Below the pieces are notes generated by a model, which ran no database searches, was not told where the DNA came from, and saw only the letters and a program-made list of their open reading frames with translations. A stretch of DNA of 64,000 nucleotides from Mucilaginibacter sp. 14171R-50. GTDB taxonomy: Bacteria > Bacteroidota > Bacteroidia > Sphingobacteriales > Sphingobacteriaceae. The stretch's first letter is position 1, and each line of letters begins with the position of its first letter. The position numbers and the translations under genes are program-made. The stretch is taken from the NCBI RefSeq assembly GCF_010093045.1, contig NZ_CP048115.1:1426001-1490000 (forward strand), given 5' to 3'. Below, piece by piece: positions 1 through 64,000 of the stretch.

Positions 1-923
1 CGGTTCTGTAAAACGGGTTCAATAAAATTAACTTTCCCATTGATGATCTTACCGGGCAGATCCGGCAGGCTGATGGTGACAGGCTGATTTAATTTTAAGC
101 CCGCAATAGCAGACTGGTCGATTTTTATAATGGCCCAGAGCCTATGCGGATTCACCACATTGAACAAGTTTTGCCCTTTTTCAACATACATACCCTCTTT
201 GATCGCTAAGGGCAGATTATTGGAAAAATCCGCAGCCATTTTTTGATCGGCGCTGCCCATCTGGCTATGCGGCATATCATGCACATGGCCTTCGTAAGCA
301 CTATAAACCGGCAGGCTGTAAAACGGCTTACCGGTTTTAATGATCTGGCTAACCTGCGCATCCGTCATTCCAAGTAGCAATAGCTTCTGTTTGGAGGCAT
401 TCACCAGAGAAATTTCCTGCGGAGAGTTTTTACCGATAAAGATCAAATCCTGTTGGGCGGTCACCAGTTCCGGGCTGTAAATATCAAAAATGCGTTGTCC
501 TCTATGAATTTCCTGGAAAGCATATTTGATGTACAACTTTTCAATGCGCCCTGAAAAACGGGACGCGATATTGTTAAATGTCCGTGTGTCGAAATCGAGG
601 TAGCCGTCTGCTAAAATGGCTGTTGGTATTTCTTTTTGTTCGGGCACGATAGCTTTAACCGCGGAAACGACCGAAGCATTGACCGGTTGCAAAACCGTAT
701 TCAAACTGATCCCCGCGCCCTCACTGGCCTGCCCTGATTTTTTAACCAGGGTCATACCGCAAATGGGGCAGCTACCGGGATGGTCTTCCAGTATCTGCGG
801 GTGCATCGGGCAGGTATATTTTACCTCGTTTTTTGCCTGAACAGTAACAGTTGCAGGTTTGGGATTAGAGCAGGCGCTAAGGACTGCTATAATGGCCAAT
901 GCGATCATTTTAATTGCTTTCAT
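1..923 (-). CDS. cusB: RND efflux periplasmic adaptor (CusB-like), 3' end cut by window
   Basis: This is the membrane-fusion subunit of a copper/silver-type tripartite pump, linking the inner-membrane RND protein to the outer-membrane channel. About 307 residues are visible and the C-terminus lies outside the window. The N-terminus is a lipoprotein signal ending in LSAC. A heavy-metal-binding domain follows at about residues 36-60 (YTCPMHP and CPICGM), then adaptor-type barrel-sandwich sequence. The ATG at 923 was chosen because it is preceded by AAAGGGA; an in-frame ATG at 935 is an alternative. The start overlaps the end of the TolC-family gene, so the two are probably translated together. 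The HMBD suggests metal handover from periplasmic carriers. Confidence 0.88.
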   Translation of the reverse strand, partial: MKAIKMIALAIIAVLSACSNPKPATVTVQAKNEVKYTCPMHPQILEDHPGSCPICGMTLVKKSGQASEGAGISLNTVLQPVNASVVSAVKAIVPEQKEIPTAILADGYLDFDTRTFNNIASRFSGRIEKLYIKYAFQEIHRGQRIFDIYSPELVTAQQDLIFIGKNSPQEISLVNASKQKLLLLGMTDAQVSQIIKTGKPFYSLPVYSAYEGHVHDMPHSQMGSADQKMAADFSNNLPLAIKEGMYVEKGQNLFNVVNPHRLWAIIKIDQSAIAGLKLNQPVTISLPDLPGKIINGKVNFIEPVLQN

Positions 924-2142
924 ATTCCCTTTCATAAGCGACCTGTAAGGTCAATAATTCCTGTAACCGGTCTAAAGCCGTCATTCTTGCCATCTGCAAA
1001 TCCTTAATGCCATTTAGTACCGATGGCAGATCGCCGGTATTCTGGTCGTAGGCCAGTAAAGCCGTTTTATAACCATTTTGCAATGCAGGTATAATGTTCT
1101 GCTCGTAGTTTCTCAACTGCCTTTTCTTACTGCCCATATCCGTTTTTACTCCCGCCAGTTGTCCTTGCGCCTGGTTCAAAATATCCAGCTTTTTCTGCTG
1201 CAATTCTTCCACTTCATAGTGGATCCCCTTCAGGTTGGCCTTATATTCTTTCGAGGCCCAGGGTACAATAGGAATGGTTATGGAACCCATTAAAACATAT
1301 TGATTGGACATACCGCCGTAACTTTGCATATGTGCGGCCTGAACACCAAAATCCGGTTTGCGTTTGGCATATTCCATTTGTGCACTAAGCTGTTGCAGGT
1401 CAATATTCCGGTTAATGCCTTTGATATCACTCCGCGCACCGGCGAGAGCTGCCGTATCGGTTATGGTTGTTTCATATGCTTTTAATACATAATTGGTATC
1501 CACCAAAAAAGCAGCCTGCTTATCCCGATTCATTAGGGTATTGAGCATGATATTCTTTTGCCTGATCTCGCTATTGATCTGCTCACGGGTATTATCCAGT
1601 TCAAACAACTCCGCTTTGGCTTTGTAAATGTTAGGCAATTTTTCCTTGCCATAGGTTAGCCGGATGTTCGCGTCCTTGAGCATATACTCCAGTAAATCTT
1701 GCGTATGCTGTAACAGCGCCAGTTTCTTTTCCAGCACTACTCTTTCGTAATAATATTGTTTAGCCTGGGCGATCAATTGATTTTTCAGGTAGTTTTTATC
1801 TTCTGCTGTCACTTTGGATTGTCCCTGCATATAAGCCTGTTTTGCTTTCAGCTTGGCGGGATTGATAAACATTTGCTCCGCCTGGATCATAAAGGCGCCG
1901 CCGTTCGGATTCAACTGATAAGGGACCTGGTACTGACCCGCGCTCAATTTGGGTGCATCCAAACTTCTTGCGCCCGTCGCGTAAGCATCCTGTGCGCTGG
2001 CCCTGGCGTCATAAGCTTGTAATGCCGGATTAGTTTTAACACGGGCCAGAACACTGTCTAAAGGAAGTCGCTGTGCTTTGGCCGACAAACCTGCCATACA
2101 AAGCAGCAGGATTACTATCATTGGATATCTTGTTTTCATCAT
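910..2142 (-). CDS. cusC: TolC-family outer-membrane efflux channel (CusC-like)
   Basis: This 410-residue protein is the outer-membrane exit duct of the copper/silver RND pump. It begins with a Sec signal peptide ending in AKAQ. The rest is mostly helical, with the Ala/Gln/Leu-rich repeats typical of outer-membrane efflux proteins. The reading frame extends upstream to 2346, but the ATG at 2142 is preferred: it follows GGAGGTAAAGGA and overlaps the TGA of the permease gene (ATGA), a usual sign of translational coupling. The adaptor gene follows with a short overlap. The family is clear; the metal substrate is inferred from the neighbours. Confidence 0.87.
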   Translation of the reverse strand: MMKTRYPMIVILLLCMAGLSAKAQRLPLDSVLARVKTNPALQAYDARASAQDAYATGARSLDAPKLSAGQYQVPYQLNPNGGAFMIQAEQMFINPAKLKAKQAYMQGQSKVTAEDKNYLKNQLIAQAKQYYYERVVLEKKLALLQHTQDLLEYMLKDANIRLTYGKEKLPNIYKAKAELFELDNTREQINSEIRQKNIMLNTLMNRDKQAAFLVDTNYVLKAYETTITDTAALAGARSDIKGINRNIDLQQLSAQMEYAKRKPDFGVQAAHMQSYGGMSNQYVLMGSITIPIVPWASKEYKANLKGIHYEVEELQQKKLDILNQAQGQLAGVKTDMGSKKRQLRNYEQNIIPALQNGYKTALLAYDQNTGDLPSVLNGIKDLQMARMTALDRLQELLTLQVAYEREYESN

Positions 2143-4031
2143 TCCTTTACCTCCAATACTTCCAGTTTGCCATGTTTCCTGAGTTCGTATTCCTTGACCA
2201 TCAAAAAGATAAGCGGCGTAACCAATAAAATATGGGTGGAAGAAGTTAATACGCCGCCGATCATCGGCAGTACGATCGGCAGCATAACATCGCTGCCTGT
2301 CCCGGTAGCCCAAAGCACCGGCACTAAACCAAACAGCGCCACACAAACGGTCATCAGTTTTGGCCGCAAGCGTTTGACCGCGCCATTCATGACATATTCC
2401 CGCAAATCAGCTTTGGTTATGGTTGTTGCACTATTGCCTTTTATCGCCACTAATTGCTGCATGGCATCGTTCAGGTAAATCACCATCACAATACCAGTTT
2501 CCACCGCGATACCAAACAAGGCAATAAAACCGACCGCCACGGCAACCGACAGATGCACCCCAAAGAAATACACCATATAAGCGCCGCCAATTAAAGCGAA
2601 TGGAATGGAGATCAGGCTAAAGAATGCTTCGCGGATAGAATGAAAAGCGAAATACAGGCAGGCAAATATGATGATCAGGACAATAGGTAAGATCAATTTT
2701 AAGGTATGTTCGGCGCGTATCAGGTTTTCATACTGTCCGCTCCATTCGATATAATAACCTTTTGGCAGCTTTTTGACCATCGTATTTAACCTGTCCTGTG
2801 CTTCTTTTACCGTACTGCCCAGATCACGGTCGCGTACATTAAATAAAACTGTCCCCCGCAATAGCGCATTTTCAGATTGGATCATCGCTGGGCCATCGCT
2901 GATCTTTATATCGGCGACAGTCGATAAAGGGATCGGGCCGTTATTCATGGTTTGCACCAAGGTGCCTTTGATCGCTTCTACGGTGTTCCGGTAATCCTGC
3001 GCGAAACGAACGTTGACACTAAAGCGCTGTCTGCCCTCTATGGTTTTGGTCAGGCTCATTCCACCCAAGGCACTTTCAACCACTTCGTTGACATCATCCA
3101 CGCTTAAACCGTAGCGGCCTATTGCCTCTTTGTTGACCTGTATATCTAAATATTTACCGCCGGTGATCGGGTCAACATACAAATCCTTCACACCATTCAC
3201 ACCCTGTAAGGACATTTTCATTTGGGTAGCTAAAGCATTGATCGTATCTAAATTCTGCCCGTAGATTTTCAGGCCCACGTCGGTACGGATACCGGTGGAG
3301 AGCATATTGATGCGGTTAATGATCGGCTGTGTCCAGCCGTTTACGACACCTGGTATTTGCAGCTTGGCGTTCAGTTCATTGATGATATCTTCTTTCTTGA
3401 GGTCCTTGCGCCATTCACCTTTGGGCTTTAACAGGATGATCGTTTCCGTCATACTGATCGGGGAATTATCGGTAGCGGTATTCGCCCTGCCTGCTTTTCC
3501 CAAAACGCTTTTCACTTCGGGTACGCTTTTGATAATTTTATCCTGTACCTGTAAAAGCTGTTTGGCCTCGGCATTGGATACATCCGGCTGGGTAACGGGC
3601 ATAAAAAGGATCGTTCCCTCGTCCAAAGGCGGCATAAACTCGCTGCCTAAACTTAACAACAACGGAACGCTGATCAGGAGTGCAATGATATTGATACCGA
3701 TAGTGGTCTTACGCCAGGTCACGCACCAATTCAATATCGGGCGGTATATCTTTTCCAGCCCGCGATTTAGCGGATTATGATCGTCTGTTCTTAATTTCCC
3801 TTTCAGGAAAAAAGAGATCAGCACCGGTGCCAGCGTTACCGCCAATATCGCATCAATGGCCAGTATAAATGTTTTTGTCCAGGCTAACGGCCCAAACAAT
3901 TTACCCTCCTGGCCCTCCAATAGAAATACCGGCAGGAAGGAAGCAACGATAATGAGCGTGGAGAAGAATACGCCACGGCCCACCTGCTTACAGGATGCTT
4001 CTATAATTTTTATTCGTTCTGCTATGGTCAT
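2139..4031 (-). CDS. cusA: CusA-like RND permease, C-terminal part of a split gene
   Basis: This 630-residue frame matches the C-terminal 60 percent of a heavy-metal RND permease. It starts MTIAERIKIIEASCKQVGRG, corresponding to the cytoplasmic loop before transmembrane segment 5. It then contains the large second periplasmic loop (EFMPPLDEGTILFMP motif) and the last transmembrane helices. Its ATG overlaps the TGA of the upstream half (4028-4031). One added A in the five-A run just upstream would fuse the two frames into a normal-length CusA of about 1055 residues. The gene is therefore either frameshifted, sequenced with an error, or genuinely translated as two coupled halves. Confidence 0.82.
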   Translation of the reverse strand: MTIAERIKIIEASCKQVGRGVFFSTLIIVASFLPVFLLEGQEGKLFGPLAWTKTFILAIDAILAVTLAPVLISFFLKGKLRTDDHNPLNRGLEKIYRPILNWCVTWRKTTIGINIIALLISVPLLLSLGSEFMPPLDEGTILFMPVTQPDVSNAEAKQLLQVQDKIIKSVPEVKSVLGKAGRANTATDNSPISMTETIILLKPKGEWRKDLKKEDIINELNAKLQIPGVVNGWTQPIINRINMLSTGIRTDVGLKIYGQNLDTINALATQMKMSLQGVNGVKDLYVDPITGGKYLDIQVNKEAIGRYGLSVDDVNEVVESALGGMSLTKTIEGRQRFSVNVRFAQDYRNTVEAIKGTLVQTMNNGPIPLSTVADIKISDGPAMIQSENALLRGTVLFNVRDRDLGSTVKEAQDRLNTMVKKLPKGYYIEWSGQYENLIRAEHTLKLILPIVLIIIFACLYFAFHSIREAFFSLISIPFALIGGAYMVYFFGVHLSVAVAVGFIALFGIAVETGIVMVIYLNDAMQQLVAIKGNSATTITKADLREYVMNGAVKRLRPKLMTVCVALFGLVPVLWATGTGSDVMLPIVLPMIGGVLTSSTHILLVTPLIFLMVKEYELRKHGKLEVLEVKE

Positions 4032-5302
4032 GATTTTTCTTTTTGTTGGGCAATAGATAAGTTCCTATGCGAGTTTTCTACCATGACAATGCCGTTATCT
4101 ACTATGACCCCGATAGCCAAAGCAATTCCTGTTAAGGACATGATATTGGAACTGATGCCGAAGGCATTTAATAAAATAAAGCTTGCGGCGATAGTGATGG
4201 GAATTTGAATAATAATACTTAATGCGCTGCGCCAGCTAAACAGGAACAGGATAACAATAATAGACACCGTGATCATTTCTTCGATCAGCGTATGCTTGAC
4301 CGAATTAATCGCGTTTTCGATGAGTTCACTGCGGTCATAAGCGATCTTGAACGATACGCCCTGCGGCAGGCCTTTTTGAATATCCGCCATTTTATCCTTA
4401 ACGGCATGAATTACCTTATCCGCATTTTCGCCGTAACGCATCACCACGATGCCGCCCACTGCTTCGCCGTCACCGTTCCGGTCGAAGATACCCAGACGTT
4501 CATCGCCGCCCATTTGTACGGTGGCCACATCTTTAATTTTTACCGGGATGGAGTTAATGACGCCAACTGGGATATTTTCGACATCCGTTAAGCTTTTGAT
4601 ATAGCCCAGGCCGCGAACGATATAACCGGTGCCATTCATTTCAAATTTGCGCCCGCCTACGTCATTGTTATTGCTTTTAACAGATTTTAATACTTGCGAT
4701 AGCGGAATATTGTAATAATTGAGCTTATGCGGGTCGATGCTGACCTGGTATTGCTTTTCAAAACCACCAAAAGAGGCCACTTCGCTGACACCGGGAACGG
4801 TTTGCAGTCCCAACTTTACATACCAGTCCTGTAAGGCGCGCTGTTCGCCGAGATCCATGCCTTTGGCATCTAAGGTGTACCATAGGATATGGCCTACACC
4901 TGTGCCGTCCGGCCCCAATGTCGGCGTGATACCTTCCGGCAACAAACGTTGCGCATAGTTCAGTCGCTCCAGTACCCGGCTTCGCGCCCAGTACACATCC
5001 GCTTTATCCTCAAAAACAATATAAACAAAACTCATCCCGAACATGGAAGTCGCCCGGATGGCTTTTACTTTCGGGATACCTTGCAGGTTACTCACCAGCG
5101 GGTAGGTCACCTGGTCTTCCATGATCTGCGGGCTGCGGCCCTGCCATTCGGTAAATACGATCACCTGGTTATCCGATAAGTCGGGTATGGCATCTATGGG
5201 GTTTTCCCTGACCGCATAAGCACCCCAGGCAAACAGCGCGATGGCGATCAGTAAAACGATATACCTGTTCTTTAGAGACAGGGTAATCAATTGGTTAATC
5301 AT
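4028..5302 (-). CDS. cusA: CusA-like RND permease, N-terminal part of a split gene
   Basis: This 424-residue frame is the N-terminal part of a CzcA/CusA-type proton-driven metal exporter. It has transmembrane segment 1 (residues 10-30), the first periplasmic porter loop (ENPIDAIPDLSDNQV motif) and transmembrane segments 2-4. The last of these carries the family's acidic signature in VIVDNGIVMVEN. It ends shortly after segment 4 with QQKEKS and TGA. The start at 5302 was chosen at MINQLITLSLKNRY, because upstream residues do not resemble the family. It lies downstream of the small HMBD gene and upstream of the outer-membrane gene, a normal cus order. Confidence 0.82.
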   Translation of the reverse strand: MINQLITLSLKNRYIVLLIAIALFAWGAYAVRENPIDAIPDLSDNQVIVFTEWQGRSPQIMEDQVTYPLVSNLQGIPKVKAIRATSMFGMSFVYIVFEDKADVYWARSRVLERLNYAQRLLPEGITPTLGPDGTGVGHILWYTLDAKGMDLGEQRALQDWYVKLGLQTVPGVSEVASFGGFEKQYQVSIDPHKLNYYNIPLSQVLKSVKSNNNDVGGRKFEMNGTGYIVRGLGYIKSLTDVENIPVGVINSIPVKIKDVATVQMGGDERLGIFDRNGDGEAVGGIVVMRYGENADKVIHAVKDKMADIQKGLPQGVSFKIAYDRSELIENAINSVKHTLIEEMITVSIIVILFLFSWRSALSIIIQIPITIAASFILLNAFGISSNIMSLTGIALAIGVIVDNGIVMVENSHRNLSIAQQKEKS

Positions 5303-5349
5303 CTTAATTGCTTTATAAATCCGGCAGATCAAAATCTGCCGGATTTAAT

Positions 5350-5601
5350 TTACATCTTCATTTTTTCCGCCGGTTTCTTTTTTGTAGTTTCCTTTTTTAC
5401 CAGGGTCATGCCGCATTTCGGGCATTTGCCCGGTTTATCGCTCAGCACTTCCGGGTGCATGGTACAGGTGTACTGCACTTTTGGAGCAGGCTTTACCTTT
5501 TTGGTTCTGGTCGTGTCAGTAAGTGGATTAGTGGTGTGCGAAGCAAAAACGGTCGCGGCAGAAAACAGGATGGCCACAGCCATCAGCATTACTTTTTTCA
5601 T
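5350..5601 (-). CDS. Small exported heavy-metal-binding-domain protein
   Basis: This 83-residue protein has a signal peptide (about residues 1-20, ending VFA) followed by one heavy-metal-binding domain. The metal ligands are in YTCTMHPEV and CPKCGM, and the tail is Lys/Met-rich and ends MKM. The same domain occurs in the neighbouring adaptor and twice in the multicopper oxidase. It is probably a periplasmic metal carrier or scavenger feeding the CusABC pump encoded directly downstream. It lies 47 bases before the pump permease and is likely cotranscribed. No enzymatic function is apparent. Confidence 0.85.
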   Translation of the reverse strand: MKKVMLMAVAILFSAATVFASHTTNPLTDTTRTKKVKPAPKVQYTCTMHPEVLSDKPGKCPKCGMTLVKKETTKKKPAEKMKM

Positions 5602-5721
5602 GAGTTTTAAAAATTAAAATGAATAAATAGTATAGGCAAAACCTACACAGGATTATGAATTAAGATGGATTTCAAAGGAATTAAAGCCGGTAAAGAAAAT
5701 ACGGGCTAAGAAAAGTACAGG

Positions 5722-6090
5722 TCAGATCCTGTAGGCACAGTTCAACGTATAGATCGGTATATCAGGATCACCTGGCGGGGCGTTTGCCTGATAACTCATC
5801 GGAGCATCGCGTTCAGTTAGCGTATTAACAGAAGTCCAGTAAATGGGTGCCGGTAATATAGCTGATGCAGATGAACTTAAAACAGTTGCGTTAGTGGTAA
5901 CGTGGCTGTCCTTTATCTTGAAGGTTTTGCTTTCATGCTTGCAGCAATTATTTTGATCGGTATGATCTGCCGAGGCATAGGTCAGCTTAACCGAAGTGAG
6001 TTTACCGCAGCAATAAAAACGGTTTACCCCGATACCCACCAGGGATAAAAGGTAAATGGCCGTTAGCAATATAAGTGCGGTGCGTTTCAC
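5722..6090 (-). CDS. Small exported Cys protein, HYC_CC_PP-like
   Basis: This 122-residue protein has an N-terminal hydrophobic segment (residues 3-22), then FYCCGK, a second pair NCC near residue 49, and APPGDPDIP near the C-terminus. The arrangement, an aromatic-Cys motif after the membrane segment, a Cys pair and a late PP motif, resembles a Bacteroidota family that I recall being named HYC_CC_PP. Its function is unknown. Placement between a metallothionein-like gene and the CusA pump suggests a role in periplasmic copper handling. It resembles other small proteins in this island (13439, 16141, 19714). Confidence 0.72.
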   Translation of the reverse strand: MKRTALILLTAIYLLSLVGIGVNRFYCCGKLTSVKLTYASADHTDQNNCCKHESKTFKIKDSHVTTNATVLSSSASAILPAPIYWTSVNTLTERDAPMSYQANAPPGDPDIPIYTLNCAYRI

Positions 6091-6126
6091 AAATCGAAAT
6101 TACTATTTTTATTTAATTAAAGTGAT

Positions 6127-6160
6127 AAGCAGCGCCGCCCCGGTTAAGGGACGGCTGCTT
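6127..6160. terminator. Hairpin between two small Cys-rich genes
   Basis: A stem AAGCAG/CTGCTT continues through CCG/CGG and CCC/GGG with small bulges. It lies directly after the stop of the 63-residue Cys-rich gene on the minus strand. A five-T run follows only in the plus orientation, so for the minus-strand operon it may be an attenuator or processing hairpin. Confidence 0.45.
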
Positions 6161-6165
6161 TTTAC

Positions 6166-6357
6166 TTATAATTTACATTTAGTCTTACATTCTCCTGAAT
6201 CCTTACAGCTTTTACTGCAATAATCCTTGCAATTTGGCCCACAACCCTTTGCGCATTTGGAACAGGTTATTTTGTTATTGCAGCAGGGGGTATTGGCATA
6301 AGTAATCGAGGCAACAGATAATAACATCACCATGGTGATGAAAAGAAACTTTTTCAT
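6166..6357 (-). CDS. Exported metallothionein-like Cys-rich peptide
   Basis: This 63-residue protein has a signal peptide ending TYA and a mature part of about 42 residues with ten cysteines, spaced CC-x5-C-x2-C-x3-C-x3-C-x3-C-x3-C-x5-C-x3-C. The Cys density and Lys richness suggest soft-metal (probably Cu(I)) binding outside the cytoplasm, unlike classical cytosolic metallothioneins. A near-identical spacing occurs in the gene at 23309-23506. Both copies sit directly downstream of a 104-111-residue Cys-rich partner. I do not recognise a named family. Confidence 0.75.
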   Translation of the reverse strand: MKKFLFITMVMLLSVASITYANTPCCNNKITCSKCAKGCGPNCKDYCSKSCKDSGECKTKCKL

Positions 6358-6429
6358 GATTTTTTGAATTTTAAAGATTAATAATTAAACGATGATCAAT
6401 CGGGGATTGACCGGGTTCGGGATTAACTA

Positions 6430-6765
6430 TTAAGCTTTCGGCGGATTCCAGTCATTGTCCTGGTAATCCGACAATTCACCCACAGCAAAAGGAAGGGCAG
6501 CATGATCTTTCAGATCGGTTATTGCCGGTGAAAGGGAAACAGAGGGAACAATCGTAAAACTATAGATGCCGCAAGACAGCATAGCATTACAGGTACCTTT
6601 TGCACAATTGTTATCAGGATTATGCTTTTGCTGTTTACAGCAATCCTTCTGCGCACTTTGTTTGCAGCAAGATGCTGATGCCTTCGTATGCAAAGTGTTT
6701 GCCATCCCCGACACCGAGGATAGGAACAGGATACATAAGGTAAGGAAAACAGCGAGATACTTCAT
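6430..6765 (-). CDS. Exported Cys-rich protein with W-x-PP tail (copy 1)
   Basis: This 111-residue protein has a signal peptide ending at about residue 22. A Cys-rich segment follows (SCC, DCC, NCAKGTCNAMLSC), then a Cys-free domain (IVPSV...) and a C-terminal DWNPPKA. It is a divergent paralogue of the protein at 22926-23240, sharing the G-x-C-x-x-MLSC core and the W-x-PP ending. In both places it is followed by a ten-Cys peptide. It lies between the CopB-like ATPase and that peptide. Metal binding is inferred from composition; the family is otherwise unknown to me. Confidence 0.72.
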   Translation of the reverse strand: MKYLAVFLTLCILFLSSVSGMANTLHTKASASCCKQSAQKDCCKQQKHNPDNNCAKGTCNAMLSCGIYSFTIVPSVSLSPAITDLKDHAALPFAVGELSDYQDNDWNPPKA

Positions 6766-6900
6766 TATAGGGTTAAACTTATATTTTACAAAAATATTGT
6801 AATGAACTGCGTTGCCCTTTAAATCATTACTCCGCTAAGGTACGGATACATCAGTGGGATCATCTTATATAATTCCGATAAAAATTTATATCCTATTGCC

Positions 6901-8973
6901 CTAAGCTTTTACTTTCAACATACTGGCATTGATCGCAACAACCACCGTGCTGACCGTCATTAATATAGCCCCTGCTGCCGGGCTTAATACAATCCCCTGG
7001 TTATACAGCACACCGGCGGCCAGCGGCAAGGCGACCACATTGTAGCCAGTTGCCCAGGCCAGGTTCTGTATCATTTTACGATAGGTCGATTTACCAAAAA
7101 GGATCAAACTGACGATATCTTTGGGGTTACTATTTACCAGGACGATCCCCGCAGTTTCTGCCGCAATATCGCTACCGGAACCCACCGCGATACCAATATC
7201 TGCCTGGGCCAGCGCAGGAGCATCATTCACACCGTCTCCGGTCATCGCTACAAACTCACCTTTGCCCTGCAATTCCTTTATTTTCTCCAATTTCTGATGC
7301 GGCAATACTTCGGCCATAAAACTATCCATGCCCAAAGTTTTACTCACACTTGCGGCAACTTTTTGATTATCTCCGGTAAGCAGTGTGGATTTGATATTTT
7401 CTGCTTTTAAGGTTTTAATGGCTTCTGCCGATTCAGGACGTATCTCGTCGGATAACGCAATGTATCCTGCTAATTCATTTTCGATTAGTACAAATACTAC
7501 GGTTTCTGTATCATTTGCTGTAAAATCATCGGGCAGTTTGATCTTTTTTTCCGTTAAATAACCGGGACTAACTACTGATAGGTTTTTGCGCTCCACACTC
7601 GCTTCCACTCCCTGACCGGTTATGGCCTTAAAATTTTCTGCCCCGGGGATAGTGATCTTCAGATCTTTTACCTTTTGCAGGATACCGGCAGCAATCGGGT
7701 GTTCTGAGTTTTGCTCTAAGGCGGAGGCCAGTCGAATGAGTTCATTCTCGTTTATGCCTTTATTTAGCGCAACCACTTTGGATACCTCAAATTTGCCTAC
7801 GGTAAGTGTTCCTGTTTTATCAAATACAATGGTGGTGATTTTTCGCGCATTCTCAAATGCAGTCCTGTTTTTAATCAACAAACCGTGCTGAGCAGATAGC
7901 GAGGTGGATTTTGCGACTACGAGCGGAACGGCAAGCCCTAAAGCATGCGGACAGCAGATCACGATAACCGTAACCATTCTTTCCATGGCAAAAGCCAGAT
8001 CCTTGCCGTCTGCCAACCAGAAAGCAAAAGTACCGATGCCTGCAACCAGGGCAATGATGGTCAGCCATTTTGCCGCTTTATCGGCTAATAGCTGCGTATT
8101 GGATTTGGCGTCCTGTGCATTTTTAACCAGGGTGATAACTTTAGATAAATAGGAATCTTCGCCGCTGTGGGTCACTTTTACCCGTAATGAACCGTTACCA
8201 TTTACAGCGCCTGCGATAACTTCCTGGCCCGTTGATTTTTGAACCGGGGTGGATTCTCCCGTCAGCATGGATTCGTTGAGGTAACTTTCTCCATCCGCAA
8301 TAATGCCGTCAGCTGGAATTTTTTCTCCAGGTTTGATCAGTATCAAATCCCCCGTCTTTAGACTATCGGTTTTAACTTCGGTTGTATTTTTCCCATCGAT
8401 CAAATGCGCCTCGGCAGGCATCAACTGTACCAACAGCTCCAGTTCCCGCGATGCCCCGGCGACGGACCGCATTTCGATCCAGTGCCCTAAGAGCATAATC
8501 AGGATCAACGTGGTCAGCTCCCAAAAGAAATCCATCCCTTTCAAGCCAAATACGGTCGCTGCGCTGTAGGTATAGGCAACGGTAATCGCAAACCCGATCA
8601 GGGTCATCATACCGGGATTTTTATCCTTCATCTCGCTCAGCCAGCCTGTTAGAAACGGCCAGCCGCCGTAAACGAATACGGCAGATGCTAAAGCAAAAAG
8701 CAGGTACGGTGAACCTGTAAAACTGATGTCGAGATGTAGCCATTGCTGAATTTGCATCGATAATAACATCACCGGAACGGTCAACGCCAATACCACGTAA
8801 AACCGCTTCCTGAAATCGGCGATCATCATCGCGTGATGGTCATGGCCGGCCATCTCCATATGCAGATCATGGCCTTTTTTTTTATCGTCCTCGGCTGACA
8901 TTGCATGGTGGTCATGTCCATTGGCTGGTTCTATGTGATGATGCTCCTTTGAATGATGATCGTGATTTTTCAT
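6901..8973 (-). CDS. copB: Copper-exporting P1B-type ATPase, CopB-like (CPH)
   Basis: This 690-residue ATPase pumps copper (probably Cu(II) or Cu(I)/Ag) across the inner membrane. The first 50 residues are His/Met-rich (HDHH repeats) and replace an HMA domain. The membrane metal site is CPH within ICCPHALGLAVP (about residue 340), the P1B-3 signature. The catalytic core has DKTGTLT, TGES, an HP motif (EHPIA) and GDGVNDAPAL. It sits directly behind the multicopper oxidase gene with an 11-base gap. CopA-like Cu(I) export uses CPC, so this enzyme probably complements the CPC-type CopA at 20524-22758. Confidence 0.93.
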   Translation of the reverse strand: MKNHDHHSKEHHHIEPANGHDHHAMSAEDDKKKGHDLHMEMAGHDHHAMMIADFRKRFYVVLALTVPVMLLSMQIQQWLHLDISFTGSPYLLFALASAVFVYGGWPFLTGWLSEMKDKNPGMMTLIGFAITVAYTYSAATVFGLKGMDFFWELTTLILIMLLGHWIEMRSVAGASRELELLVQLMPAEAHLIDGKNTTEVKTDSLKTGDLILIKPGEKIPADGIIADGESYLNESMLTGESTPVQKSTGQEVIAGAVNGNGSLRVKVTHSGEDSYLSKVITLVKNAQDAKSNTQLLADKAAKWLTIIALVAGIGTFAFWLADGKDLAFAMERMVTVIVICCPHALGLAVPLVVAKSTSLSAQHGLLIKNRTAFENARKITTIVFDKTGTLTVGKFEVSKVVALNKGINENELIRLASALEQNSEHPIAAGILQKVKDLKITIPGAENFKAITGQGVEASVERKNLSVVSPGYLTEKKIKLPDDFTANDTETVVFVLIENELAGYIALSDEIRPESAEAIKTLKAENIKSTLLTGDNQKVAASVSKTLGMDSFMAEVLPHQKLEKIKELQGKGEFVAMTGDGVNDAPALAQADIGIAVGSGSDIAAETAGIVLVNSNPKDIVSLILFGKSTYRKMIQNLAWATGYNVVALPLAAGVLYNQGIVLSPAAGAILMTVSTVVVAINASMLKVKA

Positions 8974-8984
8974 AGCGATTTGAT

Positions 8985-11729
8985 TTAATACGTTAATGTT
9001 AACCCGCCACCGAGCCCCATGTCGCTGTCGTAGTGTGTTGAAAGGGAAAAGTATTTGGTAACAATATACCGCAGTCCGGCAGCATATTCTTTATCGGTAT
9101 TAACCATGATATTAAAACGCAGGCGTTGGGTAACCGGCACATCTTCACGGCCCAACTGAAAACGCAATCTGCCATTACCGTCTATACGTGCATCGGCAAC
9201 AAACAGCATAGGCAAGGTATAGGCGACCCCGGCAACTACAGTATGCCTGTTTTCCTTGTTGCTGACCTGTCCGAAAAGGTTCTTATAGTCGCTTCCGAAA
9301 ATGTTTTTTTCATCCGGGTTGAATTTTTTATAATGATAGTCAAACCCAACATATGGGAACAACCACTGGTTACGTCCGATGTAACGGCCAAGCATCGTTT
9401 CACTCTCGTAACCCATCATGGCATCAGTACCTAAATGCCACATGGTCGTCGCTTTCCAACGCGTGCTACCGAGCATAATCTGTCCGTCAGTGCCGTTACT
9501 TTCCAAGCCCACACGACCCATCAGGTGAGGCATCTGGTCATCCCAGAACAGTTTACGCTGCGCCAGCTTTGGATCGGGAACATCAGGGTTCGGCGGTGAG
9601 TTCTCATAGCTGAATACCCTTCCCATGCCACTCATCATGTGGTATAAGATATGGCAGTGAAAGAACCAGTCACCGCCCGACTCACTGGCCGCAAACTCTA
9701 TGGTATCCTTCTCCATCGGCATAATATCCAGTACATTTTTCATCGGTGCGTTCTCCCCTTGCCCATTGAGTACCCGGAAGTCATGTCCGTGCAGGTGCAT
9801 TGGGTGTCGCATCATGCTGTTATTATACAGGATGATACGCAGGTTCTCGCCTTTTTTGATCAATATCTTATCCGACTCAGAAACTGTTTTATTATCCAAT
9901 GTCCAAACATAGCGGTTCATATTACCGGTGAGATCAAACTTCAGCTCGCGCCATGGACCTTTTGGTAATGTGGTCTTCTTCGGATCACGCAACATATTAT
10001 AGTTGAGGGTAACGATGTCAGGGTTATCAGCAGCCATATTCATGCCGGACATGCTTTTGTCATTCGCCATTTGCATTCCTGGCATGCTTGCTTTTTTATC
10101 GTCCGTTTTAGGATTTTCCTCGCCGGTAATCTCCGGATACATAACGGTATTCATGTCCATGATCTGGTTTTGCATGGTCATACCATCCATCTGGACCATA
10201 TTGCCATTCATATCCATCATGTCGTTCATCATTTTCATGCCGGCGAAGTATTTCAGTTTCGGCATTTTTCCAGCGTATATTTTCTCTCCCTTGCCCAACC
10301 ATAGCGAAGCGGATTTTGTCCGGTCCTCCGGCGTTACCAAAAACTCGTAACTCTTATTTTCAGGTATCGTCACGATCACATCATAAGTTTCCGAAACGGC
10401 GATGATCAGCCTGTCCACTTCCACCGGTTCCACATCATTACCGTCCGTGGCCACTACCGTCATTTTTCCGCCCGCATATTTGAGCCAGAAATAGGAGGAA
10501 GCGCCGCCATTTGCGATCCGAAGCCTTACTTTATCACCCGCTTTATAATTAGGTTGTTCGTTCTGATTAAGTCCGTTGATCAGGAAATTATCATAGTAGA
10601 CATCGCTTACATCCATAGCATTCATCCGCTTCCATTCATTGCCAACCTTCGTTTTAAAATGCCCGGTTTTTATCGCCTCCCAATAACTTTGGGTAGTACC
10701 TTTTTTAATGGCGAACCAATCTGTTGCGGCATGAAGGCTGCGTTGTACCTCCTTAGGGTTCATGTTAGTCCAGTCGCTTAATACTAACGGGATAGTAGGG
10801 ATGTCCCATTCCTGTCTTTTATTCATGATGAAGGCACCATACATCCCGATCTGTTCCTGTAAACCGGTGTGACTATGATACCAATGGGTTCCATGTTGTT
10901 TGATCGGAAATTTATATAAGTGCGTCGCTCCTGGCGGGATCGGCATTTGCGTCATATTCGGCACACCGTCATAACGGTTAGGAAGGAAAAGCCCGTGCCA
11001 GTGCAGCGAAGTTTCTTCTTTCAGTTTGTTATGTACATAGATCTCCGCGGTATCTCCTTCAGTAAAAGTTAACGTTGGCATAGGAATACTCCCATTTACA
11101 GCGATAGCTCTTTTAGGCTTACCGCCATAGGTTACGGTAGTATCTGCGATATACAGGTCATAACGCACGGTCCGCGGCGGGTATTTGGCGGCTACCGTTT
11201 TGATCGGCCCGAGGCGGTCTTTAGCCCCCTTTGTAGCGGCAGGCATAGCCATCCCATCCATTTGCATGTCTTTCATTTGACCATCCTTTTTGTCGCTGTC
11301 CGCCATGGGTATCTTCATACCGCCCTTCATTTCTGTTGCTTTCGGTTGCTCTTTAACGAGTTTCATACCACATTTGGGACAGTTGCCCGGTTTGTCCGAA
11401 TGGATATCCGGATGCATCGGGCAAGTATAGGAAACCGCTTTCGTTGCGGGCATTTCTCCCATTTGCATTTCATTCATACTCCCGGTTGTCGCCGTCTTGC
11501 TTCCGTTGCCAGCTTTCTTAATGGCCTTCGGCTTTTCTTTGACAAGTTTCATCCCGCATTTCGGGCAGTTCCCTGGCTTTCCCATATGTATCTCCGGGTG
11601 CATGGGGCAGGTATAAGTGGCCGTTGCCTGTTTTTGCATCCCGGCCATATTCTGCATATCGTTTTGAGCAAATGACGCTTGCGCCAGGCACAGCATCACC
11701 ACCACGATCAATATTCTCTTCATTTTCAT
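8985..11729 (-). CDS. Multicopper oxidase with two HMBDs and a C-terminal barrel-like region
   Basis: This 914-residue protein probably oxidises Cu(I) in the periplasm. It has a signal peptide, then two heavy-metal-binding domains (about residues 38-64 and 98-124; TCPMHP and CPKCGM each). The cupredoxin oxidase core has HWHG, HWYHSH, HPMHLHGH and HCHILYHMMSGM, which together supply type 1, 2 and 3 copper ligands. A Met-rich stretch lies near residues 500-570. The last 170 residues, from about WDDQMPHLMG, look like amphipathic beta strands reminiscent of CopB outer-membrane proteins, suggesting a CopA-CopB fusion. ATG at 11729 or 11723 is possible. Confidence 0.92.
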   Translation of the reverse strand: MKMKRILIVVVMLCLAQASFAQNDMQNMAGMQKQATATYTCPMHPEIHMGKPGNCPKCGMKLVKEKPKAIKKAGNGSKTATTGSMNEMQMGEMPATKAVSYTCPMHPDIHSDKPGNCPKCGMKLVKEQPKATEMKGGMKIPMADSDKKDGQMKDMQMDGMAMPAATKGAKDRLGPIKTVAAKYPPRTVRYDLYIADTTVTYGGKPKRAIAVNGSIPMPTLTFTEGDTAEIYVHNKLKEETSLHWHGLFLPNRYDGVPNMTQMPIPPGATHLYKFPIKQHGTHWYHSHTGLQEQIGMYGAFIMNKRQEWDIPTIPLVLSDWTNMNPKEVQRSLHAATDWFAIKKGTTQSYWEAIKTGHFKTKVGNEWKRMNAMDVSDVYYDNFLINGLNQNEQPNYKAGDKVRLRIANGGASSYFWLKYAGGKMTVVATDGNDVEPVEVDRLIIAVSETYDVIVTIPENKSYEFLVTPEDRTKSASLWLGKGEKIYAGKMPKLKYFAGMKMMNDMMDMNGNMVQMDGMTMQNQIMDMNTVMYPEITGEENPKTDDKKASMPGMQMANDKSMSGMNMAADNPDIVTLNYNMLRDPKKTTLPKGPWRELKFDLTGNMNRYVWTLDNKTVSESDKILIKKGENLRIILYNNSMMRHPMHLHGHDFRVLNGQGENAPMKNVLDIMPMEKDTIEFAASESGGDWFFHCHILYHMMSGMGRVFSYENSPPNPDVPDPKLAQRKLFWDDQMPHLMGRVGLESNGTDGQIMLGSTRWKATTMWHLGTDAMMGYESETMLGRYIGRNQWLFPYVGFDYHYKKFNPDEKNIFGSDYKNLFGQVSNKENRHTVVAGVAYTLPMLFVADARIDGNGRLRFQLGREDVPVTQRLRFNIMVNTDKEYAAGLRYIVTKYFSLSTHYDSDMGLGGGLTLTY

Positions 11730-11733
11730 TTTT

Positions 11734-12189
11734 CTACAGGCTATCCGTTGTTTGTTTAACCCAGTTCATCAATTCTATCTTTTCGGTTGGGGAAAGCACT
11801 GCGTTGCGATGCAGTAAAGTATAAGAGGAAAGGGGCATAGCGCCCTCCTCCAGACTTTCACTGATCGCACGCAATTTGCTCCTCTGCTTTCGTAATGTGT
11901 AGGTACCGAATGCATTAAAGTTCAACTCCGCTTTACCATCCCGTACATGATTATCCATCATCAGCCTGACCGGTTGTAACTGGGCATACCATGGATAATA
12001 GGTCTGATCACTGTGGCAGTCATAGCAGGATCTTTTCAGGATCATACTAACACTCGCTGGAACCCGGTAAACGCTGGTGATGTCATTAACAGGCTGGTTA
12101 CCTGCCTCATTATGATTTCGTGGGACAAACTGGAGAGCGATCAACAGCAGGGCTGTCACACCGAATAAGGGTTTAAGCAAACGTTTCAT
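11734..12189 (-). CDS. Heme-binding domain protein (CxxCH)
   Basis: This 151-residue protein has an N-terminal membrane anchor (residues 7-22) and a single c-type heme motif CYDCH near residue 55, followed by SDQTYYPWY. This matches the Bacteroidota haem-binding domain family. The heme is probably attached in the periplasm. It is located 4 bases before the multicopper oxidase, so it could pass electrons to or from that enzyme, although this pairing is inferred only from adjacency. It contains a late LSPTEKIELMNWV segment common in the family. Confidence 0.85.
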   Translation of the reverse strand: MKRLLKPLFGVTALLLIALQFVPRNHNEAGNQPVNDITSVYRVPASVSMILKRSCYDCHSDQTYYPWYAQLQPVRLMMDNHVRDGKAELNFNAFGTYTLRKQRSKLRAISESLEEGAMPLSSYTLLHRNAVLSPTEKIELMNWVKQTTDSL

Positions 12190-12195
12190 ACCGAT

Positions 12196-12783
12196 TTACT
12201 TAATCTCTTCTTTAACAGAACCGCAAGTTGGCATTTTTGTGCCCAAATAAGGGTTTTTGATCGCTTTGGTTTCGCTCAGCCAATTGGCGCCTTTGTTGTT
12301 ATTATACATCGGGCAATGGTCAACGTATAAGGTTTGCCCTGCGCCAAATAATTTAACCAGATCGACCATATCCTGGCTCAGCATTTCGAAATGCTCCCGC
12401 TGATGAGGCAGCTTACCGGCACTTTCGCCAATGTGCTCTGACATTTCTTTCGCGTCGCCGGCTATGTCTTCGAATGATTTTTTTTGTGCTGTAGTTAGTA
12501 GTGCTTTATCAAAACCGGTAAAACCAGCAGCGATCGCCTTGCCTGCAACGGCAGCATCGTTGCTATTATCCTCTGCAAGCGCGTTCTTCAATTGCAGGTA
12601 GCTTCCTAAAAGACTTTTAACCGCTTCTTGTGGCCCTTGTTTTGGCATCGATTTTTCAACAGACTGAGCTGTGCTGCTGCTATCTTTTGCAGAATGACCG
12701 GCAGACGAACTGCCGGCATTATTACAGGCGGCTATTGTTAAAGTGGTTACCGCCAATGCGGTTATAATGATGAAAATTTTCAT
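12196..12783 (-). CDS. DUF3347 lipoprotein
   Basis: This 195-residue protein starts at the ATG at 12783, giving a lipoprotein signal ending TIAAC. The frame opens further upstream, but those residues do not fit. The DUF3347 domain is at about residues 50-190, with the family motifs HQREHFEMLS, VDHCPMYNN, ANWLSE and IKNPYLGTKMPTCGSV. Similar domains occur in CusB-type adaptors and copper loci of Bacteroidota, and the conserved His/Cys/Met residues suggest metal binding. A paralogue lies immediately upstream (12861-13361). Confidence 0.86.
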   Translation of the reverse strand: MKIFIIITALAVTTLTIAACNNAGSSSAGHSAKDSSSTAQSVEKSMPKQGPQEAVKSLLGSYLQLKNALAEDNSNDAAVAGKAIAAGFTGFDKALLTTAQKKSFEDIAGDAKEMSEHIGESAGKLPHQREHFEMLSQDMVDLVKLFGAGQTLYVDHCPMYNNNKGANWLSETKAIKNPYLGTKMPTCGSVKEEIK

Positions 12784-12805
12784 GACATTTTTTTTTAATA
12801 ATAAG

Positions 12806-12847
12806 TAACAACCATGCCTGATCAAAAGACCACCAGCACGGTTGTTA
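12806..12847. terminator. Hairpin between the two DUF3347 genes
   Basis: Arms TAACAACC and GGTTGTTA are perfectly complementary and extend with one mismatch (ATG/CAC). They lie between the stop of the upstream DUF3347 gene and the start of the next. There is no clean T-run next to the stem on the minus strand, so it could attenuate or stabilise rather than fully terminate. Confidence 0.35.
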
Positions 12848-12860
12848 TTTGAATGAATGA

Positions 12861-13361
12861 TTATTTATTCAGGGTTTCACTTACTTTACCGCAGGTCAGC
12901 ATCTGGCTGCCGTAATAAGGGTTTTTGATCGCAGCATCAGCGGATAACCAATAGCTCTTTTTCATAGGGCAGTAGTCGTAGTAAATAGCTTCATCTGTTA
13001 GTTTAACTGCTTTCGCCAGCTTGAAGAAATTGGCCGATAAATTGGCGAAATGTTCCCGCTGGTGGGCAATATCCTTACTTTCTGAAATGTGCCTGGCATC
13101 GAATGCCAGCTTTTCCTGCAAAGACATGAACGTTTCCATATCAGGAGCCGCCAATGTTTTCATGTCCACGGAAGCAATGGCTTTGGCAAAATCCGCTGAA
13201 CTGGTAGCTGCATCCGCGCTGTTTGATGCAACGAGGGCGTTCTTTACGCCATAATAAGATTTCAATAAGGTACTAAGTGCAGTCGATTTGGTAGCCTGCG
13301 CAAAAAGTTGTTGGGTAAAAATCGTTGCGATAAGCGCAACCATCAAAAATATTTTTTTCAT
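12861..13361 (-). CDS. DUF3347 exported protein
   Basis: This 166-residue protein has a Sec signal peptide ending LFAQ. A DUF3347 domain follows, with HQREHFANLS, DYCPMKKSYWLS, IKNPYYGSQMLTCGKV and a short C-terminal tail. It is a paralogue of the next gene (12196-12783) but is soluble-periplasmic rather than lipid-anchored. A pair of DUF3347 proteins ahead of a multicopper oxidase fits a periplasmic copper-binding module. The conserved late Cys and His residues are the plausible ligands; this is inference. Confidence 0.86.
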   Translation of the reverse strand: MKKIFLMVALIATIFTQQLFAQATKSTALSTLLKSYYGVKNALVASNSADAATSSADFAKAIASVDMKTLAAPDMETFMSLQEKLAFDARHISESKDIAHQREHFANLSANFFKLAKAVKLTDEAIYYDYCPMKKSYWLSADAAIKNPYYGSQMLTCGKVSETLNK

Positions 13362-13403
13362 GATCTTTAAAAATTAAATTACTTAACAGCATTATATAAA
13401 TAG

Positions 13404-13418
13404 CATGGCAGGGCCATG
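13404..13418. terminator. Short perfect hairpin after the 136-residue gene
   Basis: CATGGC and GCCATG flank a three-base loop in the gap between two minus-strand copper genes. It has no adjacent T-run. It may be an attenuator or an RNA-stabilising stem; evidence is the inverted repeat alone. Confidence 0.3.
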
Positions 13419-13438
13419 TAAAGTTTAGCTTACAGTAA

Positions 13439-13849
13439 TCAGATCAGGAAACTTTGTATTGCGGTGCGTATATCTCTTTGCGGCGGCCATCGTCGCCCTG
13501 CTTTAATTGTCAGTTTGGATAAGCGCAAGTCAGTTACCGGGACCAGGAAAACATCGATCGGTTTACCGATGTAAATGAAAGGTGGCAGGACCAGCAAAAG
13601 ATTGGTTGCGGGAACCTGTTTTGCCTGGGAAATAAAATTATTCACAGCCCCCTGGCAGCAAAAATCTTTGGCAAGGAAAATAGGGTCGCCCGTGTTTTTT
13701 TCATGGACAACCATCGAGGAATGTTCATGATGTTCCGTATGAGAGGCTGTTTCAGCATGCTGCCGATGTGACATATGTAATGCACAGCTAAAACCGGCAA
13801 GTGTGTTCAGCAGGAATACGGTCAACAATATCAGGGCTTTAGCTCTCAT
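13439..13849 (-). CDS. Small exported His/Cys protein with W-PP motif
   Basis: This 136-residue protein has an N-terminal hydrophobic segment (residues 5-22), then CALHMSH and a His-rich stretch (HRQHAETASHTEHHEHSS). A Cys pair follows (DFCCQG, about residue 68), with a RRWPPQRD motif near the end and a tail ending SFLI. It resembles the HYC_CC_PP-like proteins of this island in outline, not in close sequence. It is the first gene of the long copper run, immediately downstream of an inverted repeat that may be the operator. Copper binding is inferred from ligands and position. Confidence 0.68.
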   Translation of the reverse strand: MRAKALILLTVFLLNTLAGFSCALHMSHRQHAETASHTEHHEHSSMVVHEKNTGDPIFLAKDFCCQGAVNNFISQAKQVPATNLLLVLPPFIYIGKPIDVFLVPVTDLRLSKLTIKAGRRWPPQRDIRTAIQSFLI

Positions 13850-13874
13850 TCAGGTACAAACTTAAACATAAACC

Positions 13875-13901
13875 TGACGGAAGATTTATATAATTCCGTC
13901 A
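13875..13901. promoter_or_regulatory. Inverted repeat TGACGGAA-N11-TTCCGTCA, candidate operator
   Basis: A perfect 8-base inverted repeat lies 26 bases before the first gene of the minus-strand copper run. The AT-rich spacer shares CGGAATTATATAA (minus strand) with sequence near 6865-6877, upstream of the Cys-rich gene at 6765. This suggests one regulator acting at both places. Confidence 0.45.
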
Positions 13902-13925
13902 AATAATTATATTTTGCGGTAATTT

Positions 13926-15176
13926 TTAAACGGCAACCCGCGCAATCTTCTGCATGATAGAATGATCCTCGCCAAATTTGCATAGCGCGTCACAATGTTG
14001 CCTGAGGTCAGAAAAACAGATATATTTCATTCCCATGTTGCCTTTACGGATCGACGGTCTTGACAACTGCATAATAACATCTTTTTCGCGCGCATCCGGC
14101 ACTACCAGGTAAAGGACTTCTTCTTTGTTGTTCAGACTACAGCTTAAATCGGTCAGTCGAAGGATACCGGAATAAATGCTGGTGCTTTTTTCGACTTCAA
14201 AGGCAGCGATGACCTTTGTTGTGCCTTTTTGAAACCAAAGGACATCAATCAGCTTAACTGTATTCAGGACTTCCCGTTCCAGTTCGATCATGGGAAATTC
14301 AGGCAGCGATATAAAGCTGAATTTATTCCCGCCCCAATCCTTGGACCGGTCATTTGAGGCTGCAATTACATCATACCCAAGAGCGTGTCCTATCTTTAAC
14401 AAGTGATACTGCATTTCGTTATGAAGGTGTTCATCAGCGGTCTCTTCCCGTTTTTCCTTATGCCGCTTTTCGATCAGCTTTTCGAGTCGGTTACGTTCCG
14501 TTTCAGAAAGATATTCGTCTTTGCCCAGCAACAGTTTTTGTGTCCCGATCTCGAAAAGTAATCCGGCGAAAGCGCCGGTATCTGATGACAGTGCATTGCA
14601 GTGTTTACGGTTCATGTCCATGATCACTTCCCTTATCTTCAGGTATTCGCCCCAGCTACCTAATTTCTTATTATCCTTGAACAGATAGTTAAATCCATTA
14701 ATAATCGCTGTATTAAATGGTGGTATCCAGGTAGGATGAAGGAAATACAGAATACTTGCGACTGCGGGGCCAAGACCTTTGATTTTCAACGCGTCCAGTT
14801 TTCCGATTTCTTTGACCACCTGTTCTTCGTTCTTAGCATACAGACAGTTTTCTAAGAATTGCCCGAAGGCGATCTTATTAGCTTGGTTCTCATAAATATC
14901 GGGTATCCTTAACTTAGGCTTCCAGTAAAATGGGTGGGAGGCTCCTTCGAAAACCTGTTTTTGTTCAGTGATACAGGAAAGAACGAACTCAAGCGAAGAT
15001 CCCTTAAAATCATTACCGAAACGTTGGTGTTTAATATCGTCTACTACCTGCAAGACCCCGCGGCGTATCGAACGAAATGCTTTCAGACGTTCTTCATTGT
15101 TAATAAACCAGGTATTGTAAACCGACTCCCGATCGTTTTTGTACTGGTTAATAATACTTTGTAATTGTTCACTCAT
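13926..15176 (-). CDS. Nuclease-like protein: HhH region plus PD-(D/E)XK-like C-terminus
   Basis: This 416-residue protein has a helix-hairpin-helix-like segment near residues 125-165 ([19 protein letters not shown]), as in DNA glycosylases. The C-terminal domain (about 270-400) has LIDVLWF and [14 protein letters not shown], a spacing consistent with the D...ExE catalytic core of restriction-like nucleases. I have seen this C-terminal pattern in unassigned restriction-type proteins, but cannot name a family. No methyltransferase is adjacent. It shows no metal-handling features and interrupts the copper island. It could be a DNA repair or defence gene. Confidence 0.6.
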
Positions 15177-15266
15177 GAGAAGGATAAAATATAGGTATCC
15201 GCAGACTTACGGATACCCTAAAAATATGCAAGTTTATGCAAATTGTGACAACATGAAATAACAGGC

Positions 15267-15911
15267 TTATAACTCTCGTATAGCCCGTATCCGCCGCACA
15301 ATTTCATTAACCAATGCCGTATCCTTAATTGTTCCCCTCACAATTTGATGGCTCTCGAATTCCGGAACTTCCATAAAGGCGGCTATCTTCCCGTTAATAT
15401 GGATGTCAAAGCCGTCACCATTATTTACAATCCCGATAAAGTCATCATCGGGACCAAAGAGAAAATAAGGTGCAATGTGATATAGTGGATGTTCCATGAT
15501 GGCGACCAGTTGTTCATCGCTCATATATAATCTGCTTTCGGGATCATTAAGATCCTCCTCCCGCAGTTGAGGCTGACTATCCGTTTCATCGAACCATTCT
15601 TCTATATGGTCCTGAATGATCTTGACCAATTGCGTGATCTCGGTTTCGACAAGGGTTTGGCCATCATATCGCCATTCAAAAAAGTTCTCGTTCAAAAAAG
15701 TAAGTTTACCGACGAAACTCATGTAACTATCCATATCCGGCTCTTTGGACTTGCTTGACGCGGTAGTCGGGATCATATAAAACAACCGGAAAGCACCGGT
15801 TATATCGGTGCGCCCGTTGATGCCTGGCTGGGTCTCTGGTACGATCTTTACCTCGGCAGCACCGCCTTTTTGTTTCTTGATGGTGTAAACGATATGCTGT
15901 TTCATGTCCAT
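15267..15911 (-). CDS. Hypothetical protein, 214 residues
   Basis: This soluble protein has no signal peptide or membrane segment. It is acidic in the middle (EEWFDETDSQPQLREEDLNDPESRLYMSDEQ) and ends in an Arg-rich helix. I do not recognise the family. Its start at 15911 gives MDMKQHIVYTIKKQ. It lies upstream of the nuclease-like gene on the same strand with a 90-base gap, so the two might form a unit. No function is proposed. Confidence 0.6.
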   Translation of the reverse strand: MDMKQHIVYTIKKQKGGAAEVKIVPETQPGINGRTDITGAFRLFYMIPTTASSKSKEPDMDSYMSFVGKLTFLNENFFEWRYDGQTLVETEITQLVKIIQDHIEEWFDETDSQPQLREEDLNDPESRLYMSDEQLVAIMEHPLYHIAPYFLFGPDDDFIGIVNNGDGFDIHINGKIAAFMEVPEFESHQIVRGTIKDTALVNEIVRRIRAIREL

Positions 15912-16018
15912 AGTGTTTGAAGGTTGGACATTAGATGGCGGACGTAAATTATCGGAAAAATTTTGTGCCCTAATAAGGCCAGCACAAACCTGCCAGCGTT
16001 AAATTTGATAACAGAGTT

Positions 16019-16052
16019 TGCGGACATTTTTCCCGATCGGAAAAATGCCGCA
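16019..16052. repeat. Strong inverted repeat in the 15.9-16.1 kb gap
   Basis: Arms TGCGG-A-CATTTTTCC and GGAAAAATG-CCGCA pair over 14 bases with one bulged A and a five-base loop. No T-run follows on either strand. It lies between a hypothetical gene start (15911) and the RNA-like element at 16084, and could be a protein-binding dyad or a transcript stem. Confidence 0.4.
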
Positions 16053-16083
16053 CTTAAGATATAAAGTGGGTTCATAGTAAAAA

Positions 16084-16140
16084 TTCAAGCTAAAAATGAG
16101 ACAATAAAAATCATGGCCGAGGGTCCGGCATTAGCTTGAA
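16084..16140 (-). ncRNA. Structured 3' element, copy A
   Basis: It begins immediately after the stop codon of the 139-residue gene. On the minus strand the order is arm TTCAAGCTAA, hairpin GCCG-N6-CGGC, a TTATTGTC word, and arm TTAGCTTGAA (10 perfect pairs). A T5 run follows, so this copy could act as a terminator. The same layout is at 19652-19713 with changed but still paired bases. Confidence 0.5.
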
Positions 16141-16560
16141 TCAGATCAGAAACGTTCTTTTAAAAAGATAAATAGGTCTTGAAGAAACAAACGGCGGGCC
16201 GGTTGCCCTTGGCCAACTGACCTTATTTGTAATCTTTAACGGAATATAAAAAAAGTCGTCGTTAGGGAGTAACGGAATACCAAAGTCATTCAGGGTCAGG
16301 CTGAAATGTGTGGCACTCTTTGCGACTTCTTTGACCACATAAGTGCCGTGATGATAACAACAGTTGCAATTGCCCGAACGGCAGTCCTCATCGCTTTCTT
16401 TGTCATCTTGGCGATGATCGCTGTCTGCGGGGTGGCCGTTGTGCTTATCTTCGAACTTTGCAGCAAAATAATCGGTCGCGCAATGCAGTACACAGGCATA
16501 CGCTCCCGTTGCAAGCAACAGGTAAAAAGATATTAAAGCTATTGCGCAGATCTTTTTCAT
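16141..16560 (-). CDS. Small exported HCxxD...CxCC...PP protein (paralogue 1)
   Basis: This 139-residue protein has a hydrophobic N-terminus, then CVLHCATDYF, a His/Asp-rich linker, NCNCCYHHGTYVVKE, and WPRATGPP near the end. It is clearly paralogous to the protein at 19714-20175, which shares the VHC, CxCC, YVVKE and ATGPP blocks. Dense His, Cys and Asp suggest a periplasmic metal-binding role. It is unassigned beyond an HYC_CC_PP-like outline. A conserved structured element starts right at its stop codon. Confidence 0.72.
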   Translation of the reverse strand: MKKICAIALISFYLLLATGAYACVLHCATDYFAAKFEDKHNGHPADSDHRQDDKESDEDCRSGNCNCCYHHGTYVVKEVAKSATHFSLTLNDFGIPLLPNDDFFYIPLKITNKVSWPRATGPPFVSSRPIYLFKRTFLI

Positions 16561-16657
16561 GTGTATCGCGTCACCAGTGGCTAAAGATATTATTAATAAA
16601 CCTTTATTATGCCCGCTGCATTTAAAAAAATAAATAAGAGGCTTTACTGAAATTCCC

Positions 16658-17110
16658 TTATTTTTTCATCCGGTCCAATATGATTTTCATTTGCGCTATC
16701 TCCTTTTCCTGAGCGTCGATAATGTCTTGTGAAAGCTTCTTGACTTCGGGATCTTTTAAATGCGCCCTTTTACTGACCATGATCGCGATCGAATGATGCG
16801 GTATCATTCCCTTCATATATTGTATATCACCTATACCTGTCTGAGTGCGGACTCCGGCCAACGCCAAGATAAAAATGACAATGGCGGCAACAGTAATGAT
16901 CATGTTAAGTTTTTTATTTTGATACATCATTCGCATCATCCACAGCATTAGTAACGCCATTGCTGAGACCATCAAAAGAGTCATATAAAACCGGGTCATG
17001 TTCAGATATACATGGTCAATCAGGTCTACATTGAGGTACATAATACCGTACATTAAAACAAAGGAGCCCGCTAACATTAAAGCGAATTTTGAATAATTTC
17101 CTTTTTGCAT
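16658..17110 (-). CDS. DUF305 membrane protein
   Basis: This 150-residue protein has three hydrophobic segments (about residues 10-28, 40-60 and 70-88), then a DUF305 signature MKGMIPHHSIAIMVSKRA (about 105-122) with the conserved HH. It ends with helical KEIAQMKIILDRMKK. DUF305 is a ferritin-like family often found in copper-resistance loci, and the His/Met residues are the probable ligands. It sits beside the Csp-type copper store and is probably part of the same metal-response group. Confidence 0.88.
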   Translation of the reverse strand: MQKGNYSKFALMLAGSFVLMYGIMYLNVDLIDHVYLNMTRFYMTLLMVSAMALLMLWMMRMMYQNKKLNMIITVAAIVIFILALAGVRTQTGIGDIQYMKGMIPHHSIAIMVSKRAHLKDPEVKKLSQDIIDAQEKEIAQMKIILDRMKK

Positions 17111-17176
17111 ACTCTATTCGGTTAAAATCATTTAAAAACGATAACCTGCGTTGTTTCCACAGGTTATCTTCACATA

Positions 17177-17512
17177 TTAAGCAGCTGTTGCCATTCTTTC
17201 ACATACCACTGAACAATGGCGGCAAGCTTTTGCGCAATCCTGACAATGTTCCATTTCGTGTTTATTGCACTCTTCGGCACAGGCGCTACAAATATCAGCA
17301 CATAGATGACAAAGTTGAGCGCTGTATCCGCTGTTCAGGCTCATTAGTTCTGCTGCGGAGCGGCAAATTGCAGCGCACTCCAAATCCAGCCCGATACATT
17401 TCTTCATTTTTTTTACATCATCTTCACTTAAGCATGATGTTGCGCAATGATTGCAAGCTACAGCACAAGCGAGACATGCATCGATACATTCCTGAAATTT
17501 TTGATGTGACAT
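17177..17512 (-). CDS. Four-helix-bundle copper storage protein (Csp/DUF326-like)
   Basis: This 111-residue protein has no signal peptide, so it is probably cytosolic (Csp3-like). Thirteen or more cysteines are arranged as CxxxC pairs along predicted helices: CIDACLACAVACNHC, CIGLDLECAAIC, CHLCADICSACAEEC, CQDCAKACRHC. Such proteins load many Cu(I) ions inside a four-helix bundle. It lies between the DUF305 gene and a Met-rich outer-membrane protein. It would buffer cytosolic Cu(I), complementing CopA and CopZ. Confidence 0.92.
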   Translation of the reverse strand: MSHQKFQECIDACLACAVACNHCATSCLSEDDVKKMKKCIGLDLECAAICRSAAELMSLNSGYSAQLCHLCADICSACAEECNKHEMEHCQDCAKACRHCSVVCERMATAA

Positions 17513-17592
17513 AATTTAATTGTTTTATAGTTAGATATTCATTAGTTATTTTGACTCTGTTTAAAAATGAGCTTATACTCGAGAGATTGCTC

Positions 17593-19068
17593 TTACATTT
17601 TCATTTTCATCATTCTTGGATAAAGCCGAAGAAAAACTTCGCCGCCCAAAGGGTTTTTGCCGTAAAGTGAGTTAAGCTTACGATCAGCGGCATAATAAGT
17701 AAGCTGTCCGCCCGCTGCAAGGTTCAAGGGGCCAATCTTAAACATATCATAATTTAGTCCCAGAGTAATCGCGTTAATAGGAAATATTGTCTCATCGCCA
17801 TAGGCAACGGGGTCCAGTACCAATTCTTCGGTCGTCTTCTGTACAAATTCGTACCGGCCGTAGATCGCGAATCGCTTTAGGCGGAGATCGCCCTCCAGCA
17901 AGGCAGAATTATCTCCTTGCTGATCAGGTGTTTTATTCAACCCCCACAGCGCAGTAACGTTAACCGTCTTTTCCTCACCTAAAGGCTTGCTGTAGGTCGC
18001 CGAGGCAGTAGTGCGATAAATGTTTTCCTCCGGGTGAAGGCCTTCCGGACTCTTTATAAAACCATGCGAAACCTGTAAGGCCCAATTCGCCGACGGATTA
18101 TAATTTAAACGACCACTCCATGAATCAAACCGTGGTCTATCGAAATTATACCGGTTCTCATTAGGCTCCCTGCCAGTGAATGAGGAGACCTCGATCTTAA
18201 AATCAGAAAAGCGAAACCCTATGGTAGCCACACCGAAGGTGATATGGGTTGCATCTGACCAATGGTGGCTTATCGGTGCATCGGGATTGGACATCGCTGA
18301 CGGGCGATGCATAAAAGCAACGGGACCCAAGGCCGGCTCGCCGGGATAACCGAAATAAATGCTTAGGTCAGAGTTTTTAGAGAAGGAGTAAGCGTAGCTC
18401 GCTGATAACTCAGAAAACAGGTCGTGAGGATGCTGATGATCGATTAGCGGAAATCCTTTCCAGCTTTCCCCGGATTGAAAAAGCAATGGGTAACCGCCGC
18501 CGCCTTCAGTAAGCCGGTCAAGCGACATCATCAAGTTAAAATGCAGCAATCCGTTTTGACCAAGCTTACGTTGTGCCATTCCCATAAACCAGTTAGGCGC
18601 ATCGAATTTATCATCGCCACGGCTGCCTTTGTTGCCTAAGTCTTGTTTAGTGTAGCGCAAGGAAATATTACCATGCAGCATATAGCTCCATTTACCGTTG
18701 TTCAGCATAATGCCGTACATCGGTGAGGCATCTGGCAGCCAACTTGTCCCCGATCCGTCCCTGGTCATTGGCAGGTTAAGTGATTGCGAATTGGTCATCA
18801 TTTGCATCCCGTCCATTTTCATGCCCGCCATGGACGTGTCGCTCATCTTCATGCCATTCATTTTGTGCGACTTCATGGGCATGCTCATTTTTCTGGGCTT
18901 TTTTGTAGTATCCTGCATTTGCATGCCCCTCATTTCGTCATGTTTCGTTGGCATGTTCTTTTTCATGCCTTTGGGAGTTTTAGTAGTATCACCCATATTC
19001 ATGGTCTGGCAAAGCGTCATTATGGGCAAAACCATAAGCACGATGGTGGTTAACATTAAGTTTTTCAT
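17593..19068 (-). CDS. Met-rich outer-membrane barrel protein
   Basis: This 491-residue protein has a signal peptide ending LCQ. A Met/Lys/His-rich N-terminal stretch follows (about residues 20-95, with repeats such as GMKM and GMQM), typical of Cu(I) ligands. The remainder (about 100-485) has alternating aromatic/Gly strands suggesting a beta barrel, with LIDHQHPHDLF in the middle and YPRMMKMKM at the end. It probably resides in the outer membrane and binds copper through its Met arm. I do not recognise an assigned family. Confidence 0.7.
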   Translation of the reverse strand: MKNLMLTTIVLMVLPIMTLCQTMNMGDTTKTPKGMKKNMPTKHDEMRGMQMQDTTKKPRKMSMPMKSHKMNGMKMSDTSMAGMKMDGMQMMTNSQSLNLPMTRDGSGTSWLPDASPMYGIMLNNGKWSYMLHGNISLRYTKQDLGNKGSRGDDKFDAPNWFMGMAQRKLGQNGLLHFNLMMSLDRLTEGGGGYPLLFQSGESWKGFPLIDHQHPHDLFSELSASYAYSFSKNSDLSIYFGYPGEPALGPVAFMHRPSAMSNPDAPISHHWSDATHITFGVATIGFRFSDFKIEVSSFTGREPNENRYNFDRPRFDSWSGRLNYNPSANWALQVSHGFIKSPEGLHPEENIYRTTASATYSKPLGEEKTVNVTALWGLNKTPDQQGDNSALLEGDLRLKRFAIYGRYEFVQKTTEELVLDPVAYGDETIFPINAITLGLNYDMFKIGPLNLAAGGQLTYYAADRKLNSLYGKNPLGGEVFLRLYPRMMKMKM

Positions 19069-19080
19069 AGGATAGTGTTT

Positions 19081-19644
19081 TTAAATTTTATCAATGGCTT
19101 TGCGCTGGTGCTGTTCAGCAATCTTGAACTGGCTCGGCGTTAAACCGGTTATACTTTTGAACTGGGCAGATAAATGGGCGCTGCTGCTGTAACCCATCTT
19201 CCACGCGATCTCATTCATATTGAACTCTCCGTATTCCAGCAACTCTTTTACCTTCTCAATTTTTTGCTGAATGATGAACTTCTCAATAGTTGTGTCTTCC
19301 GACTCGGAGAACATCCGGCTGAGATAGGTATAATCTTTATGTATTTGGTCTGAAAGGTATGCTGAGAAACTAAGATGAGTATCGGTAAGGTCGCTGTGAT
19401 GCACCTTTTTAATGATCAGGTCTTTGATGCGTTGCACAACCCGATCCTTCTCATTATCAATCAACTCGAAACCAAGTAGTTTTAAGGAAGAAGAAACCGC
19501 GCTTAACTGAACCGCATCAGGCTCCGGTTCTACCACTGCATTGCCGAGTGTAATAGAAATTACCCGAAAGCCAGAGTTTTCCAATTGCTGTTTAACGACC
19601 ATAACACAACGGTCGCAAACCATATTTTTAATATATAATATCAT
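19081..19644 (-). CDS. AraC-type regulator with an HMA-like N-terminal domain
   Basis: This 187-residue protein starts at the ATG at 19644 (MILYIKNMVCDRC); a TTG start at 19656 is possible but less likely. The first 65 residues resemble a heavy-metal-associated ferredoxin fold with the CxxC pair in MVCDRC. The C-terminal 100 residues are an AraC-type helix-turn-helix domain (IAWKMGYSSSAHLSAQFKSI, then GLTPSQFK). It probably senses Cu(I) or a related ion and controls the surrounding copper genes. The direct repeat at 22810-22841 is a possible target. Confidence 0.85.
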   Translation of the reverse strand: MILYIKNMVCDRCVMVVKQQLENSGFRVISITLGNAVVEPEPDAVQLSAVSSSLKLLGFELIDNEKDRVVQRIKDLIIKKVHHSDLTDTHLSFSAYLSDQIHKDYTYLSRMFSESEDTTIEKFIIQQKIEKVKELLEYGEFNMNEIAWKMGYSSSAHLSAQFKSITGLTPSQFKIAEQHQRKAIDKI

Positions 19645-19651
19645 GTTGTAA

Positions 19652-19713
19652 TTCAAGCTTTAAGAAAGTATGGACAATAAATCGTCAGGCCGAGAATAGC
19701 GGCAAAGCTTGAA
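19652..19713 (-). ncRNA. Structured 3'/leader element, copy B
   Basis: On the minus strand the order is arm TTCAAGCTTT starting at the stop of the 153-residue gene, hairpin GCCG-N7-CGGC, the word TTATTGTC, and arm AAAGCTTGAA. The regulator's ATG follows 7 bases later. Compared with copy A the last two pairs change from AA/TT to TT/AA, preserving pairing. It may couple expression of the two genes. Confidence 0.5.
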
Positions 19714-20175
19714 TCAGATCAGGAGAGAATGGTATTTAATAAATAAAGACTGTGATTCGGAGCGCGGTGGCCCTGTCGCGTTCAACCAGGATACTTTTTC
19801 CCGGTATATTCCCACCTGCAAAGCCAGATTGGTCTGATAAGCCACCGGGAATGCAGCCACCTGCATTGCGCTTAATTGTAATTCGGGTGCGGCAGAGCTG
19901 TTTTCTTTAACTACATAATTATCATGCTTGTTACAACAACTACAATCCTTGCCTTCACCGCAAGACTTCTTATGATCCTTCCCTTTTTCATGGGCTTGAT
20001 GCTTCCCCGCCGCCGGCAAAGTTTCGTGGTCATGATCGTCATCCTGATGTGCTATAACTTCGGTTGTCGTTTTTCCAAACAAGTATTCAGCACTGCAATG
20101 TACCAGGCATACGAACATACCTGTTGTTAACAACAGGTAAAACGCAGCCAGACCAAAAGCACCGAATTTCCTCAT
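19714..20175 (-). CDS. Small exported HCxxE...CxCC...PP protein (paralogue 2)
   Basis: This 153-residue protein has a hydrophobic N-terminus, then CLVHCSAEYLF, a His/Asp/Lys linker (HQDDDHDHE, HQAHEKGKDH), CSCCNKHDNYVVKE and WLNATGPP. It is a paralogue of 16141-16560. It sits between CopZ/CopA and the AraC-type regulator, and a structured element separates it from the regulator start. A metal-binding periplasmic role is inferred from ligands and context only. Confidence 0.73.
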   Translation of the reverse strand: MRKFGAFGLAAFYLLLTTGMFVCLVHCSAEYLFGKTTTEVIAHQDDDHDHETLPAAGKHQAHEKGKDHKKSCGEGKDCSCCNKHDNYVVKENSSAAPELQLSAMQVAAFPVAYQTNLALQVGIYREKVSWLNATGPPRSESQSLFIKYHSLLI

Positions 20176-20286
20176 CTATTATTAAGACACAAAAATGTTA
20201 CAATTGTTTAAAATTAGTATATTTTCATGAAAACAAGCAAACCCGCACTTTAGGAGCAGGCAGGCTTATCATTAAGAATGTCTCGC

Positions 20287-20499
20287 TCAGATAGATTCGG
20301 CATGGTAACCTTTAGTTTTTAAAGCAGCGATCACCTCAGCAGCGCTAAGTCCGGGCACCGTAGTTACCGTCAGTATTTTATCAGGGTTATTGGTATCGAC
20401 ATCCCACTTTTCCACGCCTTTCAAGGCATCTAATACTGGGGTTACAGTTGCAATACAGCCACCGCATTTGATATTGGTTTTGAATTTTAAAGTTTCCAT
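20287..20499 (-). CDS. HMA-domain copper chaperone (CopZ-like)
   Basis: This 70-residue protein is a single heavy-metal-associated domain, FKTNIKCGGCIATVTPVL. The CxxC pair (CGGC, residues 12-15) would bind Cu(I), and the protein is predicted cytosolic. It would deliver copper to CopA, whose gene lies 24 bases upstream on the same strand. Bacteroidota versions with KCGGC are common next to CopA. Length and position fit a chaperone. Confidence 0.9.
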   Translation of the reverse strand: METLKFKTNIKCGGCIATVTPVLDALKGVEKWDVDTNNPDKILTVTTVPGLSAAEVIAALKTKGYHAESI

Positions 20500-20523
20500 T
20501 GTTTATGATATTGAATTAAAAAA

Positions 20524-22758
20524 TTAAAGATTAAGTTTTGAAAATTTCAGTCTCAGGCTGTTGCTGACCACCGATACAGAGCTTAAAGCCATAGCCGCGC
20601 CTGCAATCATTGGGTTCAGTAAAAAGCCGTTGATAGGGTATAATATTCCGGCTGCAATGGGAATGCCGATCAGGTTATAAATAAATGCCCAGAACAGGTT
20701 TTGACGTATTGTGCGAACCGTGAGCTTGGAAAGCCTTAAGGCTTTGGGCACCTGCCGGAGATCAGAAGAGACCAAGGTGATTTTGGCTACATCCATCGCA
20801 ATATCGGAGCCTTTCCCCATTGCTATGCTCACATCGGCTTGTGCTAATGCCTGGCTGTCATTAATCCCGTCGCCGATCATGGCCACAATTTTGCCGCTTG
20901 CCTGTAAAGACCTGATGAAATCAGATTTACCGGATGGCAGCGTATCTGCCTCGAAATGATCGATACGTGCCTGCTTTGCAACCGCTGTTGCGGTTTCCGC
21001 GTTATCACCGGTCAGCATATAGACTTCGATACCTTGTTTTTTTAATGCTTTAACAGCGTCGGCTGAGCCCGCTTTGATCTGGTCCGTGATGGCAGCTACA
21101 GCCAGTACCTGCTTGTCATCCGCAAAATAAATAACCGTTTTTGCCTGGCCTGAATAAGAAGCTATTGGCTCTTTCAGATCATCAGGGACAGCGATGCTTT
21201 TTTCATCGATCAGTTTATGGCTTCCGGCTAAATACCCCGTTCCATTAAACACTGCTTCCACGCCTCTGCCTGTTAAGCTGCTAAAGGATGAAACTTTTGC
21301 CGATTTTACATCAAAAGATCTTAAGTAAGCCACTATCGCGTCAGCCAACGGATGTTCAGACCGTTGTTCCATCGCTAAAAAGATGCCTTGCAGTTTATCC
21401 TGATCGTCTTTGGCGCCGCCTGCCCATATTAGCTCAGTAACGACCGGTTTTCCTTCGGTTATTGTTCCTGTCTTATCTAATACCACCGCGTTTACCCGGT
21501 GGCCCAATTCCAATGCCTCTGCATCTTTAATGAGAATACCGTTTTCTGCACCCCGGCCTATCCCAACCATTATGGCCGTCGGTGTAGCCAGACCTAAAGC
21601 ACAGGGGCATGCAATTACCAATACCGTTACCATCGCCAATAAGCCCTGTGTAAAAGCATGCTGTTCGCCGAACAGCAGCCAGGCCCCCAAGCTTAACAAG
21701 GCGATCAATATCACGACCGGCACAAAGATGCCTGCGATCTTGTCCACCAGTTTTTGTACCGGCGCTTTGGAGCCTTGCGCATCCTGTACCAGCTGGATGA
21801 TTTGCGCAAGCAAGGTACTTCCTCCCACTTTTTCGGCAGTAAAGCGAAAACTCCCTTTTTGGTTTAAGGTTCCTGTAAAAACTTTTGCGCCCTGTTTTTT
21901 CTCAACCGCTACGGGCTCCCCGGTAATCATGCTTTCGTCCACATAGGAATGGCCGTCATAGACCTCGCCATCCACCGGGATCTTTTCTCCGGGACGTACC
22001 AGCAATTGGTCACCGACCTTTACGTCGGCTATTGGCGTTTCTATTTCCCCTTGCAGCGTGATCAGCATGACCATTTTGGGTTGCAGGCCGATCAGTTTTT
22101 TGATAGCGGAAGAAGTGTTTGATTTCGCCCGTTCTTCCAGCAGTTTACCCAACAGGATAAAAACCACGATCACGGAAGCTGCTTCAAAATAGACATGCGG
22201 CTGCAGTCCCTGTCTCAGCCAGAATTGAGGATAAAAGGTATTAAAGGCGCTAAACAAAAAGGCGATGCCGGTACTTAGTGCAACCAGGGTGTCCATATTG
22301 GCCTTACCGTGCCTGGCTTGTTTAAAAGCGCCCGAAAAAAAGCCTTTCCCGGTTATAAATAATACCGGTGCAGTCAGCGCCAGCATGATATAGTTCCTGT
22401 ACGGCATTTCGTTAAAAACCATCCCGATCAGCACGACAGGAATAGTTAATAGGGTTGCCCAGGTCATATTCCTTTTTAATTCTTTATAATGATCTTGCTG
22501 AACTTCCTCTTGTTTTTCTTTTGCGTTTGCGGTATCGACGATCAGGTCATAACCAATGGACTGAACTGCTTTTTGCAGGGTGGCAGGTTCCGTTATGCCG
22601 GGGTGAAAGGCTACTTTCACCGATTGGCTGGCATAGTTCACCTCGGCTTTATCCACACCGTTTTGTGCCCCAAGTATGGATTCTACGCTTATTGCGCAGG
22701 AGGCACAACTCATCCCGGTTACCGGTAGGGTGAGTGTTTGTAATTCTTGTACTGCCAT
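20524..22758 (-). CDS. copA: Copper-exporting P1B-1 ATPase (CopA)
   Basis: This 744-residue enzyme pumps Cu(I) from cytosol to periplasm. It has one N-terminal HMA domain ([13 protein letters not shown], about residues 13-25), eight membrane segments and [12 protein letters not shown] at the transport site. The catalytic core has DKTGTIT, TGEP in the actuator domain, HP in SEHPLADAI, and [14 protein letters not shown]. CopZ follows, and a divergent Cys-rich gene lies 167 bases away. The CPC plus MxxSS-type C-terminal motif ([14 protein letters not shown]) is as expected for CopA. Regulation may involve the direct repeat at 22810. Confidence 0.95.
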
Positions 22759-22809
22759 GCTGTTTTCTTAATTAACAATACAAATTTACCTACCGGGTGA
22801 GCCCTGGGC

Positions 22810-22841
22810 TTTACAGGATTCCGTTAATTTTTTACAGGATT
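22810..22841. promoter_or_regulatory. Direct repeat TTTACAGGATT x2, 21-base period
   Basis: Two identical 11-base words start at 22810 and 22831, two helical turns apart, in the gap between divergent CopA and Cys-rich genes. AraC-type proteins often bind such direct repeats, and one with an HMA domain is encoded nearby. Assignment as operator is inferred. Confidence 0.45.
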
Positions 22842-22925
22842 TTGATATGAGGGGAATAAACTAAGCGTGAATATAAATACTTCAATATCAAACTATTTAC
22901 TATAGATAAACGTTATATTTAAGTT

Positions 22926-23240
22926 ATGAAAGCTACGGCTGTTTTCCTGGCGGCAGGGATGTTGTTCCTTTCCTCTTTTTCCGGGCTCTACCGGCCCATG
23001 AGGGGAAATTGCTGTACCGGAATGACGCATCAGGGTGCCTGCGGACATGGCACAAAAGATTGCTGCAATAAGGGAATATGCGGGATGATGCTATCCTGCA
23101 GCAAATGCGGCTTTCTGATCGTTGAACCGGTTCCTGTTTTGCCCAAAATCAGCTATATCAAACAAATACCGGTTACTCCATACATGATGGGCAATTCGCT
23201 GTATTATTCCGATTCCGGCTGGCATCCCCCGCAAGTTTAA
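22926..23240 (+). CDS. Exported Cys-rich protein with W-x-PP tail (copy 2)
   Basis: This 104-residue protein has a signal peptide ending about residue 21. It then has NCCTGM, GTKDCCNKGICGMMLSCSKCGF, a Cys-free segment and GWHPPQV at the C-terminus. It is a divergent paralogue of the 111-residue protein at 6430-6765, with the same Cys core and ending. It is divergent from CopA and followed after 68 bases by a ten-Cys peptide, repeating the arrangement at 6166-6765. It probably binds Cu(I) in the periplasm. Confidence 0.74.
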   Translation: MKATAVFLAAGMLFLSSFSGLYRPMRGNCCTGMTHQGACGHGTKDCCNKGICGMMLSCSKCGFLIVEPVPVLPKISYIKQIPVTPYMMGNSLYYSDSGWHPPQV

Positions 23241-23308
23241 TAATTGATCCGTATCTGTTGGTCAATTCATTGATCCTATTATTAATCAATTATTAAAGCT
23301 TAGAAATC

Positions 23309-23506
23309 ATGAGACGTTATATTTTCATCACTATAGTGATGTTATTTTCCATTACCTCTTTTACTTACAAACCTGCGAATACCCCATGCTGCAACAGCAA
23401 AATGAACCATTGTTCTAAATGTGCAAAAGGTTGCAGTAAACCTTGCATGGATTATTGCAGTAAAACCTGTAAAGAATCAGGCGGATGTACACGTACGTGT
23501 AAATAA
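23309..23506 (+). CDS. Exported metallothionein-like peptide (copy 2)
   Basis: This 65-residue protein has a signal peptide (about residues 1-22). The mature part has ten cysteines in the spacing CC-x6-C-x2-C-x3-C-x3-C-x3-C-x3-C-x5-C-x3-C, the same as the gene at 6166-6357 except for one extra residue after the CC. Conservation of spacing with diverged sequence indicates selection on metal coordination. It ends shortly before a strong terminator. Confidence 0.76.
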   Translation: MRRYIFITIVMLFSITSFTYKPANTPCCNSKMNHCSKCAKGCSKPCMDYCSKTCKESGGCTRTCK

Positions 23507-23522
23507 AGAATGAGTGTCATTA

Positions 23523-23548
23523 ATAAAGCCGGTTAACCCCGGCTTTAT
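23523..23548. terminator. Bidirectional terminator
   Basis: Arms ATAAAGCCGG and CCGGCTTTAT enclose a six-base loop. It ends the plus-strand Cys-rich pair and, on the other strand, the decayed sigma/membrane-protein unit. A TATTTT tail follows on the plus strand. Confidence 0.75.
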
Positions 23549-23551
23549 ATT

Positions 23552-23711
23552 TTAGAAACTTTTATAAATAGAAATTACCATTCCAATAACGGCTAAAATA
23601 ATGACGACGTATGCGATGACCAGCCCAATTATCCTTACTACTTTCATCCCCCCGGGGGCTGTAGTTTTTAGGCGGCCTGCCTTTTAGGAGGTTTGATTTT
23701 TGTCTTACCAT
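23552..23711 (-). pseudogene. Frameshifted copy of the small membrane protein
   Basis: The first 19 residues (MVRQKSNLLKGRPPKNYSP) align to the 55-residue protein at 26377-26544 (shared KGRPPK-x-Y). The remaining part, MKVVRIIGLVIAYVVIILAV and SIYKSF, is in a different frame. A G6 run (minus strand, opposite the C6 run at 23648-23653) lies at the junction, and one G fewer would restore a 52-residue membrane protein. It begins one base after the decayed sigma gene stop. It may be a true frameshift, a sequencing error or a variable tract. Confidence 0.65.
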
Positions 23712-23712
23712 T

Positions 23713-24235
23713 TTAAGGCTGCCTGTAGCTGTTTGAAAATCTTTCAAGTGCCTCATCGAAATCCTTTCTCACTTCGGGGATTGACATACGTGTTATCAAT
23801 ACAATATCTGAATAGCTGAATTGATCCTGTTGCTTCAGGATAAAAATGATCTTTTGGCTTCCGGTTAGTTTTGATAAAGCCGACTACATCGCCAGCTGTT
23901 CGCTTTCGCCTGTAAACCGCCCCGCGCTGCTCAGGAGAAACATTAACCTTTCTTTGAGGCTTTTCGCTCAGGTTCTTAAGACCCAGATTGGCAGCGATCC
24001 GGTATAATAAAAGAGGCGAGGCTTCAGTTTTCTGTAACAGGGAAATGCTCCGCCAAAATTCGATGAATATTTCTTGTATTTGTTCATCAGCTTCTTCATG
24101 GCTAAACCCGATCCGCCGCAGAAAATAATAGATTCGCTGTTGGTACTTGAGTAATATTAGCCTGAATCCTTCCTTTCTTGTCGCCACATTCTGTAACAGA
24201 ACAGCCAACGCACCATGATCTGTTTCGACTAACAT
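23713..24235 (-). pseudogene. Decayed RNA polymerase sigma factor (ECF-like)
   Basis: The first part (about 95 residues) resembles sigma region 2: YFLRRIGFSHEEADEQIQEI and FIEFWRSIS. After about LSEKPQ the frame fails. The continuation in another frame contains an in-frame TAG and then a region 4-like helix-turn-helix (ALSKLTGSQKIIFIL, YSDIVLITRMSIPEVRKDF). So at least one frameshift and one nonsense change separate the two halves. It lies 24 bases after the P1B-2 ATPase stop. An open frame continues to 23753 but its C-terminal part is not sigma-like. Confidence 0.65.
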
Positions 24236-24259
24236 AGTTTTATCTATTTAAGTGAATAC

Positions 24260-26242
24260 CTAATCCAATTTCATCTTCTGTATCCTGACCGCGTTCAGGA
24301 TCGCCAATAGCGCAACTCCGACATCGGCTATGACCGCCTCCCATAAGTTTGCCACACCGCCCGCGCCAAGTAGCAAAACGATGATCTTGACCACCATCGC
24401 GATAGTAATATTCTGCCAGACGATCCGTTTGGTAATCCTGCCGATTTGAATAGCGGCAGTTATTTTAGAGGGTTGATCGTTTTGAATGACGATATCTGCG
24501 GTTTCAATGGTGGCATCACTGCCTAAGCCCCCCATGGCGATCCCGGCATCAGCCAGGGCCACCACCGGCGCATCATTCACACCGTCGCCTACAAATGCAA
24601 TGCGGCTACCGGCATTTTTAAACTCCTGTACCTTTTGTACTTTTCCGTCGGGCAGCAGATCGCCAAAGGCATTATCTATACCTAATAGTTTAGCCACTTT
24701 ATCTACTACCGCTTGTTTGTCACCTGATAGCATGACCGTTTGTATCTTCAGATTGTGCATCCGGTCAATGGCCAGTTTAGCATCTTCTTTAATTTCGTCA
24801 GCTATCGTCAGGTATCCGGCATATTGATTATTAACCGCGACCACAACCACCGTATCAACTAACTGATCTACTTCCGGCGGATAGGCGATCTTGAATTTTT
24901 TAAGCAGTTTCGTATTCCCCGCTAAAACTGTTTTACCGTCAACGTTCCCTTTTAAACCATGTCCTGATATTTCTTCCACATCTTTCGCCTTTAGTTTACC
25001 TATAGACTCTCCTGCGTAAGCAACAACCGCTTTGGCAATAGGGTGGGTTGAATTACTTTCGATGGCGGCAGCTATTTTGACCAATTCGTTTTGTTCAATG
25101 CCATCAGTTACTACTTCCTGAACATTGAAAACGCCTTTGGTCAGGGTGCCCGTTTTATCCATGATAATCGTATTTATGGTCGTCATTACGTCTAAAAAAT
25201 TGGAACCCTTAAACAGGATACCGTTTCGGGAAGCCAGCCCGATGCCACCAAAATAACCCAACGGGATAGATACTACTAAAGCGCACGGGCAACTGATCAC
25301 CAGAAAAACTAATGCCCGGTAAAACCACTGGTGAAAATTGTACGGATCGGTAAAGAAATAAGGCGCAAAACAAACGAGCAAGGCAAGTGCAAAAACAATC
25401 GGTGTATAAATTTTGGCGAACCGGCTGATAAAAAGCTGTGTTTGAGACTTCCGGGCCGTTGCATCCTGTACCATTTCCAGTATTTTGCTCAGCTTGCTAT
25501 CTTTAAACAATGATTTGACCTGAACTTCCGATACTTTATCCAAATTGATCATCCCGGCCAGTACTACTTCACCCTTTCTTTTGGTATCCGGTTTGCTTTC
25601 CCCGGTCAATGCGGCGGTATTGAATGTACCGGCATCTGAATACAATTCACCATCCAGCGCGACTTTTTCACCTGCCTTCACCTGGATGATCTCATCAATT
25701 TTGATCGCTTTCGGGTCAGTGACCAATGTTTTGCCATCCCGGATAACTGTAACTTTGTCCGGCCGGATGTCCAGCAAGGCTTTGATGCTTCTCTTAGCTT
25801 TGTTTACTGCCGAATCCTGGAACCATTCACCAATGGAATAAAATACCATCACGGCTACTCCCTCGCTGTAGGAGCCAATACTAAAAGCGCCCAGTGTGGC
25901 AACGCTCATCAAAAAGAACTCATTAAAAAAATCAAAATGTCTGGCTTTGCGCCAGGCCATACCTAATACATTATAACCGGCCAGCAGGAATGCTATTGAG
26001 AATATAATCAGGTTGATCGGGAATGCTGGCTGGTACTTAAAACCAAATTCCAGGGTCAGCATGACCAGCAATATAGCCAGCGCGGTAAGCAGCAGCCAAT
26101 GGCTTTGGCGGCTTTCTTCTTTGGCAGGCTCGCTCAGTTCGAGTGTTTCCTCGCCTTCTTCCTCGCCTGTTTTAAGTTCACGGTCGGCCTCTTTGATCAT
26201 ATTGATACGAGCCTGCTCTTTATATTTAATGTCTTTTTTCAT
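24260..26242 (-). CDS. Zn/Cd/Pb-type P1B-2 ATPase (ZntA/CadA-like)
   Basis: This 660-residue enzyme exports divalent metals. It lacks an HMA domain and has an acidic N-terminus (GEEEGEETLELSEPAKEE). The transport motif is CPCALVVSIP, as in P1B-2 pumps. The core has DKTGTLT, TGES, an HP motif (THPIAKAV) and GDGVNDAPVVALAD. The C-terminal IADVGVALLAILNAVRI supplies the conserved Asp of Zn/Cd pumps. It follows the CzcCBA locus, so the cell would combine cytosolic export with efflux across the outer membrane. Confidence 0.92.
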   Translation of the reverse strand: MKKDIKYKEQARINMIKEADRELKTGEEEGEETLELSEPAKEESRQSHWLLLTALAILLVMLTLEFGFKYQPAFPINLIIFSIAFLLAGYNVLGMAWRKARHFDFFNEFFLMSVATLGAFSIGSYSEGVAVMVFYSIGEWFQDSAVNKAKRSIKALLDIRPDKVTVIRDGKTLVTDPKAIKIDEIIQVKAGEKVALDGELYSDAGTFNTAALTGESKPDTKRKGEVVLAGMINLDKVSEVQVKSLFKDSKLSKILEMVQDATARKSQTQLFISRFAKIYTPIVFALALLVCFAPYFFTDPYNFHQWFYRALVFLVISCPCALVVSIPLGYFGGIGLASRNGILFKGSNFLDVMTTINTIIMDKTGTLTKGVFNVQEVVTDGIEQNELVKIAAAIESNSTHPIAKAVVAYAGESIGKLKAKDVEEISGHGLKGNVDGKTVLAGNTKLLKKFKIAYPPEVDQLVDTVVVVAVNNQYAGYLTIADEIKEDAKLAIDRMHNLKIQTVMLSGDKQAVVDKVAKLLGIDNAFGDLLPDGKVQKVQEFKNAGSRIAFVGDGVNDAPVVALADAGIAMGGLGSDATIETADIVIQNDQPSKITAAIQIGRITKRIVWQNITIAMVVKIIVLLLGAGGVANLWEAVIADVGVALLAILNAVRIQKMKLD

Positions 26243-26376
26243 TCCTGTATGTTAATTGTTATCCTTCTCACTCCAACAGCCGGATGTCTTTCATCAAAAC
26301 TACCTTCAACCCCGTAACCCATGCATCGCAGTCCGTTTTAGGAATATGAAGGGTTTTTAGTTCACGCTCTGTCGAA

Positions 26377-26544
26377 TCACTTTTTATAACTTTTGTAAAT
26401 AGAGATCGCCATACCGATAATGGCTAAGATAATGACGATATAAGCAACGATAAGGCCAATAATCCTAACGGTTTTCATCCATTGGGGTCGGGCATAGCTT
26501 TTGGGCGGCCGGCCTTTTGGTGTATTCTTTTTACCTTTTGCCAT
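26377..26544 (-). CDS. Small one-helix membrane protein, 55 residues
   Basis: This protein is too short for many ORF filters. It is a basic N-terminus (MAKGKKNTPKGRPPKSY) and one membrane helix (about residues 25-48, IIGLIVAYIVIILAIIGMAI), with a basic end YKSYKK. It starts 4 bases after the adaptor gene stop. A frameshifted paralogue is at 23552-23711, in the same relation to the second sigma-like gene. I do not recognise the family; a partner of the RND pump or P-ATPase is plausible. Confidence 0.7.
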   Translation of the reverse strand: MAKGKKNTPKGRPPKSYARPQWMKTVRIIGLIVAYIVIILAIIGMAISIYKSYKK

Positions 26545-26548
26545 TTAC

Positions 26549-27817
26549 TTAATTGCCGTCTTCGTCTGTTGCCGAAGTAGAGGAAAGAATATAAAAAGCG
26601 CCTTTAGTAACGATTTTGACGCCTTTTGGCAATTCTTCTACCAATTTGATCTCAGTGTAGCCCAAATCCGATACGCCGGTGATCACTTCAGCTTTATCAA
26701 AATAGTAGACCTTACCCGGTGCTTTATGATCGTTATCTTTGTCTCCTGTTTTTTCTTTTTCTTCATTCCCTTCCGTTTTTTCTTCTACTTTTTTAAGGTA
26801 ATAGATATAATCCTTGCCCCCGGATTTTACGATGGCTTCATTGGGAACCGCCGTTGTCGTCTGATTACCAACATCGATTGATGCCGACACATACATGCCT
26901 TGTATCAGGTTGTTTTTTGCACTGTTATCAATGATCGCATGAGCGATAACGGACTTGGTTTCATTTTCAAAAGACTGATTTACCCCATAGATCCTGCCGC
27001 TTATCTCTAAATTATTCTGATTGGTCAAAGTGAAATTGACCTTTTGGCCCGCTTTAACTTTTGCCAGGTCTTTTTCATAGACCATCAGGTCGCAATGTAC
27101 TTTGGAATTGTCTACGATATTCATTAATGGTTTAGACGGCTCGGCAAAGGAACCTGTTTCGATACTGATCTTGCCGATAGTCCCGCTGATCGGTGCAAAT
27201 ACGGGTATTTCCGTGGTAATCTTCCCTTTGGCGGCGTTGGCCGGATTAATACCCACCTGTGCTAATTGCCTGCCTAAAGCTTTAACTCTCGCCTGGTCAG
27301 CCTGATAAGTGCTTTCAGATTGCTGGTAAACTTTTCCCGTACCCGCGTTTTGTGCATTTAACTCACTTTGCCGCTGATATTCTTTTTCTGCATAAGCAAG
27401 GCTGCTCAATGCGGTCATATAATCCTGTTGTAACTGGATGAGCTGGTTGTTCTCTATGGTCGCCAGTTGCTGGCCTTTGTGCACATATCCGCCTTCTAAG
27501 ACAAATATCTGTTTGACCACACCACCCATTTGTAAGGTTACTTCCGCTTTATTTTGCGGGGGAACATCGAGCTGGCCGGTGACCTTAACGACAGATTTCA
27601 GGTTTTTTTGCTCTACCGTGCCAAAACCTATCCCAACGGCATCGATCTGGCTTTGGGTTAAACGAGTGCCTTCATCGGCTTTATCTTTAGGAACCTCTTT
27701 TTGTTCTGTTTCGGCAGGTTCTTTCTTTTGTTTGCAACCGGTTCCGATAGCAACTATTAAGGCTAACGGTAACAGGACGAATAGTTGTATATATTTATTT
27801 TTTATGGTTTGTTTCAT
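26549..27817 (-). CDS. czcB: RND periplasmic adaptor (CzcB-like)
   Basis: This 422-residue membrane-fusion protein has a lipoprotein-like signal with a Cys near residue 28 (AIGTGCKQ). It then has the barrel-sandwich, a helical hairpin (QLQQDYMTALSSLAYAEKEYQRQ region) and beta-barrel repeats (PISGTIGKISIETGSF). It lies 2 bases after the CzcA-TolC fusion gene and probably completes that pump. A Lys/Glu-rich insertion (about residues 340-370) lies near the C-terminus. The N-terminal HMBD seen in the Cus adaptor is absent here. Confidence 0.9.
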   Translation of the reverse strand: MKQTIKNKYIQLFVLLPLALIVAIGTGCKQKKEPAETEQKEVPKDKADEGTRLTQSQIDAVGIGFGTVEQKNLKSVVKVTGQLDVPPQNKAEVTLQMGGVVKQIFVLEGGYVHKGQQLATIENNQLIQLQQDYMTALSSLAYAEKEYQRQSELNAQNAGTGKVYQQSESTYQADQARVKALGRQLAQVGINPANAAKGKITTEIPVFAPISGTIGKISIETGSFAEPSKPLMNIVDNSKVHCDLMVYEKDLAKVKAGQKVNFTLTNQNNLEISGRIYGVNQSFENETKSVIAHAIIDNSAKNNLIQGMYVSASIDVGNQTTTAVPNEAIVKSGGKDYIYYLKKVEEKTEGNEEKEKTGDKDNDHKAPGKVYYFDKAEVITGVSDLGYTEIKLVEELPKGVKIVTKGAFYILSSTSATDEDGN

Positions 27818-27819
27818 GA

Positions 27820-30800
27820 TTATTTGCCTCCGCGTAAATAAGAAAGTTCAATAATGCTGTTATTATAATCCCGTAATGCCTGCAGGTATTGCAACCGGAT
27901 ATTCAGGGCCTGGGTGGTGTTCTGGATAAATTCCACATAGCCGATCTCGCCCTTGCTGTAGGCAAAAGCGGCGATCCGTATCTGCTCACCGGCCTGCTTT
28001 AAGCCCGAACCCTGGTAGTAGTCAACCGCCTGCTGATATTTTAGATATTCCTGCAGCTGCTGCGTGTATTGCTTATTCAATTGCAGCACAGCCAGTGTTT
28101 GGTCGCTTTGGACGATCTGCTGGTTTATCCTTGCCGCCTTGACCCGTGCGGATTGCGCCCCATAAAATAAAGGAACGGATATACCCACTTCAAAACCAGC
28201 CATCCGGGTGCCCGGAAAATAGCTGCGGTCGATGTTCGCGGGATTATAAGCGCCGATCAATAACTGCTGCCGGTAACCCAAAGAAATATCCGGCAGGAAT
28301 TTGCTTCGCTCCGCTTTGACCTGTGTCCCGGCTAAGGTTACCCGTTCCCGGTAAAGGTCAAACAGCGGGTTTTGATGCAACGCAGCGGTATCTAAAGGCG
28401 AAGTTATCTGCACTGGCGTAAAGGCGATATCCGCAATTTCAACTGGCTGCCCATTATTCACCAATTGCGCCAGGTCTGCCTGTGCAATGGCGATATCTGC
28501 TAAAGCCTGTTGACGGAATAACTGGATCTCCTTTGTCGCGTTCACGGCGGATAGCTGCTCCAGGTAAGACGTTTCACCTGTTTTATAGCGGAGGGCCGCC
28601 CGCTCGGAAAATTTCTGGTATAAACTGTCCTGGCTTTGTAACTGACCGGCTTTATTCCGCGCAAATACCAACTGGTAATAGGCCAGTTTAACATCACGGA
28701 TCAATTCATTCCGCGTCAGTGCTTTTGCGCGTTCACTTACGGTCGTTTGCGCCTTCAGTACCTTGCTTTGTGCGGTATATGCCGTTGGAAAACTAAAGCT
28801 TTGAGAAATGCCCAGGCTGTTGTCAATGTTCCCGCCCGAGGTGGGGTCCTGGGTTAAAGTAAGATTTGTTTTAGCGGGATCAAAAGCCGTTCGCTGTAAA
28901 GCCTTGTTCTGTCCGATCTCCAGCTCGGACCGCTGCAACTTCGGGTTATTCGCTAAAGCCAGGCGGATACATTCATCCAGCGAAAGCGGCTTGACATTTT
29001 GTGCCCTGACAGGCGAAGCAGAAAATAATCCAGTTCCGATAAATAAGCCGATAAGCAATGCCTTAGCGGGGAAAGGAGTTTTTCCTTTGGGTTTTTCATC
29101 CCCTTTCTTTGTAAACAGTACATACAATACCGGTAGGACCAGCAAAGTCAATAAGGTGGCGGAGATCAATCCGCCGATCACCACGGTCGCTAAAGGCCGC
29201 TGTACTTCCGCACCGGCCGAAGTAGAAATAGCCATCGGCAAAAATCCGAGAGACGCAACGGAAGCGGTCATGATCACCGGGCGCAAACGGACTTCCGTTC
29301 CTTTTTTTACCCGCTCGATGATATTGGTGATCCCCTCTGCTTTCAACTGGTTAAAATAACCGATCAATACGATCCCGTTCAGCACCGCCACGCCAAAGAG
29401 CGCGATAAAACCAACCCCTGCGGAGATGCTGAATGGCATGTCCCTGAACCACAAAGCCAGCACGCCGCCTATCGCTGCAAGCGGAACTGCCGAAAATATC
29501 AGCAGGGTTTCCCTGACCGAATGAAAAGTAAAATACAACAAGATCAGGATCAGCAACAGCGCAACCGGAACAGCGACCGACAGGCGTTTTTTTGCTGCTT
29601 TCAGGTTTTCAAACTGGCCGCCGTAAGTGGTATAATAACCGGCCGGCAGTTTAACTTCTTTACTTAAAACCTGCTGTATTTCGGTCACGGCACTCTCCAC
29701 ATCACGGCCGCGTACATTAAAGCCTACATAGATCCGTCTTTTGCCATCCTCCCGGCTGATCTGGGCGGGCGCTTCGGCTATTTTCACAGCGGCGATCTGG
29801 TTCAGCGGTATGCGGTTGCCTGACGGCAGGTTAATATACAGGTTTTCAATATTGGATACATTTTCACGAAGGTCACGGCTCATCCTTAAAACAATGTCAA
29901 ACCGTCTTTCGCCTTCAAATACCGCTCCGGCCACCTGACCGGCAAAGGCCGTACTGATCGCGGTATTGACATCTTCGATATTCAGGCCATACTGCGCAAT
30001 CTTGGCCCTGTCGTAGCTAACTTCGACCTGCGGAAGCCCGCTTACCCGTTCCACCATGGGTTCACTTACCCCCTGTACCTTGCTGATGACTTTGGCAACC
30101 TTATTGGCCTGCTCCGTCAGCTCGTCCAGATCTTCGCCAAATATCTTGATAGCCACGTCCTGCCTTATTCCGGTCATCAGTTCATTAAAGCGCATTTGCA
30201 TGGGCTGGGTGACTTCAACGTTGAGGCCCGGAATGTTTTTGAGCGTTTGTTCGATCTTTTCCATCATTTCCTGCCGGTTGTCTGCGCTGGTCCATTCTTC
30301 TTTGGGCTTCATCGAAAGCATCATATCGCCCCGTTCAAAGGGCATGGGATCGGTCGGTATCTCCGCGCTTCCGATGCGGGTCACCACCTGCTTGATCTCC
30401 GGAAATTTCTCCTTTAGTAATTTTTCTCCCTGGCCGAATGTTTTAACCACCTGGGTAAGCGATGTGCCCTGCATCATGGCGATCTCGACCGTCAGATCAC
30501 CTTCCTCCAGCGTCGGGATAAACTCGCCGCCCAAGGTGCTGAATAGCCAGATCGCGCCTGCCAGGAGGATAGCCGATAAGATAACAGTGAGTTTTTTTGC
30601 TTTTAATACGCCATTGAGGATGGGGGTATATAACCGTTGCAAGGCACTGATCAGCCGGTCCGATATATTACGTTTATGAACGGTATGCTTGCTCAAAAAT
30701 AAGGCGCTGGCCATCGGCACATACGTAAGGGATAAAATAAAAGCGCCCAAAATGGCAAAGGCTACTGTTTCGGCCATCGGCCTGAACATTTTGCCCTCTA

Positions 30801-32211
30801 TGCCGACCAGGGCGAACAGGGGCAGGTACACAATCAAAATAATGATCTCCCCGAATGCCGCGCTATCCCTGATCTTGGAAGCTGCCGTGTGAACCTCCTG
30901 ATCCATTTCTTTTTGGCTAAGTTTCGGCTTACCCGCAAACAGCCCACTGCCGGATATGCGGTGAAAAATGGCCTCGACAATAATCACCGCCCCATCTACG
31001 ATCAACCCGAAATCAATTGCGCCCAAACTCATGAGGTTGCCTGAAACACCAAAGATATTCATCATGGTTACGGCAAAAAGCATGGCAAGGGGTATCACCG
31101 AAGCGACCACCAGGCCTGCCCGAAGGTTACCCAATAACAACACCAGCACAAAAACCACGATCAGGCCACCTTCAATCAGGTTTCTTTCTACGGTACTAAT
31201 GGCCCGTCCAACCAATTCCGTCCGGTCGATAAAAGGTTCGATGACCACGCCTTCAGGCAGGGATTTCTGGATTTGCACCATCCGATCTTTTACCCGTTTG
31301 ATCACCTGGTCAAAGTTTTCGCCTTTGAGCATCAGGGCGACCCCGGCAACGACCTCACCCTGCCCGTTCCGCGTGACAGCCCCATAACGGTTGGCGCTGC
31401 CGTATTGTACTTTAGCGACATCCCGGATCAATATGGGCGCTGCGCCGACATTTTTAACAACGATCTGCTCCAGGTCGGACAAGGAACGTACCTGGCCGAT
31501 ACCCCTGATAAAGTAAGCATTGTTGCGCTGCTCGATATAAGAACCGCCGGTATTCTGGTTGTTCTTTTTTAAGGCGTTATAAATATCGCTGATCGTAATA
31601 TTCAGACTATTCAGCCGGTCGTTGTCTAAGGAGATTTCGTATTGTTTGACATAACCTCCCCATCCGCTCACCTCGGCGATGCCCGGTGTCCCGGCAAGCT
31701 GGCGGCGGACGATCCAGTCCTGTATGGTTCTTAGATCGGTAGGGGTATATTTATTTTCATAGCCGGGTTTGGTATGGATCACATACTGGTAAATTTCCCC
31801 CAAACCGGTGGTAATAGGCGCTAATTCCGGTGTACCGGTATGCTCCGGTATTTGTGATTCCGCTTCTTTAAGCTGCTGGCTGATCTGCTGCCTTGCCCAG
31901 TAAATATCGGCATCATCCTGAAAAACGACAGTAATGACTGATAAGCCTGAACGGGAAATAGACCGCTTTTCGATAACCTTCGGAATATTTGCGAGGGCAA
32001 GTTCGATAGGAGCGGTAATGTACTGCTCTACCTCCTGGGTGCCTAATGTAGGGGCCTGTGTGATGATTTGCACCTGGTTATTGGTAATATCCGGCTGCGC
32101 GTCAATAGGTAATTGTGTGGCGGAGTACAGACCCGCTGCGACCAGGATAAATATAAATGCGCCAATGATCAATTTATGATTGATCGAGAACGATATAATT
32201 CTGTCAAACAT
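27820..32211 (-). CDS. czcA: CzcA-type RND permease fused to a TolC-like domain
   Basis: This 1463-residue fusion has residues 1-1035 as a heavy-metal RND permease and about 1060-1460 as an outer-membrane efflux protein. The permease has LPIDAQPDITNNQVQI, FGLIVDGAVIIVE (proton-relay acidic residues) and EFIPTLEEGDLTVEIAM. A linker with a signal-like hydrophobic stretch (LLIGLFIGTGLFSASPVRA) precedes the TolC part (SLDECIRLALANNPKL). Such fusions are common in Bacteroidota. The start at 32211 was chosen at MFDRIISFSINHKL, because the upstream residues are not family-like. The gene follows a small DUF6660 gene. Confidence 0.93.
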   Translation of the reverse strand: MFDRIISFSINHKLIIGAFIFILVAAGLYSATQLPIDAQPDITNNQVQIITQAPTLGTQEVEQYITAPIELALANIPKVIEKRSISRSGLSVITVVFQDDADIYWARQQISQQLKEAESQIPEHTGTPELAPITTGLGEIYQYVIHTKPGYENKYTPTDLRTIQDWIVRRQLAGTPGIAEVSGWGGYVKQYEISLDNDRLNSLNITISDIYNALKKNNQNTGGSYIEQRNNAYFIRGIGQVRSLSDLEQIVVKNVGAAPILIRDVAKVQYGSANRYGAVTRNGQGEVVAGVALMLKGENFDQVIKRVKDRMVQIQKSLPEGVVIEPFIDRTELVGRAISTVERNLIEGGLIVVFVLVLLLGNLRAGLVVASVIPLAMLFAVTMMNIFGVSGNLMSLGAIDFGLIVDGAVIIVEAIFHRISGSGLFAGKPKLSQKEMDQEVHTAASKIRDSAAFGEIIILIVYLPLFALVGIEGKMFRPMAETVAFAILGAFILSLTYVPMASALFLSKHTVHKRNISDRLISALQRLYTPILNGVLKAKKLTVILSAILLAGAIWLFSTLGGEFIPTLEEGDLTVEIAMMQGTSLTQVVKTFGQGEKLLKEKFPEIKQVVTRIGSAEIPTDPMPFERGDMMLSMKPKEEWTSADNRQEMMEKIEQTLKNIPGLNVEVTQPMQMRFNELMTGIRQDVAIKIFGEDLDELTEQANKVAKVISKVQGVSEPMVERVSGLPQVEVSYDRAKIAQYGLNIEDVNTAISTAFAGQVAGAVFEGERRFDIVLRMSRDLRENVSNIENLYINLPSGNRIPLNQIAAVKIAEAPAQISREDGKRRIYVGFNVRGRDVESAVTEIQQVLSKEVKLPAGYYTTYGGQFENLKAAKKRLSVAVPVALLLILILLYFTFHSVRETLLIFSAVPLAAIGGVLALWFRDMPFSISAGVGFIALFGVAVLNGIVLIGYFNQLKAEGITNIIERVKKGTEVRLRPVIMTASVASLGFLPMAISTSAGAEVQRPLATVVIGGLISATLLTLLVLPVLYVLFTKKGDEKPKGKTPFPAKALLIGLFIGTGLFSASPVRAQNVKPLSLDECIRLALANNPKLQRSELEIGQNKALQRTAFDPAKTNLTLTQDPTSGGNIDNSLGISQSFSFPTAYTAQSKVLKAQTTVSERAKALTRNELIRDVKLAYYQLVFARNKAGQLQSQDSLYQKFSERAALRYKTGETSYLEQLSAVNATKEIQLFRQQALADIAIAQADLAQLVNNGQPVEIADIAFTPVQITSPLDTAALHQNPLFDLYRERVTLAGTQVKAERSKFLPDISLGYRQQLLIGAYNPANIDRSYFPGTRMAGFEVGISVPLFYGAQSARVKAARINQQIVQSDQTLAVLQLNKQYTQQLQEYLKYQQAVDYYQGSGLKQAGEQIRIAAFAYSKGEIGYVEFIQNTTQALNIRLQYLQALRDYNNSIIELSYLRGGK

Positions 32212-32293
32212 GGAAATGTTGAATAAGTAAAACGTAATTATTTTAAGGAAATAGCGATTTCCCTTGCCGGATCTACCGGTCATCAATAAAGGT

Positions 32294-32605
32294 TTAACTT
32301 AATTGCGGCGGCTGCCAGATCGATAGATGAGTTCGGAGTAATTTACCCGGAAGGTGGTCAGAATAAGCAACTGCGCAGGTTACCGGGATATTATGGAACG
32401 AATAAACCTGCATAAGGGCTACCGTGGGCGTTGTACAGCAGGAACAGGTGCAAAATGGCGAACACGCATCAGCGGTATTGGCCGGAGTTGATGCTTTGTG
32501 AATGATAACAGCATGGTCCCGGTTATTGTTCAAAGCATCTTCCTGACAGGGAATTAAGCTAAGTACAAATACCATGACGCTGAATATGTAACAAAGTATC
32601 TTCAC
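32294..32605 (-). CDS. DUF6660-type small exported protein
   Basis: This 103-residue protein starts with GTG at 32605 (MKILCYIFSVMV). It has an N-terminal hydrophobic region ending near PCQED, then SPFCTCSCC (about residues 46-54) and IWQPPQLS at the C-terminus. This matches the Bacteroidota DUF6660 pattern (PC, CxCxCC, WQPPQ). It is the first gene of the CzcA operon. Shared CxCC and W-x-PP elements link it loosely to the other small proteins in this island. A likely -7 box, TACATTTG, is at 32610-32617. Confidence 0.82.
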   Translation of the reverse strand: MKILCYIFSVMVFVLSLIPCQEDALNNNRDHAVIIHKASTPANTADACSPFCTCSCCTTPTVALMQVYSFHNIPVTCAVAYSDHLPGKLLRTHLSIWQPPQLS

Positions 32606-32710
32606 ACAACAAATGTATAGATATTTGGAATTATTCTAAATTATTTTGGAATTAAACGACACATTTGTTTGGATGGACTAAGCATACTCTGAACATTTAC
32701 TTACAGGCGG

Positions 32711-32734
32711 GTAAAGTCTTTAAGCAGACTTTAC
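32711..32734. repeat. Perfect 9-base inverted repeat
   Basis: GTAAAGTCT and AGACTTTAC enclose a six-base spacer about 105 bases upstream of the DUF6660 start. No T-run follows. It could be an operator for the Czc operon. Confidence 0.4.
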
Positions 32735-32920
32735 TATCGGGAAATATTGATTGTGATCAACTATCATTTTATATCATAGTATGTTGGGAAATTAAATTTC
32801 ACCATGGTTTACCCTGAAGCAACGCGTTTTTTCTCTCGCTTTGATTATAACAATCCAAGTTATTACCTGTATGAAAAACGGCTTTTATCCCAAAGCTATT
32901 GACAGCTGTTACAAATAAAC

Positions 32921-32939
32921 TGTTAATTTATTATTAACA
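32921..32939. promoter_or_regulatory. Inverted repeat upstream of fecR
   Basis: TGTTAAT and ATTAACA flank five bases, about 67 bases before the FecR start. It is AT-rich and could be an operator or part of the promoter; inferred from symmetry and position only. Confidence 0.3.
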
Positions 32940-33005
32940 AATCTTCACCCTCTGTTCCTCAATCGTGCCTGGTTACCGCCATGGTTATAAAAAGGGAAGC
33001 CTACC

Positions 33006-34118
33006 ATGAACAAAGAGGAACTAAAATCACTGTTTGCCAAGTATAATGACGGCACTGCCACCGAGGAAGAACGCGCCTTGCTGGAAGCCTGGTACCTCCA
33101 GTATAATGAAAAAGAACCGTTCCAATTAAACGGGAAAAGTATCGAAGCTGCCAAAAACGAAATATTCCGGCGCTTACCCGGCAATCAGGGACAATTCTTT
33201 AAAATCGGCATCCGGCTGGCCGCGGCAGCCGTTCTCATCGGCATTCTATTCACCGTAACCATGCTATTCTTTGTCAATCACAACCCCGGAAAAACCCCAC
33301 CTCTGGCTAACGATTTACCGCCCGGAACCAATAAAGCGATATTAACGCTCGCCAATGGGCGGCACCTTAATCTATCTGACGCCACCAATGGCCAGGTCTA
33401 TCAACAACAAGGTGTAAAGATCGTCAAAGCCCAATCCGGGCAGGTCATATTTGACTACTCCGGCACTGAAACTACCGCCGAACAAAATACCATTACTACG
33501 CCAAACGGGGGGCAATGGCAGATCAAATTACCCGACGGATCACAGGTTTGGCTGAACGCTGCATCTTCGCTTACTTTTCCTACGTCCTTTACACATGGTA
33601 TAAACCGCATCGTCAAACTCAGTGGTGAAGGCTATTTTGAGGTCGCCAAAGATGCCACCCATCCGTTTATTGTGATCTCTGGTGACCAGCGCGTCGAAGT
33701 ATTAGGTACCCATTTCAATATCAGCAGCTATGCTGATGACCCTTCGGTAAAAACCACCTTACTGGAAGGCCGTGTGAAAGTCAGCCTATTAGGAAACGCT
33801 ACCCCAATGTTCTTAAGGCCCGGTGAACAATCAGTAGCCAAGGGCAATCAGCTTGAAGTTAAATCAGTAGATACTGAAGAGGCACTTGCCTGGAAAAACG
33901 GCTATTTCCAATTTGATAACGAACCAATTAACAGTATCATGCGCAAGTTGAGCCGATGGTACGATGTAAAGGTAGAATATCAGGATAGCATTAAAAATGA
34001 AAGTCTTGACGGGTATGTTTCCCGCAATAAAAATATCAGCCAAGTGATCAAGGCACTGGAGGCGACCAAAACTGTCCATTTCAAACTGGAGGGAAGGAGG
34101 ATTACCGTCATGAAGTAA
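33006..34118 (+). CDS. FecR-family anti-sigma/transmembrane sensor
   Basis: This 370-residue protein has an N-terminal cytoplasmic helix region (about residues 1-70, EELKSLFAKYNDGTATEEE), then one membrane helix (about 70-92). A FecR periplasmic domain follows (TTPNGGQWQIKLPDGSQVWL, LSGEGYFEVAKD), and the C-terminus (LDGYVSRNKNISQVIKALE) resembles the DUF4974 region. It would transmit signals from the SusC-like receptor to an ECF sigma factor, but no intact sigma gene is adjacent. It starts at 33006 after GGAAGCCTACC. Confidence 0.9.
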   Translation: MNKEELKSLFAKYNDGTATEEERALLEAWYLQYNEKEPFQLNGKSIEAAKNEIFRRLPGNQGQFFKIGIRLAAAAVLIGILFTVTMLFFVNHNPGKTPPLANDLPPGTNKAILTLANGRHLNLSDATNGQVYQQQGVKIVKAQSGQVIFDYSGTETTAEQNTITTPNGGQWQIKLPDGSQVWLNAASSLTFPTSFTHGINRIVKLSGEGYFEVAKDATHPFIVISGDQRVEVLGTHFNISSYADDPSVKTTLLEGRVKVSLLGNATPMFLRPGEQSVAKGNQLEVKSVDTEEALAWKNGYFQFDNEPINSIMRKLSRWYDVKVEYQDSIKNESLDGYVSRNKNISQVIKALEATKTVHFKLEGRRITVMK

Positions 34119-34141
34119 GAAAGGATCAGTTTAGTTAATTA

Positions 34142-34178
34142 AAGTCAGGGTACCGGCTGTCACCGGTGCCCCTGACTT
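34142..34178. terminator. Hairpin between fecR and susC-like genes
   Basis: Arms AAGTCAGGG and CCCTGACTT continue inward to ACCGG/CCGGT with a small internal loop. No T-run follows. It probably partly terminates or stabilises the fecR transcript before the receptor gene. Confidence 0.45.
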
Positions 34179-34268
34179 ATATAGGCGATCAATAATTATA
34201 AACTATTAACCAACACGGCTGCCCACATCTCGAAAATGAATGCAGCCGGTTAAACCCATGTATTACAA

Positions 34269-37200
34269 ATGTATAAGTTTTACTCAAAAAGTAAGGCGCG
34301 TGTTCCCATGCGCGTCAATTTAGCCATGCAGCAGTGTTTACGGTCAGGAGTGCTGCTGACTCTGCTACTCCTCTCAATAAACGTTATCGCAAGAGCCCAG
34401 CAGATCACTATAAAGGAAACCAGGGCCCCGCTGAAAAAGGTCTTTCAGGACCTATCCAAGCAAACAGGCTTTGAATTCCTGGCATCAAGTGCAGTATTAG
34501 ATGTATCCCAACCAGTAACATTTAGCGTAAAGGACCAACCTCTTGGTGTTGTATTGGAAACCATTTTCAAAACCCAACCGCTGAAATATGAGATACGTGA
34601 TAAGATCATTGTGGTTACAAAAAAAGAAGTAACGCAAACATCACCGCGAAAAGATCAAACAACTACAGCAATATTTAAAGGAAAAATCATCGATACAATA
34701 GGTAATCCTTTGCCCGGTGCAACTATAAAAAATCTTTCAAGAAACCTTAACGTAACTACATCAAATAATGGAGAATTTGAAATCGACGGTAGCCCAGGCG
34801 ATGAAATCTCGGTATCATTTATTGGCTTTCTTCCCTATAATTTTCACTTAAATGATAAGCTGGATTATTTAACGATTGTATTAAAAACAGGAACTTCGAA
34901 ATTAAATGAAGTAAACGTTGTTTCGACAGGATATCAAACAATACCTAAAGAAAGGATAACAGGCTCTTTTGCACAGCCGTTGAAAAATGAATATGAAAAT
35001 CGTGTCGCACCAGATGTAATATCTAAACTGAATGGTATCACCAGCGGATTAGTATTTAATGCAAATACCCTTACTACCCAAGGAGGAAAGCCTGATATTA
35101 ACATTAGAGGCCGAAGTACAATTTTTGCGAATGATCAACCACTGATCGTAGTCGATAATTTCCCTTATAGTGGTGATATCAATAATATAAATCCCAATGA
35201 TGTTGAAAGTATTAGTGTGCTGAAGGACGCCGCCGCTGCGAGTATCTGGGGAGTGAGGGCAGGAAATGGAGTAATCGTCATCACAACACGCAAGGGAAAG
35301 AATAACCAAGCTTTAAAAATAGGATTTAACGCCAATCTTACGGTATTTAATAGACCAGATTTAAATTATAACCCAAATCAGTTAGACGCTTCAAGTTATA
35401 TAGGACTTGAACAATATCTTTTCGGGAAGGGTTTTTATGATGCAAGTCTTGCAAATACCTCCAGCTATCCGGTTATATCTCCAGTAGTTAGCCTGTTAGC
35501 TGCAAATAGGGCAGGAACGGTTTCAACTAATGATCTCAATACTCAACTTAATGTACTTCGGAATATAGACGTTAAAGATCAGTTGAGTAAATACTTTTAT
35601 CAGAAAGCAACTAATCAGCAATATGCGATAAATCTTTCAGGAGGGTCTGATAAGGCTATTTACTATTTCTCTGCGGGATATGATCACGATTTAGCCAGTG
35701 TAAAAGACAACAGTAATCAACGATTTACTTTAAATAGTCAAAATACTTTTTTCATCACTCCAAAATTAGAAGTGAATGCTGGAATTAATTATATAAGAAC
35801 CAATACTCAATTTGATAACACATTAACCCAAACCGCAAGACGCCTTTTCCCTTATTCGCAAATTGCAGATAAGGACGGAAATCCTTTGCCAATTTCATAT
35901 AACTACAACCAAACATTTATCCAAAATTCCGCTACAACTGGATTTTTAGATTGGACATATTATCCCTTGAAGGAGTTAGGTGCCACGGATAACACAACAA
36001 AAACATCGGATGCCAGAATAAGTACTGGGATAAAATACACTTTCATACCCGGCTTAAGTGCAGAGGTAAAATATCAATTTGAAAACACTCAAAGCGATAA
36101 TCGCATCTATCAGAGTCAAGACACTTATGCAACAAGAGATTATATTAATACTTTTTCCGTTGTTAATAACGGAGTAGTGACCGGATACAACGTTCCTTTA
36201 GGTGGAATTTTAAATCTCTCCAGAGGCAATACCATATCAAATAACGTACGTGGTCAACTAAGTTATAGTAATCATTGGTCGGACAATGATTTGGTAGCGA
36301 TACTTGGATATGAACTTTCACAAACCACAGGTGAAAGCAACCAATCAATTCTCTATGGTTATAATAATGATCTTGCAACGTTTACAAATATTGATGCAAT
36401 CGACTCATTTAATACTTACCCAACGGGTAGCCAAAGCATCTACAGTGGATTAGGAGTTCAATCAACAATCGTCCGGGTACGTTCATCATTTGCAAATATC
36501 GCTTACAATTACAAAGATCGTTACACGGTTTCCGGTAGTGCGCGAATCGATGGAACCAATTATTTCGGCGTCTCAACCAATCAAAAGAACCTGCCATTAT
36601 GGTCGGCTGGTTTTAAATGGGATATTTCCAGAGAGTCATTTTACAAATTAGATTGGTTACCAGTATTAGCATTAAGGACAAGTTATGGGTATAATGGAAA
36701 CCTTATTCAATCCATTACTGGGATTACAACATTTCAATATTACAGTAACGCGACGTACACAAATTATAATTATGCATTAATTTCCAATATTGGAAATCCA
36801 GACCTGCGTTGGGAGAAAACAGGGATTGCGAATATCGGCGTTGATTTCGGTACAAAAAACGGCGATATAGCCGGTAGCCTTGAATATTATTTCAAAAGGG
36901 AAAGCGATTTATTAGGTTTTAAAAATTTTCCTGAAAATAGTGGTATTACGCAGCTTGAAGGGAATTTCTCCAACATGAAAGGAAGTGGTTATGATCTTTC
37001 CATTACAAGTCACAACACCAAAGGGAATTTAAAATGGAATACTACCCTTCTTTTAAGTCATGCCACAGATAAAGTAACATCCTACGATGTTCAACCTTAT
37101 AGTTATCAGTTAGCAGGATCAGGCACAGGTGCCCCGAATATTAACAGGCCTGTATTTGGGGTTTACGCCTATAAGTGGAGAGGCTTAGATCCAGCGACCG

Positions 37201-37805
37201 GTAACCCAATTGGTTTTGTAAATGGCTCACCAAGTCAAGATTATTCAGCTATTACTGTTAATACTCCAGTACAAGATCTCGTTTATGAAGGCCCTGCTCG
37301 ACCGACTTATTTCGGCGGGTTAAATAATAGCTTCAGCTATAAAAATTTTAGATTAACCTTCCAGGTTAACTACAAATTGGGGTACTACTTTATGGCTCCT
37401 GCGTTGAATTATTCAACTATTACCACCTCTGGAGCATTTTTACGAGTAAATAACCAGTTCAATGATCGATGGCAGGTTCCCGGCGATGAAAAGAGAACTA
37501 ACGTACCATCCTTAGTCTATCCGTTTTCCTCTTCTCGGGACCAATTCTATAAATACTCTGAGGTTAACGTAGAGAGTGGTGATCACATTCGACTTCAAGA
37601 TATTACTCTAAGTTATGATTTTACCAAATCAACCTATCACCGTCTTCCCTTTGCCGCACTACAACTATTTATTTATGCGAATAATGTAGGAATTATTTGG
37701 CGAAAGAATAATAAAGGACTTGACCCTGATGCTGTGCCTACTACAGATAACACAACGATGCCAGTACCAAGATCAATAGCGATCGGCATAAAGGGGAATT
37801 TTTAA
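34269..37805 (+). CDS. SusC/RagA-type TonB-dependent outer-membrane transporter
   Basis: This 1178-residue receptor has an N-terminal signal, an STN signalling domain (about residues 50-115, ITIKETRAPLKKVFQDLS), a carboxypeptidase-D-like domain (about 132-215), a plug (GGKPDINIRGRSTIFAND; SVLKDAAAASIWG) and a beta barrel ending NF. The STN domain suggests signalling to the FecR protein encoded upstream. It and the SusD-like lipoprotein import a large nutrient, peptide or chelate. No enzyme genes that would identify a glycan substrate are present; TlpA-type genes suggest a redox or peptide link. Confidence 0.93.
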   Translation: MYKFYSKSKARVPMRVNLAMQQCLRSGVLLTLLLLSINVIARAQQITIKETRAPLKKVFQDLSKQTGFEFLASSAVLDVSQPVTFSVKDQPLGVVLETIFKTQPLKYEIRDKIIVVTKKEVTQTSPRKDQTTTAIFKGKIIDTIGNPLPGATIKNLSRNLNVTTSNNGEFEIDGSPGDEISVSFIGFLPYNFHLNDKLDYLTIVLKTGTSKLNEVNVVSTGYQTIPKERITGSFAQPLKNEYENRVAPDVISKLNGITSGLVFNANTLTTQGGKPDINIRGRSTIFANDQPLIVVDNFPYSGDINNINPNDVESISVLKDAAAASIWGVRAGNGVIVITTRKGKNNQALKIGFNANLTVFNRPDLNYNPNQLDASSYIGLEQYLFGKGFYDASLANTSSYPVISPVVSLLAANRAGTVSTNDLNTQLNVLRNIDVKDQLSKYFYQKATNQQYAINLSGGSDKAIYYFSAGYDHDLASVKDNSNQRFTLNSQNTFFITPKLEVNAGINYIRTNTQFDNTLTQTARRLFPYSQIADKDGNPLPISYNYNQTFIQNSATTGFLDWTYYPLKELGATDNTTKTSDARISTGIKYTFIPGLSAEVKYQFENTQSDNRIYQSQDTYATRDYINTFSVVNNGVVTGYNVPLGGILNLSRGNTISNNVRGQLSYSNHWSDNDLVAILGYELSQTTGESNQSILYGYNNDLATFTNIDAIDSFNTYPTGSQSIYSGLGVQSTIVRVRSSFANIAYNYKDRYTVSGSARIDGTNYFGVSTNQKNLPLWSAGFKWDISRESFYKLDWLPVLALRTSYGYNGNLIQSITGITTFQYYSNATYTNYNYALISNIGNPDLRWEKTGIANIGVDFGTKNGDIAGSLEYYFKRESDLLGFKNFPENSGITQLEGNFSNMKGSGYDLSITSHNTKGNLKWNTTLLLSHATDKVTSYDVQPYSYQLAGSGTGAPNINRPVFGVYAYKWRGLDPATGNPIGFVNGSPSQDYSAITVNTPVQDLVYEGPARPTYFGGLNNSFSYKNFRLTFQVNYKLGYYFMAPALNYSTITTSGAFLRVNNQFNDRWQVPGDEKRTNVPSLVYPFSSSRDQFYKYSEVNVESGDHIRLQDITLSYDFTKSTYHRLPFAALQLFIYANNVGIIWRKNNKGLDPDAVPTTDNTTMPVPRSIAIGIKGNF

Positions 37806-37849
37806 GGATATATCCACTAAATGTATGGCAAATCAAATTGAATAGTAAA

Positions 37850-39238
37850 ATGAAAAATAAAATATCTCAAAGAACGCTGCTGCTAATTTGCAGCATCATG
37901 TTGCTGGCGGCATGCAAAAAAGACTGGTTAAACGCTAAGCCAGATAAAGCACTTGTTGTGCCTTCAAAAATTGCGGATTACCAAGCCCTCTTAGATAACA
38001 CTAAAGGGGCGACAAATCCAATGAACATTGATGTCCCAAGTCTTAGTATGGTTGGTGACGGAGATTATTATATAACAGATGCCACCTTTAATTCTCTTGG
38101 TGTTGGCACGGAACAAAGTGCCTACTTATGGGGGCCAACTGAAAATTTCTATGCTGGCCATGCTTCAGGTGACTGGGTTTCAGCTTATGGGAGAATCTTA
38201 AATACGAACGTGGTTTTAGATGGTCTTGCTGCCATAAAACCTGATCAATCCTCACAAGCCGCCTACAATAATGCAAAAGGATCAGCCCTGTTTTTCCGCT
38301 GTTATGATTATTTCAGCCTATCCCAGCAATATTGTAAAGCCTATTCGCCCTCGACCTCCGGAAGTGATTTGGGTTTACCCTTACGATTGTCATCAAACGT
38401 AAATCTCACTGTTGAACGCTCAACAGTTCAACAAACCTATGATCAAATAATCAATGACTTGTTGCAAGCAAGCCAACTGTTACCAGTCAATACTACGTTT
38501 CCAACGAGGCCAACGAAAGCTGCAGCGTTTGGTTTGTTAGCAAGGGTTTACCTGTCTCAGGATAACTACCCCAAAGCTTTTTTATATGCAGATTCATGCT
38601 TGCAATTAAACAGTAATTTGTTGGACTATAACAAGGTTTCGACAACCTCGCCATTCCCGTTATCTTATTTTAATGTAGAGGTGATTTTTCATACACAATT
38701 GGCAGGTTACCTCTCATTTAACCCACCCAATTTGATTGTTGATCCTGGACTTTATCAATTATACGATGGGAATGATTTGCGTCAAAAAATATTCTTCAAA
38801 ACCCAAGCGGGTATAATTACAAACAAGACGAGTTATATAGGAAGTGCATTTCAACCGTTCGGTGGAATTGCAACTGATGAAATGTATTTAATTCGAGCAG
38901 AGTGCAATGCAAGAGCAGGGCAAATTGTAGCTGCATTGAATGATTTAAATAACCTACTAAAGAACAGATATAAAAATGGAACATTCTCTGCTTTGACAGC
39001 TACAAATGCAGATGCAGCACTTTCATTGATCCTAAATGAAAGAAGAAAAGAATTGTGTTACCGGAATATTCGTTGGTCAGACCTCCGGAGGTTGAATAAA
39101 GATCCTCGCTTTCAGGTAACCTTATCTCGGATTGTTAATGGCAAAACTTACACCCTTGTTCCTAACTCACCAAGGTATGTGCTTCCAATTGACCCAATTG
39201 AAATAGAACGAGGGGGCTTACAACAGAATCCAAGATAG
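37850..39238 (+). CDS. SusD/RagB-type outer-membrane lipoprotein
   Basis: This 462-residue protein starts at the ATG at 37850 (MKNKISQRTLLLI; the frame opens earlier with TTG). It has a lipoprotein signal ending LLAAC. TPR-like helical SusD sequence follows (RCYDYFSLSQQY, AAFGLLARVYLSQDNY, LNERRKELCYRNIRWSDLRR). It forms the lid over the SusC-like barrel encoded 44 bases upstream. Substrate is unknown. Confidence 0.92.
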   Translation: MKNKISQRTLLLICSIMLLAACKKDWLNAKPDKALVVPSKIADYQALLDNTKGATNPMNIDVPSLSMVGDGDYYITDATFNSLGVGTEQSAYLWGPTENFYAGHASGDWVSAYGRILNTNVVLDGLAAIKPDQSSQAAYNNAKGSALFFRCYDYFSLSQQYCKAYSPSTSGSDLGLPLRLSSNVNLTVERSTVQQTYDQIINDLLQASQLLPVNTTFPTRPTKAAAFGLLARVYLSQDNYPKAFLYADSCLQLNSNLLDYNKVSTTSPFPLSYFNVEVIFHTQLAGYLSFNPPNLIVDPGLYQLYDGNDLRQKIFFKTQAGIITNKTSYIGSAFQPFGGIATDEMYLIRAECNARAGQIVAALNDLNNLLKNRYKNGTFSALTATNADAALSLILNERRKELCYRNIRWSDLRRLNKDPRFQVTLSRIVNGKTYTLVPNSPRYVLPIDPIEIERGGLQQNPR

Positions 39239-39283
39239 TACAATCCTATCAATTAAAAATTCAAGGCATTTAAAAATTGACAA

Positions 39284-40807
39284 ATGAAAAAATTTATATT
39301 AGCGATACTCGCATTAATACTGTGTTCGGGCGGTAAAATTCTTGCTCAAAACAAAACTGAAGTTATATCCTATATTACCGGAAAAATAGAAAATAGAAAT
39401 AGTACTGATTCTGTTATTCTGATGCTGAATGGCCCATTTACAATGTATGGTGGGGCGTCTGAAGCTAATGCTTCGAAAATTTTCACTGAAAAGCCTGATC
39501 AAAACGGTGTATTTAAGTTCAAAATCCGGACAGAGAACTCGCCATTTCATTTTACTTTATTTCAGTCAAATAAAAGATTGCCATCTGGAAATTTAATTAG
39601 CTCCGGCGATGTAAAAAATTACCTTATCGAACCCGGAGACAGTATTAATGTAAAATTTGAGGGGGCAAAGCAAACTTATTCTGGACGAGGCGCAAAATTA
39701 TTTGAAGCGCAATTAAAAATTGCAGAGGTAGATCCTGATGACAAACAACTGATGAGTAGCGTCCACAATTACTTTAACATCGATACAAAAAAATGGCTCA
39801 ACCAAAAAGATTCATTATTAAATGCTCAGCTTCAAGTATTAAACTCTTGTAAAACAGATATGTCGCCAATGGCCTATGGAATAATTCGGGCAGATATAAT
39901 TGGTAAAAACAGGACTTTTATATACAGGCGAATTAGTTTTGCTGGACCATTTTTTGTTAGTGGCGAACCGCTCAAAAAAGAAATTCAAGATCTATGTATT
40001 GAACTTCAAAACCGGCCCGCATATCTTGATAAGGAAGACAGATCAGCTTTAACGCCGGAATACATCCTATATTTATATAATAAGATTAGAACTGAAGTTA
40101 AATATCAACGAATTATTAATCAAATCGATCCTTTTATTGATGAAAATTATTTCGACGCAATTAATTCAGAATACACGGGGCTGGTAAGAGATAAGTTACT
40201 CACTTATTGGCTCACATCAATTGCCGCGTTTAATCATTTAGATGAAAAATATCTTTCTAATGCGTTGTCGGTTATGGTATCTCCGACATTTGTTCAAATG
40301 GTCAATAATCTAAAAGAAACCTTTTCAAGTGGACAGCCTGTTAGTGACTTTGATTTTCAAAATGCGAAAGGCCAGAGGGTTAGGCTTTCCGATTTTCAGG
40401 GAAAGGTCGTTGTAATAGACCTTTGGTTTACCGGCTGTGGACCTTGCTTAAATGTGGCAAGGGGGCTTCGGCAAGTAGAAAAACAATTTGCGAACAGGAA
40501 GGACGTCAAATTTGTAAGTATTTCAAGAGATCAGAATAAGTCGATGTGGTTAAACAGTATTGATCAGTCCCAACGTTCAAAACCGACCTCCTATTTCATA
40601 TCTAATGATACAGAATATTTATATACAAGTGGAACTGGTGCAAATAACTCATTTATTAAAAGGTATGTACCTCAGGAAAGCTACCCATGTCTATTGCTGA
40701 TCGATAAAAAAGGAAGAATTTTTACCTCTACACCCTCACAACCAATCTCTGTTGAAGGTATGGAAAAATTGACATTGGAAATAAATCAAGCCGTTTCCCA
40801 CCAATAG
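39284..40807 (+). CDS. TlpA-type thiol-disulfide protein with long N-terminal domain
   Basis: This 507-residue protein has a signal peptide ending ILAQ. A long N-terminal region of about 330 residues follows, with DUF4369-like beta sequence at its start. The C-terminal thioredoxin-like domain has WFTGCGPC near residue 385 as the redox CxxC pair. It probably acts in the periplasm. It is the last gene of the FecR-SusC-SusD unit, a common placement in Bacteroidota where such proteins may reduce or mature the imported substrate. It faces the MauE gene convergently. Confidence 0.85.
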   Translation: MKKFILAILALILCSGGKILAQNKTEVISYITGKIENRNSTDSVILMLNGPFTMYGGASEANASKIFTEKPDQNGVFKFKIRTENSPFHFTLFQSNKRLPSGNLISSGDVKNYLIEPGDSINVKFEGAKQTYSGRGAKLFEAQLKIAEVDPDDKQLMSSVHNYFNIDTKKWLNQKDSLLNAQLQVLNSCKTDMSPMAYGIIRADIIGKNRTFIYRRISFAGPFFVSGEPLKKEIQDLCIELQNRPAYLDKEDRSALTPEYILYLYNKIRTEVKYQRIINQIDPFIDENYFDAINSEYTGLVRDKLLTYWLTSIAAFNHLDEKYLSNALSVMVSPTFVQMVNNLKETFSSGQPVSDFDFQNAKGQRVRLSDFQGKVVVIDLWFTGCGPCLNVARGLRQVEKQFANRKDVKFVSISRDQNKSMWLNSIDQSQRSKPTSYFISNDTEYLYTSGTGANNSFIKRYVPQESYPCLLLIDKKGRIFTSTPSQPISVEGMEKLTLEINQAVSHQ

Positions 40808-40827
40808 CTATCATAATTATTTAAAAA

Positions 40828-40858
40828 AAGCGCACGGAAATTATATTCCCGTGCGCTT
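40828..40858 (-). terminator. Terminator for the DUF6520-MauE unit
   Basis: Arms AAGCGCACGG and CCGTGCGCTT enclose an 11-base loop. On the minus strand a seven-T run follows, so it should terminate the DUF6520 transcript; it also lies after the TlpA-type gene. Confidence 0.82.
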
Positions 40859-40863
40859 ACTAC

Positions 40864-41223
40864 TTATTGGCCATTATAAACTTTATCAACCGGCCCTCTT
40901 GATGAAAGTGAAGGCGAGCCAGCATCTGTTGGCGATTGGTTGTTATGAGGTGTATTGGTTGTTGTCCAGGTAGCCTGGCACTCCTTATTGCTTAATGTAC
41001 TACAAGCTGCAGGGGTGGTACCGTCCCTGAAAATAAAGTTATCAGGATCAGTGCTGGTTGGGTCACCACTGATGTTATAGTACAATGCAGAAACGCTAAT
41101 AATTTTACCTTTCGCATCTTTATTGTATTTAATAGAGCTGCTATTGGCAGTGGTAAATGCGCTAAAGCCGATTGCTAATGCACCTACCATCAGGCCAAAA
41201 GCGATTTGTTTAAAGTTTTTCAT
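40864..41223 (-). CDS. DUF6520-type exported protein
   Basis: This 119-residue protein has an N-terminal signal/hydrophobic segment (about residues 8-24, AFGLMVGALAIGFSAF). A YYNISGDPT region and two cysteines (AACSTLSNKECQATW) follow. The tail is rich in Asn/Ser/Pro. It resembles the Bacteroidota DUF6520 family, whose function is unknown. It lies just after a MauE-type membrane protein and opposite a TlpA-type protein. The Cys pair could be a disulfide substrate of these. Confidence 0.8.
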   Translation of the reverse strand: MKNFKQIAFGLMVGALAIGFSAFTTANSSSIKYNKDAKGKIISVSALYYNISGDPTSTDPDNFIFRDGTTPAACSTLSNKECQATWTTTNTPHNNQSPTDAGSPSLSSRGPVDKVYNGQ

Positions 41224-41235
41224 GATCTTAATTTT

Positions 41236-41691
41236 TTAATAATTACTAAATTTTGAAATGCGGACCGCAATAATGGCCAACATGATAAAGGCGAGATTGA
41301 ACCATATATGCTGCATCCATGATAATCGTTCAATAGCACCACCACAGTGACAGGGAAGATGTGGCTCCCATATCATTGCACTGATTATATAACCTGTAAA
41401 ACCAACCATCATTCCTGAAAATGATATTAATCCGATTTTTATAGTTTTAGGAATAATGAGCATTACTGCAACTACCACCTCCAATCCAGGAACCAAATAG
41501 GAAATCAATTCAGCTTGGCTGCTGATTAAATGAACATTTTTTAAGCCATTTAAAAATCTCTTGTGTTCCACGATTTTAGCATATGCAGTATAAACAAACA
41601 AGAAAAGGCAAGTGTACCTGATAAAGTTGGCTATTTTATTTTTTGTATCCTGCGAAATGTTAGGAGATAAAGTTGAGGTAATTGCATTCAT
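41236..41691 (-). CDS. MauE/DoxX-type redox membrane protein
   Basis: This 151-residue protein has four hydrophobic segments (about residues 20-40, 65-85, 90-110 and 125-145). A HLPCHCGGA motif lies in the loop before the last one. The MauE/DoxX family includes membrane proteins linked to disulfide formation or thioredoxin reduction. The start is taken at the ATG at 41691 (MNAITSTLSPN), because the extra upstream residues lack hydrophobic pattern. It is probably cotranscribed with the DUF6520 gene. Confidence 0.8.
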   Translation of the reverse strand: MNAITSTLSPNISQDTKNKIANFIRYTCLFLFVYTAYAKIVEHKRFLNGLKNVHLISSQAELISYLVPGLEVVVAVMLIIPKTIKIGLISFSGMMVGFTGYIISAMIWEPHLPCHCGGAIERLSWMQHIWFNLAFIMLAIIAVRISKFSNY

Positions 41692-42029
41692 GATTTTATT
41701 GATTAAGCTATCAAAATAATTCTGGTAACATCCATTACCGGCGGGTACGTAATCCGCCAAATCTCTTTGCTGTTTTCTTTGTCACGAAGGTTCCTTTCTT
41801 TTTGTATTACCATGGTTGATAAGAGGTTTGTGATCGATTTACAGATCAAAGGAACAAGGAAATAAAAAATGAAAACAGGTAGTAATCAGTTGTAATCACT
41901 AAAGGAAAATTTAAAGGGTTAGTCCCTTAAAGTGCAATTAGATTTTGACGTTGGGTGAATGTGTTGGTCCAAAAAGTGGAAAGAAATTCTAAAATAAGCT
42001 ACCACCCTTTACCACCCCATGTTGTTGAA

Positions 42030-43970
42030 CTATTCCGTTGCAGCAGGAATTTCTTTATTTATAATGCTTTCAATATCAGACTTGATTGAAAAATAATTGG
42101 CAGCAAGGATATCACTATCAACGTTTCTAATGGTTGGAACTGCGTGGTAATTATCAGCCTCCGCTTTTAACCCATCGTGGTCATTGACAATCGCATTATG
42201 AAAAACCTTTAAGTCTATCTTTTCATCCGGGTTATCCGCTACCAGGCCAACGAACTCACCCGAGGACAGCGTTGATATCTTTGACGCCGGAATAGCGAAA
42301 TCTAATTGTGTCGATTTACTTATAGAAGTATCCTGGCTATTGATTGATACGCTCTGACGTTCCTGCATGATCTTCCCAAACCGTTCACTCAACTGTTTCG
42401 CAGTATCGCCGGTAACCTGCCCGGAAATAATATTGCCTACGATGTTCATGATCACCTCTGCCTGTTCCCGGCCATAGTCCTTTTTCAACTGGCTGTAATC
42501 TTGCACAGCCAAGGTTGTAGCGACCTTATTGCTGCGAGCGGTCGCGATCAGGCTATCGATGTTGTTAAAATAAATGGTAGGGAACTCGTCAAAAATCAAA
42601 TTACTTTTCAGCTTATTCTTCTGATTCACCAGTTTGATAGCGCGCGAAATGTATAAGCTGAGAACTGCTCCATATACCTGTTGTTTGAGTGGATTATTAC
42701 CCAGGCATACGATCTTAGGTTCATCCGGGTTGTTTAAATCGAGTGAAAAATCATTACCGGAAAGCACGTAATAAAGCGCTGGTGAAACGAGTCTTGCCAT
42801 ACTGATCTTGGCACTGGCGATTTGCCCTTCCAATTGATCGTATGCCTCATTTCGCCAGGCAGAAATAAATGGATTGATCAAAACTTCTATTTCAGGCTCT
42901 TTTTGCAACAACGCGAAAAGTTTTTCGTAATCGACCTGGGCAAGTTCGATGGCGTGCGGTAAGGTGCAGTATTTCCCATCTTCATATTTCTTAAGAAACC
43001 AGAAAAGGGCGGTTACAAAATTGATGGGGGATTCAACAAAGAAATCGCCTTGTTTCTTGATCCATTCACGATTTAACCCAAGCATGAAAGTTCTTGCTGA
43101 TTCCATAGCATCGGTAATATCTTCCATCCGGTCCGGATCCAATGGATTACACCGATGCTTGATATTATCGAAATCAATAAACCAGATACTGGGCTTTTTT
43201 TTATAGGCTCCTGAATATTTCAGCAGCGCATTATAGGCGATGACCGACAGGTCATCAAATTTGAAATCGTAGATCAGCATACTGAATCCCTTTTTAATAT
43301 GTTGCGTGATAATATGCCGGATTACGAAATAGGATTTACCCGCACCCGGTGTACCTAACACCAATGAACCCCGGAAAGGATTGATCACATTTATCCAGCT
43401 ATCCCGGACCTTGCCCTTATAATTATACTGAGCAGGAAGATTAACCGAGTATTCATTCTCCAGTTTCCTTTCTTCCTGTGGGAAAGTTTCGTTTTCTGTA
43501 TTAAAAACATCCTGGGTCAATTTGATATTTATGATTCGGAACATTTTACTGATTCCGGATAGGAATGATAGAAAACCCGTTGCAGTCAGCCCGATGTATA
43601 ACGTGGCTGTGAACAATGTCGAAAGCGTTAAATGAAATAATAGACCGCTTAAAAAATATATGGCCAGTCCTAATCCCGCATAAATAAGATTTCTTTTCCA
43701 GGTGACCTTTTCATCTTTTTTGCCCTTGGTTCCGATCAGAGATACGATGAGTAGTATCAGCGCAACCGCTTTGGAGAGCAGACCGTTTCTGAATAGGCGG
43801 AATTTGTAAATGTTGAGCAGAATATGATCAGTCACCTTATGGGTAAAGTGCAGTTCCCGAAATGCCGCATAGCAGCTGAAATAAAAATGCAGGATGAGGA
43901 TTGCCACAGCTAAAAACCTGGTGAAGTCCATAATCTTCCTGAGCGCTTGTTCGTTTTCTCCCGTTTGCAT
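42030..43970 (-). CDS. Conjugative coupling protein (VirD4/TraG-type, YWFCY-like N-terminus)
   Basis: This 646-residue AAA-type ATPase would deliver the relaxase-DNA complex to a transfer channel. It has N-terminal membrane helices (about residues 12-30, 65-85, 95-145), then the nucleotide-binding domain with Walker A GTPGAGKSYF (about residue 205) and a Walker B-like SNLIFDEFPTIY region near 440. Bacteroidota mobilization loci often name this gene mobC. It lies directly downstream of the relaxase gene (12-base gap), but no type IV secretion genes are in the window. Confidence 0.9.
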   Translation of the reverse strand: MQTGENEQALRKIMDFTRFLAVAILILHFYFSCYAAFRELHFTHKVTDHILLNIYKFRLFRNGLLSKAVALILLIVSLIGTKGKKDEKVTWKRNLIYAGLGLAIYFLSGLLFHLTLSTLFTATLYIGLTATGFLSFLSGISKMFRIINIKLTQDVFNTENETFPQEERKLENEYSVNLPAQYNYKGKVRDSWINVINPFRGSLVLGTPGAGKSYFVIRHIITQHIKKGFSMLIYDFKFDDLSVIAYNALLKYSGAYKKKPSIWFIDFDNIKHRCNPLDPDRMEDITDAMESARTFMLGLNREWIKKQGDFFVESPINFVTALFWFLKKYEDGKYCTLPHAIELAQVDYEKLFALLQKEPEIEVLINPFISAWRNEAYDQLEGQIASAKISMARLVSPALYYVLSGNDFSLDLNNPDEPKIVCLGNNPLKQQVYGAVLSLYISRAIKLVNQKNKLKSNLIFDEFPTIYFNNIDSLIATARSNKVATTLAVQDYSQLKKDYGREQAEVIMNIVGNIISGQVTGDTAKQLSERFGKIMQERQSVSINSQDTSISKSTQLDFAIPASKISTLSSGEFVGLVADNPDEKIDLKVFHNAIVNDHDGLKAEADNYHAVPTIRNVDSDILAANYFSIKSDIESIINKEIPAATE

Positions 43971-43981
43971 AATCTTAGTTT

Positions 43982-45217
43982 TTAAAGTTTTAGACGCCTG
44001 CGTTTTTTCTTTTTTTGCCGATCAGATAGACTTTGGTTATTTGCCCCTTCCGTTGGGCTTAACAGATCACCCAAAAGGTCAATAGTGGCTTGTTGATTCT
44101 CTGAAGGTGTAAGAATTTCATGAGTGGAAGCGTCATCTTCACCTGACGTTTTTTCCTTACCCATCTGTACGAGATACTCCTGACCATACCGCGCCTCAAT
44201 TGCGGCCGCGCTGTAGGCTTTACCTAAGTCGCTGCCATTGAAAACAACTTTATTGTTTTGATCGATAAACGTCAATCCATAGACCCTGCCCTCCGCATTC
44301 TGACGGATGAGCAAGTCGATAGCCTTTTGCTTTAATAGCGCTTGTAGTTCCTGGTGTGATCTTACCTGCGGAATAGCACCGTCAATGATATTGGATAGAC
44401 TATTTTTAAAAGGCTTCCTTAAATATTCATTTAACTTAAATCGCTCACCTAATAATTTCATTGTAGGTTTTTTATAGAGCGAACTTGCTTTTTGCGGGAC
44501 TCCTGTTTTGTTCCCTTGATCATCCAACGCCCAATAACGTAATCCACCGTGTTCAAACATCACCGTTTCCTTTGGCCCACGATCCGCAACAATATTATAT
44601 CCTGCCAAAACCGCGTTGAACTCGGCAAGGCTGGTAAATTTGTAAGACTGGGAAACATGATTGACGATGTTGCTAATTGCTCTCTTTGTATCGGTAGCAC
44701 CATAAATTAATGGCTTTGCATTTTTTTGATTGGCGATTGACCTGGCCGGATCTTCTGCTTTTACTAAGCCATATTCTTGTTCGATTGCTTTTCTGGCAGG
44801 CTCGGATTTGAGTTTGCCGATGTTATGTAAACTTATCCTGGTTCCATCGGCATCGATGTTGGTCGTGAGAATATGAATGTGGTTATGACCGGCATCAAAA
44901 TGCTGGTAGGCCAGAAACGGTTGCTGGCCGAAACCTATTTTTTCCATGTAAGCCTCGGCTATTTGACAAAGTTTTTCTTCATTCAAATTTTCAGTAAGGT
45001 CAAAGTTCAACGATAGGTGAACCGTGTTCGTTTTAGCCCTTGCATTTCGCGCAGCAAGGTCAGTTAAGCGAAATAGCTTATCATCAAAGCTCAGGAACCG
45101 GCTCTCCTTTGGATATAGCTGCGCCATGATCAATTTGGCCTTTCCTGCTTTAACCTTACGCTCATTATAATTCAAAGCGCCAATTATACTTTTCCCGCTT
45201 TCAATTTTTGCGACCAT
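43982..45217 (-). CDS. Relaxase/mobilization nuclease
   Basis: This 411-residue protein nicks DNA at an origin of transfer. The N-terminal half carries the HxHxH-type metal triad in GHNHIHILTTNI (about residues 135-146). The catalytic tyrosine is probably Y17 in ALNYNERK. Its start overlaps the relaxosome gene by 34 bases, a coupling seen in Bacteroides-type mobilization loci. The C-terminus is basic (QKKKKRRRLKL). It fits the relaxase family with a MobB-type label in this phylum. Confidence 0.9.
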   Translation of the reverse strand: MVAKIESGKSIIGALNYNERKVKAGKAKLIMAQLYPKESRFLSFDDKLFRLTDLAARNARAKTNTVHLSLNFDLTENLNEEKLCQIAEAYMEKIGFGQQPFLAYQHFDAGHNHIHILTTNIDADGTRISLHNIGKLKSEPARKAIEQEYGLVKAEDPARSIANQKNAKPLIYGATDTKRAISNIVNHVSQSYKFTSLAEFNAVLAGYNIVADRGPKETVMFEHGGLRYWALDDQGNKTGVPQKASSLYKKPTMKLLGERFKLNEYLRKPFKNSLSNIIDGAIPQVRSHQELQALLKQKAIDLLIRQNAEGRVYGLTFIDQNNKVVFNGSDLGKAYSAAAIEARYGQEYLVQMGKEKTSGEDDASTHEILTPSENQQATIDLLGDLLSPTEGANNQSLSDRQKKKKRRRLKL

Positions 45218-45594
45218 AATGTAGCGTAGGTATTTATGCGATCTTTGATTTCGGTAACCGAAGGTTCCAGTTTGTTATTGACTACCTGTAATAAATTTTC
45301 CCATAATCGATTGTCTGCGGTTCCATGTGCGCTGTTAATATTTCGTACCGCCTGGTTCAGGTTATTGCCGATAGCATTGAGCTCCTTTCGCAGTATCATC
45401 AACTCTTCTAAAAGATCATCTAAGGATTTATCACGGTTTAAAATCATCACCGGCTTTCCCAATAAAAGGGCGCGGGCATATTCGCTCATACACTGAAAAG
45501 TGGTTTTCTTATAGCGTCGTTCAATTAGGTTTTGTTCAGTTGGCTTCAGCCTGATCTTAACCCATTTCGATCTATTTTCATGCGTCTCTCCCAT
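45184..45594 (-). CDS. Relaxosome DNA-binding protein (MobA/MobC-type)
   Basis: This 136-residue protein starts at the ATG at 45594 (MGETHENRSKWVKIRL). The N-terminal region (WVKIRLKPTEQNLIERR) resembles a ribbon-helix-helix DNA-binding domain. A later helical section (ELNAIGNNLNQAVRNIN) matches bacterial mobilization relaxosome proteins. It would bind the transfer origin, probably the repeats just upstream (45611-45659), and help the relaxase. Confidence 0.86.
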   Translation of the reverse strand: MGETHENRSKWVKIRLKPTEQNLIERRYKKTTFQCMSEYARALLLGKPVMILNRDKSLDDLLEELMILRKELNAIGNNLNQAVRNINSAHGTADNRLWENLLQVVNNKLEPSVTEIKDRINTYATLWSQKLKAGKV

Positions 45595-45610
45595 AGGATT
45601 TTTCTTTCGA

Positions 45611-45659
45611 TCAAACCGACTTCGGAGTGTTTGATGGCTATTCCCTGACGACTTCGGAG
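45611..45659. other. Candidate origin of transfer (oriT)
   Basis: Upstream of the relaxosome gene, a hairpin-forming TCAAAC-N12-GTTTGA contains CCGACTTCGG. CGACTTCGGAG is repeated (45617-45627 and 45649-45659). Position next to relaxosome genes, an inverted repeat and direct repeats are typical of oriT; no nick site has been identified. Confidence 0.45.
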
Positions 45660-45774
45660 GAAGGGCAAGATTCGGTTGTGGTACAAACGTACATCTTGCT
45701 AACTGCAAAAAGACAGCAGTTTAAATCCTCACCTATCTAAAGACTTAGCGAACTCCAATATGGCTAATACTTGT

Positions 45775-46047
45775 TTATGATTGCTTTTCAACAGACTTTT
45801 TCAAGTTTCCTTTAAGGAATGATTGCAATGCTAGGATATTGATATCCTTTAATGAAAGATCGTGTTCAATCCCATAGCCTTTCATTGTTTTAAGAAGGCT
45901 TTTAGGTATCCATACGTTAAGCTGCGCTTCCGCTTCTTTTGGTTCCTCAACATCCTTAACCGGGTGAACTTCCTGAATGGGCGTCTTAGGCGGGTCCTGT
46001 TTTAGTTTGTCAGCAAGCCCCCCCAATTTCTTTTTATAATCTTCCAT
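45775..46047 (-). CDS. RHH-type partner of ParA (partition or stability)
   Basis: This 90-residue protein has a Pro/Glu-rich N-terminal half (KQDPPKTPIQEVHPVKDVEE). A C-terminal region follows that resembles a ribbon-helix-helix fold (AQLNVWIPKSLLKTMKGYG, then LKDINILALQSFL). It is encoded 65 bases after the ParA gene with a perfect 20-base palindrome between them, so it probably binds DNA as the centromere-binding partner. Family assignment is inferred from context and pattern. Confidence 0.65.
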   Translation of the reverse strand: MEDYKKKLGGLADKLKQDPPKTPIQEVHPVKDVEEPKEAEAQLNVWIPKSLLKTMKGYGIEHDLSLKDINILALQSFLKGNLKKSVEKQS

Positions 46048-46078
46048 TGCATTTCAATATGGTATCGCATATCCTTGC

Positions 46079-46098
46079 ATTTATGTAATTACATAAAT
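46079..46098. repeat. Perfect 20-base palindrome between parA and its partner
   Basis: ATTTATGTAA is followed by its reverse complement TTACATAAAT. Related TTATGTAAT words occur at 46121, 46776 (as ATTACATA), 48107 (as TTACATAAT) and 48146. They may be partition or operator sites for the RHH protein. Confidence 0.5.
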
Positions 46099-46112
46099 CT
46101 GTATTGCTGCAA

Positions 46113-46718
46113 TTATGCACTTATGTAATCGACCACTTCCTCTGCAAGGGACGTAAATTCTTCCTTTGCTTTCAAATCAGTACCTGATAATATTCCGGCA
46201 GTGATCGCACTCCGCGTTATGCTTACCCGGTCGTGAATCATTGTCTTTAACAGCGGCGTACCCATATCCTGCAATAGTTCAGAAACATCCTTTGTAACAC
46301 CGGATCGGTATTTGATCATGTTAAGCGCTATCCCTGCTTTTAATGCAGGCTTCTTTGCCTGCGCAAATCTGATCAATGCCAATGTTGCTCGGATCGCCAT
46401 GACGTCGAAGAATCCGGCTTTTGTCGGAACCAGGACAAAATCTGATATCAAAAACAGGTCGGTCAATTTATTGGATAAGTAAGGAGGCGTGTCAATGATA
46501 ATCAGATCATATCCCAATTTTGGGATATCACTTACTTTTTCCGCAGCCAGGATTTCAAGGTCGGGGAAATCTTCCCGTGCATGATATAAGCTGCCCTGTA
46601 AATCCGAGTCCACTAACGCGACACTCAATTGGTCTTTAAAACACAATGCCAGGTTCAATGCCAATGTGCTTTTTCCTACGCCGCCTTTTTGATGGGCGAT
46701 GGTTATAATCTTTGCCAT
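46113..46718 (-). CDS. parA: ParA-family partition ATPase
   Basis: This 201-residue deviant Walker A ATPase has KGGVGKSTLALNLAL near residue 10, DSDLQGS (switch I) and LIIIDTPPYLS (Walker B). It is the short, single-domain kind found on mobile elements. It would move the element or its replication complex with the adjacent RHH-type protein. A complete DNA-binding N-terminal domain is absent, which suits pairing with an RHH centromere protein. Confidence 0.92.
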   Translation of the reverse strand: MAKIITIAHQKGGVGKSTLALNLALCFKDQLSVALVDSDLQGSLYHAREDFPDLEILAAEKVSDIPKLGYDLIIIDTPPYLSNKLTDLFLISDFVLVPTKAGFFDVMAIRATLALIRFAQAKKPALKAGIALNMIKYRSGVTKDVSELLQDMGTPLLKTMIHDRVSITRSAITAGILSGTDLKAKEEFTSLAEEVVDYISA

Positions 46719-46815
46719 AACTACATATTTCTAAATGTTTGTAAATACATAAATCTTCAATTCTGTAATTGTAGAATTACATAGGCAAAGGTGGGTTTAT
46801 AGTTATCTTTATTTC

Positions 46816-46836
46816 TCCGAGTTCGTCCGACTCGGA
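46816..46836. repeat. Inverted repeat upstream of parA
   Basis: TCCGAGT and ACTCGGA flank a seven-base spacer between the parA start and the divergent nuclease-like gene. It could be an operator or a terminator stem; no T-run follows directly. Confidence 0.35.
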
Positions 46837-46904
46837 TACCATATTTATTCCAATACACACATAATTGTAAATAAGGATAGTGAATGTTCAACATTAAATA
46901 GGAG

Positions 46905-48092
46905 ATGGAAAAACACAGAGAAATAGGAGATGAAGGCGAGGCTTATGTTTTGCAGCTTTCGTATGATACCTATCTGAAGTATTGGTGTTATCCAAACCCA
47001 AAAGATGAAAAAGGTGATTATAAAGAAATTTGTGATCTGCTTATCCTTTTCCGAAATACAGCTATCATCATTTCTGTAAAAAACCATCACTATGATGGGG
47101 ACTATGATAAGTATCAAAAAAAAGTTATAGAAAAATCAACAAAACAATTAAACGGAGCATACAGAAAGCTCTTTCAAAATGTAAAAGATGTTTATATCAG
47201 CCACCCTGACCGGGGGCCTGAAAAATTTGAGCCACAACGCTATCAACACATTTTTAGGATCACCATAAATGTTGGCGAACAATTTGAACAGTATAACTTG
47301 TCCGATCAGGTGGAAGGTAAAGGGTTCATTAATATATTCGATAAAGACACTTTTGAAGCAATAATTGATGAACTGGACACTATTAATGATTTGACAGATT
47401 ATCTGATTAAGAGGGAACAATTATTATCTTCTAATATGAAATTGGGAGATGCTTGCAGGGAAAAGGACTTGCTTGCCATATTCATTACAAATGCCCGCGA
47501 GTTTCCAGAATTTATTAAAAGTGAGAAAGAGGCACAGAGAGGGGGTTGTGAAGGAGCTTGGGATAAATATATTCAGAGTAAAGCCTTCACTTATAAAAAG
47601 CATAAGGATGGCCCAAGTTATTTTATCGACAAAATGGTGGCCAATGAAGTTCTGAAATTAAGTGATGGTGAAAGTTTAGCAAAAGAGTTGATGAATACCA
47701 CCCGTTTTGAACGGCGACAGTTGGCGAATAACATATTTTCACTCATTCAAAAATATCAAAGCACGATCGCAAATCTCCTGGTGAGGAGATATCATGTTCA
47801 TAACGATATCGGTCATCTCGTAATATACTACAGTTCTGATATTGCCGAACATGATGTTGATGAGGTTGTGAAACTTGCTGCGGAGATTTATGCCTATAAA
47901 TATGGTGAAAAGGATGTCGTAGTAATAGCTGCCACTGACAATCTAAAGCAGTACAAATTCGGATTGTTTAAGAAACATGATGGCCCTGTGGCTCAAGAGG
48001 CCACCGAAAGATTGGAAAAATTAATCGAAAGTTTCGGCTGGTTTAAAAATGAGCAAAAGACGGAACAACGCGATACGGAGTTTCCAACATAA
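46905..48092 (+). CDS. Hypothetical protein with PD-(D/E)XK-like N-terminus
   Basis: This 395-residue soluble protein starts at an ATG preceded by AGGAG. Residues 1-65 (EIGDEGEAYVLQL, EICDLLILFRNTAIIISVKN) show the alpha-beta layout of restriction-like nucleases: an early Glu, a central D and a late SVK where E/QxK is usual. The rest is helical and unassigned. It is transcribed away from parA and flanked by TTATGTAAT-type words. It may be a defence or stability gene of the mobile element; function unknown. Confidence 0.6.
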   Translation: MEKHREIGDEGEAYVLQLSYDTYLKYWCYPNPKDEKGDYKEICDLLILFRNTAIIISVKNHHYDGDYDKYQKKVIEKSTKQLNGAYRKLFQNVKDVYISHPDRGPEKFEPQRYQHIFRITINVGEQFEQYNLSDQVEGKGFINIFDKDTFEAIIDELDTINDLTDYLIKREQLLSSNMKLGDACREKDLLAIFITNAREFPEFIKSEKEAQRGGCEGAWDKYIQSKAFTYKKHKDGPSYFIDKMVANEVLKLSDGESLAKELMNTTRFERRQLANNIFSLIQKYQSTIANLLVRRYHVHNDIGHLVIYYSSDIAEHDVDEVVKLAAEIYAYKYGEKDVVVIAATDNLKQYKFGLFKKHDGPVAQEATERLEKLIESFGWFKNEQKTEQRDTEFPT

Positions 48093-48119
48093 CTAAGACT
48101 ATGTATTTACATAATTATA

Positions 48120-48165
48120 GAAACCTGCAATTATATATTTATTCATTTATGTAATTACAGGTTTC
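48120..48165. terminator. Inverted repeat between convergent genes
   Basis: Arms GAAACCTGCAATTA and TAATTACAGGTTTC pair with one mismatch around an 18-base AT-rich loop. It lies between the 395-residue gene (plus) and the 108-residue gene (minus), and also contains a TTTATGTAATTACA word shared with the parA region. Confidence 0.5.
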
Positions 48166-48176
48166 AATAACTCTTT

Positions 48177-48503
48177 TCATTTGCCAAAGTAGCTAACTAA
48201 AGATGAAATAGCTTCAGGAGCCGGATTCGCTTTAATAGCTTCAGTAATTTTAGCGAGATCCAATTCGGTTTTTATTAAGTCCCATTTTTCATTGAGTGTC
48301 CAGGTGATCTCTGACCAAATAGGCCTTCCTGCGCCGTAAACTTTAATATCCTTGTCTTTAAAAACTTCTACCTGGATTGGATCATCGTTGGTTATGCGAT
48401 AAACCTCGAAGGCATCTATAACATCACTATCATGGTGGCCAATAATAGCCAATACTTGGCCAGCATCATCGCCGCTTGCTTTTTTATAAAGGTTGTAAAT
48501 CAT
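48177..48503 (-). CDS. Hypothetical protein, 108 residues
   Basis: This soluble protein has no signal or membrane helix. It is mixed alpha/beta by appearance (VLAIIGHHDSDVIDAFEVYRI, then a helical C-terminus). I do not recognise a family. It lies convergent to the nuclease-like gene and at the right edge of the mobilization region. No function is proposed. Confidence 0.55.
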   Translation of the reverse strand: MIYNLYKKASGDDAGQVLAIIGHHDSDVIDAFEVYRITNDDPIQVEVFKDKDIKVYGAGRPIWSEITWTLNEKWDLIKTELDLAKITEAIKANPAPEAISSLVSYFGK

Positions 48504-48602
48504 AAAATAAAGTTAGATTTTATGACCAAAATTTCGGGTCAAAATCGTATATTTGATTAAAGAAAAGTTCTTTAAATCGACTGAAAATCCCTTATAGTTA
48601 AT

Positions 48603-48751
48603 CCGTGACCTCCACGGTGACTAATAGGTATTCGAAAATATAAATGCCTGTAAGATAATATCTTACTCGAATGGTCACGGTCCCGTCCATTCCGCTAAGA
48701 CAAAGTTGGCAACAACTAAAAGCCTGTAAATTAATGTTTACAGGCTTTTTT
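48603..48751 (+). ncRNA. Candidate structured RNA with own terminator
   Basis: No CDS covers this stretch, yet it ends in a strong plus-strand terminator. It contains nested complementary words: CCGTGACC (48603) with GGTCACGG (48673), ATTCGA (48630) with TCGAAT (48667), and an inner GTAAGATA/TATCTTAC. A competing short hairpin CCGTG-acctc-CACGG could form at the 5' end. It is not a recognisable tRNA, tmRNA or other class that I know. Confidence 0.42.
48718..48751 (+). terminator. Strong intrinsic terminator
   Basis: Arms AAAAGCCTGTAAA and TTTACAGGCTTTT enclose a six-base loop and continue into T6. No plus-strand CDS ends here, which implies a short upstream transcript. Confidence 0.85.
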
Positions 48752-49035
48752 GTTTCGAAAATATTGAGGTATGACCTACTGTTATTGCCTATTTTAACCT
48801 TTTCAAATTCCTGTCAAAGCTTATTTAGCTAACTATTTTAACAATTTTAACATCTTGCTGATGCGGATAAATGCTTGAGTTAAAGCTTTCGCTGGCCAAA
48901 AGTGTGAATGCGGTACCGGCTTACTATTTTAACAAACGGCGATGATTTGCAAAACCAACCGGTAGAAATCGTGTTACTAAAGCGAAATTATTCAGACGGT
49001 TGGCATATTTCAACCTATTTGCGGATATACTTAAA

Positions 49036-50571
49036 ATGTTTACAGCCGATCAACTACCTCGCGACAATAATAATAATATCAGCCTTACGCTGATGAAAGC
49101 CGCCCTTGACGCCAGCGTATCGGGAATCATTATCACCGATAACCAATTGCCGGATAATCCAATCATTTATTGCAACGGGTCATTTGAGCGAATGACTGGC
49201 TACCGGCGCAATGACATTATTGGCCACAATTGCCGTTTTTTGCAAGCGGATGACCGTACTCAACCCGCACGGGCTAAAATAAAGGAGGCTATAGCCAATG
49301 GCAGCAACATATCTGTAGAGATCAGGAATTACACCCGCAACGGACAATTGTTTTGGAACGAACTTTATGTTTCACCTATTAAAAGCGAAGATGGAAAAGT
49401 TACCCATTTTATTGGTGTTCAACATAACGTCAGCCTGCGCAAAAAAGCGGAAGAGAACCTTGTACAGGAAAAGGAACAACGCGAGCAGAAGATTAGGGAA
49501 CGTACAGAGGCCCTGCATCATAGCCGGGAATATCTCGATAGTATCGTTCAAACGGTAAGGGAAAGCCTGCTGGTACTCGACCCCCAATTAAAGGTTATCA
49601 GTGCCAACCAGCATTTTTTGAACACTTTTAAAGTCAGTGTCCTGGAAACGGAGAACAAGAACCTTTACCAACTGGGGAATGGGCAATGGAATATTCCAAA
49701 ACTTAAGGAGTTGCTCGAAAAGATACTTCCTACAAATAACCCGGTGTTAGACTTCGAGGTGGAGCACGATTTTCCGCATATAGGTAAAAAACTTATGCTG
49801 CTTAACGCCAATCGCGTTGAACTTGAAGGAGAATATAAGGACCGTATTCTGTTGGCTATCGAAGATATAACGGAGCGCCGGGCGATTGAACAGCGTAAGG
49901 ATGATTTCCTTTCGGTAGCCAGCCACGAACTAAAAACACCATTGACCACTATTAAAGGTTACATCCAGATAATAGAGCGGTTGCTTCCTCCCGAGTCGGG
50001 TGAAAAACTGAAAGATATTGTTAAAAAAACCGCTAAACACACCGAAAAGCTAAATAATTTGATTGAGGAGCTGCTGGAAGTTTCAAGAATTCAAACCGGG
50101 AATATCACGCTAAACGAGGAAGAGTTTGATTTTGACAAGATGGTTGCCGAAACGGTAGACAGTTTGCAGGCTGCATCTGCCAAACACCATATCATAGTTT
50201 CAGGGCATACGCAGATAAAATTCATCGGCGATGAATCGCAACTGAGCCAGGTAGTTAGTAATTTTTTATCAAACGCGATCAAATATTCGCCCGACGCAGA
50301 TAAAGTGGAAGTACACCTGGCGGTGTTAAACGGATACATCAAATTATCTGTTAAAGATTACGGCCTGGGCATTAACGCTGCCGACCAAAAAAGAATATAC
50401 GAGCGTTTCTTCCGGTCAACCGAAACGCAAAAAAAATACCCTGGAATGGGTATCGGTCTATATATCTGCGAACAGATCATTAAAAATCACGGCGGAAGCC
50501 TTTGGGTGGATAGTGAATACGGGCAGGGCTCTACCTTTAGTTTTACCTTGCCGATAAAACAATTACCATGA
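49036..50571 (+). CDS. LOV-domain (blue-light) sensor histidine kinase
   Basis: This 511-residue kinase starts at the ATG at 49036 (MFTADQLPRD); the frame opens at a TTG 36 bases earlier. Residues about 20-125 are a LOV-type PAS domain with GHNCRFLQ, where Cys66 is the expected flavin-adduct residue, and WNELYVSPIKSEDGK. A second PAS follows (DSIVQTVRESLLVLD), then HisKA with the phospho-His in SHELKTPLTTIKGY and a HATPase domain (FLSNAIKYSP; GMGIGLYICEQI). A response-regulator gene overlaps its stop by four bases. Confidence 0.9.
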   Translation: MFTADQLPRDNNNNISLTLMKAALDASVSGIIITDNQLPDNPIIYCNGSFERMTGYRRNDIIGHNCRFLQADDRTQPARAKIKEAIANGSNISVEIRNYTRNGQLFWNELYVSPIKSEDGKVTHFIGVQHNVSLRKKAEENLVQEKEQREQKIRERTEALHHSREYLDSIVQTVRESLLVLDPQLKVISANQHFLNTFKVSVLETENKNLYQLGNGQWNIPKLKELLEKILPTNNPVLDFEVEHDFPHIGKKLMLLNANRVELEGEYKDRILLAIEDITERRAIEQRKDDFLSVASHELKTPLTTIKGYIQIIERLLPPESGEKLKDIVKKTAKHTEKLNNLIEELLEVSRIQTGNITLNEEEFDFDKMVAETVDSLQAASAKHHIIVSGHTQIKFIGDESQLSQVVSNFLSNAIKYSPDADKVEVHLAVLNGYIKLSVKDYGLGINAADQKRIYERFFRSTETQKKYPGMGIGLYICEQIIKNHGGSLWVDSEYGQGSTFSFTLPIKQLP

Positions 50572-50939
50572 AAAAAAAGATACTGATCTGTGATGATGAC
50601 CAGGGCATCCTGGAAATGCTTGAAATTGTGTTTAATGAAGACAAATATGAAGTACTTACAGAAGGTAATAGCCTCAGGGTATTTGAATGCATCAAGAACT
50701 TCCGGCCTGATCTGCTGATTCTGGACCTATGGATGCCAGTGTTGTCAGGAGATCAGATCACCCAAAAAATAAAAAGTCAACCTGACGACGCACATATGCC
50801 GGTGTTGATTATGTCTGCAAGCAGGGATGGCGGAGAGATAGCGAAGAATGCCGGTGCCAATGCCTATATAGCCAAGCCTTTTAATGTAAATGAATTTGTA
50901 GACCTGGTAGATAAGCTGAACAGCGAAGCAATTGCCTAA
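50568..50939 (+). CDS. Single-domain response regulator
   Basis: This 123-residue receiver domain has ICDDDQGI acidic residues, the phospho-acceptor in LLILDLWMP (about residue 53), IMSAS and a Lys in IAKPFN. It lacks an output domain. It overlaps the LOV kinase by four bases (ATGA), so the pair is coupled. The output is probably another protein by protein interaction. Confidence 0.93.
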   Translation: MKKKILICDDDQGILEMLEIVFNEDKYEVLTEGNSLRVFECIKNFRPDLLILDLWMPVLSGDQITQKIKSQPDDAHMPVLIMSASRDGGEIAKNAGANAYIAKPFNVNEFVDLVDKLNSEAIA

Positions 50940-51058
50940 GGAACTTAACACGGGAGACATCGTATTGAAATTGAATTATTTACGATCTGATGGCTGGCCT
51001 ATCCGGCGGAGGCCGCGTAACCGGCTGGTATTTGTTACATCTCTGGTATTTATAAACA

Positions 51059-52162
51059 TCATTGTGGGTAATAATTTATCAGCGCGATATGATCGTATTG
51101 TATCATTCGCCCGTTTTCGATAAATTCAACCTCGCCACCGCTCATCAGTATCTTCTCAATGACATCGTCTACAGCGTCGCGAATAAAGGTAAAATGATTA
51201 TAGGGCTCAATAGCTGGCTCAATAATATCCGGCTGCGGTCCATGCTGAGCGGCAAAGCGAAAGTTTTTTTCCACAACAAGCAACTTTCCGTGGCCGTTTT
51301 GAACTGCTTGCCACACTTGCAGGATGCCTGTTGTTAGCCGGTGTTGCCCGGCGGCTTCGTCCAAACGTTTTAAAATCTCCTGTTGGTTGTTTTCCTGCCA
51401 CGAGTTTATAAATGGTTGTATCAGTTTGGTCAACGCGGTTGTAGTGAGTTTTTCGTAGTTGCCTTCAACATATCCTATAGTCTTGTAGCTGCCTTTGCTG
51501 ATTTTCTTAAATTGACCCAGGGTCTTTTTGGTCCCGATGAGCAAAACCGGTAAGCGGTATTGCTGCAGCAAGTCATCCAGGGCCTCGTCCACATGAAGCA
51601 GAAACTTGTTCAAAACGTTTTGTTTGTGTTCCGTCATGTCCGTAAAGTTGGTTACTCGTTCAGGCGTATCCGCTATAAAGGAATCGACTGTTGCCGGTAT
51701 ATTAGTGTGAAGTGGCTGTATGGAAATGCGGTCGCCTGTAAAAACCTTACTTCCCCGGCCGCTAAGCATCACAACAATAAAGTTTATGTTCTGCCTGGCG
51801 TTATAGAGCAAATCTCTTATTTCAAAGGAATCGTCTACAATGATTTTTTCAGTTACAGGAAAATCAAGATAGCATACCTTTTTAAACAGCGGCGACACAA
51901 ACAAGGCTATACCCCTGCTATTTGCCGGAATATCTAATTCATCGATTAATGAATGAAGTTTTTGCATGATCAGGTCGCAGTATTCTTCAGGATAAAATTC
52001 TTTCAATGCCTGCTCTGCTTTGTCAGCGGTAGTTTTCAAGGTGTGGGCAGCTTCTGTTTTTAAGCTCACGTCGGTATCGACCGGCAATATGATAGATAAC
52101 GCCGGCCGGTAATGAGGAACTTCCATAATTTCACGGAGTTCGGGATCAACGGCTGTTTTCAT
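51059..52162 (-). CDS. baeRF-like (eRF1-related) protein, candidate ribosome hibernation factor
   Basis: This 367-residue soluble protein has a layout like bacterial archaeo-eukaryotic release-factor homologues: N-terminal ALSIILPVDTDVSLKTEA, a central LLYNARQNINFIVVMLSG region, a middle domain (VDEALDDLLQQY, PVLLIGTKKTL), and a C-terminal helical domain with HGKLLVVEKNFRF. A relative of this group (Balon) protects ribosomes in dormancy; function here is by analogy. It sits beside stress-type genes and is divergent from a flavin-binding protein with an FNR-like site between them. Confidence 0.7.
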   Translation of the reverse strand: MKTAVDPELREIMEVPHYRPALSIILPVDTDVSLKTEAAHTLKTTADKAEQALKEFYPEEYCDLIMQKLHSLIDELDIPANSRGIALFVSPLFKKVCYLDFPVTEKIIVDDSFEIRDLLYNARQNINFIVVMLSGRGSKVFTGDRISIQPLHTNIPATVDSFIADTPERVTNFTDMTEHKQNVLNKFLLHVDEALDDLLQQYRLPVLLIGTKKTLGQFKKISKGSYKTIGYVEGNYEKLTTTALTKLIQPFINSWQENNQQEILKRLDEAAGQHRLTTGILQVWQAVQNGHGKLLVVEKNFRFAAQHGPQPDIIEPAIEPYNHFTFIRDAVDDVIEKILMSGGEVEFIENGRMIQYDHIALINYYPQ

Positions 52163-52494
52163 AATGTTCTTTTAAACGTAAATTTAACCCGGTGGCGGCC
52201 TGTCCATCAATGACGGTGGTCAGTCTGCCTGGTGCTGGTTATCAATTTGTATCGCCCGGTAATACTAACGCTTAAGCTGTAAACGTAAGGCGGTACGGTA
52301 AACAAGTCGCCCGCACTTACCGGCACTTGTTAAGAATCGGCACCTTGAGGGATCTATCAGCAGGTTTGTTGGTCCGCTTTCTCCGGTACACCAATTTAAA
52401 AAGTGATCAGCATCACGAAAAGGAGTAATTCACGGTCATTAAGGGTATGAAAGAACGGTGGTAATTTTACCAACGAAATTTAACGATCTATACC
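52163..52494. other. Divergent intergenic region (332 bases)
   Basis: It lies between the baeRF-like gene (minus) and the flavin-binding gene (plus), with no convincing ORF. It holds the FNR-like dyad at 52403 and a TGAC-N4-GTCA dyad at 52211-52222 whose role is uncertain. A TAATTTTAC word at 52462-52470 may be the -7 element of the plus-strand promoter. Confidence 0.75.
52403..52416 (+). promoter_or_regulatory. FNR/CRP-like dyad GTGAT-CAGC-ATCAC
   Basis: A perfect dyad with TGAT-N4-ATCA core lies 85 bases before the flavin-binding gene, about 55 bases ahead of a TAATTTTAC element. The cbb3 promoter has the same arrangement (60605-60616). Confidence 0.55.
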
Positions 52495-52947
52495 ATGTTA
52501 GGAAAACTTAATGATGCGGAAATTGAACACTTGCTGAAGGAACAAGTAGTTGGCAGGGTGGCTTGTCAGAGTAAAGGCGAGATATACCTGGTACCTATTA
52601 ATTATGTTTATCGCGACGGGTACATTTACGGGCATTCCGGCGAAGGCAAAAAGATCAGGATGATGCGTGATAACCCGCATGTTTGTTTTGAGATCGATGA
52701 TATTCAAAATGTATTTCAATGGAAAAGTGTGATTGCAAAAGGGGTTTATGAAGAGATAACTGATGTGGATGAAAAACAGCAGGCTATGCAAGGTATCATC
52801 CACAGGATCATGCCCCTGGTGACCAAACCGGAAGGGCATCCCTCACATGGCATTACAGAAAAGGACAGCGACGTAGGCACCCTGGTGGAGTTGGTGGTTT
52901 ACCGGATCAGGCTGGAAGAAATAACCGGGCGTTTCGAAAAAAGTTAG
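52495..52947 (+). CDS. Pyridoxamine 5'-phosphate oxidase-like flavin protein
   Basis: This 150-residue protein is a split-barrel flavin-binding protein with motifs VGRVACQSKGEIYLVPINYVY, YGHSGEGKKIRMMRDNP and VCFEIDDI. These fit the PNPOx-like/nitroimidazole-type family, not true PdxH. It may use FMN to reduce an unknown compound. An FNR-like dyad upstream suggests low-oxygen induction. Confidence 0.87.
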   Translation: MLGKLNDAEIEHLLKEQVVGRVACQSKGEIYLVPINYVYRDGYIYGHSGEGKKIRMMRDNPHVCFEIDDIQNVFQWKSVIAKGVYEEITDVDEKQQAMQGIIHRIMPLVTKPEGHPSHGITEKDSDVGTLVELVVYRIRLEEITGRFEKS

Positions 52948-52949
52948 GC

Positions 52950-53354
52950 TTATTGGCGATGTTCTTTTTGCCTGGCGGCAATGGATGGCATATCAACAGC
53001 CGCGCACCCGGCAATAAGATCGGCAAGCACTTCAAAGGGTAAGGGACCTTTACCAACAAAGTTAATGCATCCCTTTTGAACCTTTACGCCGGTGAGTAAA
53101 GCGAGATATTTGTCTTTGAGCCGGGTATTGCAGTAAATTGGCATACAATGTAGTGTAAGCTGCTTGTTTTCGCCAGCCAGCGCATATTTGAAAGTTTCGC
53201 CCTGGTCATAACGGATCATTATTTTGCCCATCATGGGCGATAGTTTAGCTTTCACGCTGTGGTCATTACTTAAGATCAGGCTGTGCAGCGCAAGTACGGC
53301 GGCCTGGCGTTCTTCCGGCAATGTCTGTATGTATTCATTAACTTCCATGAGCAT
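52950..53354 (-). CDS. DUF1801-type protein
   Basis: This 134-residue soluble protein contains the DUF1801 pattern YIQTLPEERQAAVLALHSLI and IRYDQGETFKYALAGENKQLTLHC, with a small C-terminal Cys/Ala-rich tail. The function of the family is unknown. It ends just beside the flavin-binding gene (2-base gap, opposite strands). Confidence 0.8.
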   Translation of the reverse strand: MLMEVNEYIQTLPEERQAAVLALHSLILSNDHSVKAKLSPMMGKIMIRYDQGETFKYALAGENKQLTLHCMPIYCNTRLKDKYLALLTGVKVQKGCINFVGKGPLPFEVLADLIAGCAAVDMPSIAARQKEHRQ

Positions 53355-53472
53355 ATCAAATTTAACTTTTTCTTCCCAATATTTCGGCGGCCCCTAATCA
53401 ACTTATTTAGTGCCGCAGATCATTTTTTGATAAAAGCGTTCCCGGTAACTTTAATTTATCAATCCTTACAGC

Positions 53473-53730
53473 ATGGTGGCGTTGCGCTTCAATTTTGGAC
53501 ATCCTTTTGATGGTAAAGTTTTCCTGCGAAAAATAGGATGCGCGCAGCCCTGGTGCCAGTCGATACCTTACAATAGCGATGGCGAACATGATTTTGATGT
53601 TGCTTTGCCGGTTGCGGGCGATGGTACCTACCAGGTGAGTCTTAACTGGGAGTTTGAGGGCCGCTCATTCTCACATGAATCAACCATCACAATAAAAGAT
53701 GGTCAAAAGCTGGAAGAACTAACTTATTGA
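53473..53730 (+). CDS. Small hypothetical protein, 85 residues
   Basis: It has a beta-rich pattern (VALRFNFGHPFDGKV, DGTYQVSLNWEFEGRSF) and two cysteines near residue 25 (CAQPWC). No signal peptide. It lies 16 bases before another hypothetical gene and is likely cotranscribed with it and the universal stress gene. Family unknown. Confidence 0.55.
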   Translation: MVALRFNFGHPFDGKVFLRKIGCAQPWCQSIPYNSDGEHDFDVALPVAGDGTYQVSLNWEFEGRSFSHESTITIKDGQKLEELTY

Positions 53731-53746
53731 ACATAATCTTAAAAAT

Positions 53747-54160
53747 ATGATCCCATCATTATCTGATAACGAGCTGGAAGCGGAACTTCAAGATATCCAT
53801 TTGCAAGCCACACACTGGCTGCAAGATATCGCGTTCCTGGAAACAGAAACACATTTTTTTCGTGATATCATCAATCGCTACACATTACCTTCCGTAAACG
53901 GCAGCCGGAACGCGGAATTTAAGGCTAAGATTGAGGCTCAGTATCAGCGGCTGGAATTGCTAAGGGCCAAGATCCCGGGTTTCCTGGCGTTTTTAGAACC
54001 ATTTATCGGCGACCTGAAGAAACCCATGAACCTGGATTTTCTTACCCGGTATAATACCCTTCGCTTGGAACTGACCGATCTTTTCGACAGCTACCGGGCA
54101 ACCAAAAGCGAATTATTTCAGTATACAGAGTCTCTTGCTGGCCGTAAAATACAGGCCTAA
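53747..54160 (+). CDS. Hypothetical helical protein, 137 residues
   Basis: It is almost entirely helical in composition (Glu/Leu/Arg rich; LSDNELEAELQDIHLQ, YQRLELLRAKIPGFL) and has no signal peptide. It starts 16 bases after the preceding gene and ends 12 bases before the universal stress gene, indicating one operon. I do not recognise the family. Confidence 0.6.
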   Translation: MIPSLSDNELEAELQDIHLQATHWLQDIAFLETETHFFRDIINRYTLPSVNGSRNAEFKAKIEAQYQRLELLRAKIPGFLAFLEPFIGDLKKPMNLDFLTRYNTLRLELTDLFDSYRATKSELFQYTESLAGRKIQA

Positions 54161-54172
54161 CCCTTATATATT

Positions 54173-55015
54173 ATGAAAACTATTGCGGTATTAACCGATT
54201 GCTCTACCGACTCGGCGCACGCAACCCGGTTAGCCTTCCATATGGCCAGAAAAATAAAAGCCAACTTGCTTTTGTTTAGTTTTTGCGGTAACGTGATACC
54301 AACCCCTATACCTGTTGCAGCCCAGGATAGCGAACCGGAACCCGAATCGCGCCTGGCAACATTCGGGCGCAGTATGGGGCGGGAACATGCCGGCCGCAGC
54401 TTTGCGGGTGCATACCAGCCCAAAGTTAGCCTTGATGAACAGAATACAGATATAGTAGATATCATGACCGCCCTGCTGGACCGCGAAGATATCTGCATGA
54501 TTGTTACCGGTACGGCAGGAGCCGCCGACCCCGTGCCCTTCCTGCTTGGCGATACATGTAAACGCATCATTGACTGGGCCGCCGTTCCGGTAATGGTGGT
54601 GCCGCCCACAACACAGTTGCGTAATTTTGAAAAGATCGCGTTTGCCACCCATCTGCATGAAGAAGACATCAATTCTATTCGGCACCTTGGCCACCTGATG
54701 GACAGCTATGCGGCAGAGTTGATGATCGCTCACTTAAACTGCGACCCGTTGAACGCGGCAGTAAGGCAGGCCGAGGAAGCGCTTAACCGCGATCTTTATA
54801 AAAAACTCAACTGCGGCGGCGTATATTTCAGGAGCATTCCGGATACCTCTACAGTGAAAGATTGGGCCTGGCTAAGCGCCAATAAAAAAACCGATCTTCT
54901 GGTAGTTGTACAAACGCCACATGAACAGTTTGGCCGGTTCTTTAAAAGAGGGCAAAATGAGTCGGTAAGCTATCATCTAAACTTACCGGTTATGGTGATG
55001 CCTAAGTTACCCTAA
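54173..55015 (+). CDS. Universal stress protein, two-domain
   Basis: This 280-residue protein has two USP-like halves: TIAVLTDCSTDSAHATRLAF at the N-terminus, and FEKIAFATHLHEEDINSIRH starting the second. Each half ends with a hydrophobic VPVMVVPP/LPVMVMPKLP strand. GTAGAADPVPFLLGDTCKRI is an ATP-binding-like loop. Such proteins are often induced with low oxygen, consistent with nearby cbb3 genes. Confidence 0.88.
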   Translation: MKTIAVLTDCSTDSAHATRLAFHMARKIKANLLLFSFCGNVIPTPIPVAAQDSEPEPESRLATFGRSMGREHAGRSFAGAYQPKVSLDEQNTDIVDIMTALLDREDICMIVTGTAGAADPVPFLLGDTCKRIIDWAAVPVMVVPPTTQLRNFEKIAFATHLHEEDINSIRHLGHLMDSYAAELMIAHLNCDPLNAAVRQAEEALNRDLYKKLNCGGVYFRSIPDTSTVKDWAWLSANKKTDLLVVVQTPHEQFGRFFKRGQNESVSYHLNLPVMVMPKLP

Positions 55016-55027
55016 CCATAATCAATA

Positions 55028-55064
55028 AAATAAAGGCGGCATGGAATCCATACCGCCTTTATTT
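55028..55064. terminator. Strong bidirectional terminator
   Basis: Arms AAATAAAGGCGG and CCGCCTTTATTT plus inner ATGG/CCAT form a long stem with one mismatch and a three-base loop. It ends the USP operon and the opposite 594-residue gene. Confidence 0.88.
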
Positions 55065-55068
55065 TTGA

Positions 55069-56853
55069 TCAGATTTTGATCATCGCAAGCCGGGCTGCTG
55101 AGCTGGTCAGTTCTTCAACCCAATCTTGAATAAGCTGTGGCGCCTGATTGGCCGATTCGGCGAAAAGAGTTTGGTAATAAGCTATGCCTTCGTGCAATTG
55201 CGATTTGAAATTCGTCAACTGCTTTTTCTTCTTTTCACTTACCTGCCTTAATTGCGATACAAGATCGCGCTGCAGGTAATCAATGTAAAGGTTAAGTTCT
55301 TTGACGAACATGTGGGGCCGTTTTACTTTCTCCAAAATGTCCGTAACACCGTAAATATGCCCAACCATTTCGTCGAGGCTATAACTCCTGGAAAAATAAG
55401 CCAGGTTGGGACCCGGGCAAATGGCCACTGCTTTATTTTCACGCGGTTTTAACATATCGTACTTTATGTATGTTGAAGCACATAAACCTTCACACAAGCA
55501 TATTTTCTCTACCACCGTTTGACGGGCCTGTTGGTATTCATCTTCAGGCAGGTCGGCAGCTGCCAGCTCCTTCAGCTTAAGGTGCTGGTATTCGCGCGAT
55601 GCAGTACATATAGGTTTTTCGGTGAATTCTGTATTGGTGCATAAGTATTTTTTTGTGCAGGGGCTGCCCGGACGATCTTTTTCCAACCGTTTTAAACGAA
55701 GTGATTCTGCTGTGCTTTTTTTAAAGTTATTGAACAATATTCCTAAAGGCGACGCGCCGCTAAGGTAATAATCGGCTTCCGTGGCAGTCTCAAGCGAGTG
55801 AAGCGTTTCCTGATCAACGTTCGTAACTTCGGGGACCAGCAAAAACGGACTGCCCCAACCGGTGGTATCTACCTCATAGTGCTCCAGCAGGAAGGCATTT
55901 TCTGAAGCTGTACCAATGCCGCCCTGGACACTTAATTTCTGGTTAGGTGGGCAGACGGGGCTGGCGTAACCTTTTTCAGGCAGGGCCGCCTGGTAAATAG
56001 CGAACAACTCATGGACCATTACCTGCCGTTTCTGTTTAAACTCTTCCAGGATCGGCCCCAGCAGGAACCCTTCCGTTGCAAAAGCGTGGCCGCCACAGTT
56101 CAAACCGGATTCGACCCGGAACTCAGAAACCCACAAGCCTTTTTTAGCCAGGAATTTTGCTTGTATGAACGCTGAGCGAAAATCGCTCACTTTGAGGATG
56201 ATCTTTTTATTGAGACCACCGTTTGCCGATGGGTAAAAATCTGCGAAGGATTCCAGGTAGCTATACAGGCGCGGGTTCATGCCGGCAGACAGGATCAACG
56301 ATGAGCGTAACCGGCTGTTGGCAAAGCCACGTAACGCGGCCAATGCGTCGGTGTTTTGGTCACCGGTGAATTCGCCCGTTACGGCATAATTCATCTTGTC
56401 GACTTTCGACATGATATTGACGTCAATAGCACCGACAACCATTTCGCTTTTTAACCATTTTTGAAAATGTTGTTTCTGACTTCCTTCCGGAAAATCGCAC
56501 ATCAGATCGTAGCCCTGTTTCAGGCGGCTGTGCTCGGGTAATAACTCAAAATAGCGGCTCAGGTCATTCCCCGGTTCAAATTGCAGTGCCCTAAGTGTTT
56601 TAAATTGTTTTTCTACCAGCCCGGCAACCAGGTCCAGGTATTGTGTAATTCGCCTTGCGCGGGCATCCGTATCACCTTTAGCTATTGCCGTGTAAGGTTC
56701 TCCATTTAATTTCGCGTGATAATGGCGCATTCGTTCGATCAGTTCATCGTCAACAATGGATATGGTGGAGGCAATACCATACCGGGCAACCTTTAAAGGT
56801 GTATCTATGGAATAACCGAGTCCTAAAACCGGTATGTGGAATGTGTGGCTCAT
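55069..56853 (-). CDS. Cys-rich protein of unknown function, 594 residues
   Basis: The N-terminal 390 residues have a barrel-like pattern (FHIPVLGLGYSIDTPLKVARYG; LNCGGHAFATEGFLLGP; LSVQGGIGTASENAFL) reminiscent of FMN-binding TIM barrels such as nitronate monooxygenases. The C-terminal part carries cysteines in CTKKYLC, ICTASRE, KICLCEGLCAS and AICPGP, possibly an Fe-S or redox cluster. It lies beside a ScdA-like di-iron gene and cbb3 genes, so a redox or NO-related role is plausible. I do not recognise the family. Confidence 0.6.
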   Translation of the reverse strand: MSHTFHIPVLGLGYSIDTPLKVARYGIASTISIVDDELIERMRHYHAKLNGEPYTAIAKGDTDARARRITQYLDLVAGLVEKQFKTLRALQFEPGNDLSRYFELLPEHSRLKQGYDLMCDFPEGSQKQHFQKWLKSEMVVGAIDVNIMSKVDKMNYAVTGEFTGDQNTDALAALRGFANSRLRSSLILSAGMNPRLYSYLESFADFYPSANGGLNKKIILKVSDFRSAFIQAKFLAKKGLWVSEFRVESGLNCGGHAFATEGFLLGPILEEFKQKRQVMVHELFAIYQAALPEKGYASPVCPPNQKLSVQGGIGTASENAFLLEHYEVDTTGWGSPFLLVPEVTNVDQETLHSLETATEADYYLSGASPLGILFNNFKKSTAESLRLKRLEKDRPGSPCTKKYLCTNTEFTEKPICTASREYQHLKLKELAAADLPEDEYQQARQTVVEKICLCEGLCASTYIKYDMLKPRENKAVAICPGPNLAYFSRSYSLDEMVGHIYGVTDILEKVKRPHMFVKELNLYIDYLQRDLVSQLRQVSEKKKKQLTNFKSQLHEGIAYYQTLFAESANQAPQLIQDWVEELTSSAARLAMIKI

Positions 56854-56888
56854 AGTAAAGGCTTATTGTTATTTTAGTAGTTAAGGCT

Positions 56889-57848
56889 TTATGTCGTTTT
56901 GACGGTAGTTTGGTGTGATTGGAGCACTTTAGGAAACAAAATGTTATTTTTAAGGTGCAAATGCAGTAAAGCATCCGCTTCATAATCGGCTAGGAGCCTA
57001 TAAAGAATCTTGCATGTTCCTAATGCATAAGCCGGGGCGGTATAATTGTCCGTCAGGGCGCGAATTTGCCGCAGGTGGCTAATGATATCGATGCTTTGCA
57101 CTTTTAAAACGGAAATAAGTTGCGTGACACTTGAATTATCGTTTATATCGCCCGGCCTTTGCAAAAGCGTATCTCCGGGAAGCTGATGGATATACGGGAA
57201 AAGCAACTGCTCCTCTCTGCTGATCTGGGCCTCAAATATTTTCCCGGTCAAGGCAAAAATTTGTGCAACTTGGTTTATCTGTGGGTAGCGATCACTGTTT
57301 GATGCCCCCACTTTGAAAGCCATATCGGCAATAAAGGAGCTTTGTGTGCGCACAAATGTGTGATGGATCTGGCCGATATAATTAGTCAATAGAGAAAGGC
57401 TCCAGCTTTGATAATCTATACCTTTTTCGGCCGGACATTGATCGATAGCTTCCCACTGCTTTAAAATTTCGTTTATCGCAGCAGTATCTCCGTCAAGCGC
57501 TTCGGAAAGGGTCCTGTCGCCCCCGCAGCAAAAATCGATATCATGCGCGAAAAGCTCGCGCGATTTTCGATAATCGCGCGCAACGATAGCGCCTATAGTT
57601 TCCTCATCATCTTTTAATAATCTTTTTACTATCCTTGCTGTCCACTGGGTCGGACCTTGTTCCAGCGGTTCCCACTCAAAATCAAGGCCGCGCGATGCTG
57701 ATAACAGGCCATAATAAGCCTCTGAGCTTTCATCATTGGCGAGCACAAAGCCTTGTCCGGGTTTTAACGCATCAAACTTTTCTATAAAGGCGTCATTTTT
57801 AAAACTGGGTGCAACAGCACTGATATCTAACATCTCCGTGAAATCCAT
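56889..57848 (-). CDS. DUF2249-ScdA-hemerythrin protein (iron-sulfur repair type)
   Basis: This 319-residue protein joins a DUF2249-like N-terminus (about residues 1-75) to a ScdA-type linker (FAHDIDFCCGGDRTLSEAL, about 98-116). A hemerythrin-like domain follows, with His/Glu ligands (IHHTFVRTQ, SREEQLLFPYIH, LLHLHLKNNILFP). Proteins of this type repair Fe-S clusters after nitrosative or oxidative damage. It is divergent from ccoI and shares the intervening FNR-like region. Confidence 0.86.
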   Translation of the reverse strand: MDFTEMLDISAVAPSFKNDAFIEKFDALKPGQGFVLANDESSEAYYGLLSASRGLDFEWEPLEQGPTQWTARIVKRLLKDDEETIGAIVARDYRKSRELFAHDIDFCCGGDRTLSEALDGDTAAINEILKQWEAIDQCPAEKGIDYQSWSLSLLTNYIGQIHHTFVRTQSSFIADMAFKVGASNSDRYPQINQVAQIFALTGKIFEAQISREEQLLFPYIHQLPGDTLLQRPGDINDNSSVTQLISVLKVQSIDIISHLRQIRALTDNYTAPAYALGTCKILYRLLADYEADALLHLHLKNNILFPKVLQSHQTTVKTT

Positions 57849-57984
57849 TTAAGAATCTTCCAAAGGTAATGCGCCTGCAATACCCAATAAATGACCGCCG
57901 TCATAATCGCTATATTCCGCGCTATTTTTTCCTCTGGCCGTTTTTGCAGAATTATGGTAAACAGTACGGAAGTTCTCAAAAAAA

Positions 57985-57996
57985 TGACCGGCATCA
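57985..57996 (+). promoter_or_regulatory. FNR-like dyad TGAC-CGGC-ATCA before ccoI
   Basis: One mismatch from TGAT-N4-ATCA, about 72 bases before the ccoI start, with a TTTTTG word 55 bases downstream of the dyad centre. It probably serves ccoI and perhaps the opposite ScdA-like gene. Confidence 0.45.
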
Positions 57997-58061
57997 TTTT
58001 TTTCGGACCTGGTGGTCATTCCGGCGCCTGCAAGAATCCTCGATTTTTGAAGAAAAAAGAA

Positions 58062-60449
58062 ATGGCCGAAACCCATACGCTGGTTAACACCCTTTGTTAC
58101 CATTGTGGTGATGAATGTCAGACCACCGCATATCAAAAAGATGACCGACAATTTTGCTGTCAAGGCTGCCAAAGCGTGTACACCATACTTTCAGGGGCGG
58201 GCATGTGCAGTTATTATCATTACAACGACCACCCGGGAACAACCCGGACACGGGTAGACAAGCGTTTTGATTATCTGAGTAACCCGGAAGTTATGGCCGA
58301 GCTATTGGACTATGCGGATGAACGTCAGCAGGCTATTACACTATACATTCCACACATCCACTGCAGTTCCTGCTTATGGTTGCTTGAACAATTGAACCGC
58401 TTTAACCCGGGCATTCATTACTCGCGGGTAGATTTTTTAAAAAAGCAACTGATCGTTCGTTATGACGCGGGAAAATTTACGCTGCAACAATTAGTGGAGC
58501 TGTTGAACGATATCGGCTATGAGCCGCTGATCAGTTTACAGGATATAATCAAAAAGCAAAATAAAGCGTCGAAAGGGAATCTGGTTCAAAAGATAGCGGT
58601 GGCCGGTTTTTGTTTTGGCAATGTGATGCTGCTCAGTTTTCCGGAATATTTCGGCCTGTCTGCATTTGAACAATCCTTCAAGTATTTTTTTGGCTGGCTA
58701 AATGTGCTGTTCAGTTTGCCGGTAGTGTTTTACAGCGGGCGGGGCTATTTTGTTTCGGCCTGGTACAACTTAAAAAACAAGGTACTAAATATCGACTTTC
58801 CGTTAGCCCTGGGCATTGCCGTATTGTTTTTACGAACTGTTGTTGAAGTGGCAACAAATAGCGGGGCTGGTTTTGCAGATACACTATGCGGCCTGGTATT
58901 CTTCCTGCTGGTAGGTAAATTTGTACAACAAAAAACATATCATCATATCTCTTTTGAGCGGGACTATCGTTCATTCTTTCCGGTTGCGGTGCAGGTTATT
59001 GCAGAAGGAAGGGAAAAGGCCTTGCCGCTGTCAGCAATCCAAACCGGTCACCGGATAGTTATCCGTCATAACGAGATCATTCCGGCTGATGCTATTCTGC
59101 TCAAAGGAGAAGCACTGATCGACTTCAGTTTTGTGACCGGTGAAGCGGTACCGGTTAACAAAACCTTGGGCGAGATCATCTATGCCGGCGGCAGGCAAAC
59201 AGGAGAGGCTATCGAGCTTGAAGTAGTAAAGGCCGTCTCTCAAAGTTATCTGACCCAACTTTGGAACAATGAGGTTTTTACCAGGAAGCAAGACAACCGG
59301 ATGAAAACCTTTAGCGACAGGGTCAGTAAGTATTTTACCATTGTACTCATCGCTGTTGCGATGATATCGTTAGCGGCCTGGCTACCTTTTGACTACAGGC
59401 GGGGGATAGATGCTTTTACAGCAGTACTAATTGTAGCTTGCCCCTGTGCGCTGGCGTTAAGTACGCCATTCACCATGGCCGCCGCTTTAAGTATTTTCGA
59501 CAGGAATTTATTTTATCTGAAAAACACGGCGGTTGTGGAGCAGTTGGCCCGGATCGATACCCTGGTGATGGACAAAACAGGTACCATCACCACCGGCAGC
59601 AAAAGCATAGAACTTAACGGAACGTTAGGTCCGAAACACCGGCGGCTGATATACAGTGCTTGCGCTAATTCTATCCATCCCCTTAGCCGGATGATCTGCC
59701 AATACTTTGGTTACCCGGAAAAAGGGAACGTTACCGATTATTGTGAGATCGCGGGGGAGGGCATCCGGGCGACGGTAGACGGTCACCGGTTACTGGTGGG
59801 CAGCAGTAAATTGATTTTCGGGCAATCGCAGGGTGAACATTTGACAACCCGCGTCCATCTGATGATAGACGGGCAGTACCTGGGATATTTTGGCTTTAAC
59901 CATCAATACCGGGAAGGGCTGAAACAGGTTGCTGAACTGGCCGATTCTTATACGCTTTATCTCCTGTCAGGAGATCAGGACCAGGAACGGGGCGAACTGC
60001 TGGCCTATTTTTTGGATAATGAACACTTGTTCTTTGCTCAGTCACCTCAACAGAAATTAGACCGTATTGAAACTTTACAGCAACAAGGCCGGCAGGTGAT
60101 GATGCTGGGCGACGGCCTGAATGATTCGGGCGCGCTGATGCAAAGTGAGCTTGGCGTAGCCGTTACCGACGATGTGAATAATTTCTCTCCGGGAAGCGAT
60201 GCCATCCTGGATGGGCGTTCTTTTGCTAAAATACCGGCGTTTCTGCGCTTCTCAAAAGACGCTGTAAATATTATACATTGTTCTTTCCTTATATCACTTA
60301 CCTATAATCTGGTGGGCCTTAGTTACGCGGTTTCGGGAAACCTTTCGCCATTGGTAGCGGCGGTATTGATGCCATTAAGCACCGCAACAATTATTTCTTT
60401 TACAACGCTGGCGACGCATTTTATGGCAAAAAGAAGAAATTTATTATGA
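58062..60449 (+). CDS. ccoI: Copper P-type ATPase for cbb3 assembly (CcoI/FixI)
   Basis: This 795-residue enzyme starts at the ATG at 58062 (MAETHTLVNTLCYHCG; the frame opens earlier). It has a CcoI-type metal-binding N-terminus (CYHCGDEC, FCCQGC), an HMA-like CSSC (IHCSSCLWLL) and the transport motif CPCALALSTP. The core has DKTGTITTG, TGEA and GDGLNDSGALMQSE. It probably loads copper into the cbb3 oxidase. The next gene, ccoS, overlaps its stop (ATGA). Confidence 0.92.
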   Translation: MAETHTLVNTLCYHCGDECQTTAYQKDDRQFCCQGCQSVYTILSGAGMCSYYHYNDHPGTTRTRVDKRFDYLSNPEVMAELLDYADERQQAITLYIPHIHCSSCLWLLEQLNRFNPGIHYSRVDFLKKQLIVRYDAGKFTLQQLVELLNDIGYEPLISLQDIIKKQNKASKGNLVQKIAVAGFCFGNVMLLSFPEYFGLSAFEQSFKYFFGWLNVLFSLPVVFYSGRGYFVSAWYNLKNKVLNIDFPLALGIAVLFLRTVVEVATNSGAGFADTLCGLVFFLLVGKFVQQKTYHHISFERDYRSFFPVAVQVIAEGREKALPLSAIQTGHRIVIRHNEIIPADAILLKGEALIDFSFVTGEAVPVNKTLGEIIYAGGRQTGEAIELEVVKAVSQSYLTQLWNNEVFTRKQDNRMKTFSDRVSKYFTIVLIAVAMISLAAWLPFDYRRGIDAFTAVLIVACPCALALSTPFTMAAALSIFDRNLFYLKNTAVVEQLARIDTLVMDKTGTITTGSKSIELNGTLGPKHRRLIYSACANSIHPLSRMICQYFGYPEKGNVTDYCEIAGEGIRATVDGHRLLVGSSKLIFGQSQGEHLTTRVHLMIDGQYLGYFGFNHQYREGLKQVAELADSYTLYLLSGDQDQERGELLAYFLDNEHLFFAQSPQQKLDRIETLQQQGRQVMMLGDGLNDSGALMQSELGVAVTDDVNNFSPGSDAILDGRSFAKIPAFLRFSKDAVNIIHCSFLISLTYNLVGLSYAVSGNLSPLVAAVLMPLSTATIISFTTLATHFMAKRRNLL

Positions 60450-60607
60450 ATATAATCTACCTGCTTATTGGCTGTAGCGTATTGCTGGCGCTGATCTTCC
60501 TTGCTGCCTTCTTCTGGGCACAACGCAGCGGTCAGCATGACGACCTGTATACGCCATCCATACGGATACTGCTGGACGACGAAAATGAACCGGTAAATAA
60601 AAAATGA
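60446..60607 (+). CDS. ccoS: cbb3 oxidase maturation protein CcoS
   Basis: This 53-residue protein has one N-terminal membrane helix (MNIIYLLIGCSVLLALIFLA) followed by a polar tail with DDLYTPSIRILLDDENE. Length, position and topology are typical of CcoS, which works with CcoI in assembling the oxidase. Its ATG overlaps the ccoI stop; its own TGA overlaps an FNR-like dyad. It falls below the length cutoff often used for ORF calling. Confidence 0.87.
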   Translation: MNIIYLLIGCSVLLALIFLAAFFWAQRSGQHDDLYTPSIRILLDDENEPVNKK

Positions 60608-60616
60608 TGTCCATCA
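60605..60616 (+). promoter_or_regulatory. FNR-like dyad TGAT-GTCC-ATCA before ccoN
   Basis: Perfect core dyad 85 bases before ccoN and about 55 bases before a TAGTTTTAC element (60662-60670). This is the same spacing as at 52403. Confidence 0.6.
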
Positions 60617-60626
60617 CTAACTACGT

Positions 60627-60638
60627 CGATCAACATCA
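60627..60638 (+). promoter_or_regulatory. Second, weaker FNR-like dyad
   Basis: CGAT-CAAC-ATCA lies 22 bases (two turns) downstream of the first dyad. It may be a tandem site; one half-site base differs. Confidence 0.35.
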
Positions 60639-60694
60639 TTCGGCAACCTTTTTTCGCAGCTTAGTTTTACACCCATTAACCGTAATACATTTTT

Positions 60695-62824
60695 ATGCAG
60701 CCTGAGAAATTTTACTACGACAACAAGATCGTCCGCAATTTCGGTATCGCTACCGTAGTTTGGGGCATCATCGGAATGACCGTTGGCCTTATCGCGGCCA
60801 TCCAATTGTATCAGCCGGGTGCAAACCTGCACAACCAGTTTACCACCTTTGGGCGTATCCGCCCATTGCATACCAACGCTGTGATCTTCGCATTTGTGGG
60901 TAATGCAATATTTATGGGTGTTTATTATTCTTTACAGCGGCTGCTTAAAGCGCGGATGTTCAGCGACTTGCTTAGCAACATCCATTTCTGGGGCTGGCAG
61001 CTCATTATCCTGTCGGCAGTTATCACCTTGCCTTTGGGTTTGACCACCTCTCATGAATACGCCGAGCTTGAATGGCCGATAGATATTGCCATCACTATTA
61101 TTTGGGTGGTATTCGGCTGGAATATGTTCGGGACGATCATTAAACGCCGCGAACGTCATTTGTATGTAGCGATCTGGTTCTATATCGCCACATTTGTTAC
61201 CATAGCGGTGTTGCACATTGTCAATTCGTTTGAGTTACCTGTTTCTGCATTTAAAAGCTACATGGTCTATGCCGGCGTACAGGATGCCCTTGTACAATGG
61301 TGGTATGGGCACAATGCGGTTGCATTTTTTCTCACTACACCTTATTTAGGCATGATGTATTACTTCCTGCCTAAAATGGCCAACCGTCCGATATATTCCT
61401 ATAAGTTGAGTATCCTGCACTTTTGGGCACTGATCTTTATTTACATCTGGGCGGGGCCACACCATTTATTATATACCACACTGCCGGGTTGGGCGCAATC
61501 ATTAGGCGTCGTTTTTTCAATAATGCTGATAGCGCCCAGTTGGGGCGGTATGATCAATGGCCTGCTAACCTTGCGCGGCGCCTGGGACAAAGTACGTGAT
61601 GACGTGATCCTGAAATTTATGGTGGTTGGCCTAACCGCTTACGGTATGGCAACGTTTGAAGGGCCTATGCTATCATTGAAACAGATCAACAGTATTGCCC
61701 ACTTCAGCGATTGGATAGTAGCTCATGTGCACGTAGGCGCTCTTGGCTGGAACGGCTTCCTCACTTTTGCCATACTTTACTGGCTAATACCGCGCATTTA
61801 TAAAACAGAGCTATACTCAAAAAAGCTGGCCTCGTTTCACTTTTGGATAGGCACGTTAGGCATCATTTTTTACGCAGTGCCAATGTATTGGGCCGGATTT
61901 ACCCAAAGCCTGATGCTCAAAGAGTTCACGGCGGAAGGGATGTTAAAGTACCCCAACTTTTTAGAAACCACCTTAAGGATCATCCCCATGCATGTGATGA
62001 GATCGATAGGCGGGGGCATTTACCTGCTGGGGGTAATTGTAATGGCCTATAACCTGATCAAGACCGCGAAACAGGGTAGCCTGGTGGCTAACGAAGCCGC
62101 CCAGGCAATGCCGCTGGAGCCGGCACATAGCGTTGCCCAAGAAACAGCCTGGCACCGTCGACTTGAGCGCAGGCCCATACAGTTTATGATCTTGTCGCTA
62201 ATTGTGATCTTAATCGGTTCGGTGATCGAACTAATGCCAACCCTAACCATATCATCTAACATACCCACGATAGCAAGCGTAAAACCGTATACGCCGCTTG
62301 AGTTGCAGGGGCGTGACATTTACATCAGAGAAGGGTGCTCTAATTGCCATTCGCAAACGGTTAGACCGTTCCGGTCTGAAACGGAACGCTATGGCGAATA
62401 TAGCAAGGCGGGCGAATTTGTTTACGACCACCCTTTCCTTTGGGGCTCCAAAAGGACCGGACCAGACCTGGCCCGCGAAGGTGGCAAGTATGGTGATGCC
62501 TGGCACTATAATCACCTGACGGATCCGCGGTTGATGTCGCCCGGCAGTATCATGCCTGAATACGGTTGGCTGCTTACACAAAAGCTGGATACAGCAACAA
62601 CAGCCGCCAAGATACGCGCAATGCAAACCTTAGGGGTACCGTACCCGCAGGGTTATGAAAAGGTCGCCAACGCAGATCTGGAAAAGCAGGCGAAGGAGAT
62701 CGCTGATAATTTAAATACCGACCATATTAAGGTTAAAAAAGATAAAGAAATCATTGCGATCATCGCTTACCTGCAAAGGCTGGGCACCGATATTAAAGTC
62801 AGTAAAACCGAAAAAAATAAATAA
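60695..62824 (+). CDS. ccoNO: cbb3-type cytochrome c oxidase, fused subunits I and II (CcoN-CcoO)
   Basis: This 709-residue protein is the catalytic oxidase. The CcoN part (about residues 1-465) has many membrane helices with heme/copper histidines (PLHTNAVIFAFVG, WWYGHNAVAFF, GPHHLLYTTLP, VAHVHVGALGW). A linker with one helix leads to the CcoO part (about 530-705), whose c-type heme motif is GCSNCHSQTVRPF with the Met ligand in GSIMPEYGW. Fused CcoNO is usual in Bacteroidota. High-affinity oxygen use fits the nearby FNR-like site. Confidence 0.95.
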   Translation: MQPEKFYYDNKIVRNFGIATVVWGIIGMTVGLIAAIQLYQPGANLHNQFTTFGRIRPLHTNAVIFAFVGNAIFMGVYYSLQRLLKARMFSDLLSNIHFWGWQLIILSAVITLPLGLTTSHEYAELEWPIDIAITIIWVVFGWNMFGTIIKRRERHLYVAIWFYIATFVTIAVLHIVNSFELPVSAFKSYMVYAGVQDALVQWWYGHNAVAFFLTTPYLGMMYYFLPKMANRPIYSYKLSILHFWALIFIYIWAGPHHLLYTTLPGWAQSLGVVFSIMLIAPSWGGMINGLLTLRGAWDKVRDDVILKFMVVGLTAYGMATFEGPMLSLKQINSIAHFSDWIVAHVHVGALGWNGFLTFAILYWLIPRIYKTELYSKKLASFHFWIGTLGIIFYAVPMYWAGFTQSLMLKEFTAEGMLKYPNFLETTLRIIPMHVMRSIGGGIYLLGVIVMAYNLIKTAKQGSLVANEAAQAMPLEPAHSVAQETAWHRRLERRPIQFMILSLIVILIGSVIELMPTLTISSNIPTIASVKPYTPLELQGRDIYIREGCSNCHSQTVRPFRSETERYGEYSKAGEFVYDHPFLWGSKRTGPDLAREGGKYGDAWHYNHLTDPRLMSPGSIMPEYGWLLTQKLDTATTAAKIRAMQTLGVPYPQGYEKVANADLEKQAKEIADNLNTDHIKVKKDKEIIAIIAYLQRLGTDIKVSKTEKNK

Positions 62825-62828
62825 CGTC

Positions 62829-63023
62829 ATGTTTAAACAATTCACCGAAAATGTCTCTGGTCATCAGGTTTATTTGCTTTCTTCATTAGGCATTTTCCTG
62901 GTTTTTTTCATCCTGGTAACCGTATTGCTGATACGTATGCGAAAAGCGCATATCCAACACATGAGTGACCTTCCATTGCATGACGGCAATGAAATTCAAC
63001 CCTCAAACCTTCACCAATCATGA
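62829..63023 (+). CDS. Small cbb3 oxidase subunit (CcoQ-like)
   Basis: This 64-residue protein starts at the ATG at 62829 (MFKQFTENVSGHQVY); the frame opens earlier. It has one membrane helix (about residues 16-36, LLSSLGIFLVFFILVTVLLI) and a basic cytoplasmic stretch RMRKAH. Position between CcoNO and CcoP fits CcoQ, although the sequence is short and weakly conserved in the family. Confidence 0.78.
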   Translation: MFKQFTENVSGHQVYLLSSLGIFLVFFILVTVLLIRMRKAHIQHMSDLPLHDGNEIQPSNLHQS

Positions 63024-63922
63024 AAAAGTTATTAGTTATACCTGCTATTTTATCATTTGCACAAACTGCAGGCGCTCAGAATGATAGTTTGCTAAGCGAT
63101 GAGGTAAAAAATTATATAGGCTTTGGTGCTATCATTGCTATGCTGCTGTTATTTGTGGGTGTTTTTCTGATATTACTCCGAACATTTAAGGTAATAACAA
63201 AGGTTGTATTGCGCCTTCAGGGCTACAGCAATGCCGAGATCAAAGAACTGGAACAGCCTGCCAAAAAGGAAAAGCCCGCCCCAAGTTCAGGAGATAACAA
63301 AAAACTCCTGAAGCTATTGTCACTAAAGCCGATGTCGGAAGAGAAAAGCTTACTGATCGCTCATGAGTACGACGGTATCCAGGAACTCAACAACCCCACG
63401 CCCGCATGGTTCATGTGGTTATTTTACGTGACCATTGTTTTTGCATTTTGCTATATGCTGATCTACCACGTATTTGGCGTAGGACAGTTACAATACGACG
63501 AGTATAAAAATGAGGTAGCACAGGCTGAGGTTGCCAAAAAAATATATTTAAGCAAGGCGGCCAACCGTGTGGATGAAAGCACTGTAAAACTGGTTCACGA
63601 CCCGGCGGTACTGGCTTCCGGCAAGGCTATCTTCAAACAAACCTGCGCGCCTTGCCATGGCGACGACGGACAAGGAAATGTTGGCCCTAATTTAACTGAT
63701 GATTACTGGCTGCACGGCGGAAAGATCAATGATATTTTTAAAACCATAAAATATGGCGTTTCGGCCAAAGGTATGCCATCCTGGGAAAAACAATTGTCGC
63801 CCAAGCAGATAGCTGATGTGGCCAATTATATCAAGTCTTTAAAGGGTAGTAATCCGGCAAATCCTAAAGCGCCACAGGGTGAAAAAGAGGCAGATGAAGC
63901 CGGCAAACTGGCATTAAATTAA
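63020..63922 (+). CDS. ccoP: cbb3 oxidase diheme-type subunit (CcoP-like)
   Basis: This 300-residue protein overlaps CcoQ by four bases (ATGA). It has a signal-like start and two membrane helices (about residues 30-55 and 130-150, WFMWLFYVTIVFAFCYMLI), matching the FixP/CcoP N-terminal domain. One c-type heme motif CAPCHGDDGQG lies near residue 212, with a Met in AKGMPSW. Classical CcoP has two hemes; only one CxxCH is visible here, as often in this phylum. Confidence 0.92.
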   Translation: MKKLLVIPAILSFAQTAGAQNDSLLSDEVKNYIGFGAIIAMLLLFVGVFLILLRTFKVITKVVLRLQGYSNAEIKELEQPAKKEKPAPSSGDNKKLLKLLSLKPMSEEKSLLIAHEYDGIQELNNPTPAWFMWLFYVTIVFAFCYMLIYHVFGVGQLQYDEYKNEVAQAEVAKKIYLSKAANRVDESTVKLVHDPAVLASGKAIFKQTCAPCHGDDGQGNVGPNLTDDYWLHGGKINDIFKTIKYGVSAKGMPSWEKQLSPKQIADVANYIKSLKGSNPANPKAPQGEKEADEAGKLALN

Positions 63923-63924
63923 CG

Positions 63925-64000
63925 ATGATGAACGGACTAACAGCGGTGAAGGAATCAGGTGAACGGAAATGGATTTATCCGCTTATTCGTAAAGGCATAT
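63925..64000 (+). CDS. ccoG: Start of cbb3 assembly protein CcoG (cut by window)
   Basis: Only 25 residues are visible: MMNGLTAVKESGERKWIYPL, then IRKGI. KWIYP followed by a Lys/Gly-containing stretch is characteristic of the CcoG/FixG N-terminus before its first membrane helix, and CcoG is expected after CcoP. The start is the first of two ATGs, 2 bases after the CcoP stop. Confidence 0.75.
   Translation, partial: MMNGLTAVKESGERKWIYPLIRKGI

Follow-up and report, generated by a model that had tools for sequence, protein, structure and literature searches.

Two intergenic gaps in a 64,000-nt stretch of the Mucilaginibacter sp. 14171R-50 genome (here called the window) point to a conserved RNA three-way junction in polycistronic mRNA, kept by compensatory change. 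Both copies, here named A and B, read in the minus-strand sense, and each begins 0 nt past the TGA that ends the preceding gene (16143-16141 before copy A, 19716-19714 before copy B), confirming an initial sequence-only reading that had placed them directly past the stops of two paralogous genes. Position, helices, compensatory change and gap closing can be read from the DNA itself, and we infer from them that the element couples translation of its neighbors. An intercistronic translational-coupling structure is the best explanation we can offer, held with about even confidence.

Genes and helices at the two loci

The features at the locus are as follows:

19714..20175, minus strand: gene for an HYC_CC_PP-like small Cys/His-rich protein (153 aa) before copy B; its stop adjoins P1
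19652..19713, minus strand: element copy B; covariance-model match G000:C1:1445642-1445716, E = 4.4e-13
19713-19704 / 19661-19652, minus strand: copy B, helix P1
19703-19700 (GCCG) / 19692-19689 (CGGC), minus strand: copy B, helix P2
19686-19682 (GACGA) / 19677-19673 (TTGTC), minus strand: copy B, helix P3
19081..19644, minus strand: AraC-type regulator (187 aa; HTH_18, 1.7e-15), N terminus HMA-like as judged by the motif NMVCDRC
16141..16560, minus strand: gene for an HYC_CC_PP-like paralogue (139 aa) before copy A
16084..16140, minus strand: element copy A; covariance-model match G000:C1:1442074-1442143, E = 9.0e-10
16140-16131 / 16093-16084, minus strand: copy A, helix P1
16129-16126 (GCCG) / 16119-16116 (CGGC), minus strand: copy A, helix P2 (P3 weak)
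15902..16075, minus strand: 57-codon open frame, putatively coding, beginning 8 nt past P1 of copy A
15267..15911, minus strand: 214-aa gene 3' of the small frame
13439..13849, minus strand: gene for a diverged third HYC_CC_PP-like paralogue (136 aa); its NF047658 score, 14.8 bits at E 0.03, is under the 28-bit cut-off
13362..13438, minus strand: 77-nt gap behind the third paralogue (L116), with a TTACT/AGTAA closing stem and an ATGGC..GCCAT-type hairpin, preceding a DUF3347 gene

Both inverted repeats were recovered at these coordinates, and their pattern matched nowhere else in the window (two matches, versus a mean of 0.00 in 100 shuffles) or in the whole 4.5-Mb genome. Each copy has a 10-bp outer stem (P1), whose 5' arm is formed by bases 1 to 10 past the stop, a GCCG...CGGC hairpin (P2) and the word TTATTGTC. 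The inner hairpin described earlier is present in both but is not single, as P1 also surrounds P3, which is weak in copy A. Folding z-scores were -3.0 for copy A and -3.5 for copy B. Both copies were among the 12 used to build the covariance model that matches them.

Between copy B and the ATG of the AraC-type gene lie 7 nt, exactly as first noted, and copy A stops 8 nt short of the ATG of the 57-codon frame, which the earlier reading lacked. The TGA of this frame overlaps an ATG of the 214-aa gene. Across five loci the frame is open in all five, with an ATGA overlap at its end in each; a conserved protein was rejected, as third-position changes showed no excess. A selenocysteine or readthrough signal was likewise rejected, since the L017 stop is TAA and the frames past the two window stops end at different points.

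The gene before copy B had no Pfam or NCBIfam match, and neither upstream gene matched HYC_CC_PP (NF047658; cut-off, 28 bits) at E 0.1. The upstream small protein has a hydrophobic N terminus and a conserved C terminus (SLLI/SFLI). The gap behind the third paralogue, without a covariance-model match, is possibly a degenerate relative of the element. The surroundings appear to be of metal type, with Cys/His-rich small proteins, an HMA-type protein and a P-type ATPase, and the earlier label "metal-linked" draws only on this gene context.

Covariation in homologues

Homologues strongly support a repeated structured RNA with compensatory changes: in an alignment of 40 copies, 16 of 20 pairs changed on both sides, and on each of the five measures none of 500 shuffles scored as high. 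Pairing amounted to 82.7%, versus 29 to 49% in slid controls. A sequence-only alignment of 22 copies gave two-sided change in five of eight P1 pairs, with 2 of 500 shuffles as high. Covariation was weaker when just the 12 pattern-selected copies were aligned with MAFFT (six two-sided pairs; 199 of 500 shuffles as high), because the selection pattern had fixed most of P1.

The two compensatory pairs first noticed between the copies, AA/TT versus TT/AA at the inner end of P1, do exist, but only 41.3% of their cells are paired among the 40 copies (helix 2). Structural support comes instead from P2 and the other eight P1 pairs. P3, paired in 68.5% of cells, is the weakest helix save the inner end of P1; by eye, its 3' strand is conserved and its 5' partner variable. 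The outer arms TTCAAGC/GCTTGAA and the motif YTATTGYC are conserved in sequence.

Distribution of the element

The covariance-model search behind homologues proposed with the first reading found related elements in 26 of 149 Mucilaginibacter genomes, at one to three copies per genome; further ones occur in Pedobacter and Albibacterium. All 35 matches in the 149 genus genomes lay exactly at the stop of an HYC_CC_PP-like gene, although this overlap is not a wholly independent test because 20 proteins preceding model matches, together with the third paralogue, had gone into the HYC-like protein profile (A4). The first model (R1, from 12 near-type, pattern-selected copies) includes 3 + 10 flanking bases with the TGA, which favors matches at stops and is inherited by A6 and R2. 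The frames preceding 30 model matches were also read directly. The multi-genome model searches used stricter filters, by which weak copies may be missed, and 91 of 93 HYC-like places were carried forward, two near-identical ones being omitted. The element accompanies the upstream HYC-like gene, whatever gene comes next, and is a feature of copper-type gene clusters in Mucilaginibacter and some Pedobacter. A REP-like dispersed palindromic repeat was rejected given two copies in the own genome and a single gene type at all genus matches.

At class level, 4 of 295 genomes had matches, three of them in the genus; the fourth, weak match (E 0.0057, in a 0.5-Mb genome) was taken as chance. A match from a separate search (G140:C41, E 0.03, L232) was not at any listed HYC-like gene. 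Four genomes each gave one match to the reversed control pattern, and Rfam 15 gave 0 matches to the window at gathering score. A family-wide HYC_CC_PP trait was rejected: 29 distinct distant 3' ends had a mean P1 score of 0.272, versus 0.274 when shuffled. In two distant 3' ends (L150 and L158, the latter read by eye), too few to count, a stem begins at the stop and an ATG follows 5 to 6 nt past it; L150 has a third helix ending CTATTGTC. In Pedobacter nutrimenti (L192) the HYC-like frame ends early, and its 3' end was left out of the assessment.

Closing of the gap between stop and start

Where a start codon is near, the gap closes in 34 of 36 distinct gaps of 61 to 92 nt (score over 0.5; exceptions, L101 and L115), leaving 5 to 11 unpaired bases before the ATG in those that close. 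Of the shuffles, 8% did so. A general spacer feature of this genome was rejected, as 2 of 59 control gaps closed, one being copy B itself. Pairing starts at base 1 in 29 of 36 near gaps and at bases 1 to 3 in 35 (L101 being paired there by a local hairpin instead of P1). In Pedobacter loci that carry one more hairpin and a gap of 90 to 92 nt, P1 still starts directly at the stop and leaves 6 nt to the ATG.

P1 was predicted in 32 of 34 near versus 13 of 30 far loci (Fisher p = 1.6e-5, relatedness ignored; shuffled baseline, ~20%), or in 32 of 33 versus 13 of 31 if L091, near only through a spurious frame, is moved. The first model's origin in near-type copies may weigh on this contrast. The 23 distinct members of the third-paralogue group were excluded from this comparison; identical 3' ends were counted once here and in the gap-closing and distant-3'-end tests. 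The simple stem finder used chose a non-model partner for L041 and L101, and the stems it found in L092 and L109 have low pairing probability (0.19 and 0.07). Among far loci, P1 carries compensatory changes in L040/L082, whose next frame lies 302 nt past the stop (249 nt in L106), and metagenome-assembled genomes L196/L197 retain TTCAAGC/GCTTGAA with the next frame at 161 to 162 nt. The regulator appears recently degenerate in some of the far loci with P1 (L034 and L037). Among the 30 regulator loci listed, 13 lack P1 but have the regulator behind an HMA-type gene at -4 to 24 nt, so that stop and start are effectively close in these as well; in three of the 30 (L057, L065 and L071) both the element and a short gap are missing.

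Proposed translational coupling and competing explanations

Coupling is the reading that best fits this geometry, and translation of the second gene is probably tied to that of the first. A terminating ribosome holds 7 to 10 bases past the stop in its mRNA channel, which would let a ribosome that translates the upstream gene reach the pairing. Folded P1 would cover the initiation region of the gene that follows; a ribosome finishing the upstream gene would hold the first bases past the stop and thereby open P1, and a new or the terminating ribosome could start at the next ATG, by RNA unfolding or by short-hop reinitiation. Production of the regulator, or of the small frame together with its overlapping gene, would then proceed only in concert with that of the Cys/His-rich protein. 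The neighbor genes are co-oriented, and the structure abuts the downstream initiation region in 34 of 36 near gaps. According to the available parts of PMC6728339, Bacteroidetes seemingly lack Shine-Dalgarno pairing for initiation or reinitiation, which makes a structural coupler plausible. Several observations speak against coupling: P1 is retained in far loci at a rate exceeding the shuffled baseline, two near gaps fail to close, three regulator loci lack both element and short gap, the small frame past copy A has no third-position excess, and P2, P3 and the conserved YTATTGYC are left unexplained by coupling alone. We consider it quite improbable that the junction is, beyond this, a dedicated spacer erasing the stop-start distance, in which the ribosome that finishes the secreted-type, metal-binding-type protein would act as sensor and, by how fast it moves or whether it pauses at the stop, set the amount of copper-type regulator.

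The main rival, suggested by the P1 that far loci retain as well, is an element at the 3' end of the upstream mRNA, an exonuclease shield or processing site that would set the small-protein level relative to the downstream genes, the nearby start being incidental. Such an element would follow the HYC-like gene irrespective of the next gene, as is seen, and would account for P1 in the 13 loci without a near start, some with compensatory changes (L040/L082, L038, L039 and L106); it predicts neither the 5- to 11-nt spacing to the ATG, nor the near/far contrast, nor the closing kept in the long Pedobacter gaps, and we regard it as a serious though clearly less probable candidate. A switch controlled by a metal ion or an RNA-binding protein, with P2, P3 and YTATTGYC as sensor and P1 as actuator over the downstream start, would suit the metal-type context and the one-sided conservation of P3. 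We think it unlikely, given the weakness of P3, the empty Rfam search and a Bacteroides RbpB motif, GUAGGAUA, quoted in the available part of PMC12119571, that is unlike the element.

The attenuator first suggested is not supported, as no conserved U-tract follows the stem, and an intrinsic terminator or transcription attenuator is very unlikely. A T5 run does stand behind copy A, as reported, and a terminator scan flagged the P2 hairpin of this copy with a diffuse T-rich tail; however, T5 follows P1 in only two of five A-type copies (L044 and L025, not L030, L042 or L045), elsewhere P1 is followed by mixed A/T and often an ATG, and at copy B the scan gave no terminator-like feature. A DNA-level palindrome, either a protein binding site or a mobile-element repeat, would explain the conserved outer arms and the equal numbers of G-T and A-C cells in P1 alone (5 versus 5). 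This is already disfavored and highly improbable: over all helices sense-strand G-T cells outnumber A-C cells by 52 to 16, the covariance model scores the sense strand far above the antisense strand, compensatory changes are present, and the few copies per genome always follow the same gene type. Recent duplication plus chance, named at the outset as what might explain the similarity, can be regarded as refuted. The two copies do lie 3.5 kb apart behind paralogues, but these are only 33% identical, other genomes carry A- and B-type copies next to each other (L042/L021, L045/L029 and L025/L048), and the pairing covaries in homologues.

Comparison with known systems

Bacteroidota seemingly lack Shine-Dalgarno pairing (PMC6728339), and the question arises how their neighbor genes are coupled. 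The element offers a compact, covariation-supported case with a simple rule, starting at the stop and ending 5 to 11 nt before the start. Natural variants keep this sharp rule while the gap spans 61 to 92 nt, so structural coupling is directly testable in environmental bacteria. Two-gene cassettes for Bacteroidota might be designed on the same plan. If the ribosome-as-sensor reading were true, the element would be a structural, Shine-Dalgarno-free coupling device. A limited literature search returned no paper on HYC_CC_PP or "copper riboswitch" and nothing relevant on Mucilaginibacter and copper, AraC/HMA, arrest peptides or three-way junctions; the available parts of PMC6728339, PMC12548453 and PMC5972666 describe no such spacer.

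Riboswitches and structured leader RNAs (Rfam) are likewise small multi-helix RNAs beside a start codon, here in a metal-type cluster, whereas the element is intercistronic, attached to the upstream gene, and without an Rfam match or known ligand. Coupling by SecM/MifM-type arrest peptides similarly involves a small protein with a hydrophobic N terminus and conserved C terminus and a structure over the next start. In contrast, an arrest motif and pausing are hypothetical here, and distant members of HYC_CC_PP have a similar C terminus although their 3' ends, taken as a set, lack such a structure. Termination-reinitiation, as treated in the available parts of PMC6728339 (stop/start overlap, e.g., ATGA), also has stop and start a few bases apart, effectively 5 to 11 nt in our case, where the real spacer of 61 to 92 nt must fold away. 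Closest in principle is coupling by RNA unfolding ("UTNI"), for which the available parts of PMC6728339 and PMC12548453 give atpHA, rplJL, the infC operon and phage f1 VII/IX as examples: there, too, a structure over the downstream initiation region can be opened by a ribosome on the upstream gene. Compared with those cases, coupling by the present element is a proposal, its pairing lies wholly in the spacer from the first bases past the stop, and it forms a closed three-way junction conserved by covariation.

Two copies of the element in the window

The stops (TGA) of two paralogous small genes lie at positions 16141 and 19714 of the minus strand, and an inverted repeat adjoins each of them with 0 bases between. 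The predicted fold is a three-way junction, in which a closing stem (P1) of 10 bp surrounds the hairpins P2 and P3.

19713-19652, minus strand: copy B, TTCAAGCTTT, GCCG hairpin, GACGA hairpin, linker, AAAGCTTGAA
16140-16084, minus strand: copy A, plan as in copy B, stem arms TTCAAGCTAA/TTAGCTTGAA, third helix weak

A strict pattern of the element matched twice in the window (mean of 0.00 across 100 shuffles) and twice in the whole genome, and the folding z-scores of the two copies were -3.0 and -3.5. Scanning of the window against Rfam (15) yielded 0 families at gathering score. The element is a genuine structured RNA not contained in Rfam 15; its covariation is strong and its geometry between stop and start is sharp.

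The proteins encoded upstream of copies A and B (139 and 153 amino acids) show no Pfam match at E 0.001 and no NCBIfam match at E 0.1. Both have a hydrophobic N terminus and TFLI or SLLI at the C terminus; the middle is rich in Cys and His, and there is a W...GPP motif. The third paralogue (13439-13849, minus strand) matches HYC_CC_PP (NF047658) at E 0.03, under the family cut-off, and the group is here named HYC_CC_PP-like (HYC-like). An SLLI/SFLI/FLI-type C terminus before the stop is conserved in these proteins, as aligned, and in many distant HYC_CC_PP proteins (loci L138-L167), and occurs also where no element-like structure comes after the stop. The gap between the third paralogue and a DUF3347 gene (13362-13438, minus strand) often holds a short stem, rich in A and T, that closes on the stop, and in many relatives (several of L116-L131) an ATGGC..GCCAT-type hairpin.

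The neighborhood includes two further genes, encoding the following proteins:

20287-20499: HMA-type protein, CopZ-type matches under their cut-offs
20524-22758: P-type ATPase with a CPC motif

The CPC motif is typical of heavy-metal pumps, and the cluster is called "copper-type" by context only. A terminator-like hairpin of 11 bp followed by GTTTTTAAAT lies at 17168-17140 (minus strand), just 3' of a Cys-rich gene (17177-17512).

Evidence for pairing

Across 40 aligned copies, 82.7% of cells were paired and both sides had changed at 16 of 20 pairs, while none of 500 shuffles reached any of five measures; sliding of the partners lowered pairing to 29 to 49%. The structured RNA with compensatory changes proposed in a sequence-only reading is thereby borne out. 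Pairing reached 93.5% of cells in the eight outer P1 pairs, 95.9% in P2 and 68.5% in P3. The two innermost pairs of P1, those whose two-sided changes were noted in that reading, were paired in only 41.3% of cells.

Since this alignment had been fitted to the model, we also used an alignment of 22 diverse copies made from sequence only. Here, P1 was paired in 93.1% of cells with two-sided changes at five of eight pairs, and 0 to 2 of 500 shuffles reached the observed P1 values; covariation was weaker in an alignment of 12 pattern-selected copies. Examples of P1 variants are TTCGGGC/GCCCGAA, TTTAAGC/GCTTTAA and TTTGAGTCA/TGACTTAAA, and P3 carries a conserved YTATTGYC. G-T cells outnumbered A-C cells over all helices (52 versus 16), in keeping with an RNA read from the sense strand; as outer P1 alone has five of each, this excess stems from P2 and P3. 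The first covariance model, built from 12 copies, scored the sense strand far above the antisense strand.

Distribution in relatives

The strict pattern matched in 12 of 149 genus genomes and a reversed control pattern in 4; three of the loci found (L003, L007 and L013) look like chance matches. The first covariance model gave 35 matches in 26 of these genomes, and a protein profile located HYC-like genes at 93 places in 55 of them, 91 of which were intersected with the model matches. All 35 matches sit exactly at the stop of a profile-found gene, a co-location that is not wholly independent, because the profile derives largely from proteins upstream of such matches and the model includes the TGA. 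Each of 30 matches read directly starts at a HYC-like gene's stop.

Among 351 family genomes, the first model matched in 21 and a second, built from 40 copies, in 26, two of them outside the genus in either case. Among 295 genomes drawn from the class, the second model matched in 4, with a single doubtful match outside the genus. Carriers outside the genus include Albibacterium bauzanense, Pedobacter sp. Leaf176, P. westerhofensis, P. gandavensis and Pedobacter sp. PLR. As far as searched, the taxonomic range is narrow. In two loci from other families of the class (L150 and L158), a HYC_CC_PP gene is followed by a stem from the stop onward and an ATG 5 to 6 nt after it; in L150, the third helix ends in CTATTGTC and the gene that follows resembles one for a TonB-type receptor.

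The element goes with the upstream gene

Of 30 loci of the AraC-type regulator with an HMA-like N terminus, 14 follow a HYC-like gene, all with the element. The others lack it: in 13 the preceding gene is short and of HMA type, as named from the C terminus, and lies at -4 to 24 nt; in 3 it is another gene, at 61 to 97 nt. The frame 3' of the HYC-like gene can be this regulator, a frame of 57 to 60 codons (five loci) or a 276-amino-acid gene (two loci, one with P1). The element goes with the upstream HYC-like gene. The 57- to 60-codon frame (15902-16075, minus strand, in the window) is open in all five loci, its stop overlapping the next gene's ATG (ATGA), with little sequence conservation and no excess of third-position changes; it is perhaps a translated bridge.

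Stop-to-start geometry and rival readings

We collected gaps in which a start codon lies shortly after a HYC-like gene; with identical ones counted once, there were 36. In the predicted ensemble 34 were closed (exceptions, L101 and L115), leaving 5 to 11 unpaired bases before the ATG at gap lengths of 61 to 92 nt, and in 29 of the 36 the very first base after the stop was already paired. Shuffled gaps closed in 8% of cases. In the own-genome control, 2 of 59 co-oriented gaps of 45 to 100 nt (464 kb) passed, one being copy B and the other a hairpin close to a start, compared with 4.7% of shuffles. Pedobacter gaps of 90 to 92 nt accommodate an additional hairpin, and P1 still adjoins the stop and leaves 6 nt to the ATG.

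A role at the 3' end of the upstream mRNA is a serious rival to a function in the next start, because P1 is kept in loci where that start is distant. We compared 64 distinct 3' ends of the main type. P1 was predicted in 32 of the 34 whose next frame lies no more than 85 nt away and in 13 of the 30 far ones (P = 1.6e-5, kinship ignored); the rate in shuffled sequences was about 20%. Some of these 13 show compensatory changes, for example L040/L082 and L106, where the distance from the stop to the next frame is 302 and 249 nt, respectively; in two metagenome-assembled genomes (L196 and L197), TTCAAGC/GCTTGAA is retained and the next frame begins at 161 to 162 nt. By eye, L034 and L037 look like loci that recently lost the regulator. 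In L038, L039, L092 and L109, 49 to 54 nt separate P1 from the next start, and this interval holds a second small hairpin of the GATGG..CCATC type. This hairpin is also found in L091, and in four of these five loci it precedes an outer-membrane-type gene. The attenuator suggested in the sequence-only reading is not supported; the element is most likely a translational coupling structure.

Proposed mechanism

When folded, P1 would cover the region in which translation of the next gene is initiated. Its 5' arm falls within the stretch of mRNA that a ribosome occupies at termination, so translation of the upstream gene may melt P1 and allow initiation at the next start, a coupling of the RNA-unfolding type. 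Alternatively, the fold could place the next start effectively 5 to 11 nt from the terminating ribosome, which might then find it. In the parts of the literature consulted, Shine-Dalgarno pairing is apparently not used by Bacteroidetes in initiation or reinitiation (PMC6728339), and coupling generally works best over short distances, with RNA structure also affecting it (PMC12548453). The sections consulted of these two articles describe no spacer of this design; as a coupling element, its design is new and its principle is not.
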